In this document: one piece after another, positions 1 to 64,000 of the stretch
Numbering within the stretch: position 1 is the stretch's first letter
Layout of the letters: each line of letters starts with the position of its first letter
Source: Pedobacter sp. AJM
Lineage (GTDB): Bacteria; Bacteroidota; Bacteroidia; Sphingobacteriales; Sphingobacteriaceae
Assembly: GCF_002197755.1 (NCBI RefSeq)
Contig: NZ_NHOT01000001.1
Location: 186,001-250,000 of the forward strand
Direction of reading: 5' to 3'
DNA: 64,000 nt
Position numbers and translations under genes: made by a program
The notes under the pieces: generated by a model
What the model was told of the DNA's origin: nothing
Seen by the model: only the letters and a program-made list of their open reading frames with translations
Database searches by the model: none

Positions 1-130
1 AAACAACTGCAGAAGGGCTTCTCATAATTGAACGGAAACTTGCCTTAGCTAGGGCAAGTGTTGCTGTAGTATTGCTATAAGCCTTAGGTCTTTCTCCCGC
101 CAGAGCGGAACCTGAATTTCTATCGTTCAT
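1..130 (-). CDS. ABC-2 type transporter permease, N-terminal fragment
   Basis: The minus strand opens with ATG at 130 and stays open for 43 codons to the window edge, so only the N-terminus is visible. It carries a polar, cytosolic-looking start followed by ASFRSIMRSPSAVV, a stretch typical of the region just before the first membrane helix of ABC-2 exporter permeases. It lies 69 bases downstream of an ABC ATPase on the same strand, which is the usual order for a two-gene exporter. The family call rests mostly on this neighbour and on the short motif. The substrate cannot be told. Confidence 0.7.
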   Translation of the reverse strand, partial: MNDRNSGSALAGERPKAYSNTTATLALAKASFRSIMRSPSAVV

Positions 131-199
131 TTATTAACGTATAATTATTTTTTACTTTTTTGCAGATTGTATTCCATTTGCAGGTAACTCCTAATGAGG

Positions 200-964
200 T
201 TATTCTCTCCATTCTTTACCTGTCATACTGATAAATACATCTTCCAGGTTCGCTTTTTTTACTTCTTTCTTACGTTCGAAACCACTGTTAATCAGCTGAT
301 CAATCAGGTTGTCAGGCGTATCTACAGCGATAATTCTTCCACGTTCTACAAATGCAACGCGATCACAAAGTTGCTCGGCTTCATCCATATAATGTGTTGT
401 AATTACCACAGTGGTGCCGGCATTTCGAATTTCAATAATTAAATCCCATAAATTTCTTCTCGCCTGTGGATCCAAGCCGGTTGTAGGCTCATCCAGGAAA
501 ATAATTTTGGGCTGGTTAATAAGTGTCGTAGCAATAGAGAAGCGCTGTTTTTGTCCGCCGGAAAGGGCTTTGTATTTGGCTTTTGCCTTATCCTGAAGAT
601 TAACCTTTTCCAACATATCCATCGGCTTGATTTTAGCACCATACAAACCTGCAAAAAGTTCAATCAGTTCAATCAGATTTAAGTTAGGATAATAGCCGGC
701 CGCCTGCAATTGCACACCAATGAGCTGTTTAATTGCATTGGGATGTTTATCAACTGAAAGGCCATCAACGATAATTTCTCCGGAAGTTTTCTCTCTGAGT
801 GTTTCAATAATTTCGAGAGTAGTGGTTTTTCCGGCACCATTAGGACCGAGCAAGCCAAAAATTTCATTTTCGTAAACTTCGAAACTTAAATCCTGAACGG
901 CAATGAAATCATCATACTTTTTAACCAGATTTTTGACGCTGATCATGGCTTTGTTTGTTTCCAT
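200..964 (-). CDS. ABC transporter ATP-binding protein
   Basis: This 254-residue protein is a complete nucleotide-binding subunit that would power an exporter at the inner membrane. Walker A (GPNGAGKTT) is at residues 40-48, the signature LSGGQ at 134-138, Walker B with catalytic Glu (FLDEP) at 156-160 and the H-loop His at about 191. The form resembles DrrA/CcmA-type ATPases that pair with ABC-2 permeases, and such a permease starts 69 bases downstream. Start choice is open between Met1 and Met7; a TACCTTCG box, close to the Bacteroidota -7 element, ends a few bases before Met1. The exported compound is unknown. Confidence 0.93.
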   Translation of the reverse strand: METNKAMISVKNLVKKYDDFIAVQDLSFEVYENEIFGLLGPNGAGKTTTLEIIETLREKTSGEIIVDGLSVDKHPNAIKQLIGVQLQAAGYYPNLNLIELIELFAGLYGAKIKPMDMLEKVNLQDKAKAKYKALSGGQKQRFSIATTLINQPKIIFLDEPTTGLDPQARRNLWDLIIEIRNAGTTVVITTHYMDEAEQLCDRVAFVERGRIIAVDTPDNLIDQLINSGFERKKEVKKANLEDVFISMTGKEWRE

Positions 965-1035
965 ATAACGAAGGTAAGGAGCTAAAAATGAATTAAAAGT
1001 GAAATTAGTCAGAAAAAAAGAAAATATGATAAAAT

Positions 1036-1067
1036 AAAAATGCGAATCAGGTTAGATCCGCATTTTT
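1036..1067 (-). terminator. Intrinsic terminator downstream of carA
   Basis: A hairpin with arms AAAAATGCGAATC and GATCCGCATTTTT (one mismatch) lies in the spacer between carA and the ABC ATPase gene. On the minus strand it is followed by a T-rich stretch, as expected for the end of the carA transcript. It could also work on the plus strand, where the arm runs straight into seven T. Confidence 0.7.
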
Positions 1068-1200
1068 TTAGTTAAAAGTTGAAAGTCTGTATGGCGAAGC
1101 CAGAATCAGAAACGATACAGTGTTATTATATGTTATAATCTATGACATTAAACCTGTAATCCACAACTTATAACCGGAAACCTTTTAACCCATCACCCGT

Positions 1201-2313
1201 TTACCAAACCAATTCGCCCTTCATCACGTTCACGAAATCATCAAATAAATAACGAGAATCATGAGGGCCTGGTGAAGACTCTGGGTGGTATTGTACTGAA
1301 AAGGCTTTTTTACCCTTTACACGAATACCTTCGATAGATTTGTCGTTCAGGTTAACATGTGTAATTTCAACTTTATCTGAATGTCTAACCTCATCCGGAA
1401 TAACCCCAAAACCATGATTTTGTGAAGTTACTTCACAATGGTTTTTAATAATATTTTTAACCGGGTGATTTAAGCCACGGTGTCCGTTAAACATTTTCAT
1501 CGTACCAATGCCGTTTGCTTCTGCCAGTAACTGGTGGCCTAAACAAATACCGAACAATGGTTTGTCTTCTTCCATGATTTCCTTAATGGTTTCTACAGCA
1601 TAAGGCATTACAGATGGATCGCCAGGACCGTTAGAAATAAAATAACCATCCGGACCAAATTCTTCCATTTCAGCAAACTTTGTTTTTGCAGGAAAAACCT
1701 TTACATAAATATCCCGGTTTTCGAAACTGCGGAGAATGTTTTTCTTTATCCCCAAATCTAATGCTGCAACTTTTAAGCTGGCATCAGGGTTTCCATAAAA
1801 ATAAGGTTCAGTTGTACTTACTTTTGATGATAACTCCAGGCCTTCCATAGAAGGAACTTCAGCAAGTTTTTGTTTCAATTCATTAATATCTGTAATTTCT
1901 GAAGAAATGATGGCATTCATGGCACCTTTATCTCTGATGTGGCGTACCAGGGCACGGGTGTCAATATCAGAAATAGCGACCAGGTTATCATTCTGAAAGT
2001 AATCCTGGATAGATTCAGTTGCTTGTTTACGGCTATAAACAATATTATAGTTTTTACAAACTAAGCCTGCAATTTTAATTGAATCAGATTCAATTTCTTC
2101 TTTCTGAATTCCATAATTACCAATGTGCGAGTTGGTGGTCACCATTATTTGTCCAAAGTAACTTGGATCAGTAAAGATTTCCTGGTAACCCGTCATCCCG
2201 GTATTAAAACAAATCTCGCCAGTGGTTGTGCCGATTTTTCCAGCCGCTTTGCCGTGAAAAATAGTGCCATCGGCCAGTAATAAAATCGCAGGTAACTTGG
2301 TGTAGTTAGTCAT
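1201..2313 (-). CDS. carA: Carbamoyl-phosphate synthase small subunit
   Basis: The 370-residue product is the glutaminase subunit that releases ammonia from glutamine for carbamoyl phosphate synthesis, feeding pyrimidine and arginine pathways. The N-terminal CPSase small-chain domain covers about residues 5-140. The class I amidotransferase domain follows, with nucleophile Cys257 in GICLGHQ and the His343/Glu345 pair in QYHPES. Length matches the family. The large subunit carB is not adjacent: the next gene downstream is an ABC exporter. A TATCTTTG promoter box lies about 115 bases upstream, leaving a long leader that contains a clean inverted repeat. Confidence 0.97.
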   Translation of the reverse strand: MTNYTKLPAILLLADGTIFHGKAAGKIGTTTGEICFNTGMTGYQEIFTDPSYFGQIMVTTNSHIGNYGIQKEEIESDSIKIAGLVCKNYNIVYSRKQATESIQDYFQNDNLVAISDIDTRALVRHIRDKGAMNAIISSEITDINELKQKLAEVPSMEGLELSSKVSTTEPYFYGNPDASLKVAALDLGIKKNILRSFENRDIYVKVFPAKTKFAEMEEFGPDGYFISNGPGDPSVMPYAVETIKEIMEEDKPLFGICLGHQLLAEANGIGTMKMFNGHRGLNHPVKNIIKNHCEVTSQNHGFGVIPDEVRHSDKVEITHVNLNDKSIEGIRVKGKKAFSVQYHPESSPGPHDSRYLFDDFVNVMKGELVW

Positions 2314-2381
2314 GGTAATTACAATATGGATTTTGAGTTGAAAAAGACATGAAAAAAGGGTTTATCTCAGCACTTAAGCTG

Positions 2382-2400
2382 TTTTTGCAGGGTGCAAAAA
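2382..2400 (-). promoter_or_regulatory. Perfect inverted repeat in the carA leader
   Basis: TTTTTGCA, three bases, then TGCAAAAA form a perfect 8-3-8 inverted repeat between the candidate carA promoter box (2432-2439) and the carA start (2313). It could be an operator or a small RNA hairpin. No T-tract and no overlap with the start codon is visible, so the role is unknown. Confidence 0.4.
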
Positions 2401-2431
2401 AAGATGAATATATCCCTTCCATTTCGGGGTA

Positions 2432-2439
2432 CAAAGATA
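2432..2439 (-). promoter_or_regulatory. Candidate -7 box for carA
   Basis: TATCTTTG on the minus strand matches the Bacteroidota -7 consensus TAnnTTTG. The matching -33 element is weak (TTTAC about 20 bases further upstream). It predicts a leader of roughly 110 bases before the carA ATG. Confidence 0.5.
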
Positions 2440-2485
2440 TGATTTAAGAATGGAAATGTAAAGAAAAAAGTTAAATAAGCTTTGA

Positions 2486-2590
2486 GGTAAAAGCAGAAAG
2501 ACTAAAGCGAAAGGTTTGATGCTTGATTTGAGTATAAAACGATTTCAGGTTTTGGTAGCTTTAGTCTTTTACCTTTGGTCTTTCCGCTTA
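2486..2590. repeat. Mirrored short-word intergenic repeat
   Basis: In the 320-base carA-panB spacer, the left side carries GAAAGACTAAAGC and GAAAGGT, and the right side carries GCTTTAGTCTTT, ACCTTT and GGTCTTTCCGCTT. The words on one side are reverse complements of those on the other, giving an imperfect long hairpin. The word AGTCTTTCCGCTT recurs near 15,320. Confidence 0.5.
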
Positions 2591-2606
2591 TTTAAGGAAA
2601 AAACAA

Positions 2607-2614
2607 TACTTTTG
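2607..2614 (+). promoter_or_regulatory. Candidate -7 box for panB
   Basis: TACTTTTG fits the TAnnTTTG consensus and ends 19 bases before the panB ATG at 2634. I see no good -33 TTTG at the usual distance. Confidence 0.5.
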
Positions 2615-2633
2615 GGGCTACAAAACAAAACCC

Positions 2634-3449
2634 ATGTCGGTACATAAAGAAATCAAAAGAATAACCACACACATTTTACAGGAAATGAAGCAGCGTGGTG
2701 AAAAAATATCCATGCTAACAGCCTATGATTATTCCATGGCAACCATTTTAGATGATGCAGGACTGGATGTTTTACTGGTCGGTGATTCGGCATCGAATGT
2801 AATGGCTGGTCACGAAACAACTTTGCCTATTACTTTAGATCAGATGATTTATCATGCGGCATCTGTGATCAGAGCGGTAAAACGTGCATTTGTAGTGGTC
2901 GATCTTCCTTTTGGTTCTTACCAGGGAAATTCAAAAGAGGCTTTAAACTCTGCCATCAGAATTATGAAAGAATCTGGCGCACATGGTGTAAAGTTAGAAG
3001 GTGGTGAAGAAATTATTGAATCTGTTCAGCGCATTATTACAGCAGGAATTCCGGTAATGGGTCACCTGGGGTTAACACCACAATCGATTTACAAATTTGG
3101 TACCTATACCGTTCGGGCGAAAGAGGAAGAAGAAGCAAATAAATTAAAAACTGATGTTTTAGCTTTGCAGGCTGCCGGCTGTTTCGCCATTGTACTGGAG
3201 AAAATTCCTGCTGCACTGGGTAGGGAAGTAACCGAGAGCTTACATATTCCTACCATTGGTATTGGCGCAGGAAATGGCTGCGACGGACAGGTTTTAGTGG
3301 TAAATGATATGATTGGCTTAACCAAAGGTTTTAAACCCAGGTTTTTGCGTCAGTATATTAATTTATATGATGATATTCTAGGTGCTGCCCAGTCTTACAT
3401 CCGCGATGTTAAAAGCAATGATTTTCCCAGCGAAAAAGAACAGTATTAA
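2634..3449 (+). CDS. panB: 3-methyl-2-oxobutanoate hydroxymethyltransferase (ketopantoate synthase)
   Basis: PanB transfers a hydroxymethyl group from 5,10-methylenetetrahydrofolate to 3-methyl-2-oxobutanoate, the first committed step of pantothenate and CoA synthesis, in the cytosol. The 271-residue length matches the family. Metal ligands are visible as Asp51 (VGDS), Asp90 (VVDLPFGSY) and Glu122 (LEGG), and Glu189 (VLEKIP) is the likely catalytic base. The conserved GIGAG loop is at 209-213. The start ATG at 2634 gives a normal N-terminus. A pseudouridine synthase gene follows after 75 bases on the same strand; other pan genes are not in the window. Confidence 0.97.
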
Positions 3450-3454
3450 GTTTG

Positions 3455-3490
3455 GAGTCTATAGTCCAGAGCCTTTAGTCTAAAGTCTAT
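3455..3490. repeat. AGTCTA-type short repeat between panB and the pseudouridine synthase gene
   Basis: The spacer holds AGTCTATAGTCC followed by TTTAGTCTAAAGTCTA, a run of the word AGTC with near-palindromic pieces. It resembles the larger mirrored block at 36,889-37,016 and may be the same class of intergenic filler. Confidence 0.4.
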
Positions 3491-3524
3491 TAAGCAATTA
3501 ATCCTCTACCCAAAAAACCTCCCT

Positions 3525-4211
3525 ATGCCCATTACCGATAAAGATATTCTTTTTGAAGACAATCATTTAATCGCTATTAATAAAAGAGCGGGGGATATTG
3601 TACAGGTTGATGAAACAGGTGATGAACCGTTAGATGAGCAGGTAAAAAAATACATTGCCCAGAAATATAATAAACCCAACGGCGCTTTTTTAGGCGTTGT
3701 ACATCGATTAGATCGTCCGGTAAGCGGTGTTATTTTATTCGCCAAAACAAGTAAAGCTTTGGAACGGATGAATGCTGCCTTTAAAAATCGTGAGGTTAAA
3801 AAAACTTATTGGGCAGTGGCGAAAAATAAGCCTGAAAATGAATCAGGAACATTGATTCATTGGCTGATCAAAAATCCGCAGAAAAATGTGGTTACCTATT
3901 ATAAAGCCGAAGTTCAGGGTTCTCAGCGTGCAGAATTATCTTATCGTTTACTCTCAAAAGTAGGCGATTATTATCTCATTGAGGTTGATCCGCTTACCGG
4001 CCGGTCGCATCAGATCAGGGTACAGTTGTCTTCTATGGGGTGCCCTATAGTTGGAGATAATAAATATGGCTATCCGAGGGGAAGCAGAAAAGGAAGTATT
4101 TGCCTGCACGCCCGCAGACTCCAGTTTCTGCATCCGGTAAAGAAAGAACCTGTCAATATTTTTGCCAAATTGCCTGTAGATGGCTTTTGGGAAAGGTTTG
4201 AGAATCTTTAA
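3525..4211 (+). CDS. RluA-family RNA pseudouridine synthase
   Basis: This 228-residue enzyme should convert uridine to pseudouridine in rRNA or tRNA. The catalytic signature HRLDRPVSG is at residues 60-68 with nucleophile Asp63. The later DPLTGRSHQIRVQL block is the conserved RNA-binding and active-site segment of the RluA group. No N-terminal S4 domain is present, so it is a compact single-domain member, like RluA or TruC rather than RluC/RluD. The target base cannot be assigned from sequence. It sits 75 bases after panB on the same strand and may share its transcript. Confidence 0.92.
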   Translation: MPITDKDILFEDNHLIAINKRAGDIVQVDETGDEPLDEQVKKYIAQKYNKPNGAFLGVVHRLDRPVSGVILFAKTSKALERMNAAFKNREVKKTYWAVAKNKPENESGTLIHWLIKNPQKNVVTYYKAEVQGSQRAELSYRLLSKVGDYYLIEVDPLTGRSHQIRVQLSSMGCPIVGDNKYGYPRGSRKGSICLHARRLQFLHPVKKEPVNIFAKLPVDGFWERFENL

Positions 4212-4244
4212 TACCAGGTTTTATCGATCCGATCGTATGCCTAT

Positions 4245-4703
4245 TTATTTACAAATCACTGGCCTGAAAACCATTGCCTGATCAAAACGAAGATTAGCGA
4301 GGTTCTTAAATTTCATTTTACCATTTGATTCTTCTCCCTCTCCAAATCCTTCAACTAACTGATCGCTTTTCTTTAACCATACTACCTCACGCGTTGATGT
4401 TGTACCTTCTGATTGGAAAGTATAATCTACAATAATGGTATCGCCTTTAACAATGCCTGTAATGGTTCCATCATTTTTATCCTTTTCAAATAGCTTATAA
4501 CTCAGCACTCCATTTACTTTGCCGTTGTTGATTTCCAAGCTTAAAGAGGCCGTATCTTTTTTATCAACATATTGAAAGCATTGTTTCGAAGCTGTATCTG
4601 TGTGGGTAGCTTTAATATCTGTAGATACAGATTTTGTGCTGTTACTTTGGCAGGCAAGCATAGCGGATGCAAAAATAGCGAGTATTGGAATGATATTTCT
4701 CAT
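4245..4703 (-). CDS. Small lipoprotein of unknown function
   Basis: The 152-residue product begins with a hydrophobic signal and a lipobox (MLAC) with Cys18, so it is a predicted lipoprotein. The mature part is rich in beta-strand-like segments such as GVLSYKLFE and TIIVDYTFQ, separated by Lys/Asp/Asn turns. I recognise no catalytic motif and no named domain. It converges with the upstream pseudouridine synthase gene (33-base gap) and appears to be a single-gene unit. Function is not inferred. Confidence 0.75.
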   Translation of the reverse strand: MRNIIPILAIFASAMLACQSNSTKSVSTDIKATHTDTASKQCFQYVDKKDTASLSLEINNGKVNGVLSYKLFEKDKNDGTITGIVKGDTIIVDYTFQSEGTTSTREVVWLKKSDQLVEGFGEGEESNGKMKFKNLANLRFDQAMVFRPVICK

Positions 4704-4792
4704 GGTTTAGGTTTTGATAATTTTTAATATCAAAGCCCTTGCCAGAAAAATCAGTGTAGGATTTTAAAACCAATAATTTCAGTACCATCTGA

Positions 4793-4820
4793 AAAGGAAA
4801 AGCCCCGCATTGGCGAGGCT
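4793..4820 (-). terminator. Terminator at the end of the susC-susD-GH30 locus
   Basis: Arms AGCCCCGC (4801-4808) and GCGAGGCT (4813-4820) pair with one wobble around a four-base loop. On the minus strand the hairpin is followed by TTTTCC then more T, just downstream of the GH30 stop at 4845. Confidence 0.75.
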
Positions 4821-4844
4821 ATCCTGACAATTAAACTAAGTTTT

Positions 4845-6287
4845 TTACCAAACATAAGTGGCAACAGTACCCTGATCCAGGCTGCTGGTTATTATTTTTC
4901 CTTTGTATTTAATGTTGAAATGGGTAGTGAAGCTATTGTTATTGCATACAATCAGCACATTTTTCCCATCTGGAGTTTTAAAAGCTACATTCTGCAAATT
5001 ATTGGTCAAATTAGATGCAATTCGCACTGATCCTGCCGGAACAAATTTAGAGGCGTGAGCAATAACATAATAGGCTACGTTTCTACTTATTGCAGGTGCA
5101 ATGGTAATTGCGCCTAAACATGATGTACAACCACCTTTATCTGTGTGTGGATTATAGCTTTGATCTGCAGCCAGATTCCATTCCAATACATTTCTGCTCC
5201 AGTTTCGGGTTGCCCCGATAATTAGTGTAGATACGTGCCATTTCAAATCTTCTGCAAAATTACTTGGTCCGCCCACCCACTGCTCAGTGAAATAAACATT
5301 TTTATCAGGGTGTGCATCATGAACTTTGGATAAAGCAGTGATCGGACCAGCATATAAGTGAAAGGCAGAACCATCTATATATTTTTTCGCCTCAGCATCG
5401 TTCAAAATGGTGATTGGATATTCAGGTTTATCAGCATTATGATCGTAGATGATGATTTTGGTTTTAATACCACTGTTTTTAAATACCGGACCTAAAGCTG
5501 TTTTAATAAAATTTGCCTGATCAGCAGCTGTCATGTACATGCTTGGATTATTCCCCGGGTGTAAAGGCTCGTTTTGAGGAGTAATGGCATCAATGACGAT
5601 ACCTTCTGCCTTCATGGCCTGGATGTATTTCACCAGGTATTTGGCATAGGTTTGATAATATTCCGGTTTCAAACTTCCTCCAATAAAGCTTTTATTCGTT
5701 TTCATCCAGGTTGGAGCTGTCCACGGTGAACCCAAAATTTTAATAGCAGGATTAATCGCTACAATTTTCTTTAATATTGGAATTAAATCTGCATGCTCTT
5801 TGGCAATCGAAAATTTAGCCAGTGCTTCATCGGTTTCGCCTTCTGCGATATCGTTATAAGTGAAGGGAGTAGCACTTAAATCAGAAGCACCGATACTGAT
5901 CCTGATGTAATTAACACGGATGGCCTGATCAGTATTGGCAAAGAGTTCATTCAACAGTTTATCTTTTTCCGTTGCAGGCAAAGCATTAATTAAAGTAGCA
6001 CTTCCACCTGTTAAGGTATAACCAAAACCATCAATGGTTTGAAATTTAGTTTCCGGGTCAACTTCAATCGTTGGATTTGAATTGGTTTCATCAGTGAAGT
6101 TCAGGGTGATATTTTGTTTCTGAAGCAATTGAGATTGGTCACCTTTGGTTAACCAGAAACCCACTTCACTTTTTTGGGAATTAGCATTGTTTTGTTGATT
6201 GGCTTCATTGCCTGATTTTACATTTCTGCTGGCGCAGGCAGATAATAGCAGACAGGTCACTAAACAAATATTGTAAATGAATTTCAT
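4845..6287 (-). CDS. GH30-family glycoside hydrolase lipoprotein
   Basis: The 480-residue product has a lipoprotein signal ending at Cys18 (LLSAC), so it should be anchored in a membrane, probably at the cell surface as in other Sus systems. The GH30 TIM barrel shows the acid/base Glu240 in TPQNEP and the nucleophile Glu335 in FTEQW, and a C-terminal beta-domain follows from about residue 400. GH30 includes glucosylceramidases and beta-1,6-glucanases. The minimal SusC-SusD-GH30 setting resembles known beta-1,6-glucan loci of Bacteroides, so beta-1,6-glucan is my preferred substrate, as inference only. A hairpin separates it from susD. Confidence 0.92.
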   Translation of the reverse strand: MKFIYNICLVTCLLLSACASRNVKSGNEANQQNNANSQKSEVGFWLTKGDQSQLLQKQNITLNFTDETNSNPTIEVDPETKFQTIDGFGYTLTGGSATLINALPATEKDKLLNELFANTDQAIRVNYIRISIGASDLSATPFTYNDIAEGETDEALAKFSIAKEHADLIPILKKIVAINPAIKILGSPWTAPTWMKTNKSFIGGSLKPEYYQTYAKYLVKYIQAMKAEGIVIDAITPQNEPLHPGNNPSMYMTAADQANFIKTALGPVFKNSGIKTKIIIYDHNADKPEYPITILNDAEAKKYIDGSAFHLYAGPITALSKVHDAHPDKNVYFTEQWVGGPSNFAEDLKWHVSTLIIGATRNWSRNVLEWNLAADQSYNPHTDKGGCTSCLGAITIAPAISRNVAYYVIAHASKFVPAGSVRIASNLTNNLQNVAFKTPDGKNVLIVCNNNSFTTHFNIKYKGKIITSSLDQGTVATYVW

Positions 6288-6327
6288 AGGGAGATAAAAA
6301 GTTTAAAATCGAAATCTTTGTTTTTAA

Positions 6328-6362
6328 AAGGTTCGGGACGGTATACTTTGGCCCCGAACCTT
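6328..6362 (-). promoter_or_regulatory. Hairpin between susD and the GH30 gene
   Basis: AAGGTTCGGG and CCCGAACCTT form a perfect 10-bp stem around a 15-base loop in the 97-base gap between susD and the GH30 gene. On the minus strand it is followed by TTTTAAAAAC, a weak T-tract. It could partly terminate the transcript or protect the susCD message, lowering enzyme yield relative to the transporter. Confidence 0.6.
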
Positions 6363-6384
6363 AGGGATTATTTGGTGTGTTGAA

Positions 6385-7809
6385 TTATTTGATGCTTGGA
6401 TTTCGGTCTACTTCTGCCTGCGGAATCGGGAACAATAACTTATCAGCGGTAACATTATAATTTAAGTTTGCACCATTACCGTTTTTCTGCGCATTCATAA
6501 CGGCGATTGCCCTATTTGTTCTTAATAAATCAAACCAACGGTGGCCTTCAAAAGCCAGTTCTAAACGGCGTTCCTTTTCAATGGCCAGACGCATGGATGG
6601 CTGATCATTTGCAGGAGTGGCGGTCAAATTTACGCGACGACGGATTTCATTTACCAGAGCAGCAGCAGCCGACCAGCCTGATGTACTTAGTTCATTTATG
6701 GCTTCTGCTTTGAGCAATTTAATGTCAGCCAGACGAAGAATATAAGAATTCGCTAAATCATCATTGCGGTATTTGTTGATAAACGGATAATTGGATTTGG
6801 TCCAGTAATCATCAGACCATCCTTCTGTGCTTACGTTTTTAAAGCTTATGCTGGAATTTTTGCGGATAGCATCACCTTCTGTATCAAAAGCAGCAACTAA
6901 ATCATTTGTAGGCGTACAAAAGCGTTTCCAGCCTGTACCTACAATTACGCCAGTCATCCAGTTTCCACGGCCATTCGGGCCGCCCCAGCCATCGTATTGC
7001 ATTTCCCAGATGGATTCACTGTTATTTTTATGTGCGCCATCAAACAGCTGATCAAAAGATCCCATCAGGTTATAACCACCATTTATCGTGGCATCAGCGT
7101 ATTGCTGTACTTTGCTCCAATCCGGATTTGGTTTTGAAGCATATACTTTTGCTAAAAGTGCATTAACAATCCCTTTGGTGATCATGCCTTTATTGGGCGC
7201 AGTGGAACGAACATTTGGTAAGGCAAACTCCAAATCCTTAATAATTTGCGCATAAACTGCTTCTACTGAAGAGCGGGGTTTTTGCATCTCTTCTAAAGAG
7301 GTTGGCGAGGTTAAAACCAAAGGAACACCTCCATATAACCTTACCAGGTGGAAATAAAAGTAAGCCCGTAATGTGGAAGCCTCACCTAAAATCTGATTTC
7401 TCCTGCCACTGGCATCCAAAGTAGGATCCTGAATGTTCGGAACATTTTCCAAAACTTCATTTGCATTTTTAATATTGGAATAAAGTCCACTCCAGTCGCG
7501 GCCAACATTGCCATTCGTTGAATTGGTGGTGAAAAGATCAATCTGGATATTTGCAGGGTTATCACCTCCTGCATAGGCATTATCTGCCGTAACATCACCA
7601 TTAACCATATAATCCCAAATGTGATAGTCGTTATACATACCACCATAAACGCCGGCCATTAATTTCTCTGCTGCCGCTGCAGTTGTAAAGGCTACATCTG
7701 CAGTAACTTGATTGAAAGGCTGTTTTTCAAGGAAACCTTTTTTGCATCCGCTTTGCAAAGTAATCGCTAATGCTGCGGTTGCCACTAATGAATATATTTT
7801 TAATTTCAT
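6385..7809 (-). CDS. SusD/RagB-family glycan-binding lipoprotein
   Basis: The 474-residue product is the surface lipoprotein that caps the SusC pore and captures glycan. The signal ends in a lipobox with Cys22 (QSGC). The N-terminal segment after it (FLEKQPFNQVT) and the C-terminal ERRLELAFEGHRWFDLLR block (about residues 412-429) are hallmarks of the RagB/SusD family. It starts 11 bases after the SusC stop, the standard coupled order. The GH30 gene follows. The sequence alone does not identify the ligand. Confidence 0.96.
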   Translation of the reverse strand: MKLKIYSLVATAALAITLQSGCKKGFLEKQPFNQVTADVAFTTAAAAEKLMAGVYGGMYNDYHIWDYMVNGDVTADNAYAGGDNPANIQIDLFTTNSTNGNVGRDWSGLYSNIKNANEVLENVPNIQDPTLDASGRRNQILGEASTLRAYFYFHLVRLYGGVPLVLTSPTSLEEMQKPRSSVEAVYAQIIKDLEFALPNVRSTAPNKGMITKGIVNALLAKVYASKPNPDWSKVQQYADATINGGYNLMGSFDQLFDGAHKNNSESIWEMQYDGWGGPNGRGNWMTGVIVGTGWKRFCTPTNDLVAAFDTEGDAIRKNSSISFKNVSTEGWSDDYWTKSNYPFINKYRNDDLANSYILRLADIKLLKAEAINELSTSGWSAAAALVNEIRRRVNLTATPANDQPSMRLAIEKERRLELAFEGHRWFDLLRTNRAIAVMNAQKNGNGANLNYNVTADKLLFPIPQAEVDRNPSIK

Positions 7810-7820
7810 TTTCTTAATCT

Positions 7821-10733
7821 TTAAAATCCAACATTAATACCGAACAATAAACTTCTTGATTGTGGATAAGTGCCATAATCAACACCCATCGATGGGCCAT
7901 TTGCTGAATTCATGTTCACTTCAGGATCCAGCCCTGAGTATTTTGTAAAAGTTAATAAGTTATACCCGGTAGCAAATACGGTTAGCTTGCTCATTTTTAG
8001 TTTTTCCAATACCGATGAGCTGAAACTGTATGAAAGCGTTGCGGTTTTTAAGCGCAGGTAAGAGGCATCTTCTACAAAACGGCTGGAAGTAAGGGAGTTT
8101 TCTGAGCTACTTCTTAATGCTTTTGGAATATTGGTGATTTGGCCTGGCGTAGTCCATCTGTTTAATACGGCTGTTGATTGATTTTTGGAATCGAACATAC
8201 CTTCGATATCAATTCTGGAGGCATTAAATAATTCACTACCCTGAACTCCCTGGAAGAAGAAATTAAATCCCCAGTTTCCATAAGTTAAATTATTAGTGAT
8301 ACCATAAATAAATTTCGGTTGTGCAGAACCAATAAAAGTTCTGTCGCCCGGATCTGCCGAGCCCGTAAGACCATTGCCATTGGTATCTGCATATTGTGCT
8401 GCTCCGTTGGCCGGATTCACACCTGTAAATACATAACCGTAAAAGCTGCCCAACGGCCTATCCGCTACTACGCGAACAGCATCGTCACGTTCGTAGATGC
8501 CGGCAAAGTTTAATGATTGTGTAGTGGCACCTAAATCGGTTACTTTATTCCGGTTGATGGAAAAATTCAAATCCGTAGTCCATTTGAATTGCTCACGATC
8601 AAAGTTCTTCGTTGACAAAACAAACTCCAAACCTTTGTTTTCCATCGCACCAACATTATAGGCCTGACTTCCAAAGCCTGATGATGGAGGCAACTGCACG
8701 TTAATTAAAAGATCATTTGTCTTTTTTAAATAAGCATCAGCAGTGAAGGTAATGCGGCTATTGAATAGGGTTAAATCCAAACCAATATTGGTCTGCGTGG
8801 TTTTTTCCCATGATAGGTTATCATTTGCAGGGTTTTGAAGGTTGTATTCACCCTGTGCATTTACATTGTAAAGTTTTAAGTAAGCATAATCGCCAATTCC
8901 TTCATCATTACCCACTTTACCCCAGCTACCGCGAAGTTTTAGATCATTGATGGTCTTACTTTCTTTCATGAAGTTCTCACCAGAAATTCTCCAGCCTGCT
9001 GAAAAGGACGGGAAGTAACCAAAACGGTTTTCTTTGGCAAATCTAGATGAGCCATCAGCCCTGAAGTTGGAACTGAATAAATACTTGCTATCGTAAGCAT
9101 AAGTAACCCTGGCCAGATAAGATTGTTTACTCCATTGTGCCCTTTGTGGCACTGTTAAAGCTACTGATGGTGCCGTTGGATTGCCGGATACATCATAAAA
9201 ACGAGTTAACTCATTATTTTTATATTGATAATCTGAAGATTGAATGGTGTAACCACCTGTTGCCGTAAAAGCATTTTTACTCACATTTTTGGTGTAATTT
9301 AAAATGTTTTCATTTAACCAAACATGGTCATTAGTGGTGTTATCTCGGTAAACGCCTCTTTCCTGACGGCCATAGGTGGTTAAGAAATTGTCAGTAGAAT
9401 ACTTGTAAAAGTTTCGATTAGCATTGGTACTGATCGTTGATTTGAAAAACAAATCTTTAGTGAAGTTAACTTGCGCACCAAAAGCCCCGATGAATCTGAA
9501 ATTACGGGTTTTGTTTTTAGATCCGAAAGCCAAAGCTAAAGGATTATCCCATCCACCCGCATTCGGGATCGTGGTGTATTGACCATTTGGCTCAAAAATA
9601 CCAATGGTAGGAGGCGTAGTTAGTGCGCCTAAAATAACCCCTCCACGAGAAACACTGCTGTTGTCACCAACATCAATAGAATTGCTGGAAGTTAACACCG
9701 CATTACCCGTCAATTTTAACCATGAGGTGATGTTTTGTGATCCGTTAAAGTTGGCCGTTAAACGATCCAGTTTTGCGGGGGCAACAACGCCTTTATCCTG
9801 CTGGTAACCTGTAGAAAAATAATACTGTCCCCCTTTTATGCCGCCAGAAATAGAAGCCTGATACTGGTTTTGTGTTCCCGTTCCAAAGGTTTCTTTCTGC
9901 CAGTCGGTATTGTTATTTCCACCAAAAGTAGTGTAACCCAATTCTTTCATCAAACCAATATATTGCTCATTGTTGAGTACATCTTGTTTTTGCCAGAAGT
10001 TAGAAAAACCCGTAAAGGCATTGAAAGCCACCTTTAATTTGCCAGCCGATCCCTTTTTAGTGGTAATCAAAACCACTCCATTCGCACCACTTGAACCATA
10101 AATAGCTGCTGCAGATGCATCTTTCAATATTGTCATGGATTCGATATCGTTGGCATTTAAAAAGCTCGCATCTCTGGAAGTCACTCCATCAATGACATAA
10201 AGCGGACTATTAGAGGCGGTAATTGATGTATTCCCTCTAATGCTGATGGAAATTCCTGCGCCTGGTTTACCTGATTGTGAACTTACCTGTACACCTGCTG
10301 CTCTACCCTGGATAGCTTGTAGCGGGTTAGTGATGGGCTGATTCTCTAGATCTTTTGATGAAACTGACACCACCGAAGTAGTCAGGTCTTTTTTAGTGGT
10401 GGTCCCATAGCCAATTACAACGACTTCATTGAGCTGTTGATTGTCATCCGACAAGGTAACATTAATGCTGGTTCTGTTATTTACGGATTCTTCTATCGCT
10501 TTGAATCCTATAAAAGAAAATTCAAGTATTGCATTCTGTGGTGTAGAAATGGTAAAAGTTCCGTTGTCTGATGTGGATGCACCCTGGTTTGAGCCTTTCA
10601 CTTTAACGGAAACACCAGGTAAAGGCAGACCTTTCTGATCCTTCACCTGGCCGGTTACGGTAATGTTTTGTGCCATACTCCATGAGATAGCGCCAATAAA
10701 AAATACCATAAGCAATGTAAACTTTTTTCTCAT
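7821..10733 (-). CDS. SusC/RagA-family TonB-dependent outer membrane transporter
   Basis: This is the outer membrane pore of the locus, importing oligosaccharides with TonB energy. I place the start at the ATG at 10733 (MRKKFTLLMVFF), which gives a clean signal peptide ending near SMAQ and 970 residues; an earlier ATG at 10778 would add 15 non-signal residues. A carboxypeptidase-D-like domain (ITVTGQVKDQKGLPLPGV) comes first, then the TonB box and plug (EVVVIGYGTTTKKDLT, AIQGRAAGVQV), then the beta-barrel ending in aromatic GINVGF. It is followed 11 bases later by susD. Two direct repeats lie in its upstream region. Confidence 0.96.
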   Translation of the reverse strand: MRKKFTLLMVFFIGAISWSMAQNITVTGQVKDQKGLPLPGVSVKVKGSNQGASTSDNGTFTISTPQNAILEFSFIGFKAIEESVNNRTSINVTLSDDNQQLNEVVVIGYGTTTKKDLTTSVVSVSSKDLENQPITNPLQAIQGRAAGVQVSSQSGKPGAGISISIRGNTSITASNSPLYVIDGVTSRDASFLNANDIESMTILKDASAAAIYGSSGANGVVLITTKKGSAGKLKVAFNAFTGFSNFWQKQDVLNNEQYIGLMKELGYTTFGGNNNTDWQKETFGTGTQNQYQASISGGIKGGQYYFSTGYQQDKGVVAPAKLDRLTANFNGSQNITSWLKLTGNAVLTSSNSIDVGDNSSVSRGGVILGALTTPPTIGIFEPNGQYTTIPNAGGWDNPLALAFGSKNKTRNFRFIGAFGAQVNFTKDLFFKSTISTNANRNFYKYSTDNFLTTYGRQERGVYRDNTTNDHVWLNENILNYTKNVSKNAFTATGGYTIQSSDYQYKNNELTRFYDVSGNPTAPSVALTVPQRAQWSKQSYLARVTYAYDSKYLFSSNFRADGSSRFAKENRFGYFPSFSAGWRISGENFMKESKTINDLKLRGSWGKVGNDEGIGDYAYLKLYNVNAQGEYNLQNPANDNLSWEKTTQTNIGLDLTLFNSRITFTADAYLKKTNDLLINVQLPPSSGFGSQAYNVGAMENKGLEFVLSTKNFDREQFKWTTDLNFSINRNKVTDLGATTQSLNFAGIYERDDAVRVVADRPLGSFYGYVFTGVNPANGAAQYADTNGNGLTGSADPGDRTFIGSAQPKFIYGITNNLTYGNWGFNFFFQGVQGSELFNASRIDIEGMFDSKNQSTAVLNRWTTPGQITNIPKALRSSSENSLTSSRFVEDASYLRLKTATLSYSFSSSVLEKLKMSKLTVFATGYNLLTFTKYSGLDPEVNMNSANGPSMGVDYGTYPQSRSLLFGINVGF

Positions 10734-10761
10734 AATTTTTGCTTTGTTAATATTATATGAG

Positions 10762-10794
10762 GTAAAGTTACTATGCAATTCATGTTAAAAGCAA
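10762..10794 (-). promoter_or_regulatory. Candidate promoter of susC
   Basis: On the minus strand CTTG (around 10792-10795) is followed after about 22 bases by TAACTTTA (10770-10763), one base off the TAnnTTTG consensus. It would start transcription about 20-25 bases before the susC ATG at 10733. The weak match suits a promoter that needs an activator. Confidence 0.45.
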
Positions 10795-10852
10795 GTATTC
10801 TGAAAGTTAATTTTGGTATAAGTAATTGATTTGTAGTTGTTTATGTGAATAA

Positions 10853-10870
10853 TGATACGCTTTAATACCG
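10853..10870. promoter_or_regulatory. Direct repeat copy 1 upstream of susC
   Basis: TGATACGCTTTAATACCG. It matches copy 2 at 10945-10962 in 17 of 18 positions, in the same orientation, and lies about 60 bases upstream of the candidate -33 element of susC. It is a good candidate for an activator-binding site. Confidence 0.6.
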
Positions 10871-10944
10871 CAATTATTGCAGGTCACTTCAGCCTGATAA
10901 TCAGTTATTAAATGCAAGGAATGGATACGGCTTCAGAACGATTT

Positions 10945-10962
10945 TGATACGCTTAAATACCG
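10945..10962. promoter_or_regulatory. Direct repeat copy 2 upstream of susC
   Basis: TGATACGCTTAAATACCG, same orientation as copy 1, starting 92 bases from it. A poorer partial match (GGATACGG) lies between the two at 10923. Both full copies fall between the end of the fusion regulator gene and the susC promoter. Confidence 0.6.
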
Positions 10963-11022
10963 GTCAAATTATTTTTGCTGATTTACAGTAATAACAAAAA
11001 TGTGACCAACTAGCACTACTGA

Positions 11023-12921
11023 TTATTCAATTACCAGCTGGCTCCAACCATTTTTACCACTTTTTTTAAGTGTTTTTTTCCGGTCTTCCATCACTTTTTT
11101 AATTCGTGATCCGAAGGTCCAGCAGGTGCTTTGTCTGATGGTTAGTAACTCTGAAAGCTTATGTGAAGAGATTTTTCCTTTTGATGAATAAATTAGGAAA
11201 ATCATATAGAAAGCTTTATTAATGGGAATCCTTGTATTGTGAAAAATGGTGTAGGTTGTAACCGATTCTTCATAACCGCATTTACTGCAGCGTCGGCTAT
11301 GTAAGATATGGCCGGTAAAATAATGATCATTACTGCATTTTCTGCAGTGGTAGCCATTTTTCCATTTGAGCTCAGCCAAAAATTCATAGCAGGTTTCTTT
11401 ATCAGGATAGATTTTACTAAACTCTTCAAAATCTACTTCGGTATTCATTACCCGGTCACGGGTTACTTTTTCTACACTGGTTTGTAACTCCTCATTATCC
11501 TGCTCCAGCAATACATTCATCCTGGAAATTTCTTCAGCTTGCTTCTGTAATAACATATTGGCTTCTTCCAAAGCCTGGTTTTTACTCTCAATAATTAAGG
11601 ATTTATGGAAAACATCACGTGTACGTTCTTCTACCTTACTTTCCAGTTCACGGTTAATGGTATCCTTTAAGGTGGCATTAACAGCCATTTGCCGAATAAT
11701 TTTTTGTTGAGCCTTATCTTTTTTTAACTTCAGAATCCGCACCTTATCGCCGATAGCGAAGGATAGGAAAACCATTTCCATGATAAAACAAAAACTAAGG
11801 CTATAATAACTGATTACCCCAAAGTTCAGCCAGTTGATACCCAGCATAATTAAGAACTTAAGCACAAAGCCTATAAACAGAAAGCTATAGCCGAGTACAA
11901 AAAAGCGGGCAGGTTTATAGCCATTTTTGTAAATATAAATTCCGGTGAAGAAAGCGACGGAAAGCGGTATAGCTTCTATAAATTTAAAACTAAATAAAGT
12001 CTGATCGAAAAGATAACAGTAGAAAAAAAAGATAATCCTTAAGGTGATTATGCCAGTAATTAACTTGTTTATTTTTGGCGCTTTCGATTTAATGAATAAT
12101 AATTCTCTGGTAAAAAGCAAAGCAAATATACTGGTGGCACAAAGTGCAAAAGCATAGGCAACCTGATTCCAGGTCGGTGCGTTTGGCCAAAGGTACTGAT
12201 AAGCAATACCATCAGTACTCATTTCAAAAAAGCCTACACTCAGATTGTACAGCACATAATATAGATATTGTTTCTGCCTGATGGCTACGTACATAATCAG
12301 GTTGTAGAAGCTGAAAACCAGAATCATGCCATAAAAAATACCGAAGTAAAAGTATTCATCAAGGGCATAGGAAATGAACCATTCCGCACTTCGTAATACA
12401 ATTATAATATCTGAAATCTGAGATGATTTGATCTTGAAATAGTAGGTCTGAATGCTGTTTCCATTATTTTTAATCGGAATTTCAAAATTTTTATGGTTAA
12501 TCAGCCTTTTGCTGAAATCATATGCATCACCAAGCTTTTTTTCCTGATATTTGCCGTCAGATTGTGGAATAAATGCGGTAATATGATCGATGGTCTGATC
12601 AAAAAATTCCAGTAAAAAAGGTTTCTCTACTTTTTCATTCTGCCTGATTTTGATCCTGAACCAATAAGTTTTATGGAGATTTTTGGTTTGAGGCGTGCTG
12701 GTAATACTGGCCTTAAAAAGTTGCTCAAATGCCTTACTGCTGATCTGATTAAATTCGAATTGACCGGCAGGATCTTCCAGTACTTCAATTTCTTTGAACG
12801 TAAAAATATGCTGTGGTACCGATTCCTGTATGGCTACAACTTTTTGTGCAAATAAATTCGACACACAACAGAGCAAAAAACTGAAGATCAGGAGTAATGC
12901 TTTTTTAAAGGATACAGGCAT
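11023..12921 (-). CDS. 7TMR-DISM membrane sensor fused to IS1595-type transposase zinc-ribbon DNA-binding region
   Basis: From ATG 12921 the product has 632 residues: a signal peptide ending near FAQ, a periplasmic DISMED2-like sugar-binding domain (about 28-178), a seven-helix 7TMR-DISM core (about 187-395), a long coiled coil (about 398-490), and a cytosolic C-terminus like the N-terminal part of IS1595/ISXO2-family transposases. That part has two CxxC knuckles (Cys526/529, Cys545/548), the TIFHNTRIPI motif and a helix-turn-helix (about 580-612). The DDE nuclease domain is absent, and so is any kinase core. I infer a membrane-bound transcription regulator that senses a glycan and binds DNA directly. 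It sits immediately before susC on the same strand. A longer TTG start at 12930 is possible. Confidence 0.85.
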   Translation of the reverse strand: MPVSFKKALLLIFSFLLCCVSNLFAQKVVAIQESVPQHIFTFKEIEVLEDPAGQFEFNQISSKAFEQLFKASITSTPQTKNLHKTYWFRIKIRQNEKVEKPFLLEFFDQTIDHITAFIPQSDGKYQEKKLGDAYDFSKRLINHKNFEIPIKNNGNSIQTYYFKIKSSQISDIIIVLRSAEWFISYALDEYFYFGIFYGMILVFSFYNLIMYVAIRQKQYLYYVLYNLSVGFFEMSTDGIAYQYLWPNAPTWNQVAYAFALCATSIFALLFTRELLFIKSKAPKINKLITGIITLRIIFFFYCYLFDQTLFSFKFIEAIPLSVAFFTGIYIYKNGYKPARFFVLGYSFLFIGFVLKFLIMLGINWLNFGVISYYSLSFCFIMEMVFLSFAIGDKVRILKLKKDKAQQKIIRQMAVNATLKDTINRELESKVEERTRDVFHKSLIIESKNQALEEANMLLQKQAEEISRMNVLLEQDNEELQTSVEKVTRDRVMNTEVDFEEFSKIYPDKETCYEFLAELKWKNGYHCRKCSNDHYFTGHILHSRRCSKCGYEESVTTYTIFHNTRIPINKAFYMIFLIYSSKGKISSHKLSELLTIRQSTCWTFGSRIKKVMEDRKKTLKKSGKNGWSQLVIE

Positions 12922-12927
12922 AAGATG

Positions 12928-12935
12928 CAAAGGTA
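12928..12935 (-). promoter_or_regulatory. Candidate -7 box of the fusion regulator
   Basis: TACCTTTG on the minus strand ends six bases before the ATG at 12921, in the 46-base gap after the histidine kinase gene. It would give the regulator its own promoter and an almost leaderless message. No clear -33 TTTG is seen, so part of the expression may be read-through from the kinase gene. Confidence 0.5.
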
Positions 12936-12976
12936 CAAATTTGTAGCTGGCCGATACAGATATAGTGCTGTTTAGA

Positions 12977-14287
12977 TTATACCTGAAAAATTAAGGAGAT
13001 GCTGGTGCCCTGTTGTTCAACAGATTTAATTTCGACATCAATTTTATGAAAACTGGCTATACTCTGTACAATGGCGAGGCCCAGGCCAAATCCGTTTTCT
13101 TCTGTATTTCCTCTTTTAAAACGATCGAAAGCATTGGCCACTAACTCCTCGCTCATGCCTAGTCCACTGTCTGAAATAGTTAATACATATTTTTGACCGG
13201 TGAGTAAACCTGTAACTGATAATTCTCCACCTTCCCGGTTATATTTAATGGCATTATTAATAATGTTCATCAATAATGTATGCATCAGGGCCTTATTTCC
13301 GATAAGTTGGTAATCATGATTTAAATTAATACTGTATTTGATTTTTTTATCTATGATTCTGTCTTCCAGGTCTTCATAAATGTCGCTGAGTTCCTGTGTC
13401 AGGCTTATTTCTTCCGTTTTCAGATATTGATTGTTTTCTACTTTCGAAATTAAAAGCAGGCTGTTAATGATTACCTTAAGCCGGTTTAGGGTTTTAATGG
13501 AAGCGTAGATTTTATTTTCATGCTCTACCGGAATTTCGGGCGTATTCAGCATGTTCTCGAAACGGGTACTCAGAATAGAGATTGGGGTTAATAATTCATG
13601 TGAAACATTCGCGATAAACTGCTTTTCGAGTGCAAAAAGCGTATTGATTTTTCGCATGAGTGTATTTACACTGTTATCGAGCATTTTAAAATCCTCAGTA
13701 GTGGTGGGGATATTCTGGTAATTATAATGCAATGGATCATCAACCTTATTGATTTTTTTATCGATGATCAGGTAAAAAGGTTTGAGTAAATAATTTGAAA
13801 AGGCATAGTCAGCTATTAAAGTGATCAAAAGGGCAATAACCAGTACTATGAGCGTATAAAAGCGAATGGAATTTTTAATTGACTGTAATGTAGTCATGGT
13901 TTCGCCAATTTCAAGATTATACCAGTTGGTGTGGTAAGAGAATTTATAATTCAGAATCCGGTAAACTTCAATATTGCCTTCAATTTCACGCCTCTCTGTG
14001 TAAACAGTTGCTGACGAGTCCTTTTGGTTGTCAGGAATATCCTGTAAAACAATAAACTCTTCTTTTAATATGTTATAATCGGTAAAGGAATCCTGATTAT
14101 TAAGCAAGCTATCAATCTCACTGTCGGTCAGGTTTTTGATAATCTTATTCTTTTTTTTGATCAGTCGGTTATCCAGTTGATTGTAGGCCAGTTTTTCCAG
14201 TGAAAACAAAATGGCAGCCCCTAAAAGCAATATGATCGCAATTTTAGTGACTGCATTATATAAAGAAAACTTAACCTGTAATTTCAT
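12977..14287 (-). CDS. Sensor histidine kinase
   Basis: The 436-residue protein has two membrane helices (about 12-30 and 142-164) enclosing a periplasmic sensor of about 110 residues with no domain I can name. A HisKA domain follows with phospho-acceptor His230 in FIANVSHELLTP, then the ATPase core with N-box NIINNAIKYN (341-350), G1 DSGLGM (373-378) and G2 GFGLGLAI (399-406). It is a classical OmpR-partner kinase and is complete. The response regulator gene lies upstream on the same strand, but 285 bases apart, so the pair may not be strictly co-transcribed. I see nothing else in that gap. Confidence 0.95.
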   Translation of the reverse strand: MKLQVKFSLYNAVTKIAIILLLGAAILFSLEKLAYNQLDNRLIKKKNKIIKNLTDSEIDSLLNNQDSFTDYNILKEEFIVLQDIPDNQKDSSATVYTERREIEGNIEVYRILNYKFSYHTNWYNLEIGETMTTLQSIKNSIRFYTLIVLVIALLITLIADYAFSNYLLKPFYLIIDKKINKVDDPLHYNYQNIPTTTEDFKMLDNSVNTLMRKINTLFALEKQFIANVSHELLTPISILSTRFENMLNTPEIPVEHENKIYASIKTLNRLKVIINSLLLISKVENNQYLKTEEISLTQELSDIYEDLEDRIIDKKIKYSINLNHDYQLIGNKALMHTLLMNIINNAIKYNREGGELSVTGLLTGQKYVLTISDSGLGMSEELVANAFDRFKRGNTEENGFGLGLAIVQSIASFHKIDVEIKSVEQQGTSISLIFQV

Positions 14288-14572
14288 GGGGTGTTGGTTA
14301 GGTGTTTTATGTGGAGGTTAGGTTAGAGTTAGTATTTAGAATGGTTAGTTATTCATGTTGTATCAAATTGATAAGATATAGAATTGTTTAGGTGTTGAGC
14401 GTCAAAAAGGCATTAATCGTATAAATTTAAAGTTTAGTAATCACATTAATATCTTTTCAACTCCAGTTTATCGCCTGATCATAATAAACTGCGAACAGCC
14501 AATTGAAAGCTTTTTCTGCGGTCTTGAAATACTAATCCGCTAACCAATTTTATTACCTTACCATCTTTTAGC

Positions 14573-15250
14573 TTAACAATTAATCCTGTATCCGATACTT
14601 CTTACCGTTTCAAACCAGTCTATATTTGCGGTTGCAGCCAGTTTTTTACGTAAATTTTTAACATGCACATCAACAAAATTAGAATCAGAATTGACTTCTA
14701 ATATATCGCCCCAAACGTGTTCAGTTAAGCTCATTCTCGATACCACACGGTTTTTATTCAATACCAAATAGTTAAATATTTCGAACTCTTTTTTGGTTAA
14801 GTTCAGGCGTTCTTCTCCAAAAGAAACAGTACGATTTTGAATGCTTAACAGGAAGTTATGAATGTTAACCTCATTTTTCTCCAGTTTATGTTTCCTCCTG
14901 GTGATGGCATGCATGCGGGCTAAAAGTTCATTTAATGAAAAAGGTTTGGGTAAATAATCATCAGCACCTTCATCCAAACCTTTGATACGGTCATCAACCG
15001 CACTCCTGGCAGTTAAAATAATCACGGCATCATCGCGGTCTTTCATTGCTTTAAGCTGTTTTAAAACCTCAAAGCCATCGCCGTCTGGTAAACCTAAATC
15101 CAGCAGAATAAAATCGTAGTTGTTCACGAAGATCTTCTCTTCTGCAGATGATTTTTTCCAGGCATGTTCTACTATGAACCCTTCTTTGCTCAGAAATTCA
15201 TCCATTTCAAGCGCAAGGCTTTTTTCATCTTCTACTATTAAAACATTCAT
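14573..15250 (-). CDS. OmpR/PhoB-family response regulator
   Basis: The 225-residue product has a receiver domain (1-115) with acidic pocket VEDE (6-9), phospho-acceptor Asp51 in LLDLGLPDGDG and the conserved Lys in PKPF. The winged-helix DNA-binding domain follows (about 130-225) with the typical LTKKEFEIFNYLV and VDVHVKNLRKKL segments. It should act with the kinase encoded downstream. Whether it controls the nearby susC locus or an unlinked target cannot be told. Its spacer on the 5' side carries short TTAGTATC repeats. Confidence 0.95.
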   Translation of the reverse strand: MNVLIVEDEKSLALEMDEFLSKEGFIVEHAWKKSSAEEKIFVNNYDFILLDLGLPDGDGFEVLKQLKAMKDRDDAVIILTARSAVDDRIKGLDEGADDYLPKPFSLNELLARMHAITRRKHKLEKNEVNIHNFLLSIQNRTVSFGEERLNLTKKEFEIFNYLVLNKNRVVSRMSLTEHVWGDILEVNSDSNFVDVHVKNLRKKLAATANIDWFETVRSIGYRINC

Positions 15251-15331
15251 TTAGTATCCAGTATTTAGTATCAGGTATTAAAACTATACGAAGAATATCA
15301 TCGCTTGTCTGTTAACTTTAGTCTTTCCGCT

Positions 15332-16531
15332 TTAAGCTTTTTGTTCGAGAACTAAGTTAATATTTTTAAGGATAATGTTACAGGCTTCCTCAATTTCTGT
15401 TTTAGTGATGATAAGGGGAGGGGCAATACGCATCGAATTGCTGCAATGCAGAAACCAATCGGATAGTACACCGTCTAAAATACAGGCATCGATGATTTTT
15501 TTATTCATTTCGAAACTTTCAAATTCAACTGCCAGCATCAGGCCTTTTCCTCTGATTTCTTTTATGGCCGGGTGTTTTAAAAGTGATTTGAATAGTTGAC
15601 CTTTCTCTTCTACTTCATCCACAATGTTATTGTCGACTAAAGTGCTCAATGTCGCCAAACCGGCTGCGCAACACACCGGATGGCCACCAAAGGTAGTCAT
15701 ATGCCCTAAAATCGGGTTATGCGATAGTACAGACATAATTTCCAGCGAACTGATAAAAGCACCGATTGGCATGCCGCCACCAATTCCTTTTGCCAGCAGC
15801 AACACATCGGGTATAACGTTATAATGCTCGAAGGCAAACATTTTACCACTTCTACCGAAACCTGATTGGATCTCATCAAAAATAAGCAAGGTTCCTGTTT
15901 CCAAGCATTTTGCTTTTAATGCCTGCATGTATGCGAGGTCGGCTACGCGGATGCCAGCTTCTCCTTGAATGGGTTCAATAAAAACAGCTGCAATTTCCTC
16001 TGTTATCTTAATTAAATCGGCCATATGATTATGCCTGATAAAGTCGACATGCGGTAAAAAAGGCCCATAGCCTGATGAATAGAAATCACTTTCCATTAAA
16101 CTTTCTGCACCTTGGGTACTGCCATGATAAGCATTTTTGCAGGCAATAAAGCCTTTTCTTCCCGTATAACGTTTAGCTAACTTCATGGCGCCTTCAACAG
16201 CCTCGGTACCGGAGTTCAGAAAATAAGTGCAGCTTAAACTTTCAGGAAGAACCTCTGCCAGCGCTTTAGCGAAATTAACCTGAGGTGTCTGCACATATTC
16301 ACCATATACCATCAGGTGCATATAGGTTTCGGCTTGTTGCTGAACGGCTTTAACCACAGCCGGATGACAGTGGCCAACATTGCTCACACCAATACCTGCA
16401 ATTAAATCTAAATGCTTTTTGTCTGATGAATCATAAATATAAACGCCTTTTGCCCGTACAAATTCGAGCATAAGCGGTTCGGGAGAGGTTTGTGCATTGT
16501 GTTGTAAAAACAACTGACGTTGAGTAAGCAT
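15332..16531 (-). CDS. Class III PLP-dependent aminotransferase (acetylornithine/ornithine type)
   Basis: This 399-residue enzyme transfers an amino group using pyridoxal phosphate. The phosphate-cup segment NSGTEAVEGAMKLA, the FDEIQSGFGRSGK motif with the cofactor-contacting Asp, and the LLAKGIGGGMPIGAF block containing the Schiff-base Lys are all visible. I use the ATG at 16531 (MLTQRQLFLQHNAQTS), since the longer frame adds 19 Cys-rich residues unlike the family. It resembles acetylornithine and ornithine aminotransferases, but the substrate is not decided by sequence and no arg genes are near. It lies 66 bases after a Spy-like gene. Confidence 0.9.
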   Translation of the reverse strand: MLTQRQLFLQHNAQTSPEPLMLEFVRAKGVYIYDSSDKKHLDLIAGIGVSNVGHCHPAVVKAVQQQAETYMHLMVYGEYVQTPQVNFAKALAEVLPESLSCTYFLNSGTEAVEGAMKLAKRYTGRKGFIACKNAYHGSTQGAESLMESDFYSSGYGPFLPHVDFIRHNHMADLIKITEEIAAVFIEPIQGEAGIRVADLAYMQALKAKCLETGTLLIFDEIQSGFGRSGKMFAFEHYNVIPDVLLLAKGIGGGMPIGAFISSLEIMSVLSHNPILGHMTTFGGHPVCCAAGLATLSTLVDNNIVDEVEEKGQLFKSLLKHPAIKEIRGKGLMLAVEFESFEMNKKIIDACILDGVLSDWFLHCSNSMRIAPPLIITKTEIEEACNIILKNINLVLEQKA

Positions 16532-16597
16532 GCACAAAAGTACGGAAATACAATAGCCTTTAAAACAAAAAGACCTGCATCGCTGCAAGTCTTTAAT

Positions 16598-17038
16598 CTA
16601 ATTTTTCTGTCCGCCTCTAAATTTATTAAGCAGTTCACGCTTAAATCCTTCCTGCGCCCGATAAAATTTTCCAACGATTTTGATCGGTAGCTTGGCTTTT
16701 AATTTACTGTAATACTTTTTATCCAAATTAAGATCTCTTTGCTTAAAATCAAATTCGCTCGTAATTAAACTTTGAACCTGAGCATCAGTAAGATTATCTA
16801 TTTCATTTACTTTTCTGAAAGAAATCATCTTTTGCATGCGTTCTTTGCGTAAGGCATTTTGCTCGCTCTGCATATCATTGTAAATCGGCCAGAAGATTTT
16901 TGCTTCATCTGGCGATAAATCAAGTTTTTGGGTAAAATAAGCTATTTTAAGCGATTCGATTTCTTCACTTTTAGGTCTTTGAGCCAAAAGCGTAAGGGGT
17001 AAAAGGAATATTAAGGTACTGAATACTAAGTTTTTCAT
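16598..17038 (-). CDS. Spy/CpxP-like periplasmic protein of a sigma-factor operon
   Basis: The 146-residue product has a signal peptide ending at LLAQ and a highly charged all-helical mature part with LSPDEAKIFWPIYNDM and LTDAQVQSLI, similar to the LTxxQ motifs of Spy/CpxP periplasmic chaperone-like proteins. It is the third gene in a minus-strand set after an ECF sigma factor and a membrane protein, separated from the latter by only two bases. This suggests an envelope-stress module in which it is either a target or a modulator. The family call is by pattern and composition. Confidence 0.7.
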   Translation of the reverse strand: MKNLVFSTLIFLLPLTLLAQRPKSEEIESLKIAYFTQKLDLSPDEAKIFWPIYNDMQSEQNALRKERMQKMISFRKVNEIDNLTDAQVQSLITSEFDFKQRDLNLDKKYYSKLKAKLPIKIVGKFYRAQEGFKRELLNKFRGGQKN

Positions 17039-17040
17039 TA

Positions 17041-17691
17041 TTAGTTGTTTAATTCATGAGATAAATCACTCGAGGAGAAATTGCTCAATAAATAGTTTTC
17101 CATTTCTGTATCTGACGCAGAAGTATTATTTGCTGATGTGGTATTCTGAGTTTCTAAATGTTCTATAATGGTGCTTTCATCAATATCATATAGCAGTTGT
17201 TCGCTCGAAAGCTCTGCAGATTGGGTTTGCGAAGGTATTGATGATGCATTGTTTTGATAAAAATATGCACCAAATGACGCCATCAAAACGAAACAGGCTG
17301 CACTGGCATACTTCAAAATGTTTCGTCTCCAAAGAGGAACAATTTTTGCAGCTTTTTTAGGTTGTTCAGCAGCTATTCTTTCCGTAATTCTATGCTTTAA
17401 ACCGTCAAAATAGTGTTCAGGAACTGAAAATGAATCCTCGGCTTTTGGCAGTGCTGATATCTTGATATTTGTTTCAATCCGTTCGGTGAGGTTTTCAAAA
17501 TAATTTTGTGGAACCTCAAAACCATCACCGTTTAATTCTTTATTTAAGCCATCAATGAAGATAGCAGACTTTACCCTGTCATCTACACTTTCGAAATATC
17601 CGTTTGGAATGTTGAATGGATTGCTTTCCTGCATTGCTGACAGTACAGGAGCATCCTTTTTCCAATCGTTATTTTCTATATTTTCATTCAT
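17041..17691 (-). CDS. Membrane protein with three FxVPxxYFE repeats, possible anti-sigma factor
   Basis: From ATG 17691 the product has 216 residues (a TTG at 17709 would add six). The cytosolic N-terminus contains three similar segments, FNIPNGYFE, FEVPQNYFE and FSVPEHYFD, at about residues 26, 58 and 88, each followed by a helix ending in an Arg-hydrophobic pair. One membrane helix follows (about 125-145), then a Ser/Thr/Asn-rich tail. It lies between an ECF sigma gene and a Spy-like gene, the position of an anti-sigma factor, but I see no standard zinc-binding anti-sigma domain. The repeat may be the sigma-binding part; that is inference. Confidence 0.7.
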   Translation of the reverse strand: MNENIENNDWKKDAPVLSAMQESNPFNIPNGYFESVDDRVKSAIFIDGLNKELNGDGFEVPQNYFENLTERIETNIKISALPKAEDSFSVPEHYFDGLKHRITERIAAEQPKKAAKIVPLWRRNILKYASAACFVLMASFGAYFYQNNASSIPSQTQSAELSSEQLLYDIDESTIIEHLETQNTTSANNTSASDTEMENYLLSNFSSSDLSHELNN

Positions 17692-17724
17692 CACAGATAT
17701 AGGATACAATTTGAGTGAAAAGGT

Positions 17725-18285
17725 TTAATAATCTATTTCATCATTTGTAATAAAAGCTTCAATTTTTTTTGCAGCAATATGGAATGATGCTTTTAACGCC
17801 CCAACTGATGTGCCCAGTACTTCCGAAATCTCCTCATATTTCATGTCTCCAAAATATTTCATGTTGAAAATCAGACGTTGCTTTTCGGGCAGGGTAAGAA
17901 TGGCTTTTTGCAATTTTAATTCTAATTTATCTCCATTAAAATATGACGAAGCTACGAGGTTTTCAGCCAGTTCTGCAGAAACCTCATCCAAAGGAGTATT
18001 GTTTTTTAGTTTTTGTTTATTGAGGAAAGTGATGGATTCATTTGTGGCAATGCGATAAATCCAGGTATACAGTTGCGAATCGTTTCTAAATTTATCAATA
18101 TTCTTCCACACCTTTACAAATACCTCCTGTAATAAATCGTCACAGTCATCATGGTTGAGTACCAATCGCCTGATGTGCCAGTAAATTTTCTGCTGATATT
18201 TTTTTAATAGTAAATTGAAAGCTTCATCGCGGGTTTTCTCGACGGCAAACATTTCAAGAATTTGCGAATCTTCAATTGGTTTCAT
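17725..18285 (-). CDS. ECF-type RNA polymerase sigma factor
   Basis: The 186-residue protein has sigma region 2 (about 25-95, with DDLLQEVFVKVWKNIDKF and TWIYRIATNES) and region 4 (about 130-180, LPEKQRLIFNMKYFGDMKYEEISEVLGTS) without regions 1 or 3, the ECF layout. It should direct RNA polymerase to a small regulon, probably envelope-related given the membrane protein and Spy-like gene directly downstream (gap of 33 bases to the next ATG). The start ATG at 18285 is supported by family length. Confidence 0.94.
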   Translation of the reverse strand: MKPIEDSQILEMFAVEKTRDEAFNLLLKKYQQKIYWHIRRLVLNHDDCDDLLQEVFVKVWKNIDKFRNDSQLYTWIYRIATNESITFLNKQKLKNNTPLDEVSAELAENLVASSYFNGDKLELKLQKAILTLPEKQRLIFNMKYFGDMKYEEISEVLGTSVGALKASFHIAAKKIEAFITNDEIDY

Positions 18286-18311
18286 CGAGGAATATTAGTA
18301 TTTATTACTAA

Positions 18312-18358
18312 AAAGGCACCAAGACCACCAAGTTTTTCTTCGCGTTCTTCGTGCCTTT
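18312..18358 (-). terminator. Long hairpin after the transketolase C-half gene, built of mirrored words
   Basis: AAAGGCAC (18312-18319) and GTGCCTTT (18351-18358) form an 8-bp stem. Inner words CCAAGACCACCAAG and CTTCGCGTTCTTCG are purine-rich and pyrimidine-rich imperfect mirrors. On the minus strand it ends in TTTTT just past the transketolase stop at 18372, so it can serve as a terminator, while its composition places it with the other mirrored intergenic repeats. Confidence 0.6.
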
Positions 18359-18371
18359 AAAGTGACTTAAT

Positions 18372-19331
18372 TTAAGCTTTTTTTCTTCCAATTACCTTTT
18401 TAACTGCTTCAACAATGTTAACTGCATCTAAGCCGTATTTAGACATTAACTGATCAGGTGTACCACTTTCGCCAAAAGTATCATTTGTAGCTACAAATTC
18501 TTGCGGAGTAGGTAATTCGGTCGTTAATAAACGCGCAACACTTTCACCTAAACCACCAAATTTATTGTGCTCCTCACAGGTTACTACGCAACCTGTTTTT
18601 TTAACCGATTTTAAAATGGCTTCATCATCCAATGGTTTAATGGTGTGGATGTTGATGATTTCTGCATCAATGCCCAGTTCAGCCAGTTGTTCACCAGCTT
18701 CGATGGCTTTCCATACCATATGGCCTGTTGCAATAATGGTTACATCAGTTCCTTCATTTACCATCCAGGCTTTACCAATCTCAAACTTTTGATCAGGATC
18801 TGTAAATACCGGAATTACCGGGCGGCCAAACCGTAGATAAACAGGACCTTCATATTCTGCGATAGCCATAGTTGCGGCTTTCGTCTGGTTGTAATCGCAT
18901 GGATTAATCACCACCATTCCCGGCAACATTTTCATTAAACCGATATCTTCCAGGATCTGGTGGGTTGCACCATCTTCACCCAAAGTTAATCCGGCGTGTG
19001 AAGCACAGATTTTAACATTTTTGTTAGAATAAGCTACCGACTGACGGATCTGATCGTAAACGCGACCTGTAGAAAAATTGGCAAAGGTTCCGGTAAAAGG
19101 AATCTTACCATTAATTGTCATTCCGGCTGCAATACCAATCATATTGGCTTCTGCAATACCCACCTGTGTAAAACGCTCCGGAAAATCTTTGATAAAAGCA
19201 TCCATTTTTAGCGATCCAACTAAATCGGCACATAAGGCAACCACGTTTTCGTTTTTCTTTCCTGCCTCATGTAAGCCAGCACCAAATCCCGAACGTGTAT
19301 CTTTTTTCTCTGTATATGTGTATTTTTTCAT
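18372..19331 (-). CDS. Transketolase, C-terminal subunit
   Basis: The 319-residue protein (ATG at 19331, MKKYTYTEKKDTRSGFG) carries the pyrimidine-binding domain and the C-terminal domain of transketolase. The ENVVALCADLVGSLK segment and GIAEANMIGIAAG contain the conserved Glu that activates thiamine diphosphate, and PVYLRFGRP follows. With the N-terminal subunit encoded just upstream it forms a two-polypeptide transketolase of the non-oxidative pentose phosphate pathway, a split form common in Bacteroidota and other phyla. The two genes are 171 bases apart and the spacer is filled with repeats. Confidence 0.94.
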   Translation of the reverse strand: MKKYTYTEKKDTRSGFGAGLHEAGKKNENVVALCADLVGSLKMDAFIKDFPERFTQVGIAEANMIGIAAGMTINGKIPFTGTFANFSTGRVYDQIRQSVAYSNKNVKICASHAGLTLGEDGATHQILEDIGLMKMLPGMVVINPCDYNQTKAATMAIAEYEGPVYLRFGRPVIPVFTDPDQKFEIGKAWMVNEGTDVTIIATGHMVWKAIEAGEQLAELGIDAEIINIHTIKPLDDEAILKSVKKTGCVVTCEEHNKFGGLGESVARLLTTELPTPQEFVATNDTFGESGTPDQLMSKYGLDAVNIVEAVKKVIGRKKA

Positions 19332-19340
19332 TTTGTTTTT

Positions 19341-19500
19341 AGATATGAGATATGAGATATGAGATAGGAGATCATGCGACAATTAGTCTTAAATCTCCTA
19401 TCTACTGTCTCAAATCTAGTTTAGATATGTAAGATGAGATTTTAGAGGTGAGATTATGCGACAATTAGTCTCAAATCTCCTATCTATAGTCTCAAATCTA
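19341..19500. repeat. Mirrored AGATATGAG-type repeat with two 45-bp direct copies
   Basis: The spacer between the two transketolase genes starts with ATGAGAT repeated every 8 bases up to GAGATAGGAGAT (19361-19372). Two 45-base direct copies follow at 19374-19418 and 19456-19500, differing at three positions. Each contains ATCTCCTATCT, the reverse complement of AGATAGGAGAT, so the left part can pair with either copy. Confidence 0.85.
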
Positions 19501-19502
19501 AT

Positions 19503-20348
19503 TTAATAGTCCCCTAAAGTTTCTGGTAACTGCGCCAATGCTGAGGCCAGTTGCTCATCATTTGGGGCCGTACCGTGCCATTTATGCGAACCTACCATAT
19601 AATCAACACCTGCACCCATTTGTGTACTCATTAAATTTAAGATCGGTTTACCTTTTCCTGTTAAAGTTTTAGCATAATGCAAACCTTCCACAATAGCCTG
19701 CATATCATTACCATCAGTATTGATTACATGCCATCCGAAAGCTTCAAATTTTGCCTGTAAATCGTCTAATGCAAGTACTTTACTGGTTGGGCCATCAATT
19801 TGCTGTCCGTTATAATCAACAGAAGCAATTAAATGATCCACTTTGTTAAACGGCGCAAACATTGCTGCTTCCCAGTTTTGACCTTCCTGTAATTCTCCAT
19901 CACCAAGTAAGGCAAAAATATGAGATTGATCGCCGTTTAACTTTTTGGCTAAAGCAGCACCAATGGCTACTGATAATCCCTGACCTAATGATCCGGATGC
20001 AATACGGATTCCAGGTAAATGCTCATGTGTGGTTGGGTGACCCTGTAACCTGGAATCCAGCTTACGGAAAGTGGCCAATTCACTTTTATCAAAATAGCCG
20101 GCATGTGCCAGTGTACTGTACCAAACAGGAGAAATGTGTCCGTTAGATAAGAAGAATAAATCTTCACCAACACCTTCCATGGTAAAATCTGTTTTATGGT
20201 TCAGTACTTCAAAATATAAAGCTGTAAAGAAATCAGCACATCCAAGCGAAGCGCCTGGGTGTCCAGATTGACATCCGTGAACCATTCTAACGATATCTCT
20301 TCTGATTTGTGAGGCAATATCTTCTAGCTCTTTAATTGTATGTTTCAT
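19503..20348 (-). CDS. Transketolase, N-terminal subunit
   Basis: The 281-residue protein is the diphosphate-binding half of a split transketolase. The thiamine-diphosphate motif runs from GDGELQEG (about 148-155) to the Asn in SVDYN (about 180), and HPGASLGCADFFTALYFE near the N-terminus and GQGLSVAIGAALAKK are typical of the family. It needs the C-terminal subunit encoded downstream for activity. Length is normal for the split form, so the break is a natural gene organisation and not a frameshift. Confidence 0.95.
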   Translation of the reverse strand: MKHTIKELEDIASQIRRDIVRMVHGCQSGHPGASLGCADFFTALYFEVLNHKTDFTMEGVGEDLFFLSNGHISPVWYSTLAHAGYFDKSELATFRKLDSRLQGHPTTHEHLPGIRIASGSLGQGLSVAIGAALAKKLNGDQSHIFALLGDGELQEGQNWEAAMFAPFNKVDHLIASVDYNGQQIDGPTSKVLALDDLQAKFEAFGWHVINTDGNDMQAIVEGLHYAKTLTGKGKPILNLMSTQMGAGVDYMVGSHKWHGTAPNDEQLASALAQLPETLGDY

Positions 20349-20403
20349 TAAATACGAGGTTGTTGTTCATAGCAAAGTTAATATTTTACTTGCTATATTA
20401 TAA

Positions 20404-20868
20404 TTAGTTATTGATTAAATCGAGTACCTGTTGGGTTGAGTTTTTAGTGTCAACCTTTTTAATTATATGGGCAATTTTACCCTCACCATCTATAATAAAT
20501 GTGGTACGAACAGTGCCCATATATTTCTTTCCATACATGTTTTTTTCAGCCCATACACCATAATCTGTTACAATTTTCTGCTCGGTATCGGCCAGTAAGG
20601 TAAAGGGCAGGTTGTGCTTGGTAATGAATTTTTGATGTGATTTTTCATCATCTACACTAACACCTAAAACCACAATGCCTTTGGCTTGCAGCCCCTGATA
20701 ATTGTCTCTGAAATCGCATGCTTCAGCTGTACAGCCCGGTGTGTCATCCTTGGGGTAAAAGTAAAGCACTACGGTTTTACCCTTAAAATCATTTAGTGAA
20801 ATTTCATTTCCGTTTTGATCCTTCGATGTAATTGCTGGTGCCGGATCACCTTCTTTTAATTCTGCCAT
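20404..20868 (-). CDS. bcp: Thioredoxin-dependent peroxiredoxin, BCP/PrxQ type
   Basis: The 154-residue cytosolic enzyme reduces hydrogen peroxide and organic peroxides with thioredoxin. The signature YPKDDTPGCTAEACDFRD holds peroxidatic Cys46 and, five residues later, resolving Cys51, the 1-Cys/atypical 2-Cys layout of PrxQ. Length matches the family. It is monocistronic by spacing (over 50 bases to the transketolase gene and 117 to the M23 gene). Confidence 0.96.
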   Translation of the reverse strand: MAELKEGDPAPAITSKDQNGNEISLNDFKGKTVVLYFYPKDDTPGCTAEACDFRDNYQGLQAKGIVVLGVSVDDEKSHQKFITKHNLPFTLLADTEQKIVTDYGVWAEKNMYGKKYMGTVRTTFIIDGEGKIAHIIKKVDTKNSTQQVLDLINN

Positions 20869-20985
20869 ATATAAAATGATTGAATTTTGATTAATATTTA
20901 AATTTAATGCTGCAATGTAAACAGTTTAAATTAGTATCCTGTTCGCGATCTTTTAAAAGATGACATTTTAAAACATTTGTACCAT

Positions 20986-22719
20986 CTATTTGGAAAAATG
21001 TACCGTGTATCTTCTTGTGTTATCTTTCATATCGGCCACCACGAGTTCGAAGGTATGCTTACCGGAAGTGGTTCGCTCATCAAAGCTGTGCCAAAGCGTT
21101 GCTGTTTTCGCATCAAACTCCATGAGAATCCATTTACCATCCAGGTAACCATTAAAACTTTTAATGCCAGACAAATTATCACTGATCCTGAAGTTCATTC
21201 TTGATAGACCTGACATGCTTTTTCCTTCGATGATGTTGATAGGAGAAATTCGTGGTGCAATGGTATCAACAGCAATGTAAAAACTTCCAAAGTTTCTAGG
21301 TGTTGCTTTTACGAATCCATTATCATAAGATCCTCCCTGTGTAGAGCCATTTGAATTGACGATAAGTGCTTTTGACCTTAAGTTCTCCGGAAGCTGATCA
21401 GCCTTAATCCATAAATCAAACCCAATGTGAAGTGGGGTATAACGGTTATGAATTTGATGGACAGCAGACCACGCATTTCCTGCCGGCTTCGGAAGCTTTT
21501 TATAAACAAAGTTTAAATCATTATACAAGGTTCCTTTTGGGAAAACTACTTTAATGTCTTCTGTATTAAATTCATTCACTTTCCCATAGGGATAAATTAT
21601 GCCTGATGGAATAATAGGTGCCATAATTGGTGCACTTCCTGCATTTACGGTAAAAGGTAGAATGGACGCATTCCCTTTAGCATCTGTAATGATATACCGA
21701 AGCTGATGTGCGGCGCCGTCGTTGAAATTAATTTTTCCGCTGTTCACCAATCCGCTGTAAATTTTTAAAGGATTTCCGGGATCGACAAAACTTTTCTGAA
21801 TACTTCTTTTCGTATTTAGGTATGTGGGGTAGTCAATATGCGAATTAATCGCCTTGCTGTTTTCAAAAGCAAAACGTTCCAGCGCAGAAGTATAGATCAT
21901 CTTCCCATCCATTTCCAGCTGAATAGAATACACCCCATTGGTGCCAGATGCACCATTATGCCGGTCTGTAGTCACTACCCCAAATCCAACTTCGCCCGTT
22001 AAACTAAGAGGGGCAACAGTTTTATAATTGCCATTCGCTCCTGTAATGCCAATAGCTTGTTTGGGTGTAAATTCATTAAATGTTTTGCCGTTTAAACGGT
22101 AAACGTATAATCCATGAATAATAGGCGGGATATTATCTGGAATGATAATGCCGAAAAATTGTGGATTAATGGTTTCTTCAGTTTTGGTATCTCTGATTTC
22201 GAAATGTAAATGCGGACCGCCAGAGCTTCCCCGGTTACCAGACCAGGCAATTACTTCACCTTTATGTACAGGAATCAATGTGGCATCGGGAAATTCATCA
22301 ATCTCAAATGATTTTTTCTCATACTCCAGGTTTTTTACAATCGCAGCTATTTTTGGTGCAAAACGTTGTAAGTGCCCATATACGGTAGTGAAACCATTCG
22401 GGTGATTAATATAAAGCGCTTGTCCGAAGCCACTGTTCTGAACCCTTAACCTGGAAATATAGCCATCTGCAACCGCATAAACAGGATAACCTTCGCGTTG
22501 ATTGGTTCTGAAATCCACGCCCGAGTGAAAGTGATTACCTCTTAGTTCGCCAAATGAACCCGCCAGGGCAGGAGGTGCAATGTCCAATGGTTGCCGAAAA
22601 TCCGTAATGGGATATTTATTATTGCTGAATATCTGCTGCGCATGAAGTACATTAACGGTGATAGAACAACAAATAAAAAGTGAGAGGTTAAATAGGTGCA
22701 GGATCGGTTTTTTAATCAT
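20986..22719 (-). CDS. Secreted M23-family metallopeptidase with long C-terminal extension
   Basis: The 577-residue product has a signal peptide ending near VLHAQ. The LytM/M23 domain covers about 45-185, with zinc ligands His65 and Asp69 in HSGVDF and the catalytic GPHLHFEI (His170, His172), so it is predicted to be an active peptidoglycan endopeptidase. A further 390 residues follow, rich in beta-strands, with Ig-like segments (RMNFRISDNLSGIKSF) that may place the enzyme in the periplasm or at the outer membrane. It starts three bases after an FAH-family gene, so the two are co-transcribed. Confidence 0.92.
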   Translation of the reverse strand: MIKKPILHLFNLSLFICCSITVNVLHAQQIFSNNKYPITDFRQPLDIAPPALAGSFGELRGNHFHSGVDFRTNQREGYPVYAVADGYISRLRVQNSGFGQALYINHPNGFTTVYGHLQRFAPKIAAIVKNLEYEKKSFEIDEFPDATLIPVHKGEVIAWSGNRGSSGGPHLHFEIRDTKTEETINPQFFGIIIPDNIPPIIHGLYVYRLNGKTFNEFTPKQAIGITGANGNYKTVAPLSLTGEVGFGVVTTDRHNGASGTNGVYSIQLEMDGKMIYTSALERFAFENSKAINSHIDYPTYLNTKRSIQKSFVDPGNPLKIYSGLVNSGKINFNDGAAHQLRYIITDAKGNASILPFTVNAGSAPIMAPIIPSGIIYPYGKVNEFNTEDIKVVFPKGTLYNDLNFVYKKLPKPAGNAWSAVHQIHNRYTPLHIGFDLWIKADQLPENLRSKALIVNSNGSTQGGSYDNGFVKATPRNFGSFYIAVDTIAPRISPINIIEGKSMSGLSRMNFRISDNLSGIKSFNGYLDGKWILMEFDAKTATLWHSFDERTTSGKHTFELVVADMKDNTRRYTVHFSK

Positions 22720-22722
22720 TCC

Positions 22723-23334
22723 TTATTTAACTTCAAAATTTAAAAGTTGTTTGCCATTCAGCCATGCGGCTAATTTATCACCCTGATGAACTCGGCCAAC
22801 ACCTTCAGGTGTACCTGTAAAAATCAAATCACCTTTTTTTAAAGTGATATACTGCGATACAAAACTGATAATCTTCTCGAAAGAGAACAATAAATCTTTA
22901 GTGTGACCATGCTGACGTGTTTCGCCATTAATTTGCAATTCGAAGTTCATCAGGTATAAATCTTCAAAATCGCTTTTAGGCAAAAAGATACTTACCGGTG
23001 CGGAATGGTCAAATCCTTTCGCCAGTTCCCAGGGCAGGCCTTTTTCTTTATGTTTGCTTTGGATGTCCCGGGCTGTAAAATCAATTCCCAGGCCAATCTC
23101 GTCATAATAATTTGAAGCAAATTTTTCGGCAATATGCTTTCCTTCTTTGCAGATTTTCAGCACTACTTCAAGCTCATAATGGATATCATCTGAAAAATCG
23201 GGCAGATAAAAAGGTTTGTTGTCTTTTAATAGGGCCGTATCAGGCTTCATAAAAATCACGGGAGTAGTGGGAACCGGATTATTCAGTTCTTTGGCATGTT
23301 CGGCATAATTCCGTCCGATGGCTATAATTTTCAT
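22723..23334 (-). CDS. Fumarylacetoacetate hydrolase-family protein (FAHD1-like)
   Basis: The 203-residue protein is a single FAH domain. The start MKIIAIGRNYAEHAKEL and the FMKP segment match the FAHD1/YcgM group, which act as acylpyruvate hydrolases, oxaloacetate decarboxylases or oxaloacetate tautomerases. Metal-binding acidic residues are expected in HYELEVV and in GIDFTARD. The C-terminal DLIFTGTPEGVG loop is typical. It is encoded three bases before the M23 peptidase gene, without an obvious metabolic link. The precise reaction is not settled by sequence. Confidence 0.9.
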   Translation of the reverse strand: MKIIAIGRNYAEHAKELNNPVPTTPVIFMKPDTALLKDNKPFYLPDFSDDIHYELEVVLKICKEGKHIAEKFASNYYDEIGLGIDFTARDIQSKHKEKGLPWELAKGFDHSAPVSIFLPKSDFEDLYLMNFELQINGETRQHGHTKDLLFSFEKIISFVSQYITLKKGDLIFTGTPEGVGRVHQGDKLAAWLNGKQLLNFEVK

Positions 23335-23403
23335 TTCTTAAAGGTAAGGTGTGTGCAGTATGAGATTGCCCATACCTTTTCAAAAATAGAAAAGAAAATG
23401 ATT

Positions 23404-23940
23404 TTATAAAACTGAGATGCGCTTTACCTGGCTTTCTGACCCTGCGGTTACCCTTAAAAAGTAAATGCCAGCATTTAAACGGCTAGGGATTGCAAAGCTT
23501 TTGGTTTGCTCTCCTGCATTTAAGCGTTCGTTTGCAAGGGTGACTACTTCATTGCCCAGCAAATCAATAATTTTGATTGTTGTCTGGGTGCCATCTTTAC
23601 CAATAGATAAAATAATATTTAACTGATCTTCAACAGGATTGGGATAAATTTTGACTACCGTAAGTAATTTGTCTTTGTTAGTTGCTACAGCCGGACTTTT
23701 AGTAACACTGGAGTAGGTATGGTAAACCCCTGAGTATCCAAACGATCCGAACATGGGTTTGTAAGGTTCGATATTGGCTTTGATTTCAGGAATTCTGATG
23801 GCTTTTCTGGTTTTGTTTTTTAAGCTAAAATGAATGCTGTCAGTTTGTTGCGACCAGGAATTTAAACTACACAACAAAACCATACACCCTGTGCATACAA
23901 GTTTTGTGAGTAACGTTATCCTAGTGTAGAGTTTCATCAA
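23404..23940 (-). CDS. Small secreted protein with type IX secretion sorting domain
   Basis: The 178-residue product has a signal peptide (cleavage near SWSQ), about 70 residues of unknown function and a C-terminal type A T9SS sorting domain from about residue 95: VVKIYPNPVEDQLNI, LLGNEV and GIYFLRVTAG, ending in KRISVL. It should be exported by the type IX system and attached to the cell surface. The cargo part is unusually small, so the sorting domain makes up nearly half of the protein. The gene stands alone and is divergent from kup. Confidence 0.9.
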   Translation of the reverse strand: MMKLYTRITLLTKLVCTGCMVLLCSLNSWSQQTDSIHFSLKNKTRKAIRIPEIKANIEPYKPMFGSFGYSGVYHTYSSVTKSPAVATNKDKLLTVVKIYPNPVEDQLNIILSIGKDGTQTTIKIIDLLGNEVVTLANERLNAGEQTKSFAIPSRLNAGIYFLRVTAGSESQVKRISVL

Positions 23941-24064
23941 ATTGCTGAAGCAAATGTATTAATTTTAAACAAAGAAATTAAACATTTTGTTTGAAAGCGA
24001 TATTTTAACACAATTTAACAATAATATACATTTTGGATCGTGTTAAAAATACACAATAATTTGG

Positions 24065-24095
24065 TTGTTAATTTGTTATACATAGTTTACTTTTG
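24065..24095 (+). promoter_or_regulatory. Candidate promoter of kup
   Basis: TTG at 24065-24067 and TACTTTTG at 24088-24095 are 20 bases apart, close to the Bacteroidota -33/-7 arrangement. Transcription would start about 10-15 bases before the GTG start at 24116. Confidence 0.6.
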
Positions 24096-24115
24096 CCCCA
24101 CTAAAAAAACATAAA

Positions 24116-26095
24116 GTGTCAAATCATAAAAATGTTAATGCATTAACCGCCGGTGGGGTTCTGATTAGTTTAGGAATCGTATTTGGAGATATTGGTACAT
24201 CGCCGCTCTATACACTTAACGCAATTTTTAAAATCATACTGGGGGTTAAAGATGGTGTAATTAACCATCCGGGTGCCATTACGACTGATGTTGTTTTAGG
24301 CGTACTATCCTGCATTATATGGACACTGACACTCCAAACTACCATTAAATATGTTATTATTACCTTAAGGGCTGATAATAAAGGAGAAGGTGGTATTTTT
24401 TCACTCTTCTCTTTGGTAAGGAAAAAAGCCAAATGGCTTGTGGTACCGGCTATTATTGGTGGCTGTGCTTTACTGGCTGATGGAATTATTACACCGAGTA
24501 TTACGGTAACTTCAGCTATAGAAGGTTTAACGAGTAAATTTGATGTCCCGGTTATTCCGATCGTATTAACCATTTTAACCATGCTGTTCATCATTCAGCA
24601 ATTTGGAACCAATTTGGTTGGGAAACTATTCGGACCGGTCATGTTTGTGTGGTTTGCCATTTTAGGGGTTATAGGAATTACCTTTATCATCAAAGATTTT
24701 AGCATTCTGAGGGCTTTAAATCCATATTATGCAGTGCATTTATTGGCTAACAATCACAATGCATTTTATATTTTAGGTGGTGTATTCTTATGTACAACCG
24801 GGGCTGAAGCCTTATATTCTGATCTTGGTCACTGCGGAAGAAATAATATCCGGATCAGCTGGATCTTTGTAAAGCTTACCCTGATTCTTAACTATCTGGG
24901 GCAGGGCGTTTGGATTCTGCAAAACTCCGCTAATTTCATGCCTGGAGCAAAAATGAATCCGTTCTTTATGATTGTGCCTGAACAGTTTCAGATCGGCATG
25001 GTGATCCTAGCTACAATGGCAGCAATTATAGCTTCTCAGGCTTTAATTAGCGGCTCATTTACCCTGATATCAGAAGCTGTACGTTTAAACCTATGGCCAA
25101 AAATCCGGATTGTTTACCCTACGGTTTCAAAAGGCCAGTTATATGTCCCTTCTATCAACTGGATGTTATGGATTGGTTGCTGTGGAATTGTTTTGTTATT
25201 TAAAGAGTCAGAACGCATGGATGCAGCCTATGGTTTATCCATTACCATCGCTATGTTAATGACCACGATTCTGGTGAGTTTTTATCTGCGCAGCAGGCGG
25301 TTTCCTAAATATTCCATTTTAATTTTCTTCCTCACTTACATTGTAATTGAGGGAACATTTTTAGTGAGTAACTTAACCAAATTTGTGCACGGCGGATGGG
25401 TGACGGTATTTATCGGATCTTTATTATTTACTATTATGTGGAGCTGGTTTGTGGCCAGAAAAATTAAAAACCGTTTTGTAAAATATGTGGAGATTGAAGA
25501 TTATTATCCGATTTTAAGCGAACTGAGCAGTGATGAATCTGTTCCGAAATATTCCTCACAACTGGTTTATTTAACCAGCGCAAACTTTAAAACGGAGATT
25601 GAATCCAAGATTATTTATTCCATTATCCAGAAGGAACCTAAGCGGGCAGATGTGTATTGGCTGGTTCACGTAGACGTGATGGATGAGCCTTATACCATGG
25701 ATTACAAAGTGGAGTTTTTAATCCCCGGTAAATTAATCAGGATTGATTTCAGACTGGGCTTCAGGGTAGAGCAACGGGTAAACCTGCTTTATCGTAAAGT
25801 AGTGGAAGAGCTGGTTAAAAATGGGGAGATTGATATTACCAGTCAGTATACTTCTTTAAACAAACATAAAATTGCCGGCGATTTCAGGTTTGTATTGCTG
25901 GAGAAACACCTGTCTAAATTTACCAAACTGAGTTTCTATGAACGCCAGATTATGGACTATTATTTTATCCTTAAAAAGTTAAGTTTATCAGAAGAACGTA
26001 GTTTTGGACTGGACAGCAGTTATGTAGATGTAGAGAAAGTTCCGTTAATATTTGTAACACCTGATGATATTGAGTTGAACAGATTAGCGGTATAA
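24116..26095 (+). CDS. kup: Kup-type potassium transporter
   Basis: The 659-residue inner-membrane protein belongs to the KUP/HAK/KT family of proton-coupled potassium uptake systems. The family signature VFGDIGTSPLYTL is at residues 22-34, a dozen membrane helices follow to about residue 450, and a soluble C-terminal domain of about 200 residues ends the protein. The start is a GTG at 24116; no ATG gives a full N-terminus. Its stop codon TAA overlaps the ATG of a small downstream gene by one base. Confidence 0.96.
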   Translation: MSNHKNVNALTAGGVLISLGIVFGDIGTSPLYTLNAIFKIILGVKDGVINHPGAITTDVVLGVLSCIIWTLTLQTTIKYVIITLRADNKGEGGIFSLFSLVRKKAKWLVVPAIIGGCALLADGIITPSITVTSAIEGLTSKFDVPVIPIVLTILTMLFIIQQFGTNLVGKLFGPVMFVWFAILGVIGITFIIKDFSILRALNPYYAVHLLANNHNAFYILGGVFLCTTGAEALYSDLGHCGRNNIRISWIFVKLTLILNYLGQGVWILQNSANFMPGAKMNPFFMIVPEQFQIGMVILATMAAIIASQALISGSFTLISEAVRLNLWPKIRIVYPTVSKGQLYVPSINWMLWIGCCGIVLLFKESERMDAAYGLSITIAMLMTTILVSFYLRSRRFPKYSILIFFLTYIVIEGTFLVSNLTKFVHGGWVTVFIGSLLFTIMWSWFVARKIKNRFVKYVEIEDYYPILSELSSDESVPKYSSQLVYLTSANFKTEIESKIIYSIIQKEPKRADVYWLVHVDVMDEPYTMDYKVEFLIPGKLIRIDFRLGFRVEQRVNLLYRKVVEELVKNGEIDITSQYTSLNKHKIAGDFRFVLLEKHLSKFTKLSFYERQIMDYYFILKKLSLSEERSFGLDSSYVDVEKVPLIFVTPDDIELNRLAV

Positions 26096-26247
26096 TGATC
26101 AGGAACTTATTGATTGTATTGGCTGTTTTATTATTTATTGCCGGGCCAGCCGCTAAGGTAAATGGTTTAGCACATAGTGAATATTACCTTATTCTTTCTG
26201 GAATAGGATTGATAGCATTAACTGTTTTTGTGTTTAAAAAGCGGTGA
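26095..26247 (+). CDS. 50-residue membrane protein coupled to kup
   Basis: An ATG that overlaps the kup stop (TAATG) opens a 50-codon frame ending in TGA at 26245-26247. The product has two hydrophobic stretches, LLIVLAVLLFIAGPAA (5-20) and YLILSGIGLIALTVFVF (31-47), with a short polar loop and a basic KKR end, so it is a likely two-helix inner-membrane protein. The one-base overlap implies translational coupling. Similar small subunits exist for other potassium systems (KdpF is one), but no homology is claimed. Confidence 0.6.
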   Translation: MIRNLLIVLAVLLFIAGPAAKVNGLAHSEYYLILSGIGLIALTVFVFKKR

Positions 26248-26280
26248 TAACGTATGCTATCCAATGAAAACTAAAGGACC

Positions 26281-26347
26281 TGTTTTCGGTTGGTGAGTCA
26301 CCAACCGATAGGGGATTTTCTTATCGGTCATGTGTCTCCACGGACCG
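26281..26347. repeat. Cluster of inverted repeats downstream of kup
   Basis: A 21-base perfect palindrome (CGGTTGGTGA, G, TCACCAACCG at 26287-26307) is followed by CCGATA/TATCGG (26305-26310, 26322-26327) and CGGTC/GACCG (26325-26329, 26343-26347). The three stems are nested end to end. The first could terminate kup transcription, though no T-tract follows. The minus strand also holds a 54-codon open frame across this block (26257-26421). Confidence 0.6.
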
Positions 26348-26449
26348 AAACTGATTTCATTATGATAAAGATCGGCGTATGATACCTGTTCATGAGGAGT
26401 AAACCGATAGCGGACACTTTCTCATCATCAGTATCTTATTAGAAATAAA

Positions 26450-28399
26450 TTAAACTTCAGGATGTGCCAGTTTGCTATGCCTGTATCCATATGCAAAGTA
26501 AACGATTAGTCCGATAACCAGCCAGATTCCAAAGCCAATCCAGTTGGATATGCCCAGTTCACACATCATGTATAAGCAACTGATTAATCCTAAAACAGGA
26601 ATCAGGGATAGGTTTTTAGTAATGCAATAATACGAGATGACCACGCAGATGATCAGAAAAATCCACATCGGGATCTTATGTTTAAACAAACTCCAGCCTG
26701 TTTCATATTTCTTATCAAAAGAAACCTTTGATGCTGCAATAAACTGCTCATAACGATTACCAGGTAAAGCACTGAGGTATGATTCTGCATCTACTTTTTC
26801 TGAAAGGATAATTTGTGGCACAGCATCCTTAACAATTTCTTCTTTTACCATCTGCAGTTCCTCACCCTTTAAAGAGGTGACAAAATTTACAGTAGTAACC
26901 GTTTTTGGGGTATTAAAAAAGAAGGCACTGGTTTCCTTTGGAAATTGAACAAAAGCGAAGGCCAATGCAGCAATGAACGCAACAGGAACAATGAATTTAC
27001 TGTTAAGATAGGGGATTTTGAATTTACCACGCTGCACATCAGGGCGGTTTTGTAATACCAGCACGCCGGCACATACCAGCACAAATGCGAACAACGTACC
27101 TATAGAACAAAGATCGGTTACGATGGTTAAATTCATGAAAAGTGAAGGAACTGCGACTACGAAGCCTACTACAATGGTTGCAAAGGATGGTGTTTTATAT
27201 TTTGGGTGAATTTTAGAAAATGATTTAGGTAATAGTCCATCCCTGCTCATACTCATCCAGATTCGGGGTTGTCCCATCTGAAATACCAAAAGTACACTGG
27301 CCATGGCAAAAACGGCACTTACGGCAATGATTCCGCTCATCAGTTTTAAATCAATCTGATCAAATACGAAAGCCAGTGGATCGCCAACGGCAAGGGTATC
27401 TGATTTTACAATTCCGGTGAGTACAAGTGCAATTGCAACATATAGAATAGTGCAGATGATGATCGCCCACATCATTCCGCGGGGTAGATCACGCTGCGGG
27501 TTTTTACATTCTTCTGCAGTGGTAGAAATCGCATCAAAACCAATGTAAGCAAAGAAAACGGCCGATACTCCTTTTAAAATTCCCGACACCCCGTTTGGTG
27601 CGAAGGGATTCCAGTTTCTGGTATCAACATAGAAAATACCAACCGCCAGTACCAGCATAATCACCGCTAATTTTACCACTACCATGGCATTGCTGGCATT
27701 TCTGCTTTCCTTCATACCCCTGTAAATTAACCAGGTGATTAATATAATGATACCTAATGCCGGGAGATCAGCCACTAGGTGAAAACCTCCAATTTGGGGT
27801 GCGGTAAGCCATGCGTTATTTGCTAAGGCGGTAGCGGGATCCAGGGCAGCAATATTTTTACCAGCTGCCCGTAATGCTTCGGCATGTTCGTGTCCGTTAT
27901 AGGCACTTAAGTAATCCATTGTTGCCCAGTCGGGTACATGGATCCCATCAATACCCAAAAAAGGAATTCGGATGGTAGAAAGTAATCCCGTAAAATAATC
28001 CGACCAGGAAATTGCCACCGTGATGTTTCCGATAGAGTATTCCATAATCAGTGACCAGCCGATAATCCAGGCGATCAGTTCGCCGAAAGCAACGTAAGAA
28101 TAAGTGTATGCACTTCCTGAAACCGGAACCATAGATGCAAATTCTGCATAGGCAAAAGCGGCAAAACTACAAGCAACGGCTGTAAAAATAAATAGAAAAA
28201 TTACTGCTGGTCCGCCATCTGCACTGGCTTTGCCTATGGTGCTGAAAATTCCGGCACCTATAATCGCAGCTATACCAAATGCGGTTAAATCCCGTACCCC
28301 CAGTGTTTTGTGAAGTGTATTTTCATGATCGCCATAGCCTCCTGCTGCATCCTTTAATATCTTTGAAATAGATTTCTTCCTGAATAGCTTTTCGAACAT
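26450..28399 (-). CDS. APC-family amino acid permease (CAT-like)
   Basis: The 649-residue inner-membrane protein has the amino acid-polyamine-organocation fold: GIAAIIGAGIFSTIGKA at about 42-58 is the glycine-rich first helix motif, and SGSAYTYSYVAFGELIAWIIGW follows. It is longer than typical permeases because of two polar insertions, one of about 75 residues (about 145-220) rich in Ala/His/Asp and one of about 90 residues (about 495-590) between late helices. The family imports cationic or branched amino acids; substrate unknown. It is a single-gene unit convergent with kup. Confidence 0.92.
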   Translation of the reverse strand: MFEKLFRKKSISKILKDAAGGYGDHENTLHKTLGVRDLTAFGIAAIIGAGIFSTIGKASADGGPAVIFLFIFTAVACSFAAFAYAEFASMVPVSGSAYTYSYVAFGELIAWIIGWSLIMEYSIGNITVAISWSDYFTGLLSTIRIPFLGIDGIHVPDWATMDYLSAYNGHEHAEALRAAGKNIAALDPATALANNAWLTAPQIGGFHLVADLPALGIIILITWLIYRGMKESRNASNAMVVVKLAVIMLVLAVGIFYVDTRNWNPFAPNGVSGILKGVSAVFFAYIGFDAISTTAEECKNPQRDLPRGMMWAIIICTILYVAIALVLTGIVKSDTLAVGDPLAFVFDQIDLKLMSGIIAVSAVFAMASVLLVFQMGQPRIWMSMSRDGLLPKSFSKIHPKYKTPSFATIVVGFVVAVPSLFMNLTIVTDLCSIGTLFAFVLVCAGVLVLQNRPDVQRGKFKIPYLNSKFIVPVAFIAALAFAFVQFPKETSAFFFNTPKTVTTVNFVTSLKGEELQMVKEEIVKDAVPQIILSEKVDAESYLSALPGNRYEQFIAASKVSFDKKYETGWSLFKHKIPMWIFLIICVVISYYCITKNLSLIPVLGLISCLYMMCELGISNWIGFGIWLVIGLIVYFAYGYRHSKLAHPEV

Positions 28400-28603
28400 T
28401 TTTATTTGCTTGTAGTATTCTTCAAACTTAAAAAAATATCAGCTAAAAACGTTTAAAGCAGGATATAAATTTCAAAGCATCATTATTTTGACCCAAATGG
28501 AGATCAAAAATCAGGTATTATTGGTAAAGTGTCAAAATGTGCAATTATTTGAAAAACATTATCCTTTATTTGATTGACATAATTTATCCATGGGCTAAAA
28601 CGA

Positions 28604-28611
28604 TACTTTTG
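28604..28611 (+). promoter_or_regulatory. Candidate -7 box for the MFS gene
   Basis: TACTTTTG fits the TAnnTTTG consensus and lies 66 bases before the MFS ATG. TTTG and TTG elements upstream are at longer than usual distances (27-31 bases). The rest of the 278-base spacer shows nothing else I can name. Confidence 0.4.
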
Positions 28612-28677
28612 TCAACTTGAACCAATCAAGTCAATTTATATAAGGAAAAATTTATTTGATTATAATATTTATTACCC

Positions 28678-29901
28678 ATGCAAGCCGTAAATCACAATGT
28701 CTCTTATATTAAAGAAAAGAATCAAAAAATAGCCACGATGCTCGCATTTGCTTTGATTCCACTTTCGGGTTTCGCTACAGATATTTATATCCCCTCGCTG
28801 CCCACTATGGCCGGCAAGATGAACGTCAGCAGTATCCAGGTTCAGCTAACCTTGAGTATCTTCCTGATCAGTTATGGTGTTTCGCAATTGTTTATTGGCA
28901 GTGTGCTGGATAGTTTCGGGCGTTATAAAATTTGCCTTTATGCCTTATTGATTTTTGCTGCAGCGAGTATAGTGATTGCCGTTACCCATAATATCTATCT
29001 GATTTATCTGATGCGGGTAATCCATGGTTTAACGGTTGGATGCATTGTTGTAGCCAAACGTGCCTATTTTGTTGATTTGTTTGCAGGTGATCAGCTCAAG
29101 CATTATTTAAGCCTGTTTTCTATCATCTGGTCTACCGGGCCAATTATTGCACCCTTTGTTGGCGGATATTTACAAACTGCCTTTGGCTGGGAATCAAATT
29201 TTTACTTTTTAGCTGGTTTCGCGCTTATTTTTGCTTTACTTGAATTTCTTTTCAGTGGGGAAACACTAAAACATTTTACTGAGTTTCAGTTGAAAAAAAT
29301 AACGGGCATCTATGTCACGATGGTAAAAACCAGTAGCTTTACCCTTGGCATTGTGATGCTGGGCCTGGCGTACTGTATGGTGATGGTTTATAATATGACG
29401 GGTCCCTTTATTATTGAACACGACCTTAAGTTTTCTCCGGTTATTGCGGGGTACAGCTCGCTGGTTTTGGGTTTTGCCTGGATGGTAGGTGGGTTTATCG
29501 GCAAGGCTACCATTAACCGTCCATTTTTTAGCAGACTTGCTATTAACGCAGCCTTGCAGCTCCTGTTTGTGATCTTGATGATCATCAGTCTGCAATTCAT
29601 CAGCAACCTGTATTCACTGATTTTTTTCGCTTTCATCATTCATATTGGGGCCGGTTATACATTCAATAATTATTTTACCTTTTGCTTAAGCAAGTTCCCG
29701 AAAAATGCGGGGATTGCGGGTGGCTTAACAGGGGGTATTACATATGTAATTGTTTCCTTCCTGAGTTATGGTGTCGTTAATCTTTTCCCTGCCAAGGATG
29801 AGCGAAATTTAAGTTACAGCTATTTGGTGATGATCTTAATTTCGGTAATGGTGATGTTTGTCATTATGAAAACACGAGATAAAAATAGTGAGGTGGTATA
29901 A
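28678..29901 (+). CDS. MFS drug/solute exporter, Bcr/CflA type
   Basis: The 407-residue protein has twelve predicted membrane helices. The N-terminal ATDIYIPSLPTMAGKMNVSS block and the LDSFGRYK loop between helices 2 and 3 match the Bcr/CflA (DHA1) subgroup of multidrug exporters. The proton-antiporter fold is complete. Bcr-type proteins export bicyclomycin, sulfonamides or cysteine; the substrate here is not known. It is flanked by convergent and divergent genes and is probably monocistronic. Confidence 0.93.
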   Translation: MQAVNHNVSYIKEKNQKIATMLAFALIPLSGFATDIYIPSLPTMAGKMNVSSIQVQLTLSIFLISYGVSQLFIGSVLDSFGRYKICLYALLIFAAASIVIAVTHNIYLIYLMRVIHGLTVGCIVVAKRAYFVDLFAGDQLKHYLSLFSIIWSTGPIIAPFVGGYLQTAFGWESNFYFLAGFALIFALLEFLFSGETLKHFTEFQLKKITGIYVTMVKTSSFTLGIVMLGLAYCMVMVYNMTGPFIIEHDLKFSPVIAGYSSLVLGFAWMVGGFIGKATINRPFFSRLAINAALQLLFVILMIISLQFISNLYSLIFFAFIIHIGAGYTFNNYFTFCLSKFPKNAGIAGGLTGGITYVIVSFLSYGVVNLFPAKDERNLSYSYLVMILISVMVMFVIMKTRDKNSEVV

Positions 29902-29989
29902 GACATACAGTAAGCTGATGTAGATGAGGATCTGTGTGGCAATCAATATATAAATTAGCTTAGCTTACAGCTTATATAGCTCCACTTTT

Positions 29990-32410
29990 TTATTTGATCC
30001 TGTTTTCTTCATCCGCTACACTTTTTTCCCTTTCTCTGGTCGCCCTTGTGCTGTTGCTGCCAAAAGCATAATTCAGGCTAAGCCTGAAAATTCTGCTTTC
30101 TTGTTTTTGGCTTAAATTATAATTCAGTCCGGATAGCGCACTGCTTATTCTTGTTTTTCTGCTGTTTAAAATATCATTGAAGGCAAATTTCATCTGCAGT
30201 TTTTTGGCGAGAAATGATTTCTTTAACCCGAAATCAAGTCCGTAATAGGGTTTAATGGCATAACTGCCATAAATTTGGGCAGATGTAAATTCACCTGATA
30301 ATTCCGCAGCAGCTGATGGTGATAATGTAAAACTATGACTGCTGTTCAATGTGAAATTTGCTTTCTTTCTATTATAATCTGTTCCGCCTAAATTTGCTGA
30401 TTTTATCTGGTTATAAGTAGTTGTAACCGTGTTGTCCATATTCCAGAATTGAGTTATGGTTGTTGGAGCACCAATGGTTAAATGATAAGAAAACTGTTTG
30501 TCGAGGTTTTGAACCGTTTGGTAAAGTGTTTTTTTTGCGTTATCTGGCAGTAATACATCCATGATCAAATTATCAGTTATGCTGTAACCCAATGAAATAT
30601 TAAGCTTTTTTTTATAGTTATAAGAGAATGCAAAAGCATTGGTATACTGTGGGTTCAAAAACGGGTTTCCCTGACTAAAAGTATACAAATCAACAAAATA
30701 AACAAAGGGATTTAGCGATTTATAATCCGGCCTGTCTATTCTCCTGCTGTATGAAAAGCCTAACTGATTATTTTCTGATACCGAATGATTTATGGAAATA
30801 CTTGGGAAAAAATCAAGGTAACTTCTTTTAGCAACCTTTTGTTCACTAATAGAATTGCCTTCCGAATTGGTTTGTTCTGCCCTCAAACCGAGTTCAATAC
30901 CAGTTGATTTGAATTCATGTTTAAAGTTTACATAAACGGCATTGATATTTTCATCATATATAAACTGATTGCTCCTGGATTGATCATTCTGCCAGTGTGA
31001 AGCTACCTGGTTTTCGAAACGGAAATCATTATCTGTAACTACCCAGCTGCTTTTTATTCCAAAATCAAATTTAGTTTTAGGATTTAACGGTAATGAATAA
31101 TCAATTTTAGCCGCTCTGATTTTAATATGTGACGGTGTTAAATTCCTGAAGGTTAAAGGCGACTTGTATTGATTTCCATTTACATCTGAAAAATAATTAT
31201 TGTATACGGTACATTCTTCATTTTGATATTCTGCATAATCCAGATCTATAGTAAACTCTTGCCCAAGTGTATCAATTACAGATTTATAATTGATATTATA
31301 GGCCTGGTTCCGATATTTGCTCGTAGATGGATTATCTGCTACAATGGAAGAATCTGTTTCCATGAAATTTTTTCCAATATTGGTTTTTCCATTTGAGCTG
31401 TCATGACCATGATTAAAATAGCCACTTGTCAAGAAACCAATCGTATTCCTTTCATTTATAAAATAATCCAGGCCAAGTTTATAATTATTATTGTGCGATG
31501 AACGAATTTGAGTATTGTATTGATGAAAATACAGGTCAGAAATTCCATCAGGACTAATTCTAGTGATATTCAAATCTTCTTGGTATTGGTTGTTTTGGTT
31601 AGCGTAACTTCCGAAGATATTGAAATTTTTATTGCTGTGATTGAATGAAATGCCAGCGTCGCTCTTAGGATTTTTGCCATAACCAAATCCTAAATTTATG
31701 TTTCCGTTGGTGCCAAGGCTCGAATTCTTCTTTAGTTTGATGTTAATAATTCCAGCATTTCCGGAGGCATCGTATCTGGCTGACGGACTGGTCATCAGTT
31801 CAATTGATTTTAATTCATTCCCGCTCAGGGATTTTAACCTGGTGGCCAGTTGCGCTGCAGATAAGTAAGTTGATTTCCCGTCAATTAAAACATGAACACC
31901 TGATTTTCCGAGCACACTGATGATCCCATCCTGATTAACAGAAACACCTGGTATTTTAGCTAAAATTTCCAGGGCATTGTTCCCTGTTGAAATGATACTG
32001 TTCTCTACATTCATGATAACTTTATCGTTAAATCTTTCTATTAAAGGTTTCTTCGCCGCAATGTAAACACTGCCAAGATTATTGGAAATAGAAACCAATA
32101 TGAAATCCTTACTAACCAGTAATCTCGATGGGTTAATCTCTATATTTTCAATAATATCCTTATAGCCAACTGCCCTAAGCATCATCTGGTATTTTCCGCT
32201 TTTTAAATTCTTCAAAGAAAACTTTCCTTCAGTAGCAACCGTCATTTTTCGAAAGGATGTGTCGGTTATGCTGATCAGAATAATGGTTGCTGCTATTGGA
32301 TTTCCTATTTCATCTGTTAAAATGCCTGAAATTTTACCTGTATGTTCCTGGGCTTTTAAAGAAAACTGGAATAGCAGGAAAAGTATGAGAAAAAGCGTAA
32401 ATGGTTTCAT
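29990..32410 (-). CDS. TonB-dependent receptor-like outer membrane beta-barrel protein
   Basis: The 806-residue product has a signal peptide (to about residue 20), a carboxypeptidase-regulatory-like domain (about 22-100, GKISGILTDEIGNPI), a plug (about 115-225, with IPGVSVNQDGIISVLGKSGVHVLIDG and GIINIKLKK) and a long beta-barrel of the OMP_b-brl_3 type. No SusD partner is next to it, so it belongs to the orphan TonB-receptor-like group common in Bacteroidota. The ligand is unknown. The C-terminus ends in a short charged tail (RATREREKSVADEENRIK) after the last barrel strand, which is unusual but seen in this group. Confidence 0.9.
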   Translation of the reverse strand: MKPFTLFLILFLLFQFSLKAQEHTGKISGILTDEIGNPIAATIILISITDTSFRKMTVATEGKFSLKNLKSGKYQMMLRAVGYKDIIENIEINPSRLLVSKDFILVSISNNLGSVYIAAKKPLIERFNDKVIMNVENSIISTGNNALEILAKIPGVSVNQDGIISVLGKSGVHVLIDGKSTYLSAAQLATRLKSLSGNELKSIELMTSPSARYDASGNAGIINIKLKKNSSLGTNGNINLGFGYGKNPKSDAGISFNHSNKNFNIFGSYANQNNQYQEDLNITRISPDGISDLYFHQYNTQIRSSHNNNYKLGLDYFINERNTIGFLTSGYFNHGHDSSNGKTNIGKNFMETDSSIVADNPSTSKYRNQAYNINYKSVIDTLGQEFTIDLDYAEYQNEECTVYNNYFSDVNGNQYKSPLTFRNLTPSHIKIRAAKIDYSLPLNPKTKFDFGIKSSWVVTDNDFRFENQVASHWQNDQSRSNQFIYDENINAVYVNFKHEFKSTGIELGLRAEQTNSEGNSISEQKVAKRSYLDFFPSISINHSVSENNQLGFSYSRRIDRPDYKSLNPFVYFVDLYTFSQGNPFLNPQYTNAFAFSYNYKKKLNISLGYSITDNLIMDVLLPDNAKKTLYQTVQNLDKQFSYHLTIGAPTTITQFWNMDNTVTTTYNQIKSANLGGTDYNRKKANFTLNSSHSFTLSPSAAAELSGEFTSAQIYGSYAIKPYYGLDFGLKKSFLAKKLQMKFAFNDILNSRKTRISSALSGLNYNLSQKQESRIFRLSLNYAFGSNSTRATREREKSVADEENRIK

Positions 32411-32629
32411 TTTTAGTTGATTAGCTTAATGGTTTAGATGACCTTTCTGAAAGATTTAAACCTAAACTAATGCATTAAACAGATCAAATTGGATATTTAA
32501 CACTGTTTAACCTAATTAACAAATTTTCACAATTAGTAGTAAAATGACTGTAATGGATATATCACGTCGGGATATTTAATGGAAAAGAGAATGTGCTATG
32601 TCTACGATACAGGTAACTGATTCAGGTTA

Positions 32630-33367
32630 CTATTTAATTTTCAGATAAATGCCTTCTAAGGTGGCATTAAATCCGAATTCACAATCGTTTAATTGACCTG
32701 GACTTTCCTGCGAAATGATTAAAAAACCATTGTAAAATTTAACTTTGAATGTACAGGATTTGTTCACCTGTATAATCAGCTGGTTATTTTTTAAAATAGC
32801 CTTTCCTGATGCATCAGCAATGTTTCTTCCGGGATCATGCGTAACCGAACCAATATCATAACTGTAGGTGTTACCACTTATTTTTTTGATGGTGATGTTT
32901 CCCTGATACCCTTTTTCACCGTATTGATAAGCATATTCACCTGCCAGCTGATCTGGTTTAAGAGGTGAAAATATTTCCGGCTTAAGATTTTTATTGGTTT
33001 TAATCGCCAGCATGACGTTATAACTGGTATCTGATTTGGTTGCCGACCAGTTGCCTTCCAGTTTATTGTTTTTGAGCGCGGCATAAATGCTTCCGCTAAT
33101 ATTTCCATCTCTTTCAAATTCATGCATCGAATACTGATTTTGATCTTCCACATGGCCAATAACCTTAATTGGCTGTTTCAACCTGGTATTTAAATACCTG
33201 ATATTTCCTAAAATGAGCTGATTATAAACGGAAATATTTAATTCAACCGGAATCTTTTTATTGATGAAACCGGTTAAGCTATATTTCTGTATGGTATTAT
33301 TTTGCTGTGCGTAACAAATGCTTGTTGCAAATGTTAAAATGATCATTATTGTTTTAAGGATGCGCAT
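32630..33367 (-). CDS. Secreted protein of unknown function
   Basis: The 245-residue product has a signal peptide ending near CYAQ. The mature part appears to be mostly beta-strands, with paired segments that look alike (ISGSIYAALKNNKLEGNWSA and ASGKAILKNNQLIIQV), suggesting an internal repeat of a small beta-domain. I recognise no catalytic residues. It precedes the outer membrane receptor gene on the same strand, but with a 219-base gap, and lies after pepF, so no operon partner is clear. Confidence 0.65.
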   Translation of the reverse strand: MRILKTIMIILTFATSICYAQQNNTIQKYSLTGFINKKIPVELNISVYNQLILGNIRYLNTRLKQPIKVIGHVEDQNQYSMHEFERDGNISGSIYAALKNNKLEGNWSATKSDTSYNVMLAIKTNKNLKPEIFSPLKPDQLAGEYAYQYGEKGYQGNITIKKISGNTYSYDIGSVTHDPGRNIADASGKAILKNNQLIIQVNKSCTFKVKFYNGFLIISQESPGQLNDCEFGFNATLEGIYLKIK

Positions 33368-33390
33368 AAATGTTTTTTCTAAAAATAGAA

Positions 33391-33415
33391 AAGTCGCGGG
33401 GATTAACCGCGACTT
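33391..33415 (-). terminator. Terminator of pepF
   Basis: AAGTCGCGG and CCGCGACTT form a perfect 9-bp stem with a seven-base loop. On the minus strand it is followed by TTTTCTATTTTT, 17 bases past the pepF stop codon. Confidence 0.85.
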
Positions 33416-33431
33416 AGTAAATATGGATGTA

Positions 33432-35141
33432 TTATCCTAATTTCTCTAACTCATCTTTAACAAAGTTTGCCAGTTCCTTTACATAATCTGAGCTGAAATC
33501 AAATTTAATTCCTGCCGTTTCGTAAATCTCGTTGATCGGTTTGGTGTAGCCTAAAGAAAGTGCGGCCAGGTATTGATCAAGTGCCTTGCCAGGGTTTTCT
33601 TTATAGTTCTTCCATACGGCAATAGCACCCAATTGTGCAATGGCATATTCAATATAGTAAAAAGGAACTTCAAACAAATGCAACTGTTTCTGCCAAACGT
33701 TTCCAAATTGCTGCTCTAAACCGTCCCAGTCTGCAAAACCCGCTCCGAAGCGATTGTAAATTTGTTTAAATGTTTCTTCCCGATCTGCTGCGGTATGTTC
33801 AGGATTGGTGTAAATCCAGTGTTGAAACTGATCAATTACGGCTACCCAGGGCAATGTTTTCAGCACATCTGCCAGTTGCTCTTTTTTAGCACGGATTAAA
33901 TCTTCTTCATTATCGAAATAGACACTCCAGTTGTCCATGGAAATGAGTTCCATGCTCATGGATGCCAGTTCCGCAACCTCCGAAGAGCAATGTTTAAAAT
34001 CATTTAACTCCAGGTTTGCTGTTAAGAAAGTATGAATCGCATGCCCACCTTCATGAACCATTGTTGTTAAATCGCGAAGCGAGTTTGCTGAATTCATAAA
34101 GATAAACGGTGCACCTGTTTCTGCCAGTGGATAATTATAACCACCAGGAGCCTTACCTTTTCTGCTCTCCACATCAAAAAGATGGTTGGCTTTCATCGTT
34201 GCCAGTTTTACGCCTAACTTTTCATCAATGGCATTGAAACAGGCAATACTTTTATCAATCAGTTCTTCGCCATTATGGAAGGGTTTAAGTGCTGGTTTAC
34301 CACTGATGCTGACTTCTACATCCCAGGGTTTAAGTGTTTCTAATCCCAAAGCCTCCCTGCGTTTCTCTGCCTGCTCTTTTAAAATCGGAACGATTTCTTT
34401 TTCAATGGCATTGGCAAAATCATAGCAGTCTTGAGGGCTATAATCAAAACGACCTAAAGCTTGAAACATATAATCACGGTAGTTTTCAAAACCTGCATTT
34501 AGTGCCACCTGGTTTCTCATCTTGATTAATTCATCAAATAAAATGTTCAGGTCGTCCTTATCAATTAAACGACGTTGCTGAATGGTTTTCCAGGCATGCT
34601 CACGAACCTCACGGTTTAAATCTTTGATGAAAATGGAAGCCTGCTCCAGCGTATATTCCTGGCCATTAATTTCCACACTCATGGCACCGGTAATGCTCTG
34701 ATATTTTTGTTGTTTTACCTGTAACTGCGTAAACAGCTCAATATTTTCTTCCCTGTAAATTTCTAAAGCCTTTTTAATCGCTCTGCTGTAAACAAAGAAT
34801 TTTTCCTTGTCCAGGTCATCCATGAAAGGACTTTCTACAAATTTTTTGTTCAATTCGTTAGCCAGTGGTGAAATTTTTGGCTCAATCTCTTCAGCAAAAT
34901 ATTGAAAGCTTTTAACCAATTCCGCATTGGCTGTATCGCAGCTCATTTTGATGTATCGCCAGGCAAAATCTTCTTCCAATGCGGCTTCGAGTTCTGAACG
35001 GTCTTTTAACCATTGTTCCAGTTCCTCCACGTTATTGATTTCGCGGCTTTGCAGTTCCTTAAAAAGTGGCTCCAGGCTTTCCCAGTTGATGGTTAAATCC
35101 TGCGGAATATATGTTCTGGTTTTTTTTTCTATTATCATCAT
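33432..35141 (-). CDS. pepF: M3-family oligoendopeptidase (PepF-like)
   Basis: The 569-residue cytosolic metallopeptidase should cut short peptides. The zinc-binding HEGGH is at residues 363-367, and a third ligand Glu is expected in SSEVAELASMSME (388-400). The N-terminal oligo-F domain and the GGYNYPLAETGAPFIFMN substrate-cleft segment are typical of M3B oligoendopeptidases. Length is normal. It is followed by a strong terminator and preceded by a repeat-filled spacer. Confidence 0.93.
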   Translation of the reverse strand: MMIIEKKTRTYIPQDLTINWESLEPLFKELQSREINNVEELEQWLKDRSELEAALEEDFAWRYIKMSCDTANAELVKSFQYFAEEIEPKISPLANELNKKFVESPFMDDLDKEKFFVYSRAIKKALEIYREENIELFTQLQVKQQKYQSITGAMSVEINGQEYTLEQASIFIKDLNREVREHAWKTIQQRRLIDKDDLNILFDELIKMRNQVALNAGFENYRDYMFQALGRFDYSPQDCYDFANAIEKEIVPILKEQAEKRREALGLETLKPWDVEVSISGKPALKPFHNGEELIDKSIACFNAIDEKLGVKLATMKANHLFDVESRKGKAPGGYNYPLAETGAPFIFMNSANSLRDLTTMVHEGGHAIHTFLTANLELNDFKHCSSEVAELASMSMELISMDNWSVYFDNEEDLIRAKKEQLADVLKTLPWVAVIDQFQHWIYTNPEHTAADREETFKQIYNRFGAGFADWDGLEQQFGNVWQKQLHLFEVPFYYIEYAIAQLGAIAVWKNYKENPGKALDQYLAALSLGYTKPINEIYETAGIKFDFSSDYVKELANFVKDELEKLG

Positions 35142-35147
35142 ATTTAA

Positions 35148-35311
35148 TTAGAGAATTAGTGAGGGATTGAATGAGAGAGTTAGAGAATGACTGAATGATA
35201 TTGAAATTGCCAAATATTCTCTCATTCAAAACTCTCTCATCCAAAATTGTTCTTAAAACTCACTCATTCGGTCATTTACTCATTCTAAATTACTTTTCAA
35301 ACTCACTCATT
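35148..35311. repeat. Mirrored GAATGAGAG-type intergenic repeat
   Basis: The left half of this spacer repeats words like GAATTAGTGAG, GAATGAGAGAGTTAG and GAATGACTGAATGA. The right half repeats CTCTCATTC, ACTCTCTCATC, ACTCACTCATTC and ACTCACTCAT. The right-hand words are reverse complements of the left-hand ones, spaced at about 10-13 bases, so the spacer can form a long imperfect hairpin. Confidence 0.8.
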
Positions 35312-35312
35312 T

Positions 35313-36170
35313 TTATTTATGTCTTAAATAGGCGTCGATTAAAAAACAGAGCGCAAATACCACTGAAGCATATCCATTTAAGGTTTGAAATGCCCTGTTT
35401 ACTTTACTAATATCATTTGGTTTGACCAGCAAATGCTGATATACCAGCATGGAGCAGAAAAACAGAATCCCGATGTAATATACCCAGCTAAATTCGGTAA
35501 AAAAAACTGGCAGGATAACGCAGGCTGCTGAAAATACATGCAGTAAAACCGATACATTCAGTGCATTTTTTATGCCAAGTGCGGATGGGATGGAGTGTAA
35601 TTTTTCTTCCCGATCAAAATCCTCGTCCTGTAAGGCATAAATAATATCAAATCCACTTACCCAGAAAAGTACGGTTAAAGAATATAAAACAGGTACCAAA
35701 GCAAAATGCCCTGTTACGGCAATGTAGGCACCAATAGGGGCAAGCGCAAGGCCAAGTCCGAGTACCAGGTGGCACAGTGCGGTAAACCTTTTGGTATAGC
35801 TGTAAAACAATACTACGAAGAGGGCAACTGGCGATAAATAGAGGCAGAGCGGGTTGATGAAATAGGTGGCAGCTGCAAATAATATACAGTTGATGATTAC
35901 AAAAATGAGTGCTTCATTAGCTGACACCTTTCCGGCAGGAATATCACGCATTTGCGTACGTGGGTTTTTGGCATCAATATCCCGGTCCAGGTAGCGGTTA
36001 AATGCCATGGCTGCATTCCTGGCAAATACCATACACAGTAAAACTAAAATCAGTTTATGCCATTCGAAAGGATTTTCAGTGGTGGTTACACCGAGAAAAA
36101 AGCCAATCATGGCAAAAGGTAATGCAAAAACGGAGTGAGCGAATAATACGAGAGAAAAGTATTTTTTCAT
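35313..36170 (-). CDS. UbiA-family polyprenyltransferase
   Basis: The 285-residue inner-membrane enzyme attaches a polyprenyl chain to an aromatic acceptor. The first aspartate-rich motif NRYLDRDIDAKNPRT (about 58-72) and the second, DEDFDREEKLHSIPSALG (about 184-201), bind magnesium-diphosphate, with eight or so helices in between. The NPRT ending of the first motif is like the UbiA group linked to menaquinone synthesis by the futalosine route (MqnP type) more than E. coli UbiA. menG lies 0.9 kb away, which supports a quinone role. The acceptor is not proven. Confidence 0.88.
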   Translation of the reverse strand: MKKYFSLVLFAHSVFALPFAMIGFFLGVTTTENPFEWHKLILVLLCMVFARNAAMAFNRYLDRDIDAKNPRTQMRDIPAGKVSANEALIFVIINCILFAAATYFINPLCLYLSPVALFVVLFYSYTKRFTALCHLVLGLGLALAPIGAYIAVTGHFALVPVLYSLTVLFWVSGFDIIYALQDEDFDREEKLHSIPSALGIKNALNVSVLLHVFSAACVILPVFFTEFSWVYYIGILFFCSMLVYQHLLVKPNDISKVNRAFQTLNGYASVVFALCFLIDAYLRHK

Positions 36171-36245
36171 GTTTTAAAGATGATAGTCAATGGCTCATAG
36201 TTAATGGCTTTCCAGGATTGAACTATTGACCATAAACTAAATAAT

Positions 36246-36869
36246 TTAAAATTTCTTATATTCTGTTGGAACGACAAAATCATGATTTACCTCACCGATA
36301 AATTTAAGCACGTCATCTTTTCCATTTCCTTTTTCAGCTGAGGTGATGAACGTCGCCGGAATTTCCTCAAAAAATTCGCCTAATTTTTTCTTAAATGCAG
36401 CTACATTTTTCTGTGTGGTGGTCATACCTTGTTTATCGGCTTTGGTAAAAATCAATGAAAAAGGAATCTGTTTTTCACCTAACCAGTAGCAAAATTCAAT
36501 GTCAATCTGTTGTGGTTCTAAACGACTGTCAATCAAAACAAAAACACATTGCAGACTTTCTCTTTTGGTGATGTAGGCGCGGATAAATTTCTCCCATTTC
36601 TCTCTGCTGGTTTTTGAAACTTTTGCATAACCGTAACCCGGAAGATCGACAATGTACCACTTCTCATTAATTAAAAAGTGATTAATAAGTTGTGTTTTGC
36701 CTGGGCGCTGCGAAGTTTTCGCTAGGCCATGCTGATTCACTAACATATTAATTAAAGAGGATTTACCGACATTAGACCGGCCAATAAAAGCATATTCAGG
36801 CATTAATGGTGCCGGTAAAGCCGAAATCTGGGTGTTGCTGCAAACAAATGTTGCCGTTTTGATAACCAT
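36246..36869 (-). CDS. engB: Ribosome biogenesis GTPase EngB (YihA/YsxC)
   Basis: The 207-residue GTPase assists assembly of the large ribosomal subunit. The P-loop GRSNVGKSS is at 30-38, the effector region contains RPGKTQLINHF, G3 is DLPGYGYAKV (about 74-83), and G4 is TKAD. The DLPGYGYA form of G3 is diagnostic for EngB. It is complete, and divergent from menG across a repeat-rich spacer. Confidence 0.96.
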   Translation of the reverse strand: MVIKTATFVCSNTQISALPAPLMPEYAFIGRSNVGKSSLINMLVNQHGLAKTSQRPGKTQLINHFLINEKWYIVDLPGYGYAKVSKTSREKWEKFIRAYITKRESLQCVFVLIDSRLEPQQIDIEFCYWLGEKQIPFSLIFTKADKQGMTTTQKNVAAFKKKLGEFFEEIPATFITSAEKGNGKDDVLKFIGEVNHDFVVPTEYKKF

Positions 36870-36888
36870 AAGGCAAAGGTAGGGTTTT

Positions 36889-37016
36889 GAGTCCGAAGTC
36901 CGAAGTTCAAAGTCTAAAGTCGAAAATGATTAGTCTGGTAGAAATGTAAACTTTAAATGGTGCATTGATTATTGCAACCCAGACATTAGACTCTTGACTA
37001 AAGACTCCCGACTTTT
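36889..37016. repeat. Mirrored AGTC/GACT intergenic repeat between engB and menG
   Basis: The left arm has AGTCCGAAGTCCGAAG, then AAAGTCTAAAGTCG and TTAGTCTGG. The right arm has CCAGACATTAGACTC, TTGACTAAAGACTCCCGACT. AGTC on the left and GACT on the right recur every 7-11 bases as reverse complements around an unrelated centre, so the whole spacer can fold as one long imperfect stem. Confidence 0.8.
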
Positions 37017-37020
37017 TCCC

Positions 37021-37028
37021 TATATTTG
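37021..37028 (+). promoter_or_regulatory. Candidate -7 box of menG
   Basis: TATATTTG matches TAnnTTTG and ends nine bases before the ATG at 37038, so the message would have almost no leader. A TTG lies 24 bases upstream of the box, somewhat far for a -33 element. Confidence 0.55.
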
Positions 37029-37037
37029 CTACTTATC

Positions 37038-37736
37038 ATGAATCAGAACATCACTCCATACCAGGTTACAGATGCAACTAAAAAAGAGCAGGTTGCAACC
37101 ATGTTTAATAACATTTCAGGTACATACGATTTTTTAAACCATTTTCTTTCTTTAGGTATAGATGTACTCTGGCGCAAGAAGGCCATTAAGGAACTGGTGT
37201 CTATTCAGCCAAGAAATTTACTGGATGTGGCTACCGGCACAGGTGATTTTGCATTCGAAGCCATCAAGAAACTGCATCCTGAAAAAGTGGTCGGTGTAGA
37301 TATATCTGAAGGCATGCTGGAAGTGGCCCGCAAAAAAATCAACCAACGTAGCTTAAGTGAAATATTTTCGGTTCAGGTTGGTGATTCGGAAGGCCTGCAT
37401 TTTGAAGCAGATACCTTTGATGCCATTACCTGTGCTTATGGCGTGCGGAACTTCGAAAATCTGGAGAAAGGTTTGGCTGATATGTATCGTGTATTAAAAC
37501 CAGGTGGGAAAATGGTCATTCTGGAGTTTTCCAAACCGAGGGCGTTTCCGGTAAAACAGCTATACAATTTTTATTTTTTACATGTTACACCATTTTTTGG
37601 AAAATTATTTTCAAAAGATGCTAGGGCCTACACCTATTTACCAGAATCTGTAGCAGCCTTTCCGGATGGTAATGATTTTACTGCCCAGTTGTCATCCTTA
37701 TTTTTTTTCAGATCGCGGATTTCATGGTTAAAATAA
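37038..37736 (+). CDS. menG: Demethylmenaquinone methyltransferase, C-terminus replaced
   Basis: UbiE/MenG makes menaquinone by C-methylation of demethylmenaquinone with S-adenosylmethionine. From ATG 37038 residues 1-214 match the family well: motif LLDVATGTGDFAFEA (61-75), GVRNFENLEKGL, YRVLKPGGKMVILEFSKP and ARAYTYLPESVAAFPDGNDF. At about 37,680 the match stops, and the frame runs 18 residues into antisense mqo sequence before a stop. The family normally has about 25-30 more residues with the final strand, so this copy is truncated and probably inactive or unstable. Menaquinone is the only respiratory quinone in most Bacteroidota, so either another copy exists or the junction is an assembly error. 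Confidence 0.85.
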   Translation: MNQNITPYQVTDATKKEQVATMFNNISGTYDFLNHFLSLGIDVLWRKKAIKELVSIQPRNLLDVATGTGDFAFEAIKKLHPEKVVGVDISEGMLEVARKKINQRSLSEIFSVQVGDSEGLHFEADTFDAITCAYGVRNFENLEKGLADMYRVLKPGGKMVILEFSKPRAFPVKQLYNFYFLHVTPFFGKLFSKDARAYTYLPESVAAFPDGNDFTAQLSSLFFFRSRISWLK

Positions 37737-38359
37737 AGATTTACATTTTCCTGTTCCTTCAGGTGGCTGAACATATCACGGGTTAAAGAACCAAAATTAA
37801 CGTCAGTTCCCAGATCCATTTTGGTTGCTGCAATTTTTTCATCTTTCTTGCGACCGTCCATAATCAAAGGTGCCCAGGTATCAATTACTTTTGCATCCTC
37901 CGTATATTCCATCTCACTGAACAGCGTACATTTTTGCAATGCCTCATAACGCTTTTTCAGGTACTCTACATTCTTCTTTCCCCAAACAAAGCTCATGTGC
38001 GGAATTTTGCGAATAAAGTTTCCCGGGTTTGAAACCAATCCTTTTTCAATAAGGTAAGCCCAGAACTGTTTAGAAACTTCAAAGTTTTCGGCAATCTGTA
38101 CGGCCTTTTTGGTTTCAACCGTACCGTCCTTTTTTTCGGGAGTATAATTCAATTCACAAAAAGCAGAATGACCAGTCCCTGCATTATTCCAGGCATCAGA
38201 ACTTTCTGCCGCCGCAATGTCAAGTCTTTCGTAAATTTCGATGCTTAAACCAGGTTCTAACTCTTTTAATAAAACCCCAAGGGTAGCGCTCATAATACCT
38301 GCGCCTATTAAAATCACATCTACGTCAGTTTTGCCAACTGTCTTTTTCTTTTTAGTCAT
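37634..38359 (-). pseudogene. mqo: Malate:quinone oxidoreductase, N-terminal fragment
   Basis: The frame encodes 241 residues. The FAD-binding start VDVILIGAGIMSATLGVLL and the SSDAWNNAGTGHSAFCELNYTP block identify Mqo, the membrane-associated enzyme that oxidises malate to oxaloacetate in the citric acid cycle. Mqo is normally about 490-500 residues. Here similarity ends at about residue 228 (DDNWAVK, near 37,676), and the last 13 residues are antisense menG. The C-terminal half, with the rest of the FAD and substrate domains, is missing, so the product cannot be active. It converges with menG, and one junction damages both genes. Confidence 0.88.
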
Positions 38360-38676
38360 TTTATATTAAAGGAGTTACAAATTTAGAATCATTTTAAACA
38401 TACAACGAATTTTGCAGTCGGAAAACTAAAAAAATTGCCAAAAAATTAGAATTTAATGTAGTAAAATATTTTTTTCGAGAATCTGATTCGCAAAAGCCAT
38501 TCCGTTTTAAACCACCTGATCAAAATTTGATAAAAATGGCATTATAAAAACAGAACCAAAGATCATATCGCCTGAATTAAAAAAATCTATTGCATAAACA
38601 AACATTTGATCCTGCGATAGTTTGAAAAAAGACTAGTTTTGATTAGCCAGCATTTTGGTTTACCTATTTATTTTAA
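38360..38676. other. Intergenic region upstream of mqo fragment and lipoprotein gene
   Basis: This 317-base AT-rich spacer separates the divergent mqo fragment and the lipoprotein gene and should hold both promoters. TAGTTTTG at 38634-38641 fits a -7 box for the lipoprotein gene, with TTTG 25 bases upstream of it. I see no small reading frame, RNA gene or repeat. Confidence 0.4.
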
Positions 38677-38685
38677 ATGATAATG

Positions 38686-39972
38686 ATGAAGTATTCGCTC
38701 TTATTAATTTGCACAATTTTCCTTTGGGCTTGTTCTGGTGACCAAACAGATGAAGCCTTACTTCTTTTGGATAAACAAAAGCTACAGGAAAACATCAATT
38801 ATGATAAAATCATTTTTTATAAGTTTACCAAAATTGCCATTCGTGCAAATGCGGTGCTGGACACTAATATGTCCGAGTATCAGCATTTTTCTAAGTACAA
38901 CCAATCTGTTTTGTCGTTAATGGATACCAGCAAACATCGCATTTCGGTGTTGGAAGCCTTTAAAATCTACAACAATTACCGTAAGGTGAAAACTTTTGTA
39001 AAAGAAACCGACGAAGATATTTTCCCGGGATTGATACAGGGTTTTAATGTGCTCTACGGTGCGCCAAAAGTAAATTTAAAGACCATTGACCCGGCAGAAA
39101 GGCTTCGTATGCAAAATATTGAGCACGCCATTTTAAGCATGGCAGTATTAACTACCCGGGATTTAGGTCAGCCATTTGCCTTATATGAATGCTCAAAAAC
39201 ACAGCCCGAACTTTTGCCTGACTCTGAAATGAAAACATTGCTGGAATTTGTACGGGGATTCTTATTTTTTGGAAATAACCTGTATTATCTTTCAGAGGAT
39301 GGCTTATCAAGAAACATCAAGTGGCTTGATCAAAATAAAGATATGCCTTTGCCCTATACCAAGGCTTTTTTTGGCTGGAGAAATTTAAGTGACGCCCAAA
39401 CTCATATTGCCTTTGATGGAATGAATTACCTATTCAGAGGCTTCGACAGAATGCGCATGGCACGCAAGATTGATGAAGAAAGATCTTTAGAAGATTTTGA
39501 ATGCTTTTTAAAGGATATGAATAAGCTAGGCTTTCAAAACGAATTGGTATGGATTATTGACGCTTATCTGCATCTAAAAAGAGATCAACCGGAAAAAGCT
39601 GTTCCAGCGCTTGAAAAGCTAAAGAAAAGCACTTTGTTTTCAGACACAGAACATAAGGCATTTCAAAAAATCATTGATTTTGCAGGTGAAAGAAAATCAG
39701 ATGCAGCGTTAAATGGTGTTTATGATAAAGCCTTTATCACAAAACTGGTTTCAAAATACATGATTGCTACCCTATCAAAAATTAACTGGGAACGGGTAAT
39801 GAAGGAAAACGATGTTCCACACACCAAAGAGATTTTCGCAGGCATTCATAAATTCAGAAACCTTTCAAATGCAGTTAGTCAATATACCGGGTCATCTACT
39901 ATAAATAACGGTAAAAAAGAAATCACCAAAAAAGGGAATGCGCTATTGAACCAAGCAAAAAGTTTATGGTAA
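38686..39972 (+). CDS. Lipoprotein of unknown function, helical
   Basis: From ATG 38686 (428 residues; ATGs at 38677 and 38683 are alternatives) the product has a signal ending in lipobox LWAC with Cys16. The mature part looks almost entirely helical, with Lys/Glu/Asp-rich segments and a region (about 280-330) with TPR-like spacing (LKRDQPEKAVPALEKLKKS). I recognise no catalytic motif. It has no same-strand partner nearer than lipA 137 bases downstream, which has its own promoter. Function unknown. Confidence 0.75.
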   Translation: MKYSLLLICTIFLWACSGDQTDEALLLLDKQKLQENINYDKIIFYKFTKIAIRANAVLDTNMSEYQHFSKYNQSVLSLMDTSKHRISVLEAFKIYNNYRKVKTFVKETDEDIFPGLIQGFNVLYGAPKVNLKTIDPAERLRMQNIEHAILSMAVLTTRDLGQPFALYECSKTQPELLPDSEMKTLLEFVRGFLFFGNNLYYLSEDGLSRNIKWLDQNKDMPLPYTKAFFGWRNLSDAQTHIAFDGMNYLFRGFDRMRMARKIDEERSLEDFECFLKDMNKLGFQNELVWIIDAYLHLKRDQPEKAVPALEKLKKSTLFSDTEHKAFQKIIDFAGERKSDAALNGVYDKAFITKLVSKYMIATLSKINWERVMKENDVPHTKEIFAGIHKFRNLSNAVSQYTGSSTINNGKKEITKKGNALLNQAKSLW

Positions 39973-40073
39973 GCTATAAGTCGGCATGTCTAATTTGCAG
40001 GATCTGAATCAGAGAATTTGCATTTCCTTTAAAAAGTAACCTTCAAACATTACAACATTACAACATTTCCATA

Positions 40074-40105
40074 TTGTTACATTTCAATCCTAATCCTTAA
40101 CTTTG
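40074..40105 (+). promoter_or_regulatory. Promoter of lipA with no room for a leader
   Basis: TTG at 40074-40076 and TAACTTTG at 40098-40105 are 21 bases apart. The lipA ATG begins at 40110, only four bases after the -7 box, at or before the expected transcription start. This predicts a leaderless message. Confidence 0.7.
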
Positions 40106-40109
40106 CATT

Positions 40110-41003
40110 ATGATTGATCTACCAGTTGTACCTGCAGTAACCGAAGTTAAACGTAAACCGGATTGGTTGCGTGTAAAATTGCCTGTTGGCAAAGAATACG
40201 CTCAGGTTCGCAGTCTGGTCGATACCCATAAACTCCACACCATTTGTGAAAGTGGTAACTGTCCGAATATGGGCGAATGCTGGGGTGCTGGTACTGCAAC
40301 GTTCATGATTCTTGGAAATATTTGTACGCGTAGCTGCTCGTTTTGTGCTGTGGCTACCGGACGGCCCTTAGCTGTTGATGTTGATGAACCAAACCGGATT
40401 GCCGATTCAGTAAGATTAATGGGGGTAAAACACTGCGTAATCACATCAGTAGACCGTGATGATCTAAAAGACGGTGGTTCTATTATCTGGGCTGAAACAT
40501 TGCAGGCCATCCGCAGGGAAAGTCCGGTAACAACACTGGAAACTCTAATTCCTGACTTTAAAGGGCAGTGGGATAATTTATACCGTGTGCTGGAAGAACG
40601 TCCGGAAGTGGTATCACATAATATGGAAACGGTTAAACGCTTAACCAGACAGGTAAGAATTCAGGCTAAATACGACAGAAGCCTGGAAGCGCTGAAAAGA
40701 ATTTCTGATTTTGGTTTGAGAACTAAAACTGGTATTATGCTTGGTTTAGGTGAAACGGATGAAGATATCTTTGAAGCGATGGATGACCTGGTTGCAAATG
40801 GTGTACATATTTTAACATTGGGCCAGTATTTACAGCCTACCCGCAATCACCATCCGGTTATCGATTGGATTCATCCTGATCAGTTTGCCATGTATAAAGA
40901 AGTGGGTTTATCAAAAGGATTAAAATATGTAGAAAGTGGCCCACTGGTTCGCTCTTCCTATCATGCTGAAAAACATCTTTTCCCGATTGATGGTATAGCA
41001 TAA
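40110..41003 (+). CDS. lipA: Lipoyl synthase
   Basis: LipA inserts two sulfur atoms into octanoyl groups on lipoyl domains of pyruvate and 2-oxoglutarate dehydrogenases and the glycine cleavage H protein. The 297-residue protein has both iron-sulfur sites: the auxiliary cluster cysteines Cys46, Cys51 and Cys57 ([12 protein letters not shown]) and the radical SAM motif Cys72, Cys76, Cys79 (CTRSCSFC). The C-terminal [13 protein letters not shown] contains the conserved Ser that completes the auxiliary cluster. Length is normal. Its promoter abuts the start codon, and a long hairpin terminator follows. Confidence 0.97.
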
Positions 41004-41024
41004 AGCAGAAAATGACTGCAGTTT

Positions 41025-41080
41025 AAAAAATGTTTTAAAAATTGCACTCCCTGCAGGAATTTCTTTATAAAACATTTTTT
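41025..41080 (+). terminator. Terminator of lipA overlapping the next promoter
   Basis: AAAAAATGTTTTA (41025-41037) and TAAAACATTTTTT (41068-41080) form a perfect 13-bp AT stem, with AAATT/AATTT and a CCTGCAGG palindrome inside the loop. The T-tract runs into the TTTG -33 element of the sigma-factor gene at 41079-41082. Confidence 0.75.
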
Positions 41081-41109
41081 TGCTTTTCGTGTTCAGTAAT
41101 GTATCTTAG
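41079..41109 (+). promoter_or_regulatory. Promoter of the ECF sigma gene
   Basis: TTTG at 41079-41082 and TATCTTAG at 41102-41109 (consensus TAnnTTTG, one base off) are 19 bases apart. The GTG start at 41118 lies eight bases after the box, again leaving no space for a ribosome-binding site. Confidence 0.6.
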
Positions 41110-41117
41110 CAAGCATA

Positions 41118-41669
41118 GTGACCGCATTGAAAAAAACTACATTAACTGAACCTGAACTTGTTTTTGCACTACAATCGAGAGATTCGTCAGTGTTAAAAAC
41201 ACTGTATGGGATGTATTCATCTGCACTTTACGGCGTTATTTCCAGGATTATCACCCATACGGAGCTTGCTGAAGATGTATTGCAGGAAACCTTTGTAAAG
41301 ATCTGGCAATCTGCTGAACATTACGACAATTCCAAAGGAAGACTGTTTACCTGGATGATGAATATTGCACGAAATTTATCTATTGATAAGTTACGTTCTA
41401 AAGATTTTAAAAATTCACTCAAAAACCAGGATATAGAAAATAACGTAAGTTTCGTTGATGAACAAAACAAAGTTACTTTTAACCCGGATGTACTTGGGAT
41501 AAAGCAGCTTGTTGAAAATCTAAAACCGGACTTACATGCCGTTCTTGATTTAGTTTATTACAAAGGCTATACACATGTAGAAGCCGCAGAAAAGTTAAAT
41601 CTGCCATTGGGTACGGTAAAAACCCGCATTCGTTTGGCTATTATTGAATTGAGAAGGAATTTTAATTAA
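41118..41669 (+). CDS. ECF-type sigma factor (SigK-like group)
   Basis: The 183-residue protein has sigma region 2 (about 25-95: LAEDVLQETFVKIWQSAEHYD, TWMMNIARNLSIDKLRS) and region 4 (about 130-180: HAVLDLVYYKGYTHVEAAEKLNLPLGTVKTRIR). The start is GTG at 41118; the first ATG would remove about 30 residues of region 2. It is followed two bases later by its membrane anti-sigma factor, so the pair should be co-expressed and self-regulating, like SigK/RskA systems. Confidence 0.94.
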   Translation: MTALKKTTLTEPELVFALQSRDSSVLKTLYGMYSSALYGVISRIITHTELAEDVLQETFVKIWQSAEHYDNSKGRLFTWMMNIARNLSIDKLRSKDFKNSLKNQDIENNVSFVDEQNKVTFNPDVLGIKQLVENLKPDLHAVLDLVYYKGYTHVEAAEKLNLPLGTVKTRIRLAIIELRRNFN

Positions 41670-41671
41670 GC

Positions 41672-42526
41672 GTGGAAAATTTAAAAGCATATATCGAATC
41701 AGGAGTACTTGAACTGTACGTTTTGGGTGATTTATCGCCCCAGGAAGCGCTGCAGGTACAGGAACTTGCCAGTCAGCATCAGGAAATCAGAAATGAACTT
41801 GCTGCCATTGAAGATGCGCTGGAAAAATATGCCATGCAAAATGCAGTACAACCTGCTGCGTTTGTTGAAACAAAACTATTTGAGAAATTAGGTATTGGTG
41901 CAGATGAAGAAACTGAGCCTGTTCTTATACCATCTTTACCACAAGAAACAAAAATAGTTCAGCTTGAAAACCATAGCGGAAAGGTAAAAACCTTGCGTTA
42001 TGCACTGGTTGCCTGCATTGCACTTTTGTTGATGAGTACAGCGGCATTGTTTATCACCTATAGTAAGTTAACCGATGCACACGACCAGATTGCGAGTTTA
42101 AATTTAGATAAACAAAAATTTGCAGGTGTTGTAAGCAAACTTGAATATTCTAACCAGGGATTAAATAATCTGGTACAGATGAATGAGAGTAAAGAATGGG
42201 CGACCATCAAAATGAAGGGGCAGGCCATAAGTCCTCAGGCAAAAATGAATGTCTATTGGAATAAAAAAAATAAAAATGTTTTGATTAATTACCTGGCAAT
42301 GGATCTTCCGAAGGCAGATGCGCAACATGAATACCAACTTTGGGCAATGGTAAATGGAAAACCGGTAAGTCTTGGTGTATTTGGCAAAACGGATTCGACT
42401 TCAAAAGAAGCCCTTTTAAAAATGCAAGCCATTCAGGATGCACAGGCTTTTGCAGTAACACTTGAACCGATGGGTGGAAGTGCAAACCCAACGATGGAAA
42501 AACTAACCGTAATGGGTGGTGTTTAA
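41672..42526 (+). CDS. RskA-like anti-sigma factor
   Basis: The 284-residue protein starts with GTG two bases after the sigma gene. The N-terminal LELYVLGDLSPQEALQVQELA segment (about 12-32) is the anti-sigma helix set of the RskA type that holds the sigma factor at the membrane. One membrane helix (about 109-131, LRYALVACIALLLMSTAALF) leads to a coiled linker and an extracytoplasmic anti-sigma-K domain (about 170-284) containing YWNKKNKNVLINYL and YQLWAMVNGKPVSLGVF. Regulated proteolysis is expected from family knowledge; the signal is not known. Confidence 0.92.
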   Translation: MENLKAYIESGVLELYVLGDLSPQEALQVQELASQHQEIRNELAAIEDALEKYAMQNAVQPAAFVETKLFEKLGIGADEETEPVLIPSLPQETKIVQLENHSGKVKTLRYALVACIALLLMSTAALFITYSKLTDAHDQIASLNLDKQKFAGVVSKLEYSNQGLNNLVQMNESKEWATIKMKGQAISPQAKMNVYWNKKNKNVLINYLAMDLPKADAQHEYQLWAMVNGKPVSLGVFGKTDSTSKEALLKMQAIQDAQAFAVTLEPMGGSANPTMEKLTVMGGV

Positions 42527-42542
42527 TTAGAATATTTAAATA

Positions 42543-42581
42543 AAAAAATCCCGGCAGGTTTTAAATTTGCTGGGATTTTTT
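42543..42581. terminator. Bidirectional terminator between the anti-sigma and AIM24 genes
   Basis: AAAAAATCCCGGCA and TGCTGGGATTTTTT pair along 14 positions with one wobble. A-runs on one side and T-runs on the other let it stop both converging transcripts (stop codons at 42526 and 42590). Confidence 0.88.
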
Positions 42582-42589
42582 ATGATATT

Positions 42590-43291
42590 TTATTTTTGTG
42601 CGTATTTCACTTCTTCATATGGCTGAACTAACACCCAGCCCTCTCCGAAAAACTCTAATTGAAATGATTCCCCACTCCCTCTTCCGATGAATGAGCCAAA
42701 AGTAAGATTGGTCTTAATATTAGGTGATAAATTTTCTGACCAGGCCACTGTTGCATTGGGATCCGTATAAACCGGCTGATTGGCACTTACCCTCAACAAA
42801 ATGGGCTCTCCGTGTGTGGTAATGGCAATATACCCGCTGCCAGATAATTTAACCTGAAATAATCCGCCACTCATCATTCCTGCAACACTTTTTAACATCT
42901 TGATTTCATTCTTAATGCTGTCTTCAAGTGCCAGAACATCGTTTCCATTCACAAAAACGGATTCATTCTGAAGTTTAATGATTTTAACCTTTTTACCTTC
43001 ATCAGCTAAATAAAGTTTGCCTGTTCCTGTTGCATGCATCAATGATGTGCCTTCTCCGGATATCGCTTTTTTCAATAAGCCGCCTAATCCTTTACTTAAC
43101 AAACCTTCGCGTTTAAAATCAACGTTGCCAATATAGGCTACCATCGATCCTGCTTTGGCCATAATTTTCTGGTTTTTCAGATTGACTTCCAGCAAGGCAG
43201 GTTTCTCCAGTTCAAAAAAATCATTTTCATTGGGATCTTCTGCCGATTCCTGAATGAGCTCCTTTAAGGTATACTCTTTTTTTGTTTCCAT
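42590..43291 (-). CDS. AIM24/TIGR00266-family protein
   Basis: The 233-residue protein belongs to the AIM24 (former DUF124) family. It shows the family's beta-rich pattern with AKAGSMVAYIGNVDFKREG, GEGTSLMHATGTGKLYLAD, VFVNGNDVLALEDSIK and GLFQVKLSGSGYIAITTHGEPILL. Bacterial members are cytosolic, trimeric beta-prism proteins with no established biochemical role. It is a single-gene unit; the 274-base spacer upstream shows no recognised signal. Confidence 0.88.
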   Translation of the reverse strand: METKKEYTLKELIQESAEDPNENDFFELEKPALLEVNLKNQKIMAKAGSMVAYIGNVDFKREGLLSKGLGGLLKKAISGEGTSLMHATGTGKLYLADEGKKVKIIKLQNESVFVNGNDVLALEDSIKNEIKMLKSVAGMMSGGLFQVKLSGSGYIAITTHGEPILLRVSANQPVYTDPNATVAWSENLSPNIKTNLTFGSFIGRGSGESFQLEFFGEGWVLVQPYEEVKYAQK

Positions 43292-43565
43292 AATTAAATA
43301 TTGTTTTTCGGTTTTCTAACACCCTCATCAATTCGTGAGCCAAATCATTTTATAAATAGCTGTTTGCCCGAAGTATGCACACGAATAAAAAAAATACGGC
43401 TCTTAAACATTCCCAAAAGGGGTTTAAACCATTTTTAATTTGTGATTAATTTTTTCAGTAATACCATGTCGTCAGTGATAACTCAGGCAAATCGGACACT
43501 TTTAAAAACACATTTATCACTGAATAGATCCACCCGAATAGTACTCAGGAAATTACATGCGTCAA

Positions 43566-45056
43566 TTACATCAGCTTCTGAATGGTATCCGCAATTCCGG
43601 CAGCTACCTGTGAAGCCGTAACCACAAATTTATGCTGAGCGAGGCTGTCACCGGTTTTTCCATGTACAAAACAACCTAAAACAGCGGCATCGGCAGGCGT
43701 ATATTTTTGCGCTAAAAAAGCCGCAATTACTCCGGTTAAAACATCGCCCATTCCACCCTGTGCCATGGCAGGATGACCGGTTGGATTAATTAAAACTTCA
43801 CCTTCGGCAGTACAGATAAAAGTAAACTGATTTTTAAGCACAATAACGACCTGTAATTTAACAGCCTGTTCTTTTGCAGTTTGCAAACGGTCCCACCAGT
43901 TGTCGTGTGACCCGAAAAGCCGGTCAAACTCCTTCATATGTGGTGTTAAAATGGAATGTGCGGGCAACTTGCCTAATAAATCTGGTCTTTCTGACAACAT
44001 ATTTAAACCATCAGCATCAATAACCAATGGATAATCAAATGTCATCAAACTTTCCATTAAACGCTCATTTTCAACAGAAACACCTAAACCTGGTCCTACA
44101 GCAATGGCCTGATATTTCCCCGGGTGTTCTATCCGGGTATATTCATCACGTGGTAAAGCCATTACCTCAGGAAGGGCCGTGTTCAGTGCAATTAAGCCAC
44201 CAGTAGGAATACAGGCGGTAGTTAAACCTGCACCGGTATGCAGACATGCCATGCAAGAAAGCAGGGCGGCACCCATGGTATTTGTATTTCCGGCAATAAT
44301 TAAGGCATGACCATAGGTACCTTTATGGCTGAATAATCTCCTGGGTTGGAGTATATTTTTCACATCGCTTTGCTCTATCAGATAAAAATCTGAAGTTTGT
44401 TTCTGCATAAAATGCTCATCTAATCCGATTGCCACAACTTCAACCTGTACTGTCGCCTGTACCGATTCAGGCAGAAAAAAATTAATTTTTGGCCGTTGGA
44501 AACAAATCGTTTTAAAGGCTTTTATTCCATTATATTCTTTTGGCAACCTTCCTTCTGCAAAAAAGCCGGTCGGTACATCAACAGCATAAACCTTTCTTTG
44601 CGATTGATTGATCAGTCTTGCCAGTGCTGCATACTCACCTTCCAGGGGCTTATTTAAGCCGGACCCTAAAATGGCATCTATAATGATATCGGATTTGATA
44701 CTTTTTAAATCTGCAGCTGCATTTAAAACTACCTTTTTACACCTGGATTCTTCCAGCCGCTGAAGGTTAATGGTAAAATCGGCACTTTGCTTTTCAGAAA
44801 AATTAACCAGGTAAACTTTTATATTATTATATCCATTACTGAGTAAAAGATGTGCTATGGCCAGTCCGTCGCCTCCGTTGTTCCCCTTACCACAAAATAT
44901 AGCAATGCTTTTATGCGTGTCGAATTCATCTCTTAAAAAACTATGTACAAAGGCCCGGGCTGCCTTTTCCATTAAATCAATAGAAGCAATAGGCGTATTT
45001 GCTATCGTAAATTCATCTGCTTTGCGCATTTGCGCTGAAGTAAGTAGAGTCTGCAT
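43566..45056 (-). CDS. nnr: Bifunctional NAD(P)H-hydrate epimerase and ADP-dependent dehydratase
   Basis: The 496-residue enzyme repairs hydrated NADH and NADPH. The N-terminal YjeF_N epimerase domain (about 1-215) has the FCGKGNNGGDGLAIAHLL nucleotide motif. The C-terminal ribokinase-like dehydratase (about 225-496) has GTYGHALIIAGN, AVGPGLG, VIDADGLNML and the ATP/ADP-binding NPTGHPAMAQGGMGDVLTGVIAAFLAQ. Both halves look intact and length matches fused Nnr proteins. It is monocistronic by spacing. Confidence 0.96.
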   Translation of the reverse strand: MQTLLTSAQMRKADEFTIANTPIASIDLMEKAARAFVHSFLRDEFDTHKSIAIFCGKGNNGGDGLAIAHLLLSNGYNNIKVYLVNFSEKQSADFTINLQRLEESRCKKVVLNAAADLKSIKSDIIIDAILGSGLNKPLEGEYAALARLINQSQRKVYAVDVPTGFFAEGRLPKEYNGIKAFKTICFQRPKINFFLPESVQATVQVEVVAIGLDEHFMQKQTSDFYLIEQSDVKNILQPRRLFSHKGTYGHALIIAGNTNTMGAALLSCMACLHTGAGLTTACIPTGGLIALNTALPEVMALPRDEYTRIEHPGKYQAIAVGPGLGVSVENERLMESLMTFDYPLVIDADGLNMLSERPDLLGKLPAHSILTPHMKEFDRLFGSHDNWWDRLQTAKEQAVKLQVVIVLKNQFTFICTAEGEVLINPTGHPAMAQGGMGDVLTGVIAAFLAQKYTPADAAVLGCFVHGKTGDSLAQHKFVVTASQVAAGIADTIQKLM

Positions 45057-45221
45057 TAAACTAAGTTAAGATTTAAGTATAATAAAGAATTGTGTATTAT
45101 TGTTTTGGCAAGGTATTCAGGTGTTGAAAATGATCGGCATAAATACTGACCAACCAAAAATTATATATCTTTAACCTTTACCATTAATAAATCAATTACA
45201 TTTTTATTAAACGCTAATCAA

Positions 45222-45629
45222 ATGAACCAAAAACCATCAAATGCATTTATAGCTGCTTCCTGGATTGCTTTAGGCACCGGAATGATCGGCTTTATTGTTG
45301 GCCTTTGGCGTTCAGACATGCTACTGAATGAAAAAGGATATTATTTCACTGTTTTAATGTTTGGCCTTTTTGCTGTAATTTCCTTACAAAAAGCTGTTCG
45401 CGATAAACTGGAAGGCATTCCGGTAACTGAAATTTACTATGGCTTAAGCTGGTTCTCTACTTTGCTCACCATTACCCTGCTGGTGATTGGCTTATGGAAC
45501 GCCACACTATTGCCCAGTGAAAAAGGTTTTTATGCCTTTGCTTTTTTACTTTCGCTTTTCGGTGCCATTACTGTTCAAAAAAACACCAGAGATAATCAGA
45601 TCTCCAATAAAAATAAAGATCTCAATTAA
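45222..45629 (+). CDS. YiaA/YiaB-family inner membrane protein
   Basis: The 135-residue protein has four predicted membrane helices arranged as two similar halves, each of form ASWIALGTGMIGFIVGLW / LSWFSTLLTITLLVIGLW followed by LNEKGYYF / PSEKGFYAF and a helix. This doubled two-helix pattern is the YiaAB family. Its function is not known. It is followed after 14 bases by a class I amidotransferase gene on the same strand, so the two are probably co-transcribed. Confidence 0.88.
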   Translation: MNQKPSNAFIAASWIALGTGMIGFIVGLWRSDMLLNEKGYYFTVLMFGLFAVISLQKAVRDKLEGIPVTEIYYGLSWFSTLLTITLLVIGLWNATLLPSEKGFYAFAFLLSLFGAITVQKNTRDNQISNKNKDLN

Positions 45630-45643
45630 TCACTTTTTATTTA

Positions 45644-46348
45644 ATGGCTGAAAAAATAATTATTGGTGTTACCGATTGCAGCAAATTCTCTATCTATCGG
45701 GATTGGGTGTTATCATATGATAGCCGCATAGCAGTAATTCAGCTGGGTTATAAACTCGATAATTTTGAAGCCATCAGAAACTGCCAGGGGATTGTATTAA
45801 CCGGTGGAGAGGATGTGCATCCCCGGTTTTATAATCAGCCAGACTATTATCCATACTGCCATGAAGATGATGTGAATGAACTCCGGGACGAATTTGAATT
45901 TAAAATTTTAGCATATACAGAGGCAAATGATATTCCGGTTTTGGGCATTTGCAGGGGAATACAGGTTGGCAATGTTTTTTTTGGCGGAACTTTAATTCCG
46001 GATATTGCCACCTGGGGAAAGTTTGACCATTCTAAAATGCCCGACAAGCAAGACCGTTATCATGAGATTATCATCAATCCATCTTCCTGGTTAAAACAAA
46101 TTGTACATACTGATTTTGGTTTGGTTAACAGCAATCACCATCAAAGCACCGATCGTATTGGCAAAGGTTTAGTGGTGAGTGCCATTTCACCAGATGGTAT
46201 TGCCGAAGCCATAGAACGCCTTGAACCCGCTGGCAAGTCGTTTCTTTTATTTGTGCAATGGCACCCTGAACGTTTAAAGGATCAGCAAAGCCGCTTTAGC
46301 AAAAACCTGCATGATGCATTTATACAGTCCATCACAAATCGGCTGTAA
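45644..46348 (+). CDS. Gamma-glutamyl-gamma-aminobutyrate hydrolase-like (peptidase C26) protein
   Basis: The 234-residue protein is a class I glutamine amidotransferase-like hydrolase of the PuuD/C26 group. LTGGEDVHP (52-60), nucleophile Cys103 in LGICRGIQ and His207/Glu209 in QWHPER complete the triad. Relatives cleave gamma-glutamyl bonds, for example in putrescine breakdown. No polyamine genes are close, so the substrate is open. It follows the YiaA-like gene by 14 bases. Confidence 0.9.
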   Translation: MAEKIIIGVTDCSKFSIYRDWVLSYDSRIAVIQLGYKLDNFEAIRNCQGIVLTGGEDVHPRFYNQPDYYPYCHEDDVNELRDEFEFKILAYTEANDIPVLGICRGIQVGNVFFGGTLIPDIATWGKFDHSKMPDKQDRYHEIIINPSSWLKQIVHTDFGLVNSNHHQSTDRIGKGLVVSAISPDGIAEAIERLEPAGKSFLLFVQWHPERLKDQQSRFSKNLHDAFIQSITNRL

Positions 46349-46557
46349 CTTTCGTTATGGTATACACAGGAAACAGCTTCCAAAACCATACTGACTTCAT
46401 TAAGCCGTTAAACTCTCCAATACATTAAACGGTACTGATTTTAAGCACTAAATCGACTTAGTAAAGCCATCCATTCATGATTAGTAAAGAGAAAATAGGC
46501 TAATTCCTAACTTTTTAATAAATTGCAGATCAATAATTTTCAATTTTAAATACTTAA

Positions 46558-48507
46558 ATGAAGAAACTATTCCTGTTGTTGTCATACTGTATTCTTACTG
46601 CCAATACTTATGCACAAAATTTAGTCGGTGAAACTGAAATCGGCGATACTGAAAATGCAGTTTCAACTGCTCAGATTGCCATTATTCCGGAACCTGTATC
46701 GCTTATGAAAAAAGCCGGACAATTTACCTTACCTGAAAACGTAAGTATTCAGGCATCAAAAAATGAAGGTTTAAAACAAAGTATTGCTTTTCTATCAGAA
46801 AGAATTAAAACAGCTACGGGGAAATTTGTGAGCACCGTTTCTACAGCAAATCATCCAACAATTAAATTGATACTGAATACTCAAAGTGATGCACAGTTGG
46901 GTACAGAGGGCTATAAATTAAATGTGAATCCCACCCAAATTATCATTACGGCCAATCAACCGGCAGGAATTTTCTGGGGTGTTCAATCACTGATTCAACT
47001 GTTTCCGGTAGCTATTGAAAGTAAGGAACTGGTCGAAAACGTAAAATGGAAATTACCCTGTGTTGATATCGTTGATTATCCGAAATTAGGCTGGAGGGGG
47101 CTGATGTTTGATGTTGCACGTCACTTTTTCACAAAGGATGAGGTAAAGCAGTTTATTGATAACATGGTCCGCTATAAATTTAACCTGCTGCACTTCCATT
47201 TAACGGATGATGAAGGATGGAGAATTGAGATTAAAGGTTTACCAAAATTAACCGAGGTTGGTGCATGGAGTGTTAAAAAAACCGGAACCTTTGGCGACTT
47301 TATTCCGCCAACCGCTGATGAACCCAGAAATTATGGTGGTTTCTATACACAGGAAGATATTAAAGAACTGGTACAATATGCCCAGGATCGTTTTGTAAAC
47401 ATCATGCCGGAGATTGACGTTCCCGGACACAGTTTAGCGGCAATCGCCTCTTATCCGGAACTTTCCTGCACTCCGGATGCAGTTAATTACAAGGTTCGTT
47501 CAGGTGAAAAGATTATGGATTGGAGCCGTGGTGCGCCTCCCCTCGCTTTAGTAGATAATACGCTATGTCCGGCGAACGAAAAGGTTTATGTTTTTCTGGA
47601 CTCCGTGATTACACAAGTAGCCAAACTTTTTCCTTTTGAATACATACACATGGGCGGTGATGAAGCCCCTCATAATTTCTGGGAGAAGAATGACCAGGTA
47701 AAGGCGCTGATGCAAAGGGAAGGTTTAAAAACCATTCCGCAAGTACAGGCTTACTTCGAAAAACGTGTAGAGCAGATCGTGGTTTCAAAAGGCAAGAAGT
47801 TCATGGGCTGGGATGAAATTCTGGAAGGCGGAGTTTCACCTACAGCATCAGTAATGAGCTGGAGGGGTTTAAAATATGGCATTGAGGCTTCAAAAGATAA
47901 GCATAACGTGGTGATGAGCCCAACTGAATTTGCCTATCTAGATTATATGCAGGCCGATGTGATTACAGAACCTAAGGTTTATGCTTCCCTTCGGTTAAAT
48001 AAAGCGTATCAGTTCAATCCAATACCTGCAGGCGCAGATTCTAAATATATCATCGGAGGGCAAGCCAATCTCTGGACAGAACAGATTTTCAACTTCCGCC
48101 AGGTGCAATACATGGTATGGCCACGTGCCTTTGCAATTTCTGAAGCTATATGGAGTCCTATAGAAAAGAAAAACTGGACGAGTTTCGTTGACCGTACAGA
48201 AGAGCACTTTAAAAGACTGGATTTAGCTGAAGTTAAATATTCACCTGCTATTTACGATCCGGTTTTTACAGTGAAACGCAGTTCTGATAAACAATTGATG
48301 ATTGAATTGACACCTGAAATTGATGGCTTAGACATTTATTATAGCTTCGACAATTCTATGCCAGATCGTTTTTATCCTAAATATACAACCGCGATTACGC
48401 CACCAAAAGATGCAACTATGCTTCGTGTGATTACGTATAAGGGAAAACAGGCTATAGGAAGAATGATCAGTATGCCTGTTGCTGATTTGCAAAAAAGAGC
48501 CAGATAA
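46558..48507 (+). CDS. Beta-N-acetylhexosaminidase, GH20
   Basis: The 649-residue secreted enzyme removes terminal N-acetylhexosamines from chitin oligomers, glycans or peptidoglycan fragments. A signal peptide ends at TYAQ (20). The N-terminal GH20b domain (about 40-170) is followed by the catalytic barrel (about 175-530) with Asp368-Glu369 in YIHMGGDEA, the substrate-assisted pair. A C-terminal beta region (about 560-640) with IDGLDIYYSFD and PKYTTAI resembles the chitobiase C-terminal domain. Its stop codon overlaps the ATG of the CYTH gene. Confidence 0.95.
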   Translation: MKKLFLLLSYCILTANTYAQNLVGETEIGDTENAVSTAQIAIIPEPVSLMKKAGQFTLPENVSIQASKNEGLKQSIAFLSERIKTATGKFVSTVSTANHPTIKLILNTQSDAQLGTEGYKLNVNPTQIIITANQPAGIFWGVQSLIQLFPVAIESKELVENVKWKLPCVDIVDYPKLGWRGLMFDVARHFFTKDEVKQFIDNMVRYKFNLLHFHLTDDEGWRIEIKGLPKLTEVGAWSVKKTGTFGDFIPPTADEPRNYGGFYTQEDIKELVQYAQDRFVNIMPEIDVPGHSLAAIASYPELSCTPDAVNYKVRSGEKIMDWSRGAPPLALVDNTLCPANEKVYVFLDSVITQVAKLFPFEYIHMGGDEAPHNFWEKNDQVKALMQREGLKTIPQVQAYFEKRVEQIVVSKGKKFMGWDEILEGGVSPTASVMSWRGLKYGIEASKDKHNVVMSPTEFAYLDYMQADVITEPKVYASLRLNKAYQFNPIPAGADSKYIIGGQANLWTEQIFNFRQVQYMVWPRAFAISEAIWSPIEKKNWTSFVDRTEEHFKRLDLAEVKYSPAIYDPVFTVKRSSDKQLMIELTPEIDGLDIYYSFDNSMPDRFYPKYTTAITPPKDATMLRVITYKGKQAIGRMISMPVADLQKRAR

Positions 48508-48980
48508 TGGGTATCGAAATCGAAAGAAAATTTTTGCTTCATCACGAAGAATGGCATCAGGTTATTAAACCAGCAGGAAAGAACCTCAGGCAGGGTTATA
48601 TCCATAATGATCCTGCTAAGACCATTCGGGTAAGAATAGCGGAAGAAAAGGCCTGGCTAACAATAAAGGGCATTACGGTTGGTGCCTCAAGATTGGAATA
48701 TGAATATGAAATCCCTCTGGCCGAAGCAAAGGAGTTGCTTGATCATTTTTCGGAAGGTGAACTGGAAAAAATCAGATACGAAATTGACCATCAGGGTAAA
48801 ACCTGGGAAGTAGATGTATTTTCTGGTGATAATGAAGGATTAATTGTAGCAGAAATTGAGTTGTTAGCTGAAGACGAAGATTTTGAGTGTCCACCATGGA
48901 TTAATGTAGAAGTAACTGGTGATAAGCGTTATTATAATGCCAGTTTAACTACTCATCCTTTCAAAGACTGGGAGGATTAG
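48507..48980 (+). CDS. CYTH-domain triphosphatase-like protein
   Basis: The 157-residue protein begins with the CYTH signature GIEIERKFLL, the ExExK tunnel motif. It continues with KTIRVRIAEEKAWLTIKG and EWEVD-like acidic strands typical of the triphosphate tunnel enzymes. Bacterial members of this size often hydrolyse inorganic tripolyphosphate. Its ATG overlaps the GH20 stop (TAATG), suggesting translational coupling, though no functional link is known. Confidence 0.93.
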   Translation: MGIEIERKFLLHHEEWHQVIKPAGKNLRQGYIHNDPAKTIRVRIAEEKAWLTIKGITVGASRLEYEYEIPLAEAKELLDHFSEGELEKIRYEIDHQGKTWEVDVFSGDNEGLIVAEIELLAEDEDFECPPWINVEVTGDKRYYNASLTTHPFKDWED

Positions 48981-49106
48981 GTAATTTTTTATTGCTAATA
49001 GATTTTTTTGGAGATATGAAGCAATCTTAAGGCGATCGCCATTTATGTTTAGTCGTAGTGAGATGCAAAGAGCAACCTCCTTTTCTTAATCAATTATCAG
49101 AAATGA

Positions 49107-49142
49107 GATAGCCTCAATCGATTAAAATCGATTGAGGCTATC
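49107..49142. terminator. Perfect 16-bp inverted repeat between CYTH and FKBP genes
   Basis: GATAGCCTCAATCGAT (49107-49122), loop TAAA, then ATCGATTGAGGCTATC (49127-49142). It lies between converging genes, where a terminator is expected, but neither side has a strong T-tract. It would be very stable as RNA or could be a protein site. Confidence 0.7.
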
Positions 49143-49186
49143 ATGAAAAATAAAAACGCCTGTTATGGATACAATCCGGCTATATC

Positions 49187-50125
49187 TTATTTAATTGCTT
49201 TTAAAGAAATATCAAAAACCAACGGGGTAAAAGGATTAATCGGACCGCCACCATTTTCTCCATAACCTAATTTGGAAGGAATAATGATTTTGATTTTTCC
49301 GCCTACACCAATCATCTGAACACCTTCAATAAATCCCGGAGCCAGTTGCCCCAAAACTAATGGACGGGCTGCATATTGTGCCATTGGCGAGTAAATACCA
49401 GCTTCTTTGGCAACCTTCGCATCTGATGTATCAAAAACGTTGATTTTACCATCGGCCTTTTTATTGGTGAACTGACCTGTATAATCAACCATGATGGTAT
49501 CAGTTAAGGTTGCCCTTTGCGTATTACCCGGTGCCTCAATGATATATTGCAAACCCGATGCTGTTTTTTGGGTTTTCAAGTTATTATCAGCAATATACTT
49601 CGCTATTTTCGAAGCCTCATTAGCTTTATTTTTTGCAATTAAAGTTTTGTATTCTTCTTCAAAAAATGAACGCTTCTTTTTCTCAAAAATAGAATCAGCC
49701 TCATTAGCCGTTTTATGTAAAACCTTTTCTATTTTAATGGTAAAAGTAGAAAAGTTATCTTTTGCGCCGGTTGGTTTAGGCTGACCTGAATATTTGGCCA
49801 TAGAATCTAAATTCAATTTAAAAACAGCACTATCTCCTTCGCCCAGTAATTTTAAGGCAGAAGCCAGGTCTCCTTTAAACATTGATTTGCTGATGGGAAA
49901 AAATGCAGGTCTTTCATTGTCATAAGTATTCACCAGGGTAGAATCCCCATTTTTGGTTTCAATCACCTGGATCCCATTTAACTTAACGAAATCACCTTCC
50001 TGAATTTTAGGTTTCCCTTCGCTATTGTAAATTTTATAGGTCATGTCGCCTTCGCCCTTTTCAAATTTATTACAGGCAGATAAACCTAAAGCTGCCGCCA
50101 GTATCATAATTATTCCTTTTTTCAT
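49187..50125 (-). CDS. FKBP-type peptidyl-prolyl isomerase lipoprotein
   Basis: The 312-residue product has a lipobox with Cys18 (LSAC), a first FKBP-like half (about 30-135, degenerate) and a C-terminal FKBP domain (about 195-312) with TDTIMVDYTGQF and PGFIEGVQMIGVGGKIKIIIPSKLGYG. It is probably a membrane-anchored periplasmic folding catalyst. It is a close paralogue of the next gene upstream (same length class, same signal sequence MKKGII, same domain order); the two arose by tandem duplication. Confidence 0.92.
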   Translation of the reverse strand: MKKGIIMILAAALGLSACNKFEKGEGDMTYKIYNSEGKPKIQEGDFVKLNGIQVIETKNGDSTLVNTYDNERPAFFPISKSMFKGDLASALKLLGEGDSAVFKLNLDSMAKYSGQPKPTGAKDNFSTFTIKIEKVLHKTANEADSIFEKKKRSFFEEEYKTLIAKNKANEASKIAKYIADNNLKTQKTASGLQYIIEAPGNTQRATLTDTIMVDYTGQFTNKKADGKINVFDTSDAKVAKEAGIYSPMAQYAARPLVLGQLAPGFIEGVQMIGVGGKIKIIIPSKLGYGENGGGPINPFTPLVFDISLKAIK

Positions 50126-50151
50126 TTTCTGCTATGACTTAATGGGACAAA

Positions 50152-50186
50152 AAAAAGGTGTTGCTTAGAAAGAACAACACCTTTTT
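50152..50186 (-). terminator. Terminator between the two FKBP lipoprotein genes
   Basis: AAAAAGGTGTTG (50152-50163) and CAACACCTTTTT (50175-50186) form a perfect 12-bp stem. On the minus strand it is followed by TTTT just past the stop of the upstream FKBP gene, so the two paralogues are transcribed separately. Confidence 0.85.
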
Positions 50187-50194
50187 AATTTAAT

Positions 50195-51169
50195 TTATTT
50201 TTTTATCGGTGCGGCTGCTGCTGCAGGAGCCTTTTTGATATCTGTGATCTCAATATCAAATACAATTGGGTTGTAAGGCATAATACCTACCTGTGGAGCA
50301 CCCTGCTCACCATATCCTAATTTAGAAGGAATGATAGCAGTGATTTTTCCACCTTTACCAACCAATTGCAATGCTTCAGTAAAACCTGGAATGGTTCCGC
50401 CCAAAGCCATTTTAGTTGGGCCATATGGTCTGCCTGCCTGGAATTTATTTTCAGCTTTGGCAATTTTTTCATCACTGGTATCAAATACCGGATATTTACC
50501 TTTACTGTCTTTTTTAGCTAATCTTCCGGTATAGTTTAATGTTACTGTATCACCTAGTTGTGCACGTTCTGCATTTCCAGGTGCTGTAATGATATATTGT
50601 AAACCACTTGCAGAAGTTTTCGTTTTTAAATTGTTATCAGAAACGTAAGCTTTAATTTTACCCTCTTCAGCACCTTTCTTTTTCTCTGCACTGGCTTTAA
50701 AATCTGCCTGAAAAAACTCACTTGCTCTTTTATTGAAGGTTGAATCAGCTTCACCTTTATTCTTTTTGAAAACTTTTTCTACCTTGATAGTGAAGGTAAT
50801 ATACTTATCATTCTTAAACTGCTCTGGCTTAGGCTGTTTACTATAAAAAGCCATGGTATCCAAATTTACTTTGAAAGTTGCACTATCACCTTCTCCAAAT
50901 AAAGTTAACACATCATTCATGTCACCAGCATACATTTTCTTTTGAACCGGAAAAACCTGTGGATTTTCATTATCATAAGTGCTGCCCAAAACAGAGTCTT
51001 TATCATTTTTCTGGATGAAATTCATTTTAATGATATCACCTTCTTTGATTTTCTCTTTTCCTTCAGAATGGTGAATGGTATACAATAAACCACCAGCACC
51101 TTTTTTTTCTTTGTTACAAGCTGCCAACCCTAATGTTGCAGCTACAAGAACAATAATTCCTTTTTTCAT
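50195..51169 (-). CDS. FKBP-type peptidyl-prolyl isomerase lipoprotein, paralogue
   Basis: The 324-residue product has lipobox Cys18 (LAAC), a degenerate N-terminal FKBP-like region and a C-terminal FKBP domain (about 195-310) with GDTVTLNYTGRL and PGFTEALQLVGKGGKITAIIPSKLGYG. A Pro/Ala-rich tail (KKAPAAAAAPIKK) follows the domain and is absent from the downstream paralogue. Role as for the neighbour: periplasmic proline isomerisation, inferred from the family. Confidence 0.92.
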   Translation of the reverse strand: MKKGIIVLVAATLGLAACNKEKKGAGGLLYTIHHSEGKEKIKEGDIIKMNFIQKNDKDSVLGSTYDNENPQVFPVQKKMYAGDMNDVLTLFGEGDSATFKVNLDTMAFYSKQPKPEQFKNDKYITFTIKVEKVFKKNKGEADSTFNKRASEFFQADFKASAEKKKGAEEGKIKAYVSDNNLKTKTSASGLQYIITAPGNAERAQLGDTVTLNYTGRLAKKDSKGKYPVFDTSDEKIAKAENKFQAGRPYGPTKMALGGTIPGFTEALQLVGKGGKITAIIPSKLGYGEQGAPQVGIMPYNPIVFDIEITDIKKAPAAAAAPIKK

Positions 51170-51206
51170 TTTGTATTTTAAACTTTATTTAATTTGGTTA
51201 TCTGCT

Positions 51207-52217
51207 TTACGCAATTAATTGATTTTTATACTCTTCTAAAATGGATTTGAAATCGTTTACTACCGCATCCAAAGGTTTTTCTGAGGCACCACCGGCAGCA
51301 TTTCGATGTCCGCCACCATTAAAATATTTTTTACAGATTTCATTTGCCGGAAAATCACCGGTAGATCTTACTGAAAGCTTTACTTTATCACTGCGCTCAA
51401 TAATCAGTGCTGCCAGCCTGATGCCATTAATGGAAAGCGCATAATTGACCACGCCTTCTGTATCGCCTGTAGTACTGTTAAAACGGACTAATTCTTCTTT
51501 AGTGACAGCAATGATTGCAGTATTGTAATCCCTGATAATTTCTAATTTATTGGAAAGGCAATAACCCAGGAACCTCAAACGGTCTTCACTGGCATTATCA
51601 TATACCTGCTGATGAATTTTCCAGTGTTCAGCACCTAAATCAATCAGGTCTGCCGCAATTCTGTATACATCAGATGTAGCTGATTCGAAACGAAACGATC
51701 CTGAATCCGTCATAATACCAGTGTATAAACAAGCGGCAACATCTTTATTGATTCCAGCTTTATCTTCCAGTTGGTTGACAATAAAGTCATATACCAACTG
51801 TGCTGCCGCACAGGCATTAATGCTCCAATGGCGGTAATCATCAAAATCTTCAGGCTCTAAATGATGATCAATCATTACTTTTTTAGCACCTGACGCCCTG
51901 ACGAGCTCACCCAGTTCATTAATTCGACTTAAGGTGTTAAAGTCTAAACAAAAAATCAAAGCAGCTTCATCTACCAGTTTCGCAGCCTTTTCATGCTCTT
52001 CAGTATAAATAATTACATCAGAATTGTTAGGCATCCAGTGTAAAAAAGTTGGATAATCAGTTGGCGTGATGACTTTTACATGATGACCTTTTTGGATTAA
52101 ATAGCCATACAGCCCTAGTGATGAACCCATGGCATCTCCATCCGGCTTGTGATGTGTAGTAATGACAATTCGTTGTGGCGTAGCCAGTAAAGATTTTAAC
52201 TCAGGTAGTGTAAGCAT
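51207..52217 (-). CDS. DHH/DHHA1 phosphoesterase (NrnA-like)
   Basis: From ATG 52217 the protein has 336 residues. The DHH domain shows ITTHHKPDGDAMGSSLG (motif I), FCLDFN and the DHH triad itself in MIDHHLEP; the DHHA1 domain has KYFNGGGHRNAAGG near residue 315. This is the layout of NrnA, which degrades nanoRNA and pAp, and of c-di-AMP-derived dinucleotide phosphodiesterases. The substrate is not decided. A TAGCTTTG box lies 16 bases upstream of the ATG. Confidence 0.93.
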   Translation of the reverse strand: MLTLPELKSLLATPQRIVITTHHKPDGDAMGSSLGLYGYLIQKGHHVKVITPTDYPTFLHWMPNNSDVIIYTEEHEKAAKLVDEAALIFCLDFNTLSRINELGELVRASGAKKVMIDHHLEPEDFDDYRHWSINACAAAQLVYDFIVNQLEDKAGINKDVAACLYTGIMTDSGSFRFESATSDVYRIAADLIDLGAEHWKIHQQVYDNASEDRLRFLGYCLSNKLEIIRDYNTAIIAVTKEELVRFNSTTGDTEGVVNYALSINGIRLAALIIERSDKVKLSVRSTGDFPANEICKKYFNGGGHRNAAGGASEKPLDAVVNDFKSILEEYKNQLIA

Positions 52218-52232
52218 ATATTTTTTGCGTTG

Positions 52233-52240
52233 CAAAGCTA
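52233..52240 (-). promoter_or_regulatory. Candidate -7 box of the DHH phosphoesterase gene
   Basis: TAGCTTTG on the minus strand matches TAnnTTTG and lies 15 bases before the ATG at 52217. It favours this ATG over a TTG at 52235 that would fall inside the box. Confidence 0.55.
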
Positions 52241-52361
52241 AGTATTTTTAGTATAGGATTAAAGGATTTTAAGACAGCCGGATGATATATCATGAATAAG
52301 GCTTTCCTGAAGATGACTGATTGTACAACTATTAAGTATAGCATGATCTTATACAAGGCTG

Positions 52362-52391
52362 TTGATTATTCATCAATAAAACGTATTTTTG
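52362..52391 (+). promoter_or_regulatory. Promoter of ndk
   Basis: TTG at 52362-52364 and TATTTTTG at 52384-52391 are 19 bases apart, a good Bacteroidota promoter. It leaves a leader of about 15-20 bases before the ndk ATG at 52416. Confidence 0.7.
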
Positions 52392-52415
52392 CAGAAAAAT
52401 TGATATTCAAACACA

Positions 52416-52835
52416 ATGAGCACGAACAGAACTTTTACCATGATCAAGCCTGATGCAGTTGCAAACGGCCACATCGGATCGATCATAAATGACATTACCA
52501 ATGCAGGTTTCAAAATCATCGCATTAAAATATACCAAATTAACGGATGAAACTGCCGGTCAGTTTTATGCGGTGCACGCTGAACGCCCATTTTACAAAGA
52601 TTTAGTAAGCTTCATGTCTTCAGGACCAATTGTTGCTGCTATCCTTGAAAAAGACAATGCGATTGAAGATTTCAGAAAATTAATCGGCGCAACCAATCCT
52701 GCTGAAGCGGCAGAAGGTACGATCCGTCAGAAATATGCCAAATCAATTGATGCCAATGCCGTTCACGGGTCTGACTCTGATGAAAACGCGGAGATTGAAG
52801 GAAACTTCTTCTTCAAGGCAGATGAGCGTTTCTAA
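52416..52835 (+). CDS. ndk: Nucleoside diphosphate kinase
   Basis: The 139-residue cytosolic enzyme balances nucleoside triphosphate pools. [11 protein letters not shown] at the N-terminus, the conserved GTIRQKYA segment and the catalytic phospho-histidine His117 in NAVHGSDS are all present. Length matches the family. It has its own promoter and a strong terminator and stands as a single-gene unit. Confidence 0.98.
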
Positions 52836-52861
52836 TCAATTGTAAAAAATATTTTTATGCT

Positions 52862-52885
52862 AAAACCCCGAGATTTCGGGGTTTT
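52862..52885 (+). terminator. Terminator of ndk
   Basis: AAAACCCCGA, loop GATT, TCGGGGTTTT: a perfect 10-bp stem followed by a short T-rich stretch, 26 bases past the ndk stop. Confidence 0.9.
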
Positions 52886-52966
52886 ATTGTTTTATCAATT
52901 TCGTATCTTTCAAGCTTAAAATATCCAGCGTATATAACCGTTTTAACATTACACCTTAATCACTAA

Positions 52967-53734
52967 ATGAAAACAATTCTCCTGGCAGCCTGCCTTTCAA
53001 CCCTTTCCATTGCCACTTATGCACAAAAAAAAGCAGCCGTAAAAAAACCTGTTGCTAAAAAAACAACTATAACTAAAACCACCAGGGTTATTTCTGGTTT
53101 AAGAACTGGGTTAGATTCTACCAGCTATGCCTTCGGAACCTCTATTGGAGCAGGGTTAAAAACGACCGGATTATCAGCTTTAAATTATGAGATGCTGATA
53201 AAAGGCTTGAAGGATTCATTTACAGGCGGAAAATTAATCTTAACACCACAACAGGCTCAGGAAAATATCAATGCAGCCATTACCAAAGCATCAGCTGTTA
53301 AAAATAAGGCTGAGGCTGAAGCCAATAAAATTAAATACGGACCAATGATAAAAGAAGGACAAGATTTCTTAGAAGAAAACAAAAAACGCGCGGGCGTACA
53401 AACGACTGCCAGTGGACTGCAATACGAAGTGATAACCGCTGGAACAGGCGTTAAACCTATCGCTACAGATTCTGTTTTAGTACACTACAAAGGAACTTTG
53501 CTAAACGGAAAACAATTTGACAGCTCATATGATCGTGGTGAGCCCATCAGCTTTCCGTTAAACAGGGTGATTCCAGGATGGACTGAAGGTGTACAATTGA
53601 TGCCTGCAGGATCTAAATATAAATTTTTTATCCCATACCAACTGGCGTACGGCGAGCGTGGTGCCGGAGCTGATATTCCACCATATAGCGCTCTAATTTT
53701 TGAAGTGGAATTGCTAAAAGTTAACGGTAAATAG
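52967..53734 (+). CDS. FKBP-type peptidyl-prolyl isomerase, FkpA/Mip-like
   Basis: The 255-residue periplasmic protein has a cleavable signal (to TYAQ, residue 20), a Lys-rich linker (KKAAVKKPVAKK), an FKBP N-terminal dimerisation region (about 45-125, SYAFGTSIGAGLKTTGL) and a C-terminal FKBP domain (about 145-255) with VLVHYKGTLLNGKQFDSS and the active-site PGWTEGVQLMPAGSKYKFFIP. It is the Mip/FkpA architecture, distinct from the two lipoprotein FKBPs at 49-51 kb. A 58-residue lipoprotein gene follows. Confidence 0.94.
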   Translation: MKTILLAACLSTLSIATYAQKKAAVKKPVAKKTTITKTTRVISGLRTGLDSTSYAFGTSIGAGLKTTGLSALNYEMLIKGLKDSFTGGKLILTPQQAQENINAAITKASAVKNKAEAEANKIKYGPMIKEGQDFLEENKKRAGVQTTASGLQYEVITAGTGVKPIATDSVLVHYKGTLLNGKQFDSSYDRGEPISFPLNRVIPGWTEGVQLMPAGSKYKFFIPYQLAYGERGAGADIPPYSALIFEVELLKVNGK

Positions 53735-53791
53735 CCCGTGATTAAAACTTTATTTCGTATTCGATGTTAGCTATAAAAAAATAACATCAGT

Positions 53792-53968
53792 ATGAAAAAG
53801 ATATTACCTGTAGCATTAATCGCATTTTTATGCACTACCTTAAGCAGTTGTGAACTTGTTGGAGGTATTTTCAAAGCCGGCGTTTGGTCAGGCGTAATCG
53901 TAGTCGTAATAGTAGTAGCACTAGTGATCTGGATTCTGGCTAAAATATTTGGCGGCGGAAGAAGTTAA
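53792..53968 (+). CDS. 58-residue lipoprotein with one membrane helix
   Basis: ATG at 53792 opens a 58-codon frame ending TAA at 53966-53968. The product has a signal with lipobox LSSC (Cys20), a short loop (ELVGGIFKAGVW) and a strongly hydrophobic Val/Ile stretch (34-52), ending in GGGRS. The combination of a lipidated N-terminus and a second membrane helix is unusual. It lies 57 bases after the FKBP gene on the same strand. Function unknown. Confidence 0.7.
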   Translation: MKKILPVALIAFLCTTLSSCELVGGIFKAGVWSGVIVVVIVVALVIWILAKIFGGGRS

Positions 53969-54044
53969 TTTGAAAGGCACCTGGTGCTGAATCAAAATAA
54001 GAAAGCGTTGGGTTATACATCCAGCGCTTTCTGTTTATAAGCCA

Positions 54045-54335
54045 TTATAGAAATATCATTTCATTGATGACCACACTACCGGCATGTTCATTTAACTTTT
54101 GTATAATGCCCTGACGAACCATTACCAGTTCATTTTTAATTACGGATGATTCTATTCTGATAAATAACTTTTTATCCTTTATATAGATTTGTGTAGTTCT
54201 ATTTGCAATGGCGGTACCCATAATTTCCGGCCAGATAGCCAGGATGAATGTTTCATCAAATTTTCTACGTAAACGATATACATCAAGCATTTTGCTGATG
54301 GCATCTTTCATCGTTACATCATTCGGCTTACGCAT
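54045..54335 (-). CDS. DUF721 (DciA-like) protein
   Basis: The 96-residue protein matches the DUF721 pattern: IWPEIMGTAIANRTTQIYIKDKKLFIRIESSVIKNEL followed by a helix and a beta end. The family includes DciA, a loader of replicative helicase in bacteria without DnaC. It overlaps the end of recF by 8 bases on the same strand, a pairing seen widely, which supports a DNA replication or repair role. The RecF-side frame gives no competing start. Confidence 0.85.
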   Translation of the reverse strand: MRKPNDVTMKDAISKMLDVYRLRRKFDETFILAIWPEIMGTAIANRTTQIYIKDKKLFIRIESSVIKNELVMVRQGIIQKLNEHAGSVVINEMIFL

Positions 54336-55431
54336 GGCTTATTTGTCCTTCTTTAACTTCAAACAAAGTTACATCAACTTCTATTTTTTCAAAGACAGAT
54401 TTTACTCTTTCTTTTCCGGTATCTGTAATAAAGATCTGCCCAAAATCCTGGTGAGATACCATTTGCATCAATTTCTGTACCCGGTGATCATCCAGCTTAT
54501 CGAAAATATCATCCAGCAACAGCAGCGGTTTAAAACCTTTATTTTTTGCCAGGTAGGCATATTGCGCCAGTTTTAAAGCAATTAAAAAAGACTTCTGCTG
54601 ACCTTGCGAACCAAATTTTTTCAGCGGCATATCACTGATGACAAAAGCGAGCTCATCTTTATGAATACCGGTTGTAGTGCGTTCTAACACCCGATCTTTT
54701 TCAACCGATTTTCGCAATAACTCATCAAATGGCATATCTGACAATTGCGATTGGTAATTTAAGGCAACTGTTTCTTTATTTTCGGTAAGGTACTGATAAT
54801 AGTCGTTAAAGAGTGGAATAAACTCATCCATAAATGCTTTTCTGGTTGCGAAAATTTTGTTTCCCGCGATCACCAGTTGCTCATCCAGAATCTCCAGCAA
54901 TGTCGGATCATATTTTCTGGTGATGGCGATTTGCTTTAAAAAAGCATTTCTATTTAAAAGAATGCGGTTGTAGGCAATGAGCTGATCAAGATAATGTGAA
55001 TCGGTCTGAGAGATAACATTATCTATAAATTTCCTGCGCTCCTCACTACCTTCCATAATCAGGTTCACATCATATGGAGAAACCATCACCACAGGAAATA
55101 AACCAATATGGTCGGCAAGTTTTTCGTATTCCTTTTTGTTCCGTTTGAACTGCTTTTTTTGATTTCTCTTTACGCCACAGGTAATTTTATCATTTTTTTC
55201 ATTGCGGTCAAAATCACCCTGAATCATAAACAGATCTTCTCCGGTCTTAATCTGCTGACCATCAATCGGGTTAAAATAACTTTTACACAGGCATAAATAA
55301 TGAATGGCATCCAGCATGTTGGTTTTACCTGAACCATTGTTCCCGGTAAAAACGTTTACAGTATCTGAAAATCGGAGATCTGCATCGCAATAGTTTTTAA
55401 AATTTAAAAGCGTAATATTCTTTAACCACAT
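54328..55431 (-). CDS. recF: DNA replication and repair protein RecF
   Basis: The 367-residue ATPase helps load RecA at DNA gaps. Walker A is GNNGSGKT at 30-37, the SMC-like signature is FGSQGQQKSFLIALKLAQ (about 268-285), and Walker B is PLLLLDDIFDKLD. The N-terminal LKNITLLNFKNY is the standard RecF opening. It is complete, overlaps the DUF721 gene by 8 bases and is divergent from the TPR gene. Confidence 0.97.
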   Translation of the reverse strand: MWLKNITLLNFKNYCDADLRFSDTVNVFTGNNGSGKTNMLDAIHYLCLCKSYFNPIDGQQIKTGEDLFMIQGDFDRNEKNDKITCGVKRNQKKQFKRNKKEYEKLADHIGLFPVVMVSPYDVNLIMEGSEERRKFIDNVISQTDSHYLDQLIAYNRILLNRNAFLKQIAITRKYDPTLLEILDEQLVIAGNKIFATRKAFMDEFIPLFNDYYQYLTENKETVALNYQSQLSDMPFDELLRKSVEKDRVLERTTTGIHKDELAFVISDMPLKKFGSQGQQKSFLIALKLAQYAYLAKNKGFKPLLLLDDIFDKLDDHRVQKLMQMVSHQDFGQIFITDTGKERVKSVFEKIEVDVTLFEVKEGQISHA

Positions 55432-55502
55432 AAATATGGCGCAATTTACCGTTTTTTAACCTCTAAATAACTAATGTTTAATTAAATACTTCAAAATAAA
55501 GG

Positions 55503-55532
55503 TTGATACTTTGATTGAAAAATGTATTTTTG
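55503..55532 (+). promoter_or_regulatory. Promoter of the TPR gene
   Basis: TTG at 55503-55505 and TATTTTTG at 55525-55532 are 19 bases apart. The ATG at 55556 is 23 bases past the box. Confidence 0.7.
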
Positions 55533-55555
55533 CAATCTTAATTTTTTAAACAAAC

Positions 55556-56221
55556 ATGTCTACAACAGATAACCAGACTACTCAACCTATTAAAAAAGGT
55601 TCATTTTTACAGGAAAATAATAAGAGCTTGCTTTTTATCGCAGGTGCTGTAGTTTTATTAATCGGTGTATATTTTTGGTATCAAAATGTGTACTTAAAAG
55701 GCCGTGCTGAAGAGGCAGCAAGCAAAATGTTTAAGGCTGAATCTTATGTAGGTGTTGATTCTTTATACAATAAAGCAGTTAAAGGTGAAGGCGGTTACCC
55801 AGGCTTAGCACAAATTGCTGATGAATATGACAATACTAAATCTGCTAATTTAGCTAACCTTTATCTTGGCGGAATTTATTTACGTAAAGGTGAATATAAA
55901 CAAGCTATTGATGCACTTGGAAAATATAGCGCAACTGGCAGCCCGGTTGCAGATCCATTGGCTTTAGGCTTATTGGGTGATGCGTATAGCGAACTGAAAG
56001 ACTACAAGCAAGCTGCTACTTATTATAAAAAAGCATCAGACAAAGCCAGTAAATTTACTTCACCAATGTTTCTTAAAAAACTAGGTCTGGTAAATGAAAA
56101 CTTGAAAGATTTTAACGGTGCGGTTGATGCTTACACCAAAATCAAGACACAATACCCTGAAAGTGCAGAAGCACAGTTGGTAGATGCCTATATCGCAAGG
56201 GCACAGGAACAGGTTAAATAA
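55556..56221 (+). CDS. Membrane-anchored TPR protein
   Basis: The 221-residue protein has a cytosolic N-terminus, one membrane helix (about 27-44, SLLFIAGAVVLLIGVYFW) and then tandem tetratricopeptide repeats: SANLANLYLGGIYLRKGEYKQAIDAL, PLALGLLGDAYSELKDYKQAATYY and MFLKKLGLVNENLKDFNGAVDAY. This is the YfgM-like layout (helix plus TPR), and TPRs mediate protein contacts, so a role in envelope protein quality control is possible but not shown. It has its own promoter and a perfect 14-bp terminator. Confidence 0.88.
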   Translation: MSTTDNQTTQPIKKGSFLQENNKSLLFIAGAVVLLIGVYFWYQNVYLKGRAEEAASKMFKAESYVGVDSLYNKAVKGEGGYPGLAQIADEYDNTKSANLANLYLGGIYLRKGEYKQAIDALGKYSATGSPVADPLALGLLGDAYSELKDYKQAATYYKKASDKASKFTSPMFLKKLGLVNENLKDFNGAVDAYTKIKTQYPESAEAQLVDAYIARAQEQVK

Positions 56222-56238
56222 CTTAAACGACAATATCA

Positions 56239-56272
56239 CGAAAAAAGACCATTGAAAGATGGTCTTTTTTCG
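56239..56272 (+). terminator. Terminator of the TPR gene
   Basis: CGAAAAAAGACCAT and ATGGTCTTTTTTCG form a perfect 14-bp stem with a six-base loop, 18 bases past the stop codon. It also lies after the end of the convergent 94-residue gene and may serve both. Confidence 0.9.
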
Positions 56273-56309
56273 TTGGTGGAAATCTTAATTATTTCGGAAA
56301 AAAAAGCTT

Positions 56310-56594
56310 TTATAGAAATCGTACGACTAACTGTTCCCATTCCTCTTCCAGTGAAATTTGTGGCCGGCTTTCTTTTGCGTTCCTATACCAATAATCTGCA
56401 TTCCAGGTATCGCCTTCTTTACGGTGTAAATAGGCATGAATCAGAGCGGAAATAGCATCATCCAAATGATCTACTTCATGGTGCGCTTGATCCCAATCAC
56501 CTTTTCCATCAAACCAGAGTGCCTTTAATGGAACAGATAAACCTATGGGCGGATGATCAGATTTTAAGGAATCTTTAAATTCGATGAAAGTCAT
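56310..56594 (-). CDS. Conserved-looking protein of unknown function
   Basis: The 94-residue cytosolic protein is acidic and Trp/His-rich: PLKALWFDGKGDWDQAHHEVD, AISALIHAYLHRKEGD and NADYWYRNAKESRP. The last two segments read like a TPR-type pair of helices (small-scale tetratricopeptide pattern). I know of similar proteins in other bacteria but not of a function. It lies 31 bases after pth on the same strand and could be co-transcribed with it. Confidence 0.75.
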   Translation of the reverse strand: MTFIEFKDSLKSDHPPIGLSVPLKALWFDGKGDWDQAHHEVDHLDDAISALIHAYLHRKEGDTWNADYWYRNAKESRPQISLEEEWEQLVVRFL

Positions 56595-56625
56595 GAAGAT
56601 GAAGTTTAAAAATGATGATTCGATG

Positions 56626-57186
56626 TTATTTATTAAAAGCAGTCATGGTATGTGCCGGACCAATCGTAACAAAACTTTTAATCAGTTCTACACTTTTATC
56701 AATAAGCGCAGGCAATTCCAGTTGTTCATTTTTATCAAACAGACCTAAAACGAAATCGATCTGACGACCTTTAGGATAATCATTCCCAATACCAAATCTT
56801 AAACGGGCATAATTTTGTCCGCCACAAACTTCCTCTATACTTTTTAGGCCATTATGACCAGCACTTGAGCCTTGTAATTTTAACCGGAGTTTACCCAGTG
56901 GGAGCGCCAGATCATCAACAATAACCAATACATTTTCAGGAGCAATTTTCAACTCCTTCATCCAATAATTTACGGCTTTACCGCTGAGGTTCATAAAAGT
57001 TGTAGGCTTGATGACATGAAGTTTTTTTCCTTTGAAACTCACTTCAGCATAATAGGCCAACCGGATATTATCAAAACTGCCCCCTAAGCCCTTCACCAAT
57101 TCATCAGCAATATCAAATCCAATATTATGCCTTGTATGCGCATACTCCGGACCAATATTACCCAAGCCAACTATCAGATATTTCAT
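56626..57186 (-). CDS. pth: Peptidyl-tRNA hydrolase
   Basis: The 186-residue enzyme frees tRNA from stalled peptidyl-tRNA. Asn10 and the catalytic His20 are in VGLGNIGPEYAHTRHNIGF, Asp93 is in VIVDDLALPLGKLRL, and SSAGHNGLKSIEE is the conserved tRNA-contact loop. Length is normal. It follows the L25 gene on the same strand, a common pairing, but a terminator sits between them. Confidence 0.97.
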   Translation of the reverse strand: MKYLIVGLGNIGPEYAHTRHNIGFDIADELVKGLGGSFDNIRLAYYAEVSFKGKKLHVIKPTTFMNLSGKAVNYWMKELKIAPENVLVIVDDLALPLGKLRLKLQGSSAGHNGLKSIEEVCGGQNYARLRFGIGNDYPKGRQIDFVLGLFDKNEQLELPALIDKSVELIKSFVTIGPAHTMTAFNK

Positions 57187-57293
57187 GGCGCAAAGATATA
57201 ATGTTTAATGGAAGATGAAAAATGGGTTTTATAAAACCTAGGGAGTAACTTTAGCTTCTGACGGGTAGCGTAGGTTAAGAAAAAATTTGAATA

Positions 57294-57328
57294 AAAAAGC
57301 GGTACAAAATTGCTTTTGCACCGCTTTT
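57294..57328 (-). terminator. Terminator of the L25 gene
   Basis: AAAGCGGT and ACCGCTTT plus an inner CAAAA/TTTTG pairing form a long stem; on the minus strand it ends in TTTTTT. It separates the L25 gene from pth. Confidence 0.8.
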
Positions 57329-57365
57329 AATCTGTGAAATCACTTTAATCAGTGAAATCCTTGTA

Positions 57366-57950
57366 CTATTTTTTACCTTTAGCAGCTTCAGTTTCTGCTT
57401 GTTTTAATGCTCTAGACATTGCAACAGAAACGATCGTATCTTCAGGAGTATTTGTAATGGCATAACCTTCAGCTTTAAGATCACGCACACGGTATAAACT
57501 ACCTACTTCTAATTTTTCTAAGCTTACTTCAACATTTTGTGGCATGTTAGCAGGTAATGCTTTGATACGTAACTTACGTAATTTCTGAATCAATTTACCC
57601 CCCATTTTAACACCTGGAGAAGTTCCTGTTAATTTAACCGGAATTTCCATAACGATTTCTTTCTCGTCGAACAACTGAAGAAAATCGATGTGCATTAATA
57701 CGTCAGTAAGCGGGTGAAACTGAGTGTCTTTAACGATCGCTTTAGTTTTAGTACCGTTTACATCAATTTCCACAAAATTTACTTCCGGGGTATAAATAAC
57801 ATCTCTTAAATCAGCAATAACCACTGCTAAGTGTTGTTGCTCTTTTCCACCATACAATACCGCCGGAACCTTACCTTCGTAACGAAGTTCCTTGGCATCG
57901 CGTTTCCCTACGTTCTCTCTTGGAGAACCGCTAATTGCGATTGTTTTCAT
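57366..57950 (-). CDS. rplY: 50S ribosomal protein L25 (Ctc/TL5 long form)
   Basis: The 194-residue protein binds 5S rRNA in the large subunit. The N-terminal L25 domain (about 1-90) begins IAISGSPRENVGKRDAKELR and has KVPAVLYGGKEQQH; the C-terminal beta domain of the TL5/Ctc type (about 95-180) follows with EIPVKLTGTSPGVKMGGKL. This two-domain length is the Ctc form, also called general stress protein. prs lies upstream and pth downstream, the usual order. Confidence 0.96.
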   Translation of the reverse strand: MKTIAISGSPRENVGKRDAKELRYEGKVPAVLYGGKEQQHLAVVIADLRDVIYTPEVNFVEIDVNGTKTKAIVKDTQFHPLTDVLMHIDFLQLFDEKEIVMEIPVKLTGTSPGVKMGGKLIQKLRKLRIKALPANMPQNVEVSLEKLEVGSLYRVRDLKAEGYAITNTPEDTIVSVAMSRALKQAETEAAKGKK

Positions 57951-58102
57951 TTTATTTATATTTATTTATTAGTAGCAAGTTTTAGTATCGAGTATTAAGA
58001 CCTTAAGCCCTAAACTATTTAACCTTCAACTTTTTCAAACTCTCTTTTTGTTCAGCATAAGTTGTTTTGGCCTTTTAAATGCCTACCGCAACACGCTTAA
58101 CG

Positions 58103-59044
58103 CTATACTTTAAACAAGTCGCTAATTGAACCGTGCTCATTTACATTGGCAATTGCCCTGGCAAATAAACTTGCGGTACTCAGCACTCTAATTTTTTCAC
58201 TCTCCATTCTTAAAGGAATGGTATCTGTTACGATCAATTCTGTTAACACAGAATTTTCAACCGTTTCTATGGCTTTACCAGATAATACCGCGTGTGTACA
58301 GACTGCTCTTACGCTGGCCGCACCATTTTCCATAATCAAAGCCGCAGCTTTTGATAATGTTCCGGCGGTATCACAAATATCGTCAATCAACACTACATCC
58401 TGCCCGGTTACATCACCGATAATTGACATGGATTCAATTTCATTGGCCCGTTTACGGCGTTTATCACAGATAATTACTTCTGCATTGAAAAACTTTGCAA
58501 AAGTTCTGGCCCTGTATGAACCACCCATATCCGGAGATGCAATGGTTAAATTTGGCAGATTTAAACTTTTAATATAAGGTACAAAAATCACTGATCCATC
58601 CAGGTGATCTACCGGAATATCAAAGAAACCCTGAATCTGAGCCGCATGCAAATCCATCGTCATAATGCGGTGGATACCTGCTGATTTTAATAAGTTTGCT
58701 ACCAATTTGGCGCCGATTGCTACACGTGGTTTATCCTTTCTATCCTGACGGGCCAAACCATAATAAGGAACAACTGCCGTAATATAATGTGCCGATGCCC
58801 TTTTAGCCGCATCTACCATCAACAAGAGTTCCATTAAATTATCACTAGGCTGATAAGTAGATTGGATTAAAAAAACATCGCAGCCGCGGATTGATTCGTC
58901 AAAAGAAGGCTGGAATTCTCCATCACTAAATTTGTGGATCGTAACATCACCAAGTGGCTTGCCGTAACTTTCGGCAATTTTCAGTGATAGTCCTCGTGAA
59001 CCTGTTCCGGAAAATAATTTTACCGGGTTAAACTGCAATGGCAT
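58103..59044 (-). CDS. prs: Ribose-phosphate pyrophosphokinase
   Basis: The 313-residue enzyme makes phosphoribosyl pyrophosphate for nucleotide, histidine and tryptophan synthesis. KFSDGEFQPSFDESIRG, the flexible YYGLARQDRKDKPRV loop, MDLHAAQIQGFFDIPVDHL and the PRPP-binding DVVLIDDICDTAGTLSKAA are all present. Length is normal. tRNA-Gln lies just upstream on the same strand but a terminator separates them. Confidence 0.97.
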   Translation of the reverse strand: MPLQFNPVKLFSGTGSRGLSLKIAESYGKPLGDVTIHKFSDGEFQPSFDESIRGCDVFLIQSTYQPSDNLMELLLMVDAAKRASAHYITAVVPYYGLARQDRKDKPRVAIGAKLVANLLKSAGIHRIMTMDLHAAQIQGFFDIPVDHLDGSVIFVPYIKSLNLPNLTIASPDMGGSYRARTFAKFFNAEVIICDKRRKRANEIESMSIIGDVTGQDVVLIDDICDTAGTLSKAAALIMENGAASVRAVCTHAVLSGKAIETVENSVLTELIVTDTIPLRMESEKIRVLSTASLFARAIANVNEHGSISDLFKV

Positions 59045-59067
59045 AATCCGTGTGTAGTTTACGGTTT

Positions 59068-59107
59068 AAAAAAAATCGGATCATGTTATTTAAAAACACG
59101 ATCCGAT
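59068..59107 (-). terminator. Terminator of tRNA-Gln
   Basis: On the minus strand ATCGGATC and GATCCGAT pair (8 bp), extended by GTGTT/AACAT with one mismatch, and eight T follow. It lies 11 bases past the tRNA 3' end and before prs. Confidence 0.9.
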
Positions 59108-59117
59108 GATAAATTTG

Positions 59118-59188
59118 TTGTCCGACCTGGATTCGAACCAAGACAAACAGTACCAAAAACTGTCGTACTACCCTTATACTATCGGACA
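59118..59188 (-). tRNA. tRNA-Gln (anticodon TTG)
   Basis: The minus strand folds as a tRNA: acceptor TGTCCGA/TCGGACA, anticodon stem ACAGT/ACTGT around loop TTTTGGT with anticodon TTG (Gln, reads CAA), and T-loop GGTTCGAATCC. About 71 bases including discriminator A; CCA is not encoded. It has a good promoter upstream and a strong terminator downstream. Confidence 0.96.
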
Positions 59189-59222
59189 AACTTTCCCGAG
59201 GTTAACCCCTCGTAAGGGAATG

Positions 59223-59253
59223 CAAATGTAGGAAGCTTATTTGAAATATGCAA
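59223..59253 (-). promoter_or_regulatory. Promoter of tRNA-Gln
   Basis: On the minus strand CTTG (at 59254-59251) and TACATTTG (59230-59223) are 20 bases apart, one of the best promoter matches in the window. The predicted leader contains a small CGAGG/CCTCG hairpin (59197-59212). Confidence 0.75.
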
Positions 59254-59411
59254 GAGTCATTTTAAAAAATTTTTCAATTTTTTCTTACTCTTCCTTTTTG
59301 CATTGCAAAGATAAAAAAATCATCATATGCCGTGCAACATTTTATTTTTTTCTACGACATTTTTAATCAGGAACCACATAAATCATTTATTATCAAAGAC
59401 TAAATTTTACT

Positions 59412-62400
59412 ATGAATTATTCAAAGATCAACATCGCTATGGGTTGGCTGTGCTTTTTTATTGCCGCGCTCACTTATATCCTCACTTTAGATCAATCTGT
59501 AAGTTTCTGGGATTGCGGAGAATTTATTGCAGCAGCATATAGAATGGAAGTTGTTCACCAGCCAGGTGCACCAATGGTTTCCATGATCCAGCGGTTATTT
59601 TCTACGCTTGCCCTGGGCGATAAAACGCTGGTTGCCTATTTTATGAATGTATCTTCAGCTTTGGCAAGCGCAGGTACAATTCTTTTCTTATTCTGGACCA
59701 TTACAGCATTGGCAAAAAAAACGATTCTTAAAAAAGAAGAAGAAATAAGCACCTCTAAATTAATCAGTATCATGGGTGCCGGTCTGGTAGGCGCGCTGGC
59801 TTATGCTTTTTCTGATAGCTTCTGGTTCTCGGCCGTTGAGGCTGAAGTTTATGCCATGTCATCGCTCTGCACCGCAATAGTATTATGGGGAATATTAAAG
59901 TGGGAATCTCATGCAGATGAACCAAAGGCTGATCGATGGTTACTATTCGTAGCGTATATGATGGGTATTTCGATTGGCATACATCTTTTAAACCTATTGG
60001 CTATCCCAGCACTGATCTTCATATATTATTTCAAAAAGCATCCAAATCCCCGCTTGAAAAATGTGATTAAAGTTTTTGTCATATCAATTCTGGCATTGGC
60101 AACTGTACAATTTGGAATTATACAATACCTGGTCTCATTTGCGGCGAACTTCGATTTTTTCTTTGTAAATACATTAGGTCTTGGCTTTGGCAGTGGTATT
60201 CTATTTTTTGTGTTATTACTTAGTTGCGGACTGGTTTATGGAATCCATTACGCTATCCGCAAGCATAAAAAAGCATTGAACATAATTCTGCTGTTTACAA
60301 CGCTGCTCATTTTTGGCTACAGCTCATTCGCTATTTTAATCATCAGGGCACATGCGAAACCAAATTTGAATAACACAGACCCTGAAAATGCTTTTAACTT
60401 TTTAAGCTATGTTAACCGATCTCAGTATGGTGATCGTCCTTTACTTTATGGTGAAAATTACAATTCAGAAAAAATCGACATTAAAGAAACCGGAACGCTT
60501 TACAGAAAGGGGAAAGACAAATATGAATCTGCCGGAACCAGATCAGAATATGTTTTTGCTGACAAAACTTTAATGCCACGAATGTATAGCGATAAGCCTG
60601 AACACATCAATTTTTACAAAAACTACATGGGTTTTGATGATGCACATCAACCAACTTTAATGGATAATTTAAGTTATATGTTCTCTTTTCAGACCGGGCA
60701 AATGTACATGCGCTATTTTATGTGGAATTTCGTGGGCAGGCAAGATAATGAAGACGGACAATTAGGAGGCCTTAATGGTGCCTGGTTAAGTGGCGTTAAG
60801 CCAATTGATGCTTTGAGGCTGGGCAATCAAAGCCATTTGCCACCATCTATTACAGAAAACAAAGCCTATAACCGTTTTTTCTTTCTGCCATTGATTATCG
60901 GATTAATTGGTGCTATCTGGCACTTTAAACGCAATCATAAAGATGCAGGAGTAATTGGATTATTGTTTGTATTTACCGGAGTTGCAATTGTGATTTACCT
61001 CAACTCAGTACCAATAGAACCCCGCGAAAGAGATTATGCTTATGTAGGATCTTTTTATGCCTTTGCCATCTGGACTGGCCTGGGTGTTTTAGGGCTGAAA
61101 GATTGGCTCTTTCAAAAACTTTCACCGGCAAAAGCGGGCCTGTTTGCATCATTTACCGCAATTTTAATGGTGCCGGTATTGATGGCTGTTCAAGGATGGG
61201 ATGATCATGACCGTTCAGAAAGTCATGTTGCTCATGATATGGCTGTTAATTATCTGGAATCTTGTGCGCCTAATGCCATTCTTTTTACTTACGGCGATAA
61301 TGACACTTATCCGGTTTGGTATGCACAGGAAGTGGAAAATGTTCGTCCGGATGTACGGGTGGTTAACCTGAGTTTGTTTACTGCCGATTGGTATATTGAT
61401 GGTTTGAAGCGGAAACAGAATCAATCGGAACCTTTGCCAATAACCCTTAAACCAGAACAATATGTTGCCGGTACCCGGGATGTCATGTATTACCAGGATT
61501 ATAAAATTGCACAACATGTTGAATTAAAAGATATTCTGGAAGTATTGCTATCAGATAATGATGCAGACAAAGTAACGATGAATGATGGCACTAAATATAA
61601 TATCCTCCCTACCCGGAATTTAAAATTAACAGTAAATCCCAAACAAGTTTTAGATACCGGAACGGTGCCAAAAGAAGATGCAGGAAAAATTGCTGAAAGC
61701 ATGGAATGGACATATACGGGGAATTATGTCAGCAAAGGTACCTTAGCTTTGTTTGATATTCTAACCCATAACAATTGGGAACGACCAATATATTTCACCA
61801 GTGCTATGCCAGATGAGCAGTACATCGGACTGGATAAATACTTATATACAGAAGGCCTTAACAAGCACCTGTTGCCGCTGAAATCAGATCCTTCACAAGC
61901 TGACGGTAAGGATCTGATTAACCCAAAACCGATGTTCAATAACCTGATGAACGTATACGGGTACGGCAATATTAAAAATGCGAATCACCTGGACAGACAG
62001 TCAGCTGATGATGTGACTTATGTTTCAAATATGTTTAGCGGGCTGTTAACTAAATTAATTGATGAGGGAAAAATTAATGAAGGTAAAAAAATAGCAAATC
62101 AATACTTTCAGGTGATACCTGACAAATTTTATACCATGCGCCAGGTGGTAAGTACTTTCTATTTTACAGAAAGCCTTTATCGTTTGAATGATTTAAACCG
62201 GGCAAATGCAATGATCAGCAAATCCGCCAATCACATCAACAAAGAGCTGACCTATCTGGCTGACGTTTCTGAAAGCAAAGATCAACTCGCATCAGCGCAA
62301 AACGTTCGTATTTACCTTACCTATCTTGCTCAGATGGTCAAGCTGACGCAAACATTTAAGCAGAACGGGTTGAGTAAGCAACTTGAAAATCAATACAACG

Positions 62401-62438
62401 AATTAATACAAAGATTTACCCCATTTGCCTCAAGCTAA
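59412..62438 (+). CDS. DUF2723 membrane protein, possible GT-C glycosyltransferase
   Basis: The 1008-residue protein has a membrane part of about ten helices in the first 320 residues, a soluble stretch (about 320-500), further helices to about 610, and a C-terminal soluble domain to the end. The first periplasmic loop has SFWDCGEFIAAAYRM and VHQPGAPM, with the Asp/Glu pair placed as in GT-C enzymes that use lipid-linked sugars. The family (PF11028) includes TMEM260, a protein O-mannosyltransferase, so a role in protein O-glycosylation in the periplasm is plausible but inferred. A second copy follows directly. Confidence 0.88.
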   Translation: MNYSKINIAMGWLCFFIAALTYILTLDQSVSFWDCGEFIAAAYRMEVVHQPGAPMVSMIQRLFSTLALGDKTLVAYFMNVSSALASAGTILFLFWTITALAKKTILKKEEEISTSKLISIMGAGLVGALAYAFSDSFWFSAVEAEVYAMSSLCTAIVLWGILKWESHADEPKADRWLLFVAYMMGISIGIHLLNLLAIPALIFIYYFKKHPNPRLKNVIKVFVISILALATVQFGIIQYLVSFAANFDFFFVNTLGLGFGSGILFFVLLLSCGLVYGIHYAIRKHKKALNIILLFTTLLIFGYSSFAILIIRAHAKPNLNNTDPENAFNFLSYVNRSQYGDRPLLYGENYNSEKIDIKETGTLYRKGKDKYESAGTRSEYVFADKTLMPRMYSDKPEHINFYKNYMGFDDAHQPTLMDNLSYMFSFQTGQMYMRYFMWNFVGRQDNEDGQLGGLNGAWLSGVKPIDALRLGNQSHLPPSITENKAYNRFFFLPLIIGLIGAIWHFKRNHKDAGVIGLLFVFTGVAIVIYLNSVPIEPRERDYAYVGSFYAFAIWTGLGVLGLKDWLFQKLSPAKAGLFASFTAILMVPVLMAVQGWDDHDRSESHVAHDMAVNYLESCAPNAILFTYGDNDTYPVWYAQEVENVRPDVRVVNLSLFTADWYIDGLKRKQNQSEPLPITLKPEQYVAGTRDVMYYQDYKIAQHVELKDILEVLLSDNDADKVTMNDGTKYNILPTRNLKLTVNPKQVLDTGTVPKEDAGKIAESMEWTYTGNYVSKGTLALFDILTHNNWERPIYFTSAMPDEQYIGLDKYLYTEGLNKHLLPLKSDPSQADGKDLINPKPMFNNLMNVYGYGNIKNANHLDRQSADDVTYVSNMFSGLLTKLIDEGKINEGKKIANQYFQVIPDKFYTMRQVVSTFYFTESLYRLNDLNRANAMISKSANHINKELTYLADVSESKDQLASAQNVRIYLTYLAQMVKLTQTFKQNGLSKQLENQYNELIQRFTPFASS

Positions 62439-62458
62439 GTAAAAATACATTTAAACCT

Positions 62459-62498
62459 AACCCATAATCAGCATCTATGATTCTGTTTATGGGTTTTT
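62459..62498 (+). terminator. Terminator of the first DUF2723 gene
   Basis: AACCCATAA (62459-62467) and TTATGGGTT (62487-62495) pair, followed by a T-rich run. It separates the two DUF2723 genes, so the second probably has its own promoter. Confidence 0.8.
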
Positions 62499-62664
62499 AT
62501 TTTTTTCACCACATTTAAAAGGCAATAAAGTACCTGGTAAAATAACCTGCAGCCGTTAAAATTTGTTAAATCAATCTAAAAATTTACCAGTTTTATCGAC
62601 TAGAATAGTTAATTTCGGCAGCATTTTTATGTGAAAACAATTTTTTAATATCATTAAATAACCA

Positions 62665-64000
62665 ATGAATTATTCTAAAGTCAATAATATAGTAGGCTGG
62701 ATCTGCTTTCTAATTGCTACCATAACTTATGTTTTAACCCTTGAGCCCTCTGCAAGCTTTTGGGACTGCGGAGAATTTATCGCATCAGCATACAGAATGC
62801 AGGTGGTACACCAGCCAGGCGCACCATTATTCTTAATGATCCAACGCTTCTTCTCTATTTTTGCCTTTGGTGATGTTACAAAAATTGCCTACTGGATGAA
62901 CATTGGTTCTGCAGTATCAAGCGGTGCTACGATCATGTTCTTGTTCTGGACGATTACGGCATTGGCTAAAAAAACACTGGTTAAACCAGGCGAGGTGCTT
63001 TCAAAAAGTACGTTAATCAGCATTATGGGTGCCGGAGCGGTTGGTGCGCTGGCTTATACCTTCTCAGATAGTTTCTGGTTTTCTGCAGTAGAATCAGAAG
63101 TTTATGCTCAATCATCCTTATTTACAGCTATTGTATTCTGGGCAATTCTAAAATGGGAATCTCATGCCGATGAGCCGAGAGCCGACAGGTGGCTGTTATT
63201 TATTGCCTATATCATGGGTTTATCTATTGGTATTCACTTACTAAACTTATTAACCATTCCGGCAATTGCTTTTGTATATTATTTCAGAAGAACAGGCAAA
63301 GCGACTACCGCTGGTATTTTTAAAACCCTGATTGCTGGAATCTTAATTTTAGCTGTTATTCAATATGGCATTATTCAATATTTAGTCTCCTTCGGTGCCT
63401 ATTTCGATTTATTCTTCGTGAACACTTTAGGTCTTGGCTTCGGAACAGGTGTGCTGTTTTTTGCGATCGTATTAATTGGTTTATTGGTTTGGGGAATCAG
63501 GTACTCCATTAAACACCAAAAGAAATTATTAAACCTGGGCTTGATTTCAACAGTACTCATTATTTTCGGATATGCTTCATTCTCCATGATCATCATCCGG
63601 GCAAAAGCTGATCCAAATTTAAATAATAGTGCCCCTAAAGATGCTTTCTCCTTTTTAAGCTACCTTAACCGTGAACAATATGGTGACAGGCCACTGGGCT
63701 ATGGACCTAACTACAACTCTGAACGGACCGGAATTAAAGAGGGGGGAAAAACCATCTGGAGAAAAGGGAATGATAAGTATGAAAAAGCAGGCACAAAAAC
63801 GGAATACGAATACAACAACAATACTTTGCTCCCCCGTATGTATAGCGATGATGCCCCTCATGCCGCATTTTATAAAGAATGGATGCACCTTGATGATGCT
63901 AAAAAGCCAAACCTGGCAGATAACGTAGGTTTCTTATTCAGCTACCAGATCGGTTACATGTATATGCGTTATTTCGGATGGAATTTTATTGGCCGCCAGA
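62665..64000 (+). CDS. Second DUF2723 membrane protein, N-terminal part
   Basis: ATG at 62665 opens a frame that stays open to the window edge (445 codons). It is a close paralogue of the upstream protein over its whole visible length: MNYSKVNNIVGWICF, SFWDCGEFIASAYRMQVVHQPGAP, ALAYTFSDSFWFSAVESEVYA and FLSYLNREQYGDRP. The same Asp/Glu pair in the first loop is kept. Role as for its neighbour. The 226-base spacer holds only the terminator and AT-rich sequence. Confidence 0.9.
   Translation, partial: MNYSKVNNIVGWICFLIATITYVLTLEPSASFWDCGEFIASAYRMQVVHQPGAPLFLMIQRFFSIFAFGDVTKIAYWMNIGSAVSSGATIMFLFWTITALAKKTLVKPGEVLSKSTLISIMGAGAVGALAYTFSDSFWFSAVESEVYAQSSLFTAIVFWAILKWESHADEPRADRWLLFIAYIMGLSIGIHLLNLLTIPAIAFVYYFRRTGKATTAGIFKTLIAGILILAVIQYGIIQYLVSFGAYFDLFFVNTLGLGFGTGVLFFAIVLIGLLVWGIRYSIKHQKKLLNLGLISTVLIIFGYASFSMIIIRAKADPNLNNSAPKDAFSFLSYLNREQYGDRPLGYGPNYNSERTGIKEGGKTIWRKGNDKYEKAGTKTEYEYNNNTLLPRMYSDDAPHAAFYKEWMHLDDAKKPNLADNVGFLFSYQIGYMYMRYFGWNFIGRQ

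Follow-up and report, generated by a model that had tools for sequence, protein, structure and literature searches.

A candidate class of polysaccharide-locus regulators in Bacteroidota that joins a seven-helix membrane receptor to an IS1595-type DNA-binding module

Described types of regulator of polysaccharide utilization loci (PULs) include HTCS, ECF-sigma/anti-sigma systems and SusR, to which the gene product considered here adds a candidate class. The HTCS are membrane glycan sensors found beside SusCD, and those of the classical kind sense by way of Reg_prop and Y_Y_Y domains. Receptors of the 7TMR-DISM group (RetS, LadS and SagS type) are built from a DISMED2 domain followed by a seven-helix domain, an architecture that the protein described here shares. 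The ECF-sigma/anti-sigma systems are likewise described as a type of PUL regulator, in which glycan sensing at the membrane serves control of SusC/D (PMC10766802). For SusR, another paper describes both the regulator type and the 1,6-beta-glucan locus of B. thetaiotaomicron, with its SusR-type regulator BT3309 and its GH30_3 enzyme BT3312 (PMC5481569).

The gene under study lies in a window of 64,000 nucleotides from Pedobacter sp. AJM, the whole stretch of DNA that was analysed. Its features and those of its neighbours are as follows.

11023..12921, minus strand: fusion gene, encoding a signal-peptide-like helix, DISMED2, seven transmembrane helices (7TM), a coiled coil, an IS1595-type zinc ribbon and a helix-turn-helix (HTH)
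12394..12792, minus strand: DISMED2 periplasmic sensor domain (residues 47-179 of 635; Pfam)
11743..12357, minus strand: 7TMR-DISM seven-helix domain (residues 192-396; Pfam PF07695 and AlphaFold2 helices)
11482..11742, minus strand: coiled-coil-like signalling helix (residues about 397-483; AlphaFold2 helix)
11272..11403, minus strand: IS1595 zinc ribbon (residues 510-553; Pfam PF12760, Zn_ribbon_IS1595)
11068..11238, minus strand: HTH part of an IS1595 transposase (residues 565-621; NCBIfam NF033547 and AlphaFold2 helices)
7821..10733, minus strand: susC (TIGR04056, 865 bits; start taken at the ATG at 10733, the listed open reading frame running from the TTG at 10778)
6385..7809, minus strand: susD (Pfam SusD_RagB)
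4845..6287, minus strand: GH30, endo-1,6-beta-glucanase-like (Pfam Glyco_hydro_30; NF053856 at 409 bits, cut-off 700)
12977-14287: histidine kinase, directly upstream of the fusion in the window clade
14573-15250: OmpR-type response regulator, upstream of the fusion and beyond the kinase

The fusion reads for 632 amino acids from its ATG, or 635 from an alternative TTG start at 12930, and the plus strand of 11023-12921 is full of stops; the initial annotation had named no strand. In Pfam, DISMED2 scores 105.3 bits (cut-off 22) and 7TMR-DISM_7TM 153.7 bits (cut-off 29), and the best fold match of DISMED2 is the periplasmic domain of RetS. The initial annotation had assigned the C-terminus to the zinc-ribbon region of IS1595 transposases, and a profile match was indeed found there: residues 510-553 score 27.7 bits, over the curated Pfam cut-off of 25.4, with zinc cysteines at 529, 532, 548 and 551 in the 635-residue numbering. 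Residues 565-621 align to positions 1-60 of the 215-position transpos_IS1595 model of NCBIfam at 30 bits, below its cut-off of 75, and the remaining 155 positions of that model are absent from the fusion. The catalytic DDE/ISXO2-like domain PF12762, present by Pfam in the transposases of loci L123 and L128, has no match in the fusion at E 0.1, which bears out the predicted lack of a nuclease domain; for this reason the fusion is not filed as a transposase. In the AlphaFold2 model an N-terminal helix and a beta sandwich are followed by seven helices, the last of which is prolonged as a rod to residue 480, so that one unbroken helix spans 370-480 of 632, with low confidence at 465-500. Structure prediction of the C-terminus, which the initial annotation had proposed as a follow-up, gives a confident fold for the last 136 residues modelled alone (pLDDT 87). 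Pfam, NCBIfam and AlphaFold2 together confirm that the signal-peptide-like helix, DISMED2, seven helices, coiled coil, zinc ribbon and HTH occur in one frame, and the domain composition, by homology, thus places a sensor and a DNA-binding domain in one membrane protein.

Comparison with the known systems sets the fusion apart from each of them. In the products of eighteen other DISM genes the last 60 residues, inspected by eye, resemble a kinase or a receiver, whereas the fusion ends in a zinc ribbon and HTH. The IS1595/ISXO2 transposases share with it the zinc ribbon, the HTH that follows and the same cysteines; the fusion differs in lacking the DDE catalytic domain and in being joined to a receptor. 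Like an HTCS it is a putative membrane glycan sensor beside SusCD, but Pfam at E 0.1 reports no HisKA, HATPase, receiver or AraC domain, so that no phosphorelay would be expected. It differs from ECF-sigma/anti-sigma systems in that Pfam reports neither a sigma nor an anti-sigma domain in it; a sigma-like open reading frame, named by eye, lies several genes away at 17725-18285. BT3309, which is of the SusR type, lies beside SusCD and the GH30_3 of a 1,6-beta-glucan locus (PMC5481569), as the fusion lies beside SusCD and GH30; a different regulator type therefore appears to fill that place here. A search of the open-licence PMC literature showed, among the matches listed, no paper on a DISM-IS1595 fusion.

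At E 0.001 the protein has 2332 homologues, a number that may include other DISM proteins; the best 120 of these align over 95-100% of the query and, where named, come nearly all from Pedobacter. One of the 120 is labelled Agrobacterium. In a scan of genome contigs, 80 of 116 relatives were kept, from Pedobacter, Mucilaginibacter, Chitinophaga and others. Such near-full-length homologues, together with the presence of the fusion in several genera, rule out a chance joining of domains. A profile of the C-terminus matches 140 of 300 genomes of the order at 1e-20, and at least 137 of the 300 were counted as fusion carriers, with G114 (a 263-residue frame) and G529 and G611 (weak scores) omitted. 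In a draw from the class, 59 of 295 genomes match this profile at 1e-5, and in ten of these the frame is 623-718 residues long; most of the other frames are near 300 residues, as in transposases. All eight divergent fusions examined have the three Pfam domains, the zinc ribbon falling below cut-off in five. The four zinc cysteines are conserved in all 132 long-frame domains (including a Reg_prop protein of locus L144) and in 36 or 37 of the 37 shorter domains, a set made up of 36 transposase-length proteins and one half of a fusion gene that is split into open reading frames of 267 and 355 residues (L189:4190-6111). The C-terminus ranks among the best conserved parts of the fusion, of which the genome of the window has one full-length copy. 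Public records call some homologues "chromosome partitioning protein ParA" or "sensor histidine kinase LadS", names that the domains do not support.

The distribution of neighbouring genes links the fusion to glycan use. Downstream of it in the window come susC, susD and GH30, in that order, in a genome with 56 SusC matches above the family cut-off. Among the 128 fusions that have at least four downstream open reading frames, 70 have SusC as the next codirectional gene, and 93 are flanked on one side or the other by a codirectional GH30; these loci over-represent close relatives, and an even draw from the family, with 55 distinct fusions and readable flanks in 51, provides the fairer count. 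There the next gene is SusC in 33 of 51 and a glycan gene in 41, and in all 51 a glycan gene is among the nearest 8 open reading frames downstream or the nearest 5 upstream. Two fusions in the whole set (L046 and L079) have no glycan gene nearby. Ten fusions from outside the family, taken from the class and phylum draws, have one in all nine cases with readable flanks, the neighbours being GH81, GH3, PF10091 (Glycoamylase) or SusCD. Neighbours in other clades include GH16, GH5, GH3, GH2, GH97, alginate lyases, PF10091 and GH81. The same type of protein likely serves other glycans in those clades. A Pfam match to Pom (Protochlamydia outer membrane protein) recurs after GH30-GH16 in Mucilaginibacter-type loci (L048:16812-17702 and related).

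As a control, 13 genomes of the genus gave 33 DISM hits, from which 20 not known as fusions were taken, the other 13 comprising seven known or likely fusions and six left out. Among the 20, two turned out to be fusions after all, one beside SusCD-GH3-GH30 (L253) and one with no labelled gene near it (L252). Around the 18 non-fusion DISM genes no labelled glycan gene was found (0/18) within 5 downstream and 3 upstream open reading frames, a span narrower than the 8 and 5 used for fusions. The next-gene comparison is like for like, with SusC following 33 of 51 fusions against 0 of 18 other DISM genes. The survey of genome context thus upholds the proposed association with susC, and the link to the adjacent susC-susD-GH30 genes stands with a refinement: it extends to glycan-use genes in general, with GH30 as prominent as susC.

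Alignment of the gap between fusion and susC in 39 loci reveals an invariant block of GGT and CGTATC. In the window the region before susC has the following elements.

10946..10961, minus strand: predicted operator site 1, GGTATTTAAGCGTATC (motif search; conserved)
10854..10869, minus strand: predicted operator site 2, GGTATTAAAGCGTATC (motif search; conserved; 92 bp from site 1)
10894..10904, minus strand: palindrome CTGATTATCAG between the sites, with TGNNNATCA as its core, at a near-fixed distance before site 2
10764..10794, minus strand: predicted susC promoter, TTG-N21-TAACTTT (comparable elements, each at one of three offsets, accompany 76 of the 85 distinct pairs)

Between fusion and susC, GGTR-N6-CGTATC has 2 matches in the window versus 0.08 expected, and none of 100 shuffles contained it twice. 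Genome-wide, a single degenerate motif is uninformative (8 hits versus 12 for its backward control); only the pair is informative. The 146 instances of the fusion were merged to 134 distinct ones on the basis of their final 300 residues. For 84 of these, two NCGTATY cores separated by 84-99 bp lie less than 500 bp upstream of SusC or GH30, as against 1, 0, 0, 0, 0 and 0 for six scrambled motifs in the same test. When spacings of 20-300 bp are admitted, 94 of 144 pairs have a spacing of 80-104 bp, where four scrambled motifs gave 2, 0, 0 and 2, and the spacings concentrate at 86-94 bp with a minor extra peak at 79 (5 pairs). These patterns were drawn from alignments and then counted, and the counts treat related loci as separate, ignoring kinship. 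Where GH30 is the next gene, mostly in Mucilaginibacter-type loci, the pair stands before GH30 and its upstream half differs, being mostly G[TC]GA. No pair was detected for 45 of the 134 fusions, including all nine at 41% identity or less, and by eye no shared pair was seen in L121, L124 and L126. Core-like blocks, partly altered, appear in the alignment of eight paralogue loci (L155, L160, L164, L167, L168, L170, L172 and L173), which stand outside the pair tallies at 80-104 bp. The TGNNNATCA core lies 42-43 bp before site 2 in 40 of 62 SusC pairs, and the palindrome may bind another factor.

The position of the pair relative to the promoter is also constrained. The TTG-N21-TAACTTT element is of the Bacteroidetes -33/-7 promoter type. 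Of the 85 distinct pairs before SusC or GH30, 76 have a counterpart of the form TTG-N18-22-TAnnTTT no more than 120 bp from site 2, and nine have no match. The distance from the site 2 core to the TTG is 44 bp in 5 pairs, 54-56 bp in 37 and 66-67 bp in 34, with none between, and on a quick tree of 70 fusions these three states require at least six changes. Steps of about 11 bp suggest that the bound protein has to sit on a particular face of the helix relative to the polymerase.

The pair also co-occurs with the fusion across genomes. A stricter pair pattern occurs in 85 of 300 genomes of the order (6 for the backward control), comprising 72 of 137 listed fusion carriers versus 13 of 163 other genomes (Fisher p 2.8e-18); the rate in non-carriers exceeds that of the backward control and so indicates a real background. 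Of 94 pairs, 62 lie within 12 kb of a listed fusion. Inspection took in every one of the 19 pairs left over in genomes with a fusion, and one of the 13 found in non-carriers. Directly before GH30-GH16 operons stand four of the 19 (L228, L229, L230 and L232, with L229 and L230 the same in sequence), and directly before GH16-GH16 another two that are alike (L231 and L243). One pair precedes a GH5 gene with a fusion nearby (L235), three precede SusC (L234, L236 and L237, with L234 and L237 beside unlisted fusions), and two precede genes of alginate-lyase type (L233 and L239). Seven look like chance (L238, L240-L242 and L244-L246), and the inspected non-carrier pair, L247, lies among unlabelled genes.

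The same output module is also found on a second type of sensor. A 1078-residue protein (L144:12896-16132), whose gene is close to that of a DISM fusion, combines Reg_prop and Y_Y_Y domains, as in HTCS, with the same coiled coil and zinc-ribbon/HTH; its zinc ribbon stands at 24.6 bits, just below the 25.4 cut-off. Among the best 120 of 1364 hits at least three proteins are of this Reg_prop type: the L144 protein itself, a protein of Desertivirga brevis and an incomplete one from a Daejeonella bin. One output on two glycan-type sensors lends independent support to a regulatory role for that output.

A tree of 89 domains (45 from fusions and 44 others; 136 columns) places the fusions inside IS1595-type transposases, which is suggestive, within the limits of so few columns, of an output derived from within that group. 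Two changes of the fusion label are needed on this tree, of which the starred branches force only one, and a single capture of the IS1595 module is possible. Two short zinc-ribbon proteins nest with the fusions; short proteins whose only Pfam match is the zinc ribbon (L184:4959-5438 and L188:1194-1607) are placed within the fusion branch or next to it. Zinc-ribbon/HTH-like proteins that stand alone, at about 155 residues (L190:4435-4899 and L191:4831-5298), and whose neighbouring genes match in length in the two genomes, are possibly another domesticated form. Fourteen diverged IS1595-type transposase copies in one genome, G760 (L208-L221), are among the closest to the fusion C-terminus. Terminal inverted repeats of at least 15 of 18 occur in 8 of 28 IS1595-type loci, and by eye those of the eight show no convincing likeness to the operator.

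Taken together, these observations make it likely that the fusion is a membrane-anchored one-component activator, which in response to periplasmic beta-1,6-glucan fragments would act on the adjacent susC-susD-GH30 genes via the paired GGTR-N6-CGTATC sites. The role of one-component regulator of neighbouring genes, as first proposed, draws support from the site pair, its co-occurrence with the fusion, the distant copies and the promoter phasing; binding, activation and ligand are predictions, the ligand being assigned from the neighbouring GH30 enzyme. In the proposed mechanism GH30 and SusCD would deliver gluco-oligosaccharides, one of which would be bound by the carbohydrate-binding-like sandwich of DISMED2; the seven helices and coiled coil would then relay the signal and reset the dimer, so that the zinc-ribbon/HTH dimer could engage the tandem sites before susC and recruit RNA polymerase at the susC promoter.

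Other readings of the same evidence differ in which protein binds the sites and in the sign of control. In the window clade the genes directly upstream of the fusion encode a kinase and a response regulator, and the pair might be bound by that OmpR-type regulator, or by a global factor, while the fusion acts in some other way, for example as an adaptor. This is unlikely, as a kinase adjoins only 20 of 134 fusions (4 of 55 in the even family draw), yet pairs were found for 84 of the 134, and from genome to genome the presence of the pair goes with that of the fusion. The sequence as such is compatible with either sign of control, so the fusion could bind the sites as a repressor released upon ligand binding. 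In the 76 of 85 pairs with a predicted promoter, the site 2 core sits 44-67 bp ahead of the -33 element, at intervals of helical turns and clear of the promoter itself; this placement suits an activator and makes repression quite improbable.

A relic or live transposon inserted in a sensor gene, with no regulatory role, would agree with the position of the C-terminus among IS1595 transposases in the tree. It is very hard to reconcile with a fusion kept in frame across genera, with a C-terminus among its best conserved parts, without a DDE domain and with one full-length copy in its genome, and the probability left to it is slight.

It is likely that there exists a hitherto undescribed class of PUL regulators in which seven-helix receptors bind DNA through a domesticated IS1595 module, captured perhaps once and spread over Bacteroidia, with its output on at least two unrelated sensor types, a tandem operator in helical register with the promoter and, sometimes, distant operons as targets. 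This candidate class is common in the window's family of Bacteroidota; its operator is predicted, and both a ligand and target operons can be proposed for it. Proteins at present filed under "chromosome partitioning protein ParA" or "LadS" could then be named more aptly. If the reading is true, a membrane receptor would here, in a bacterium, have acquired its output from the DNA-binding domain of a transposase.
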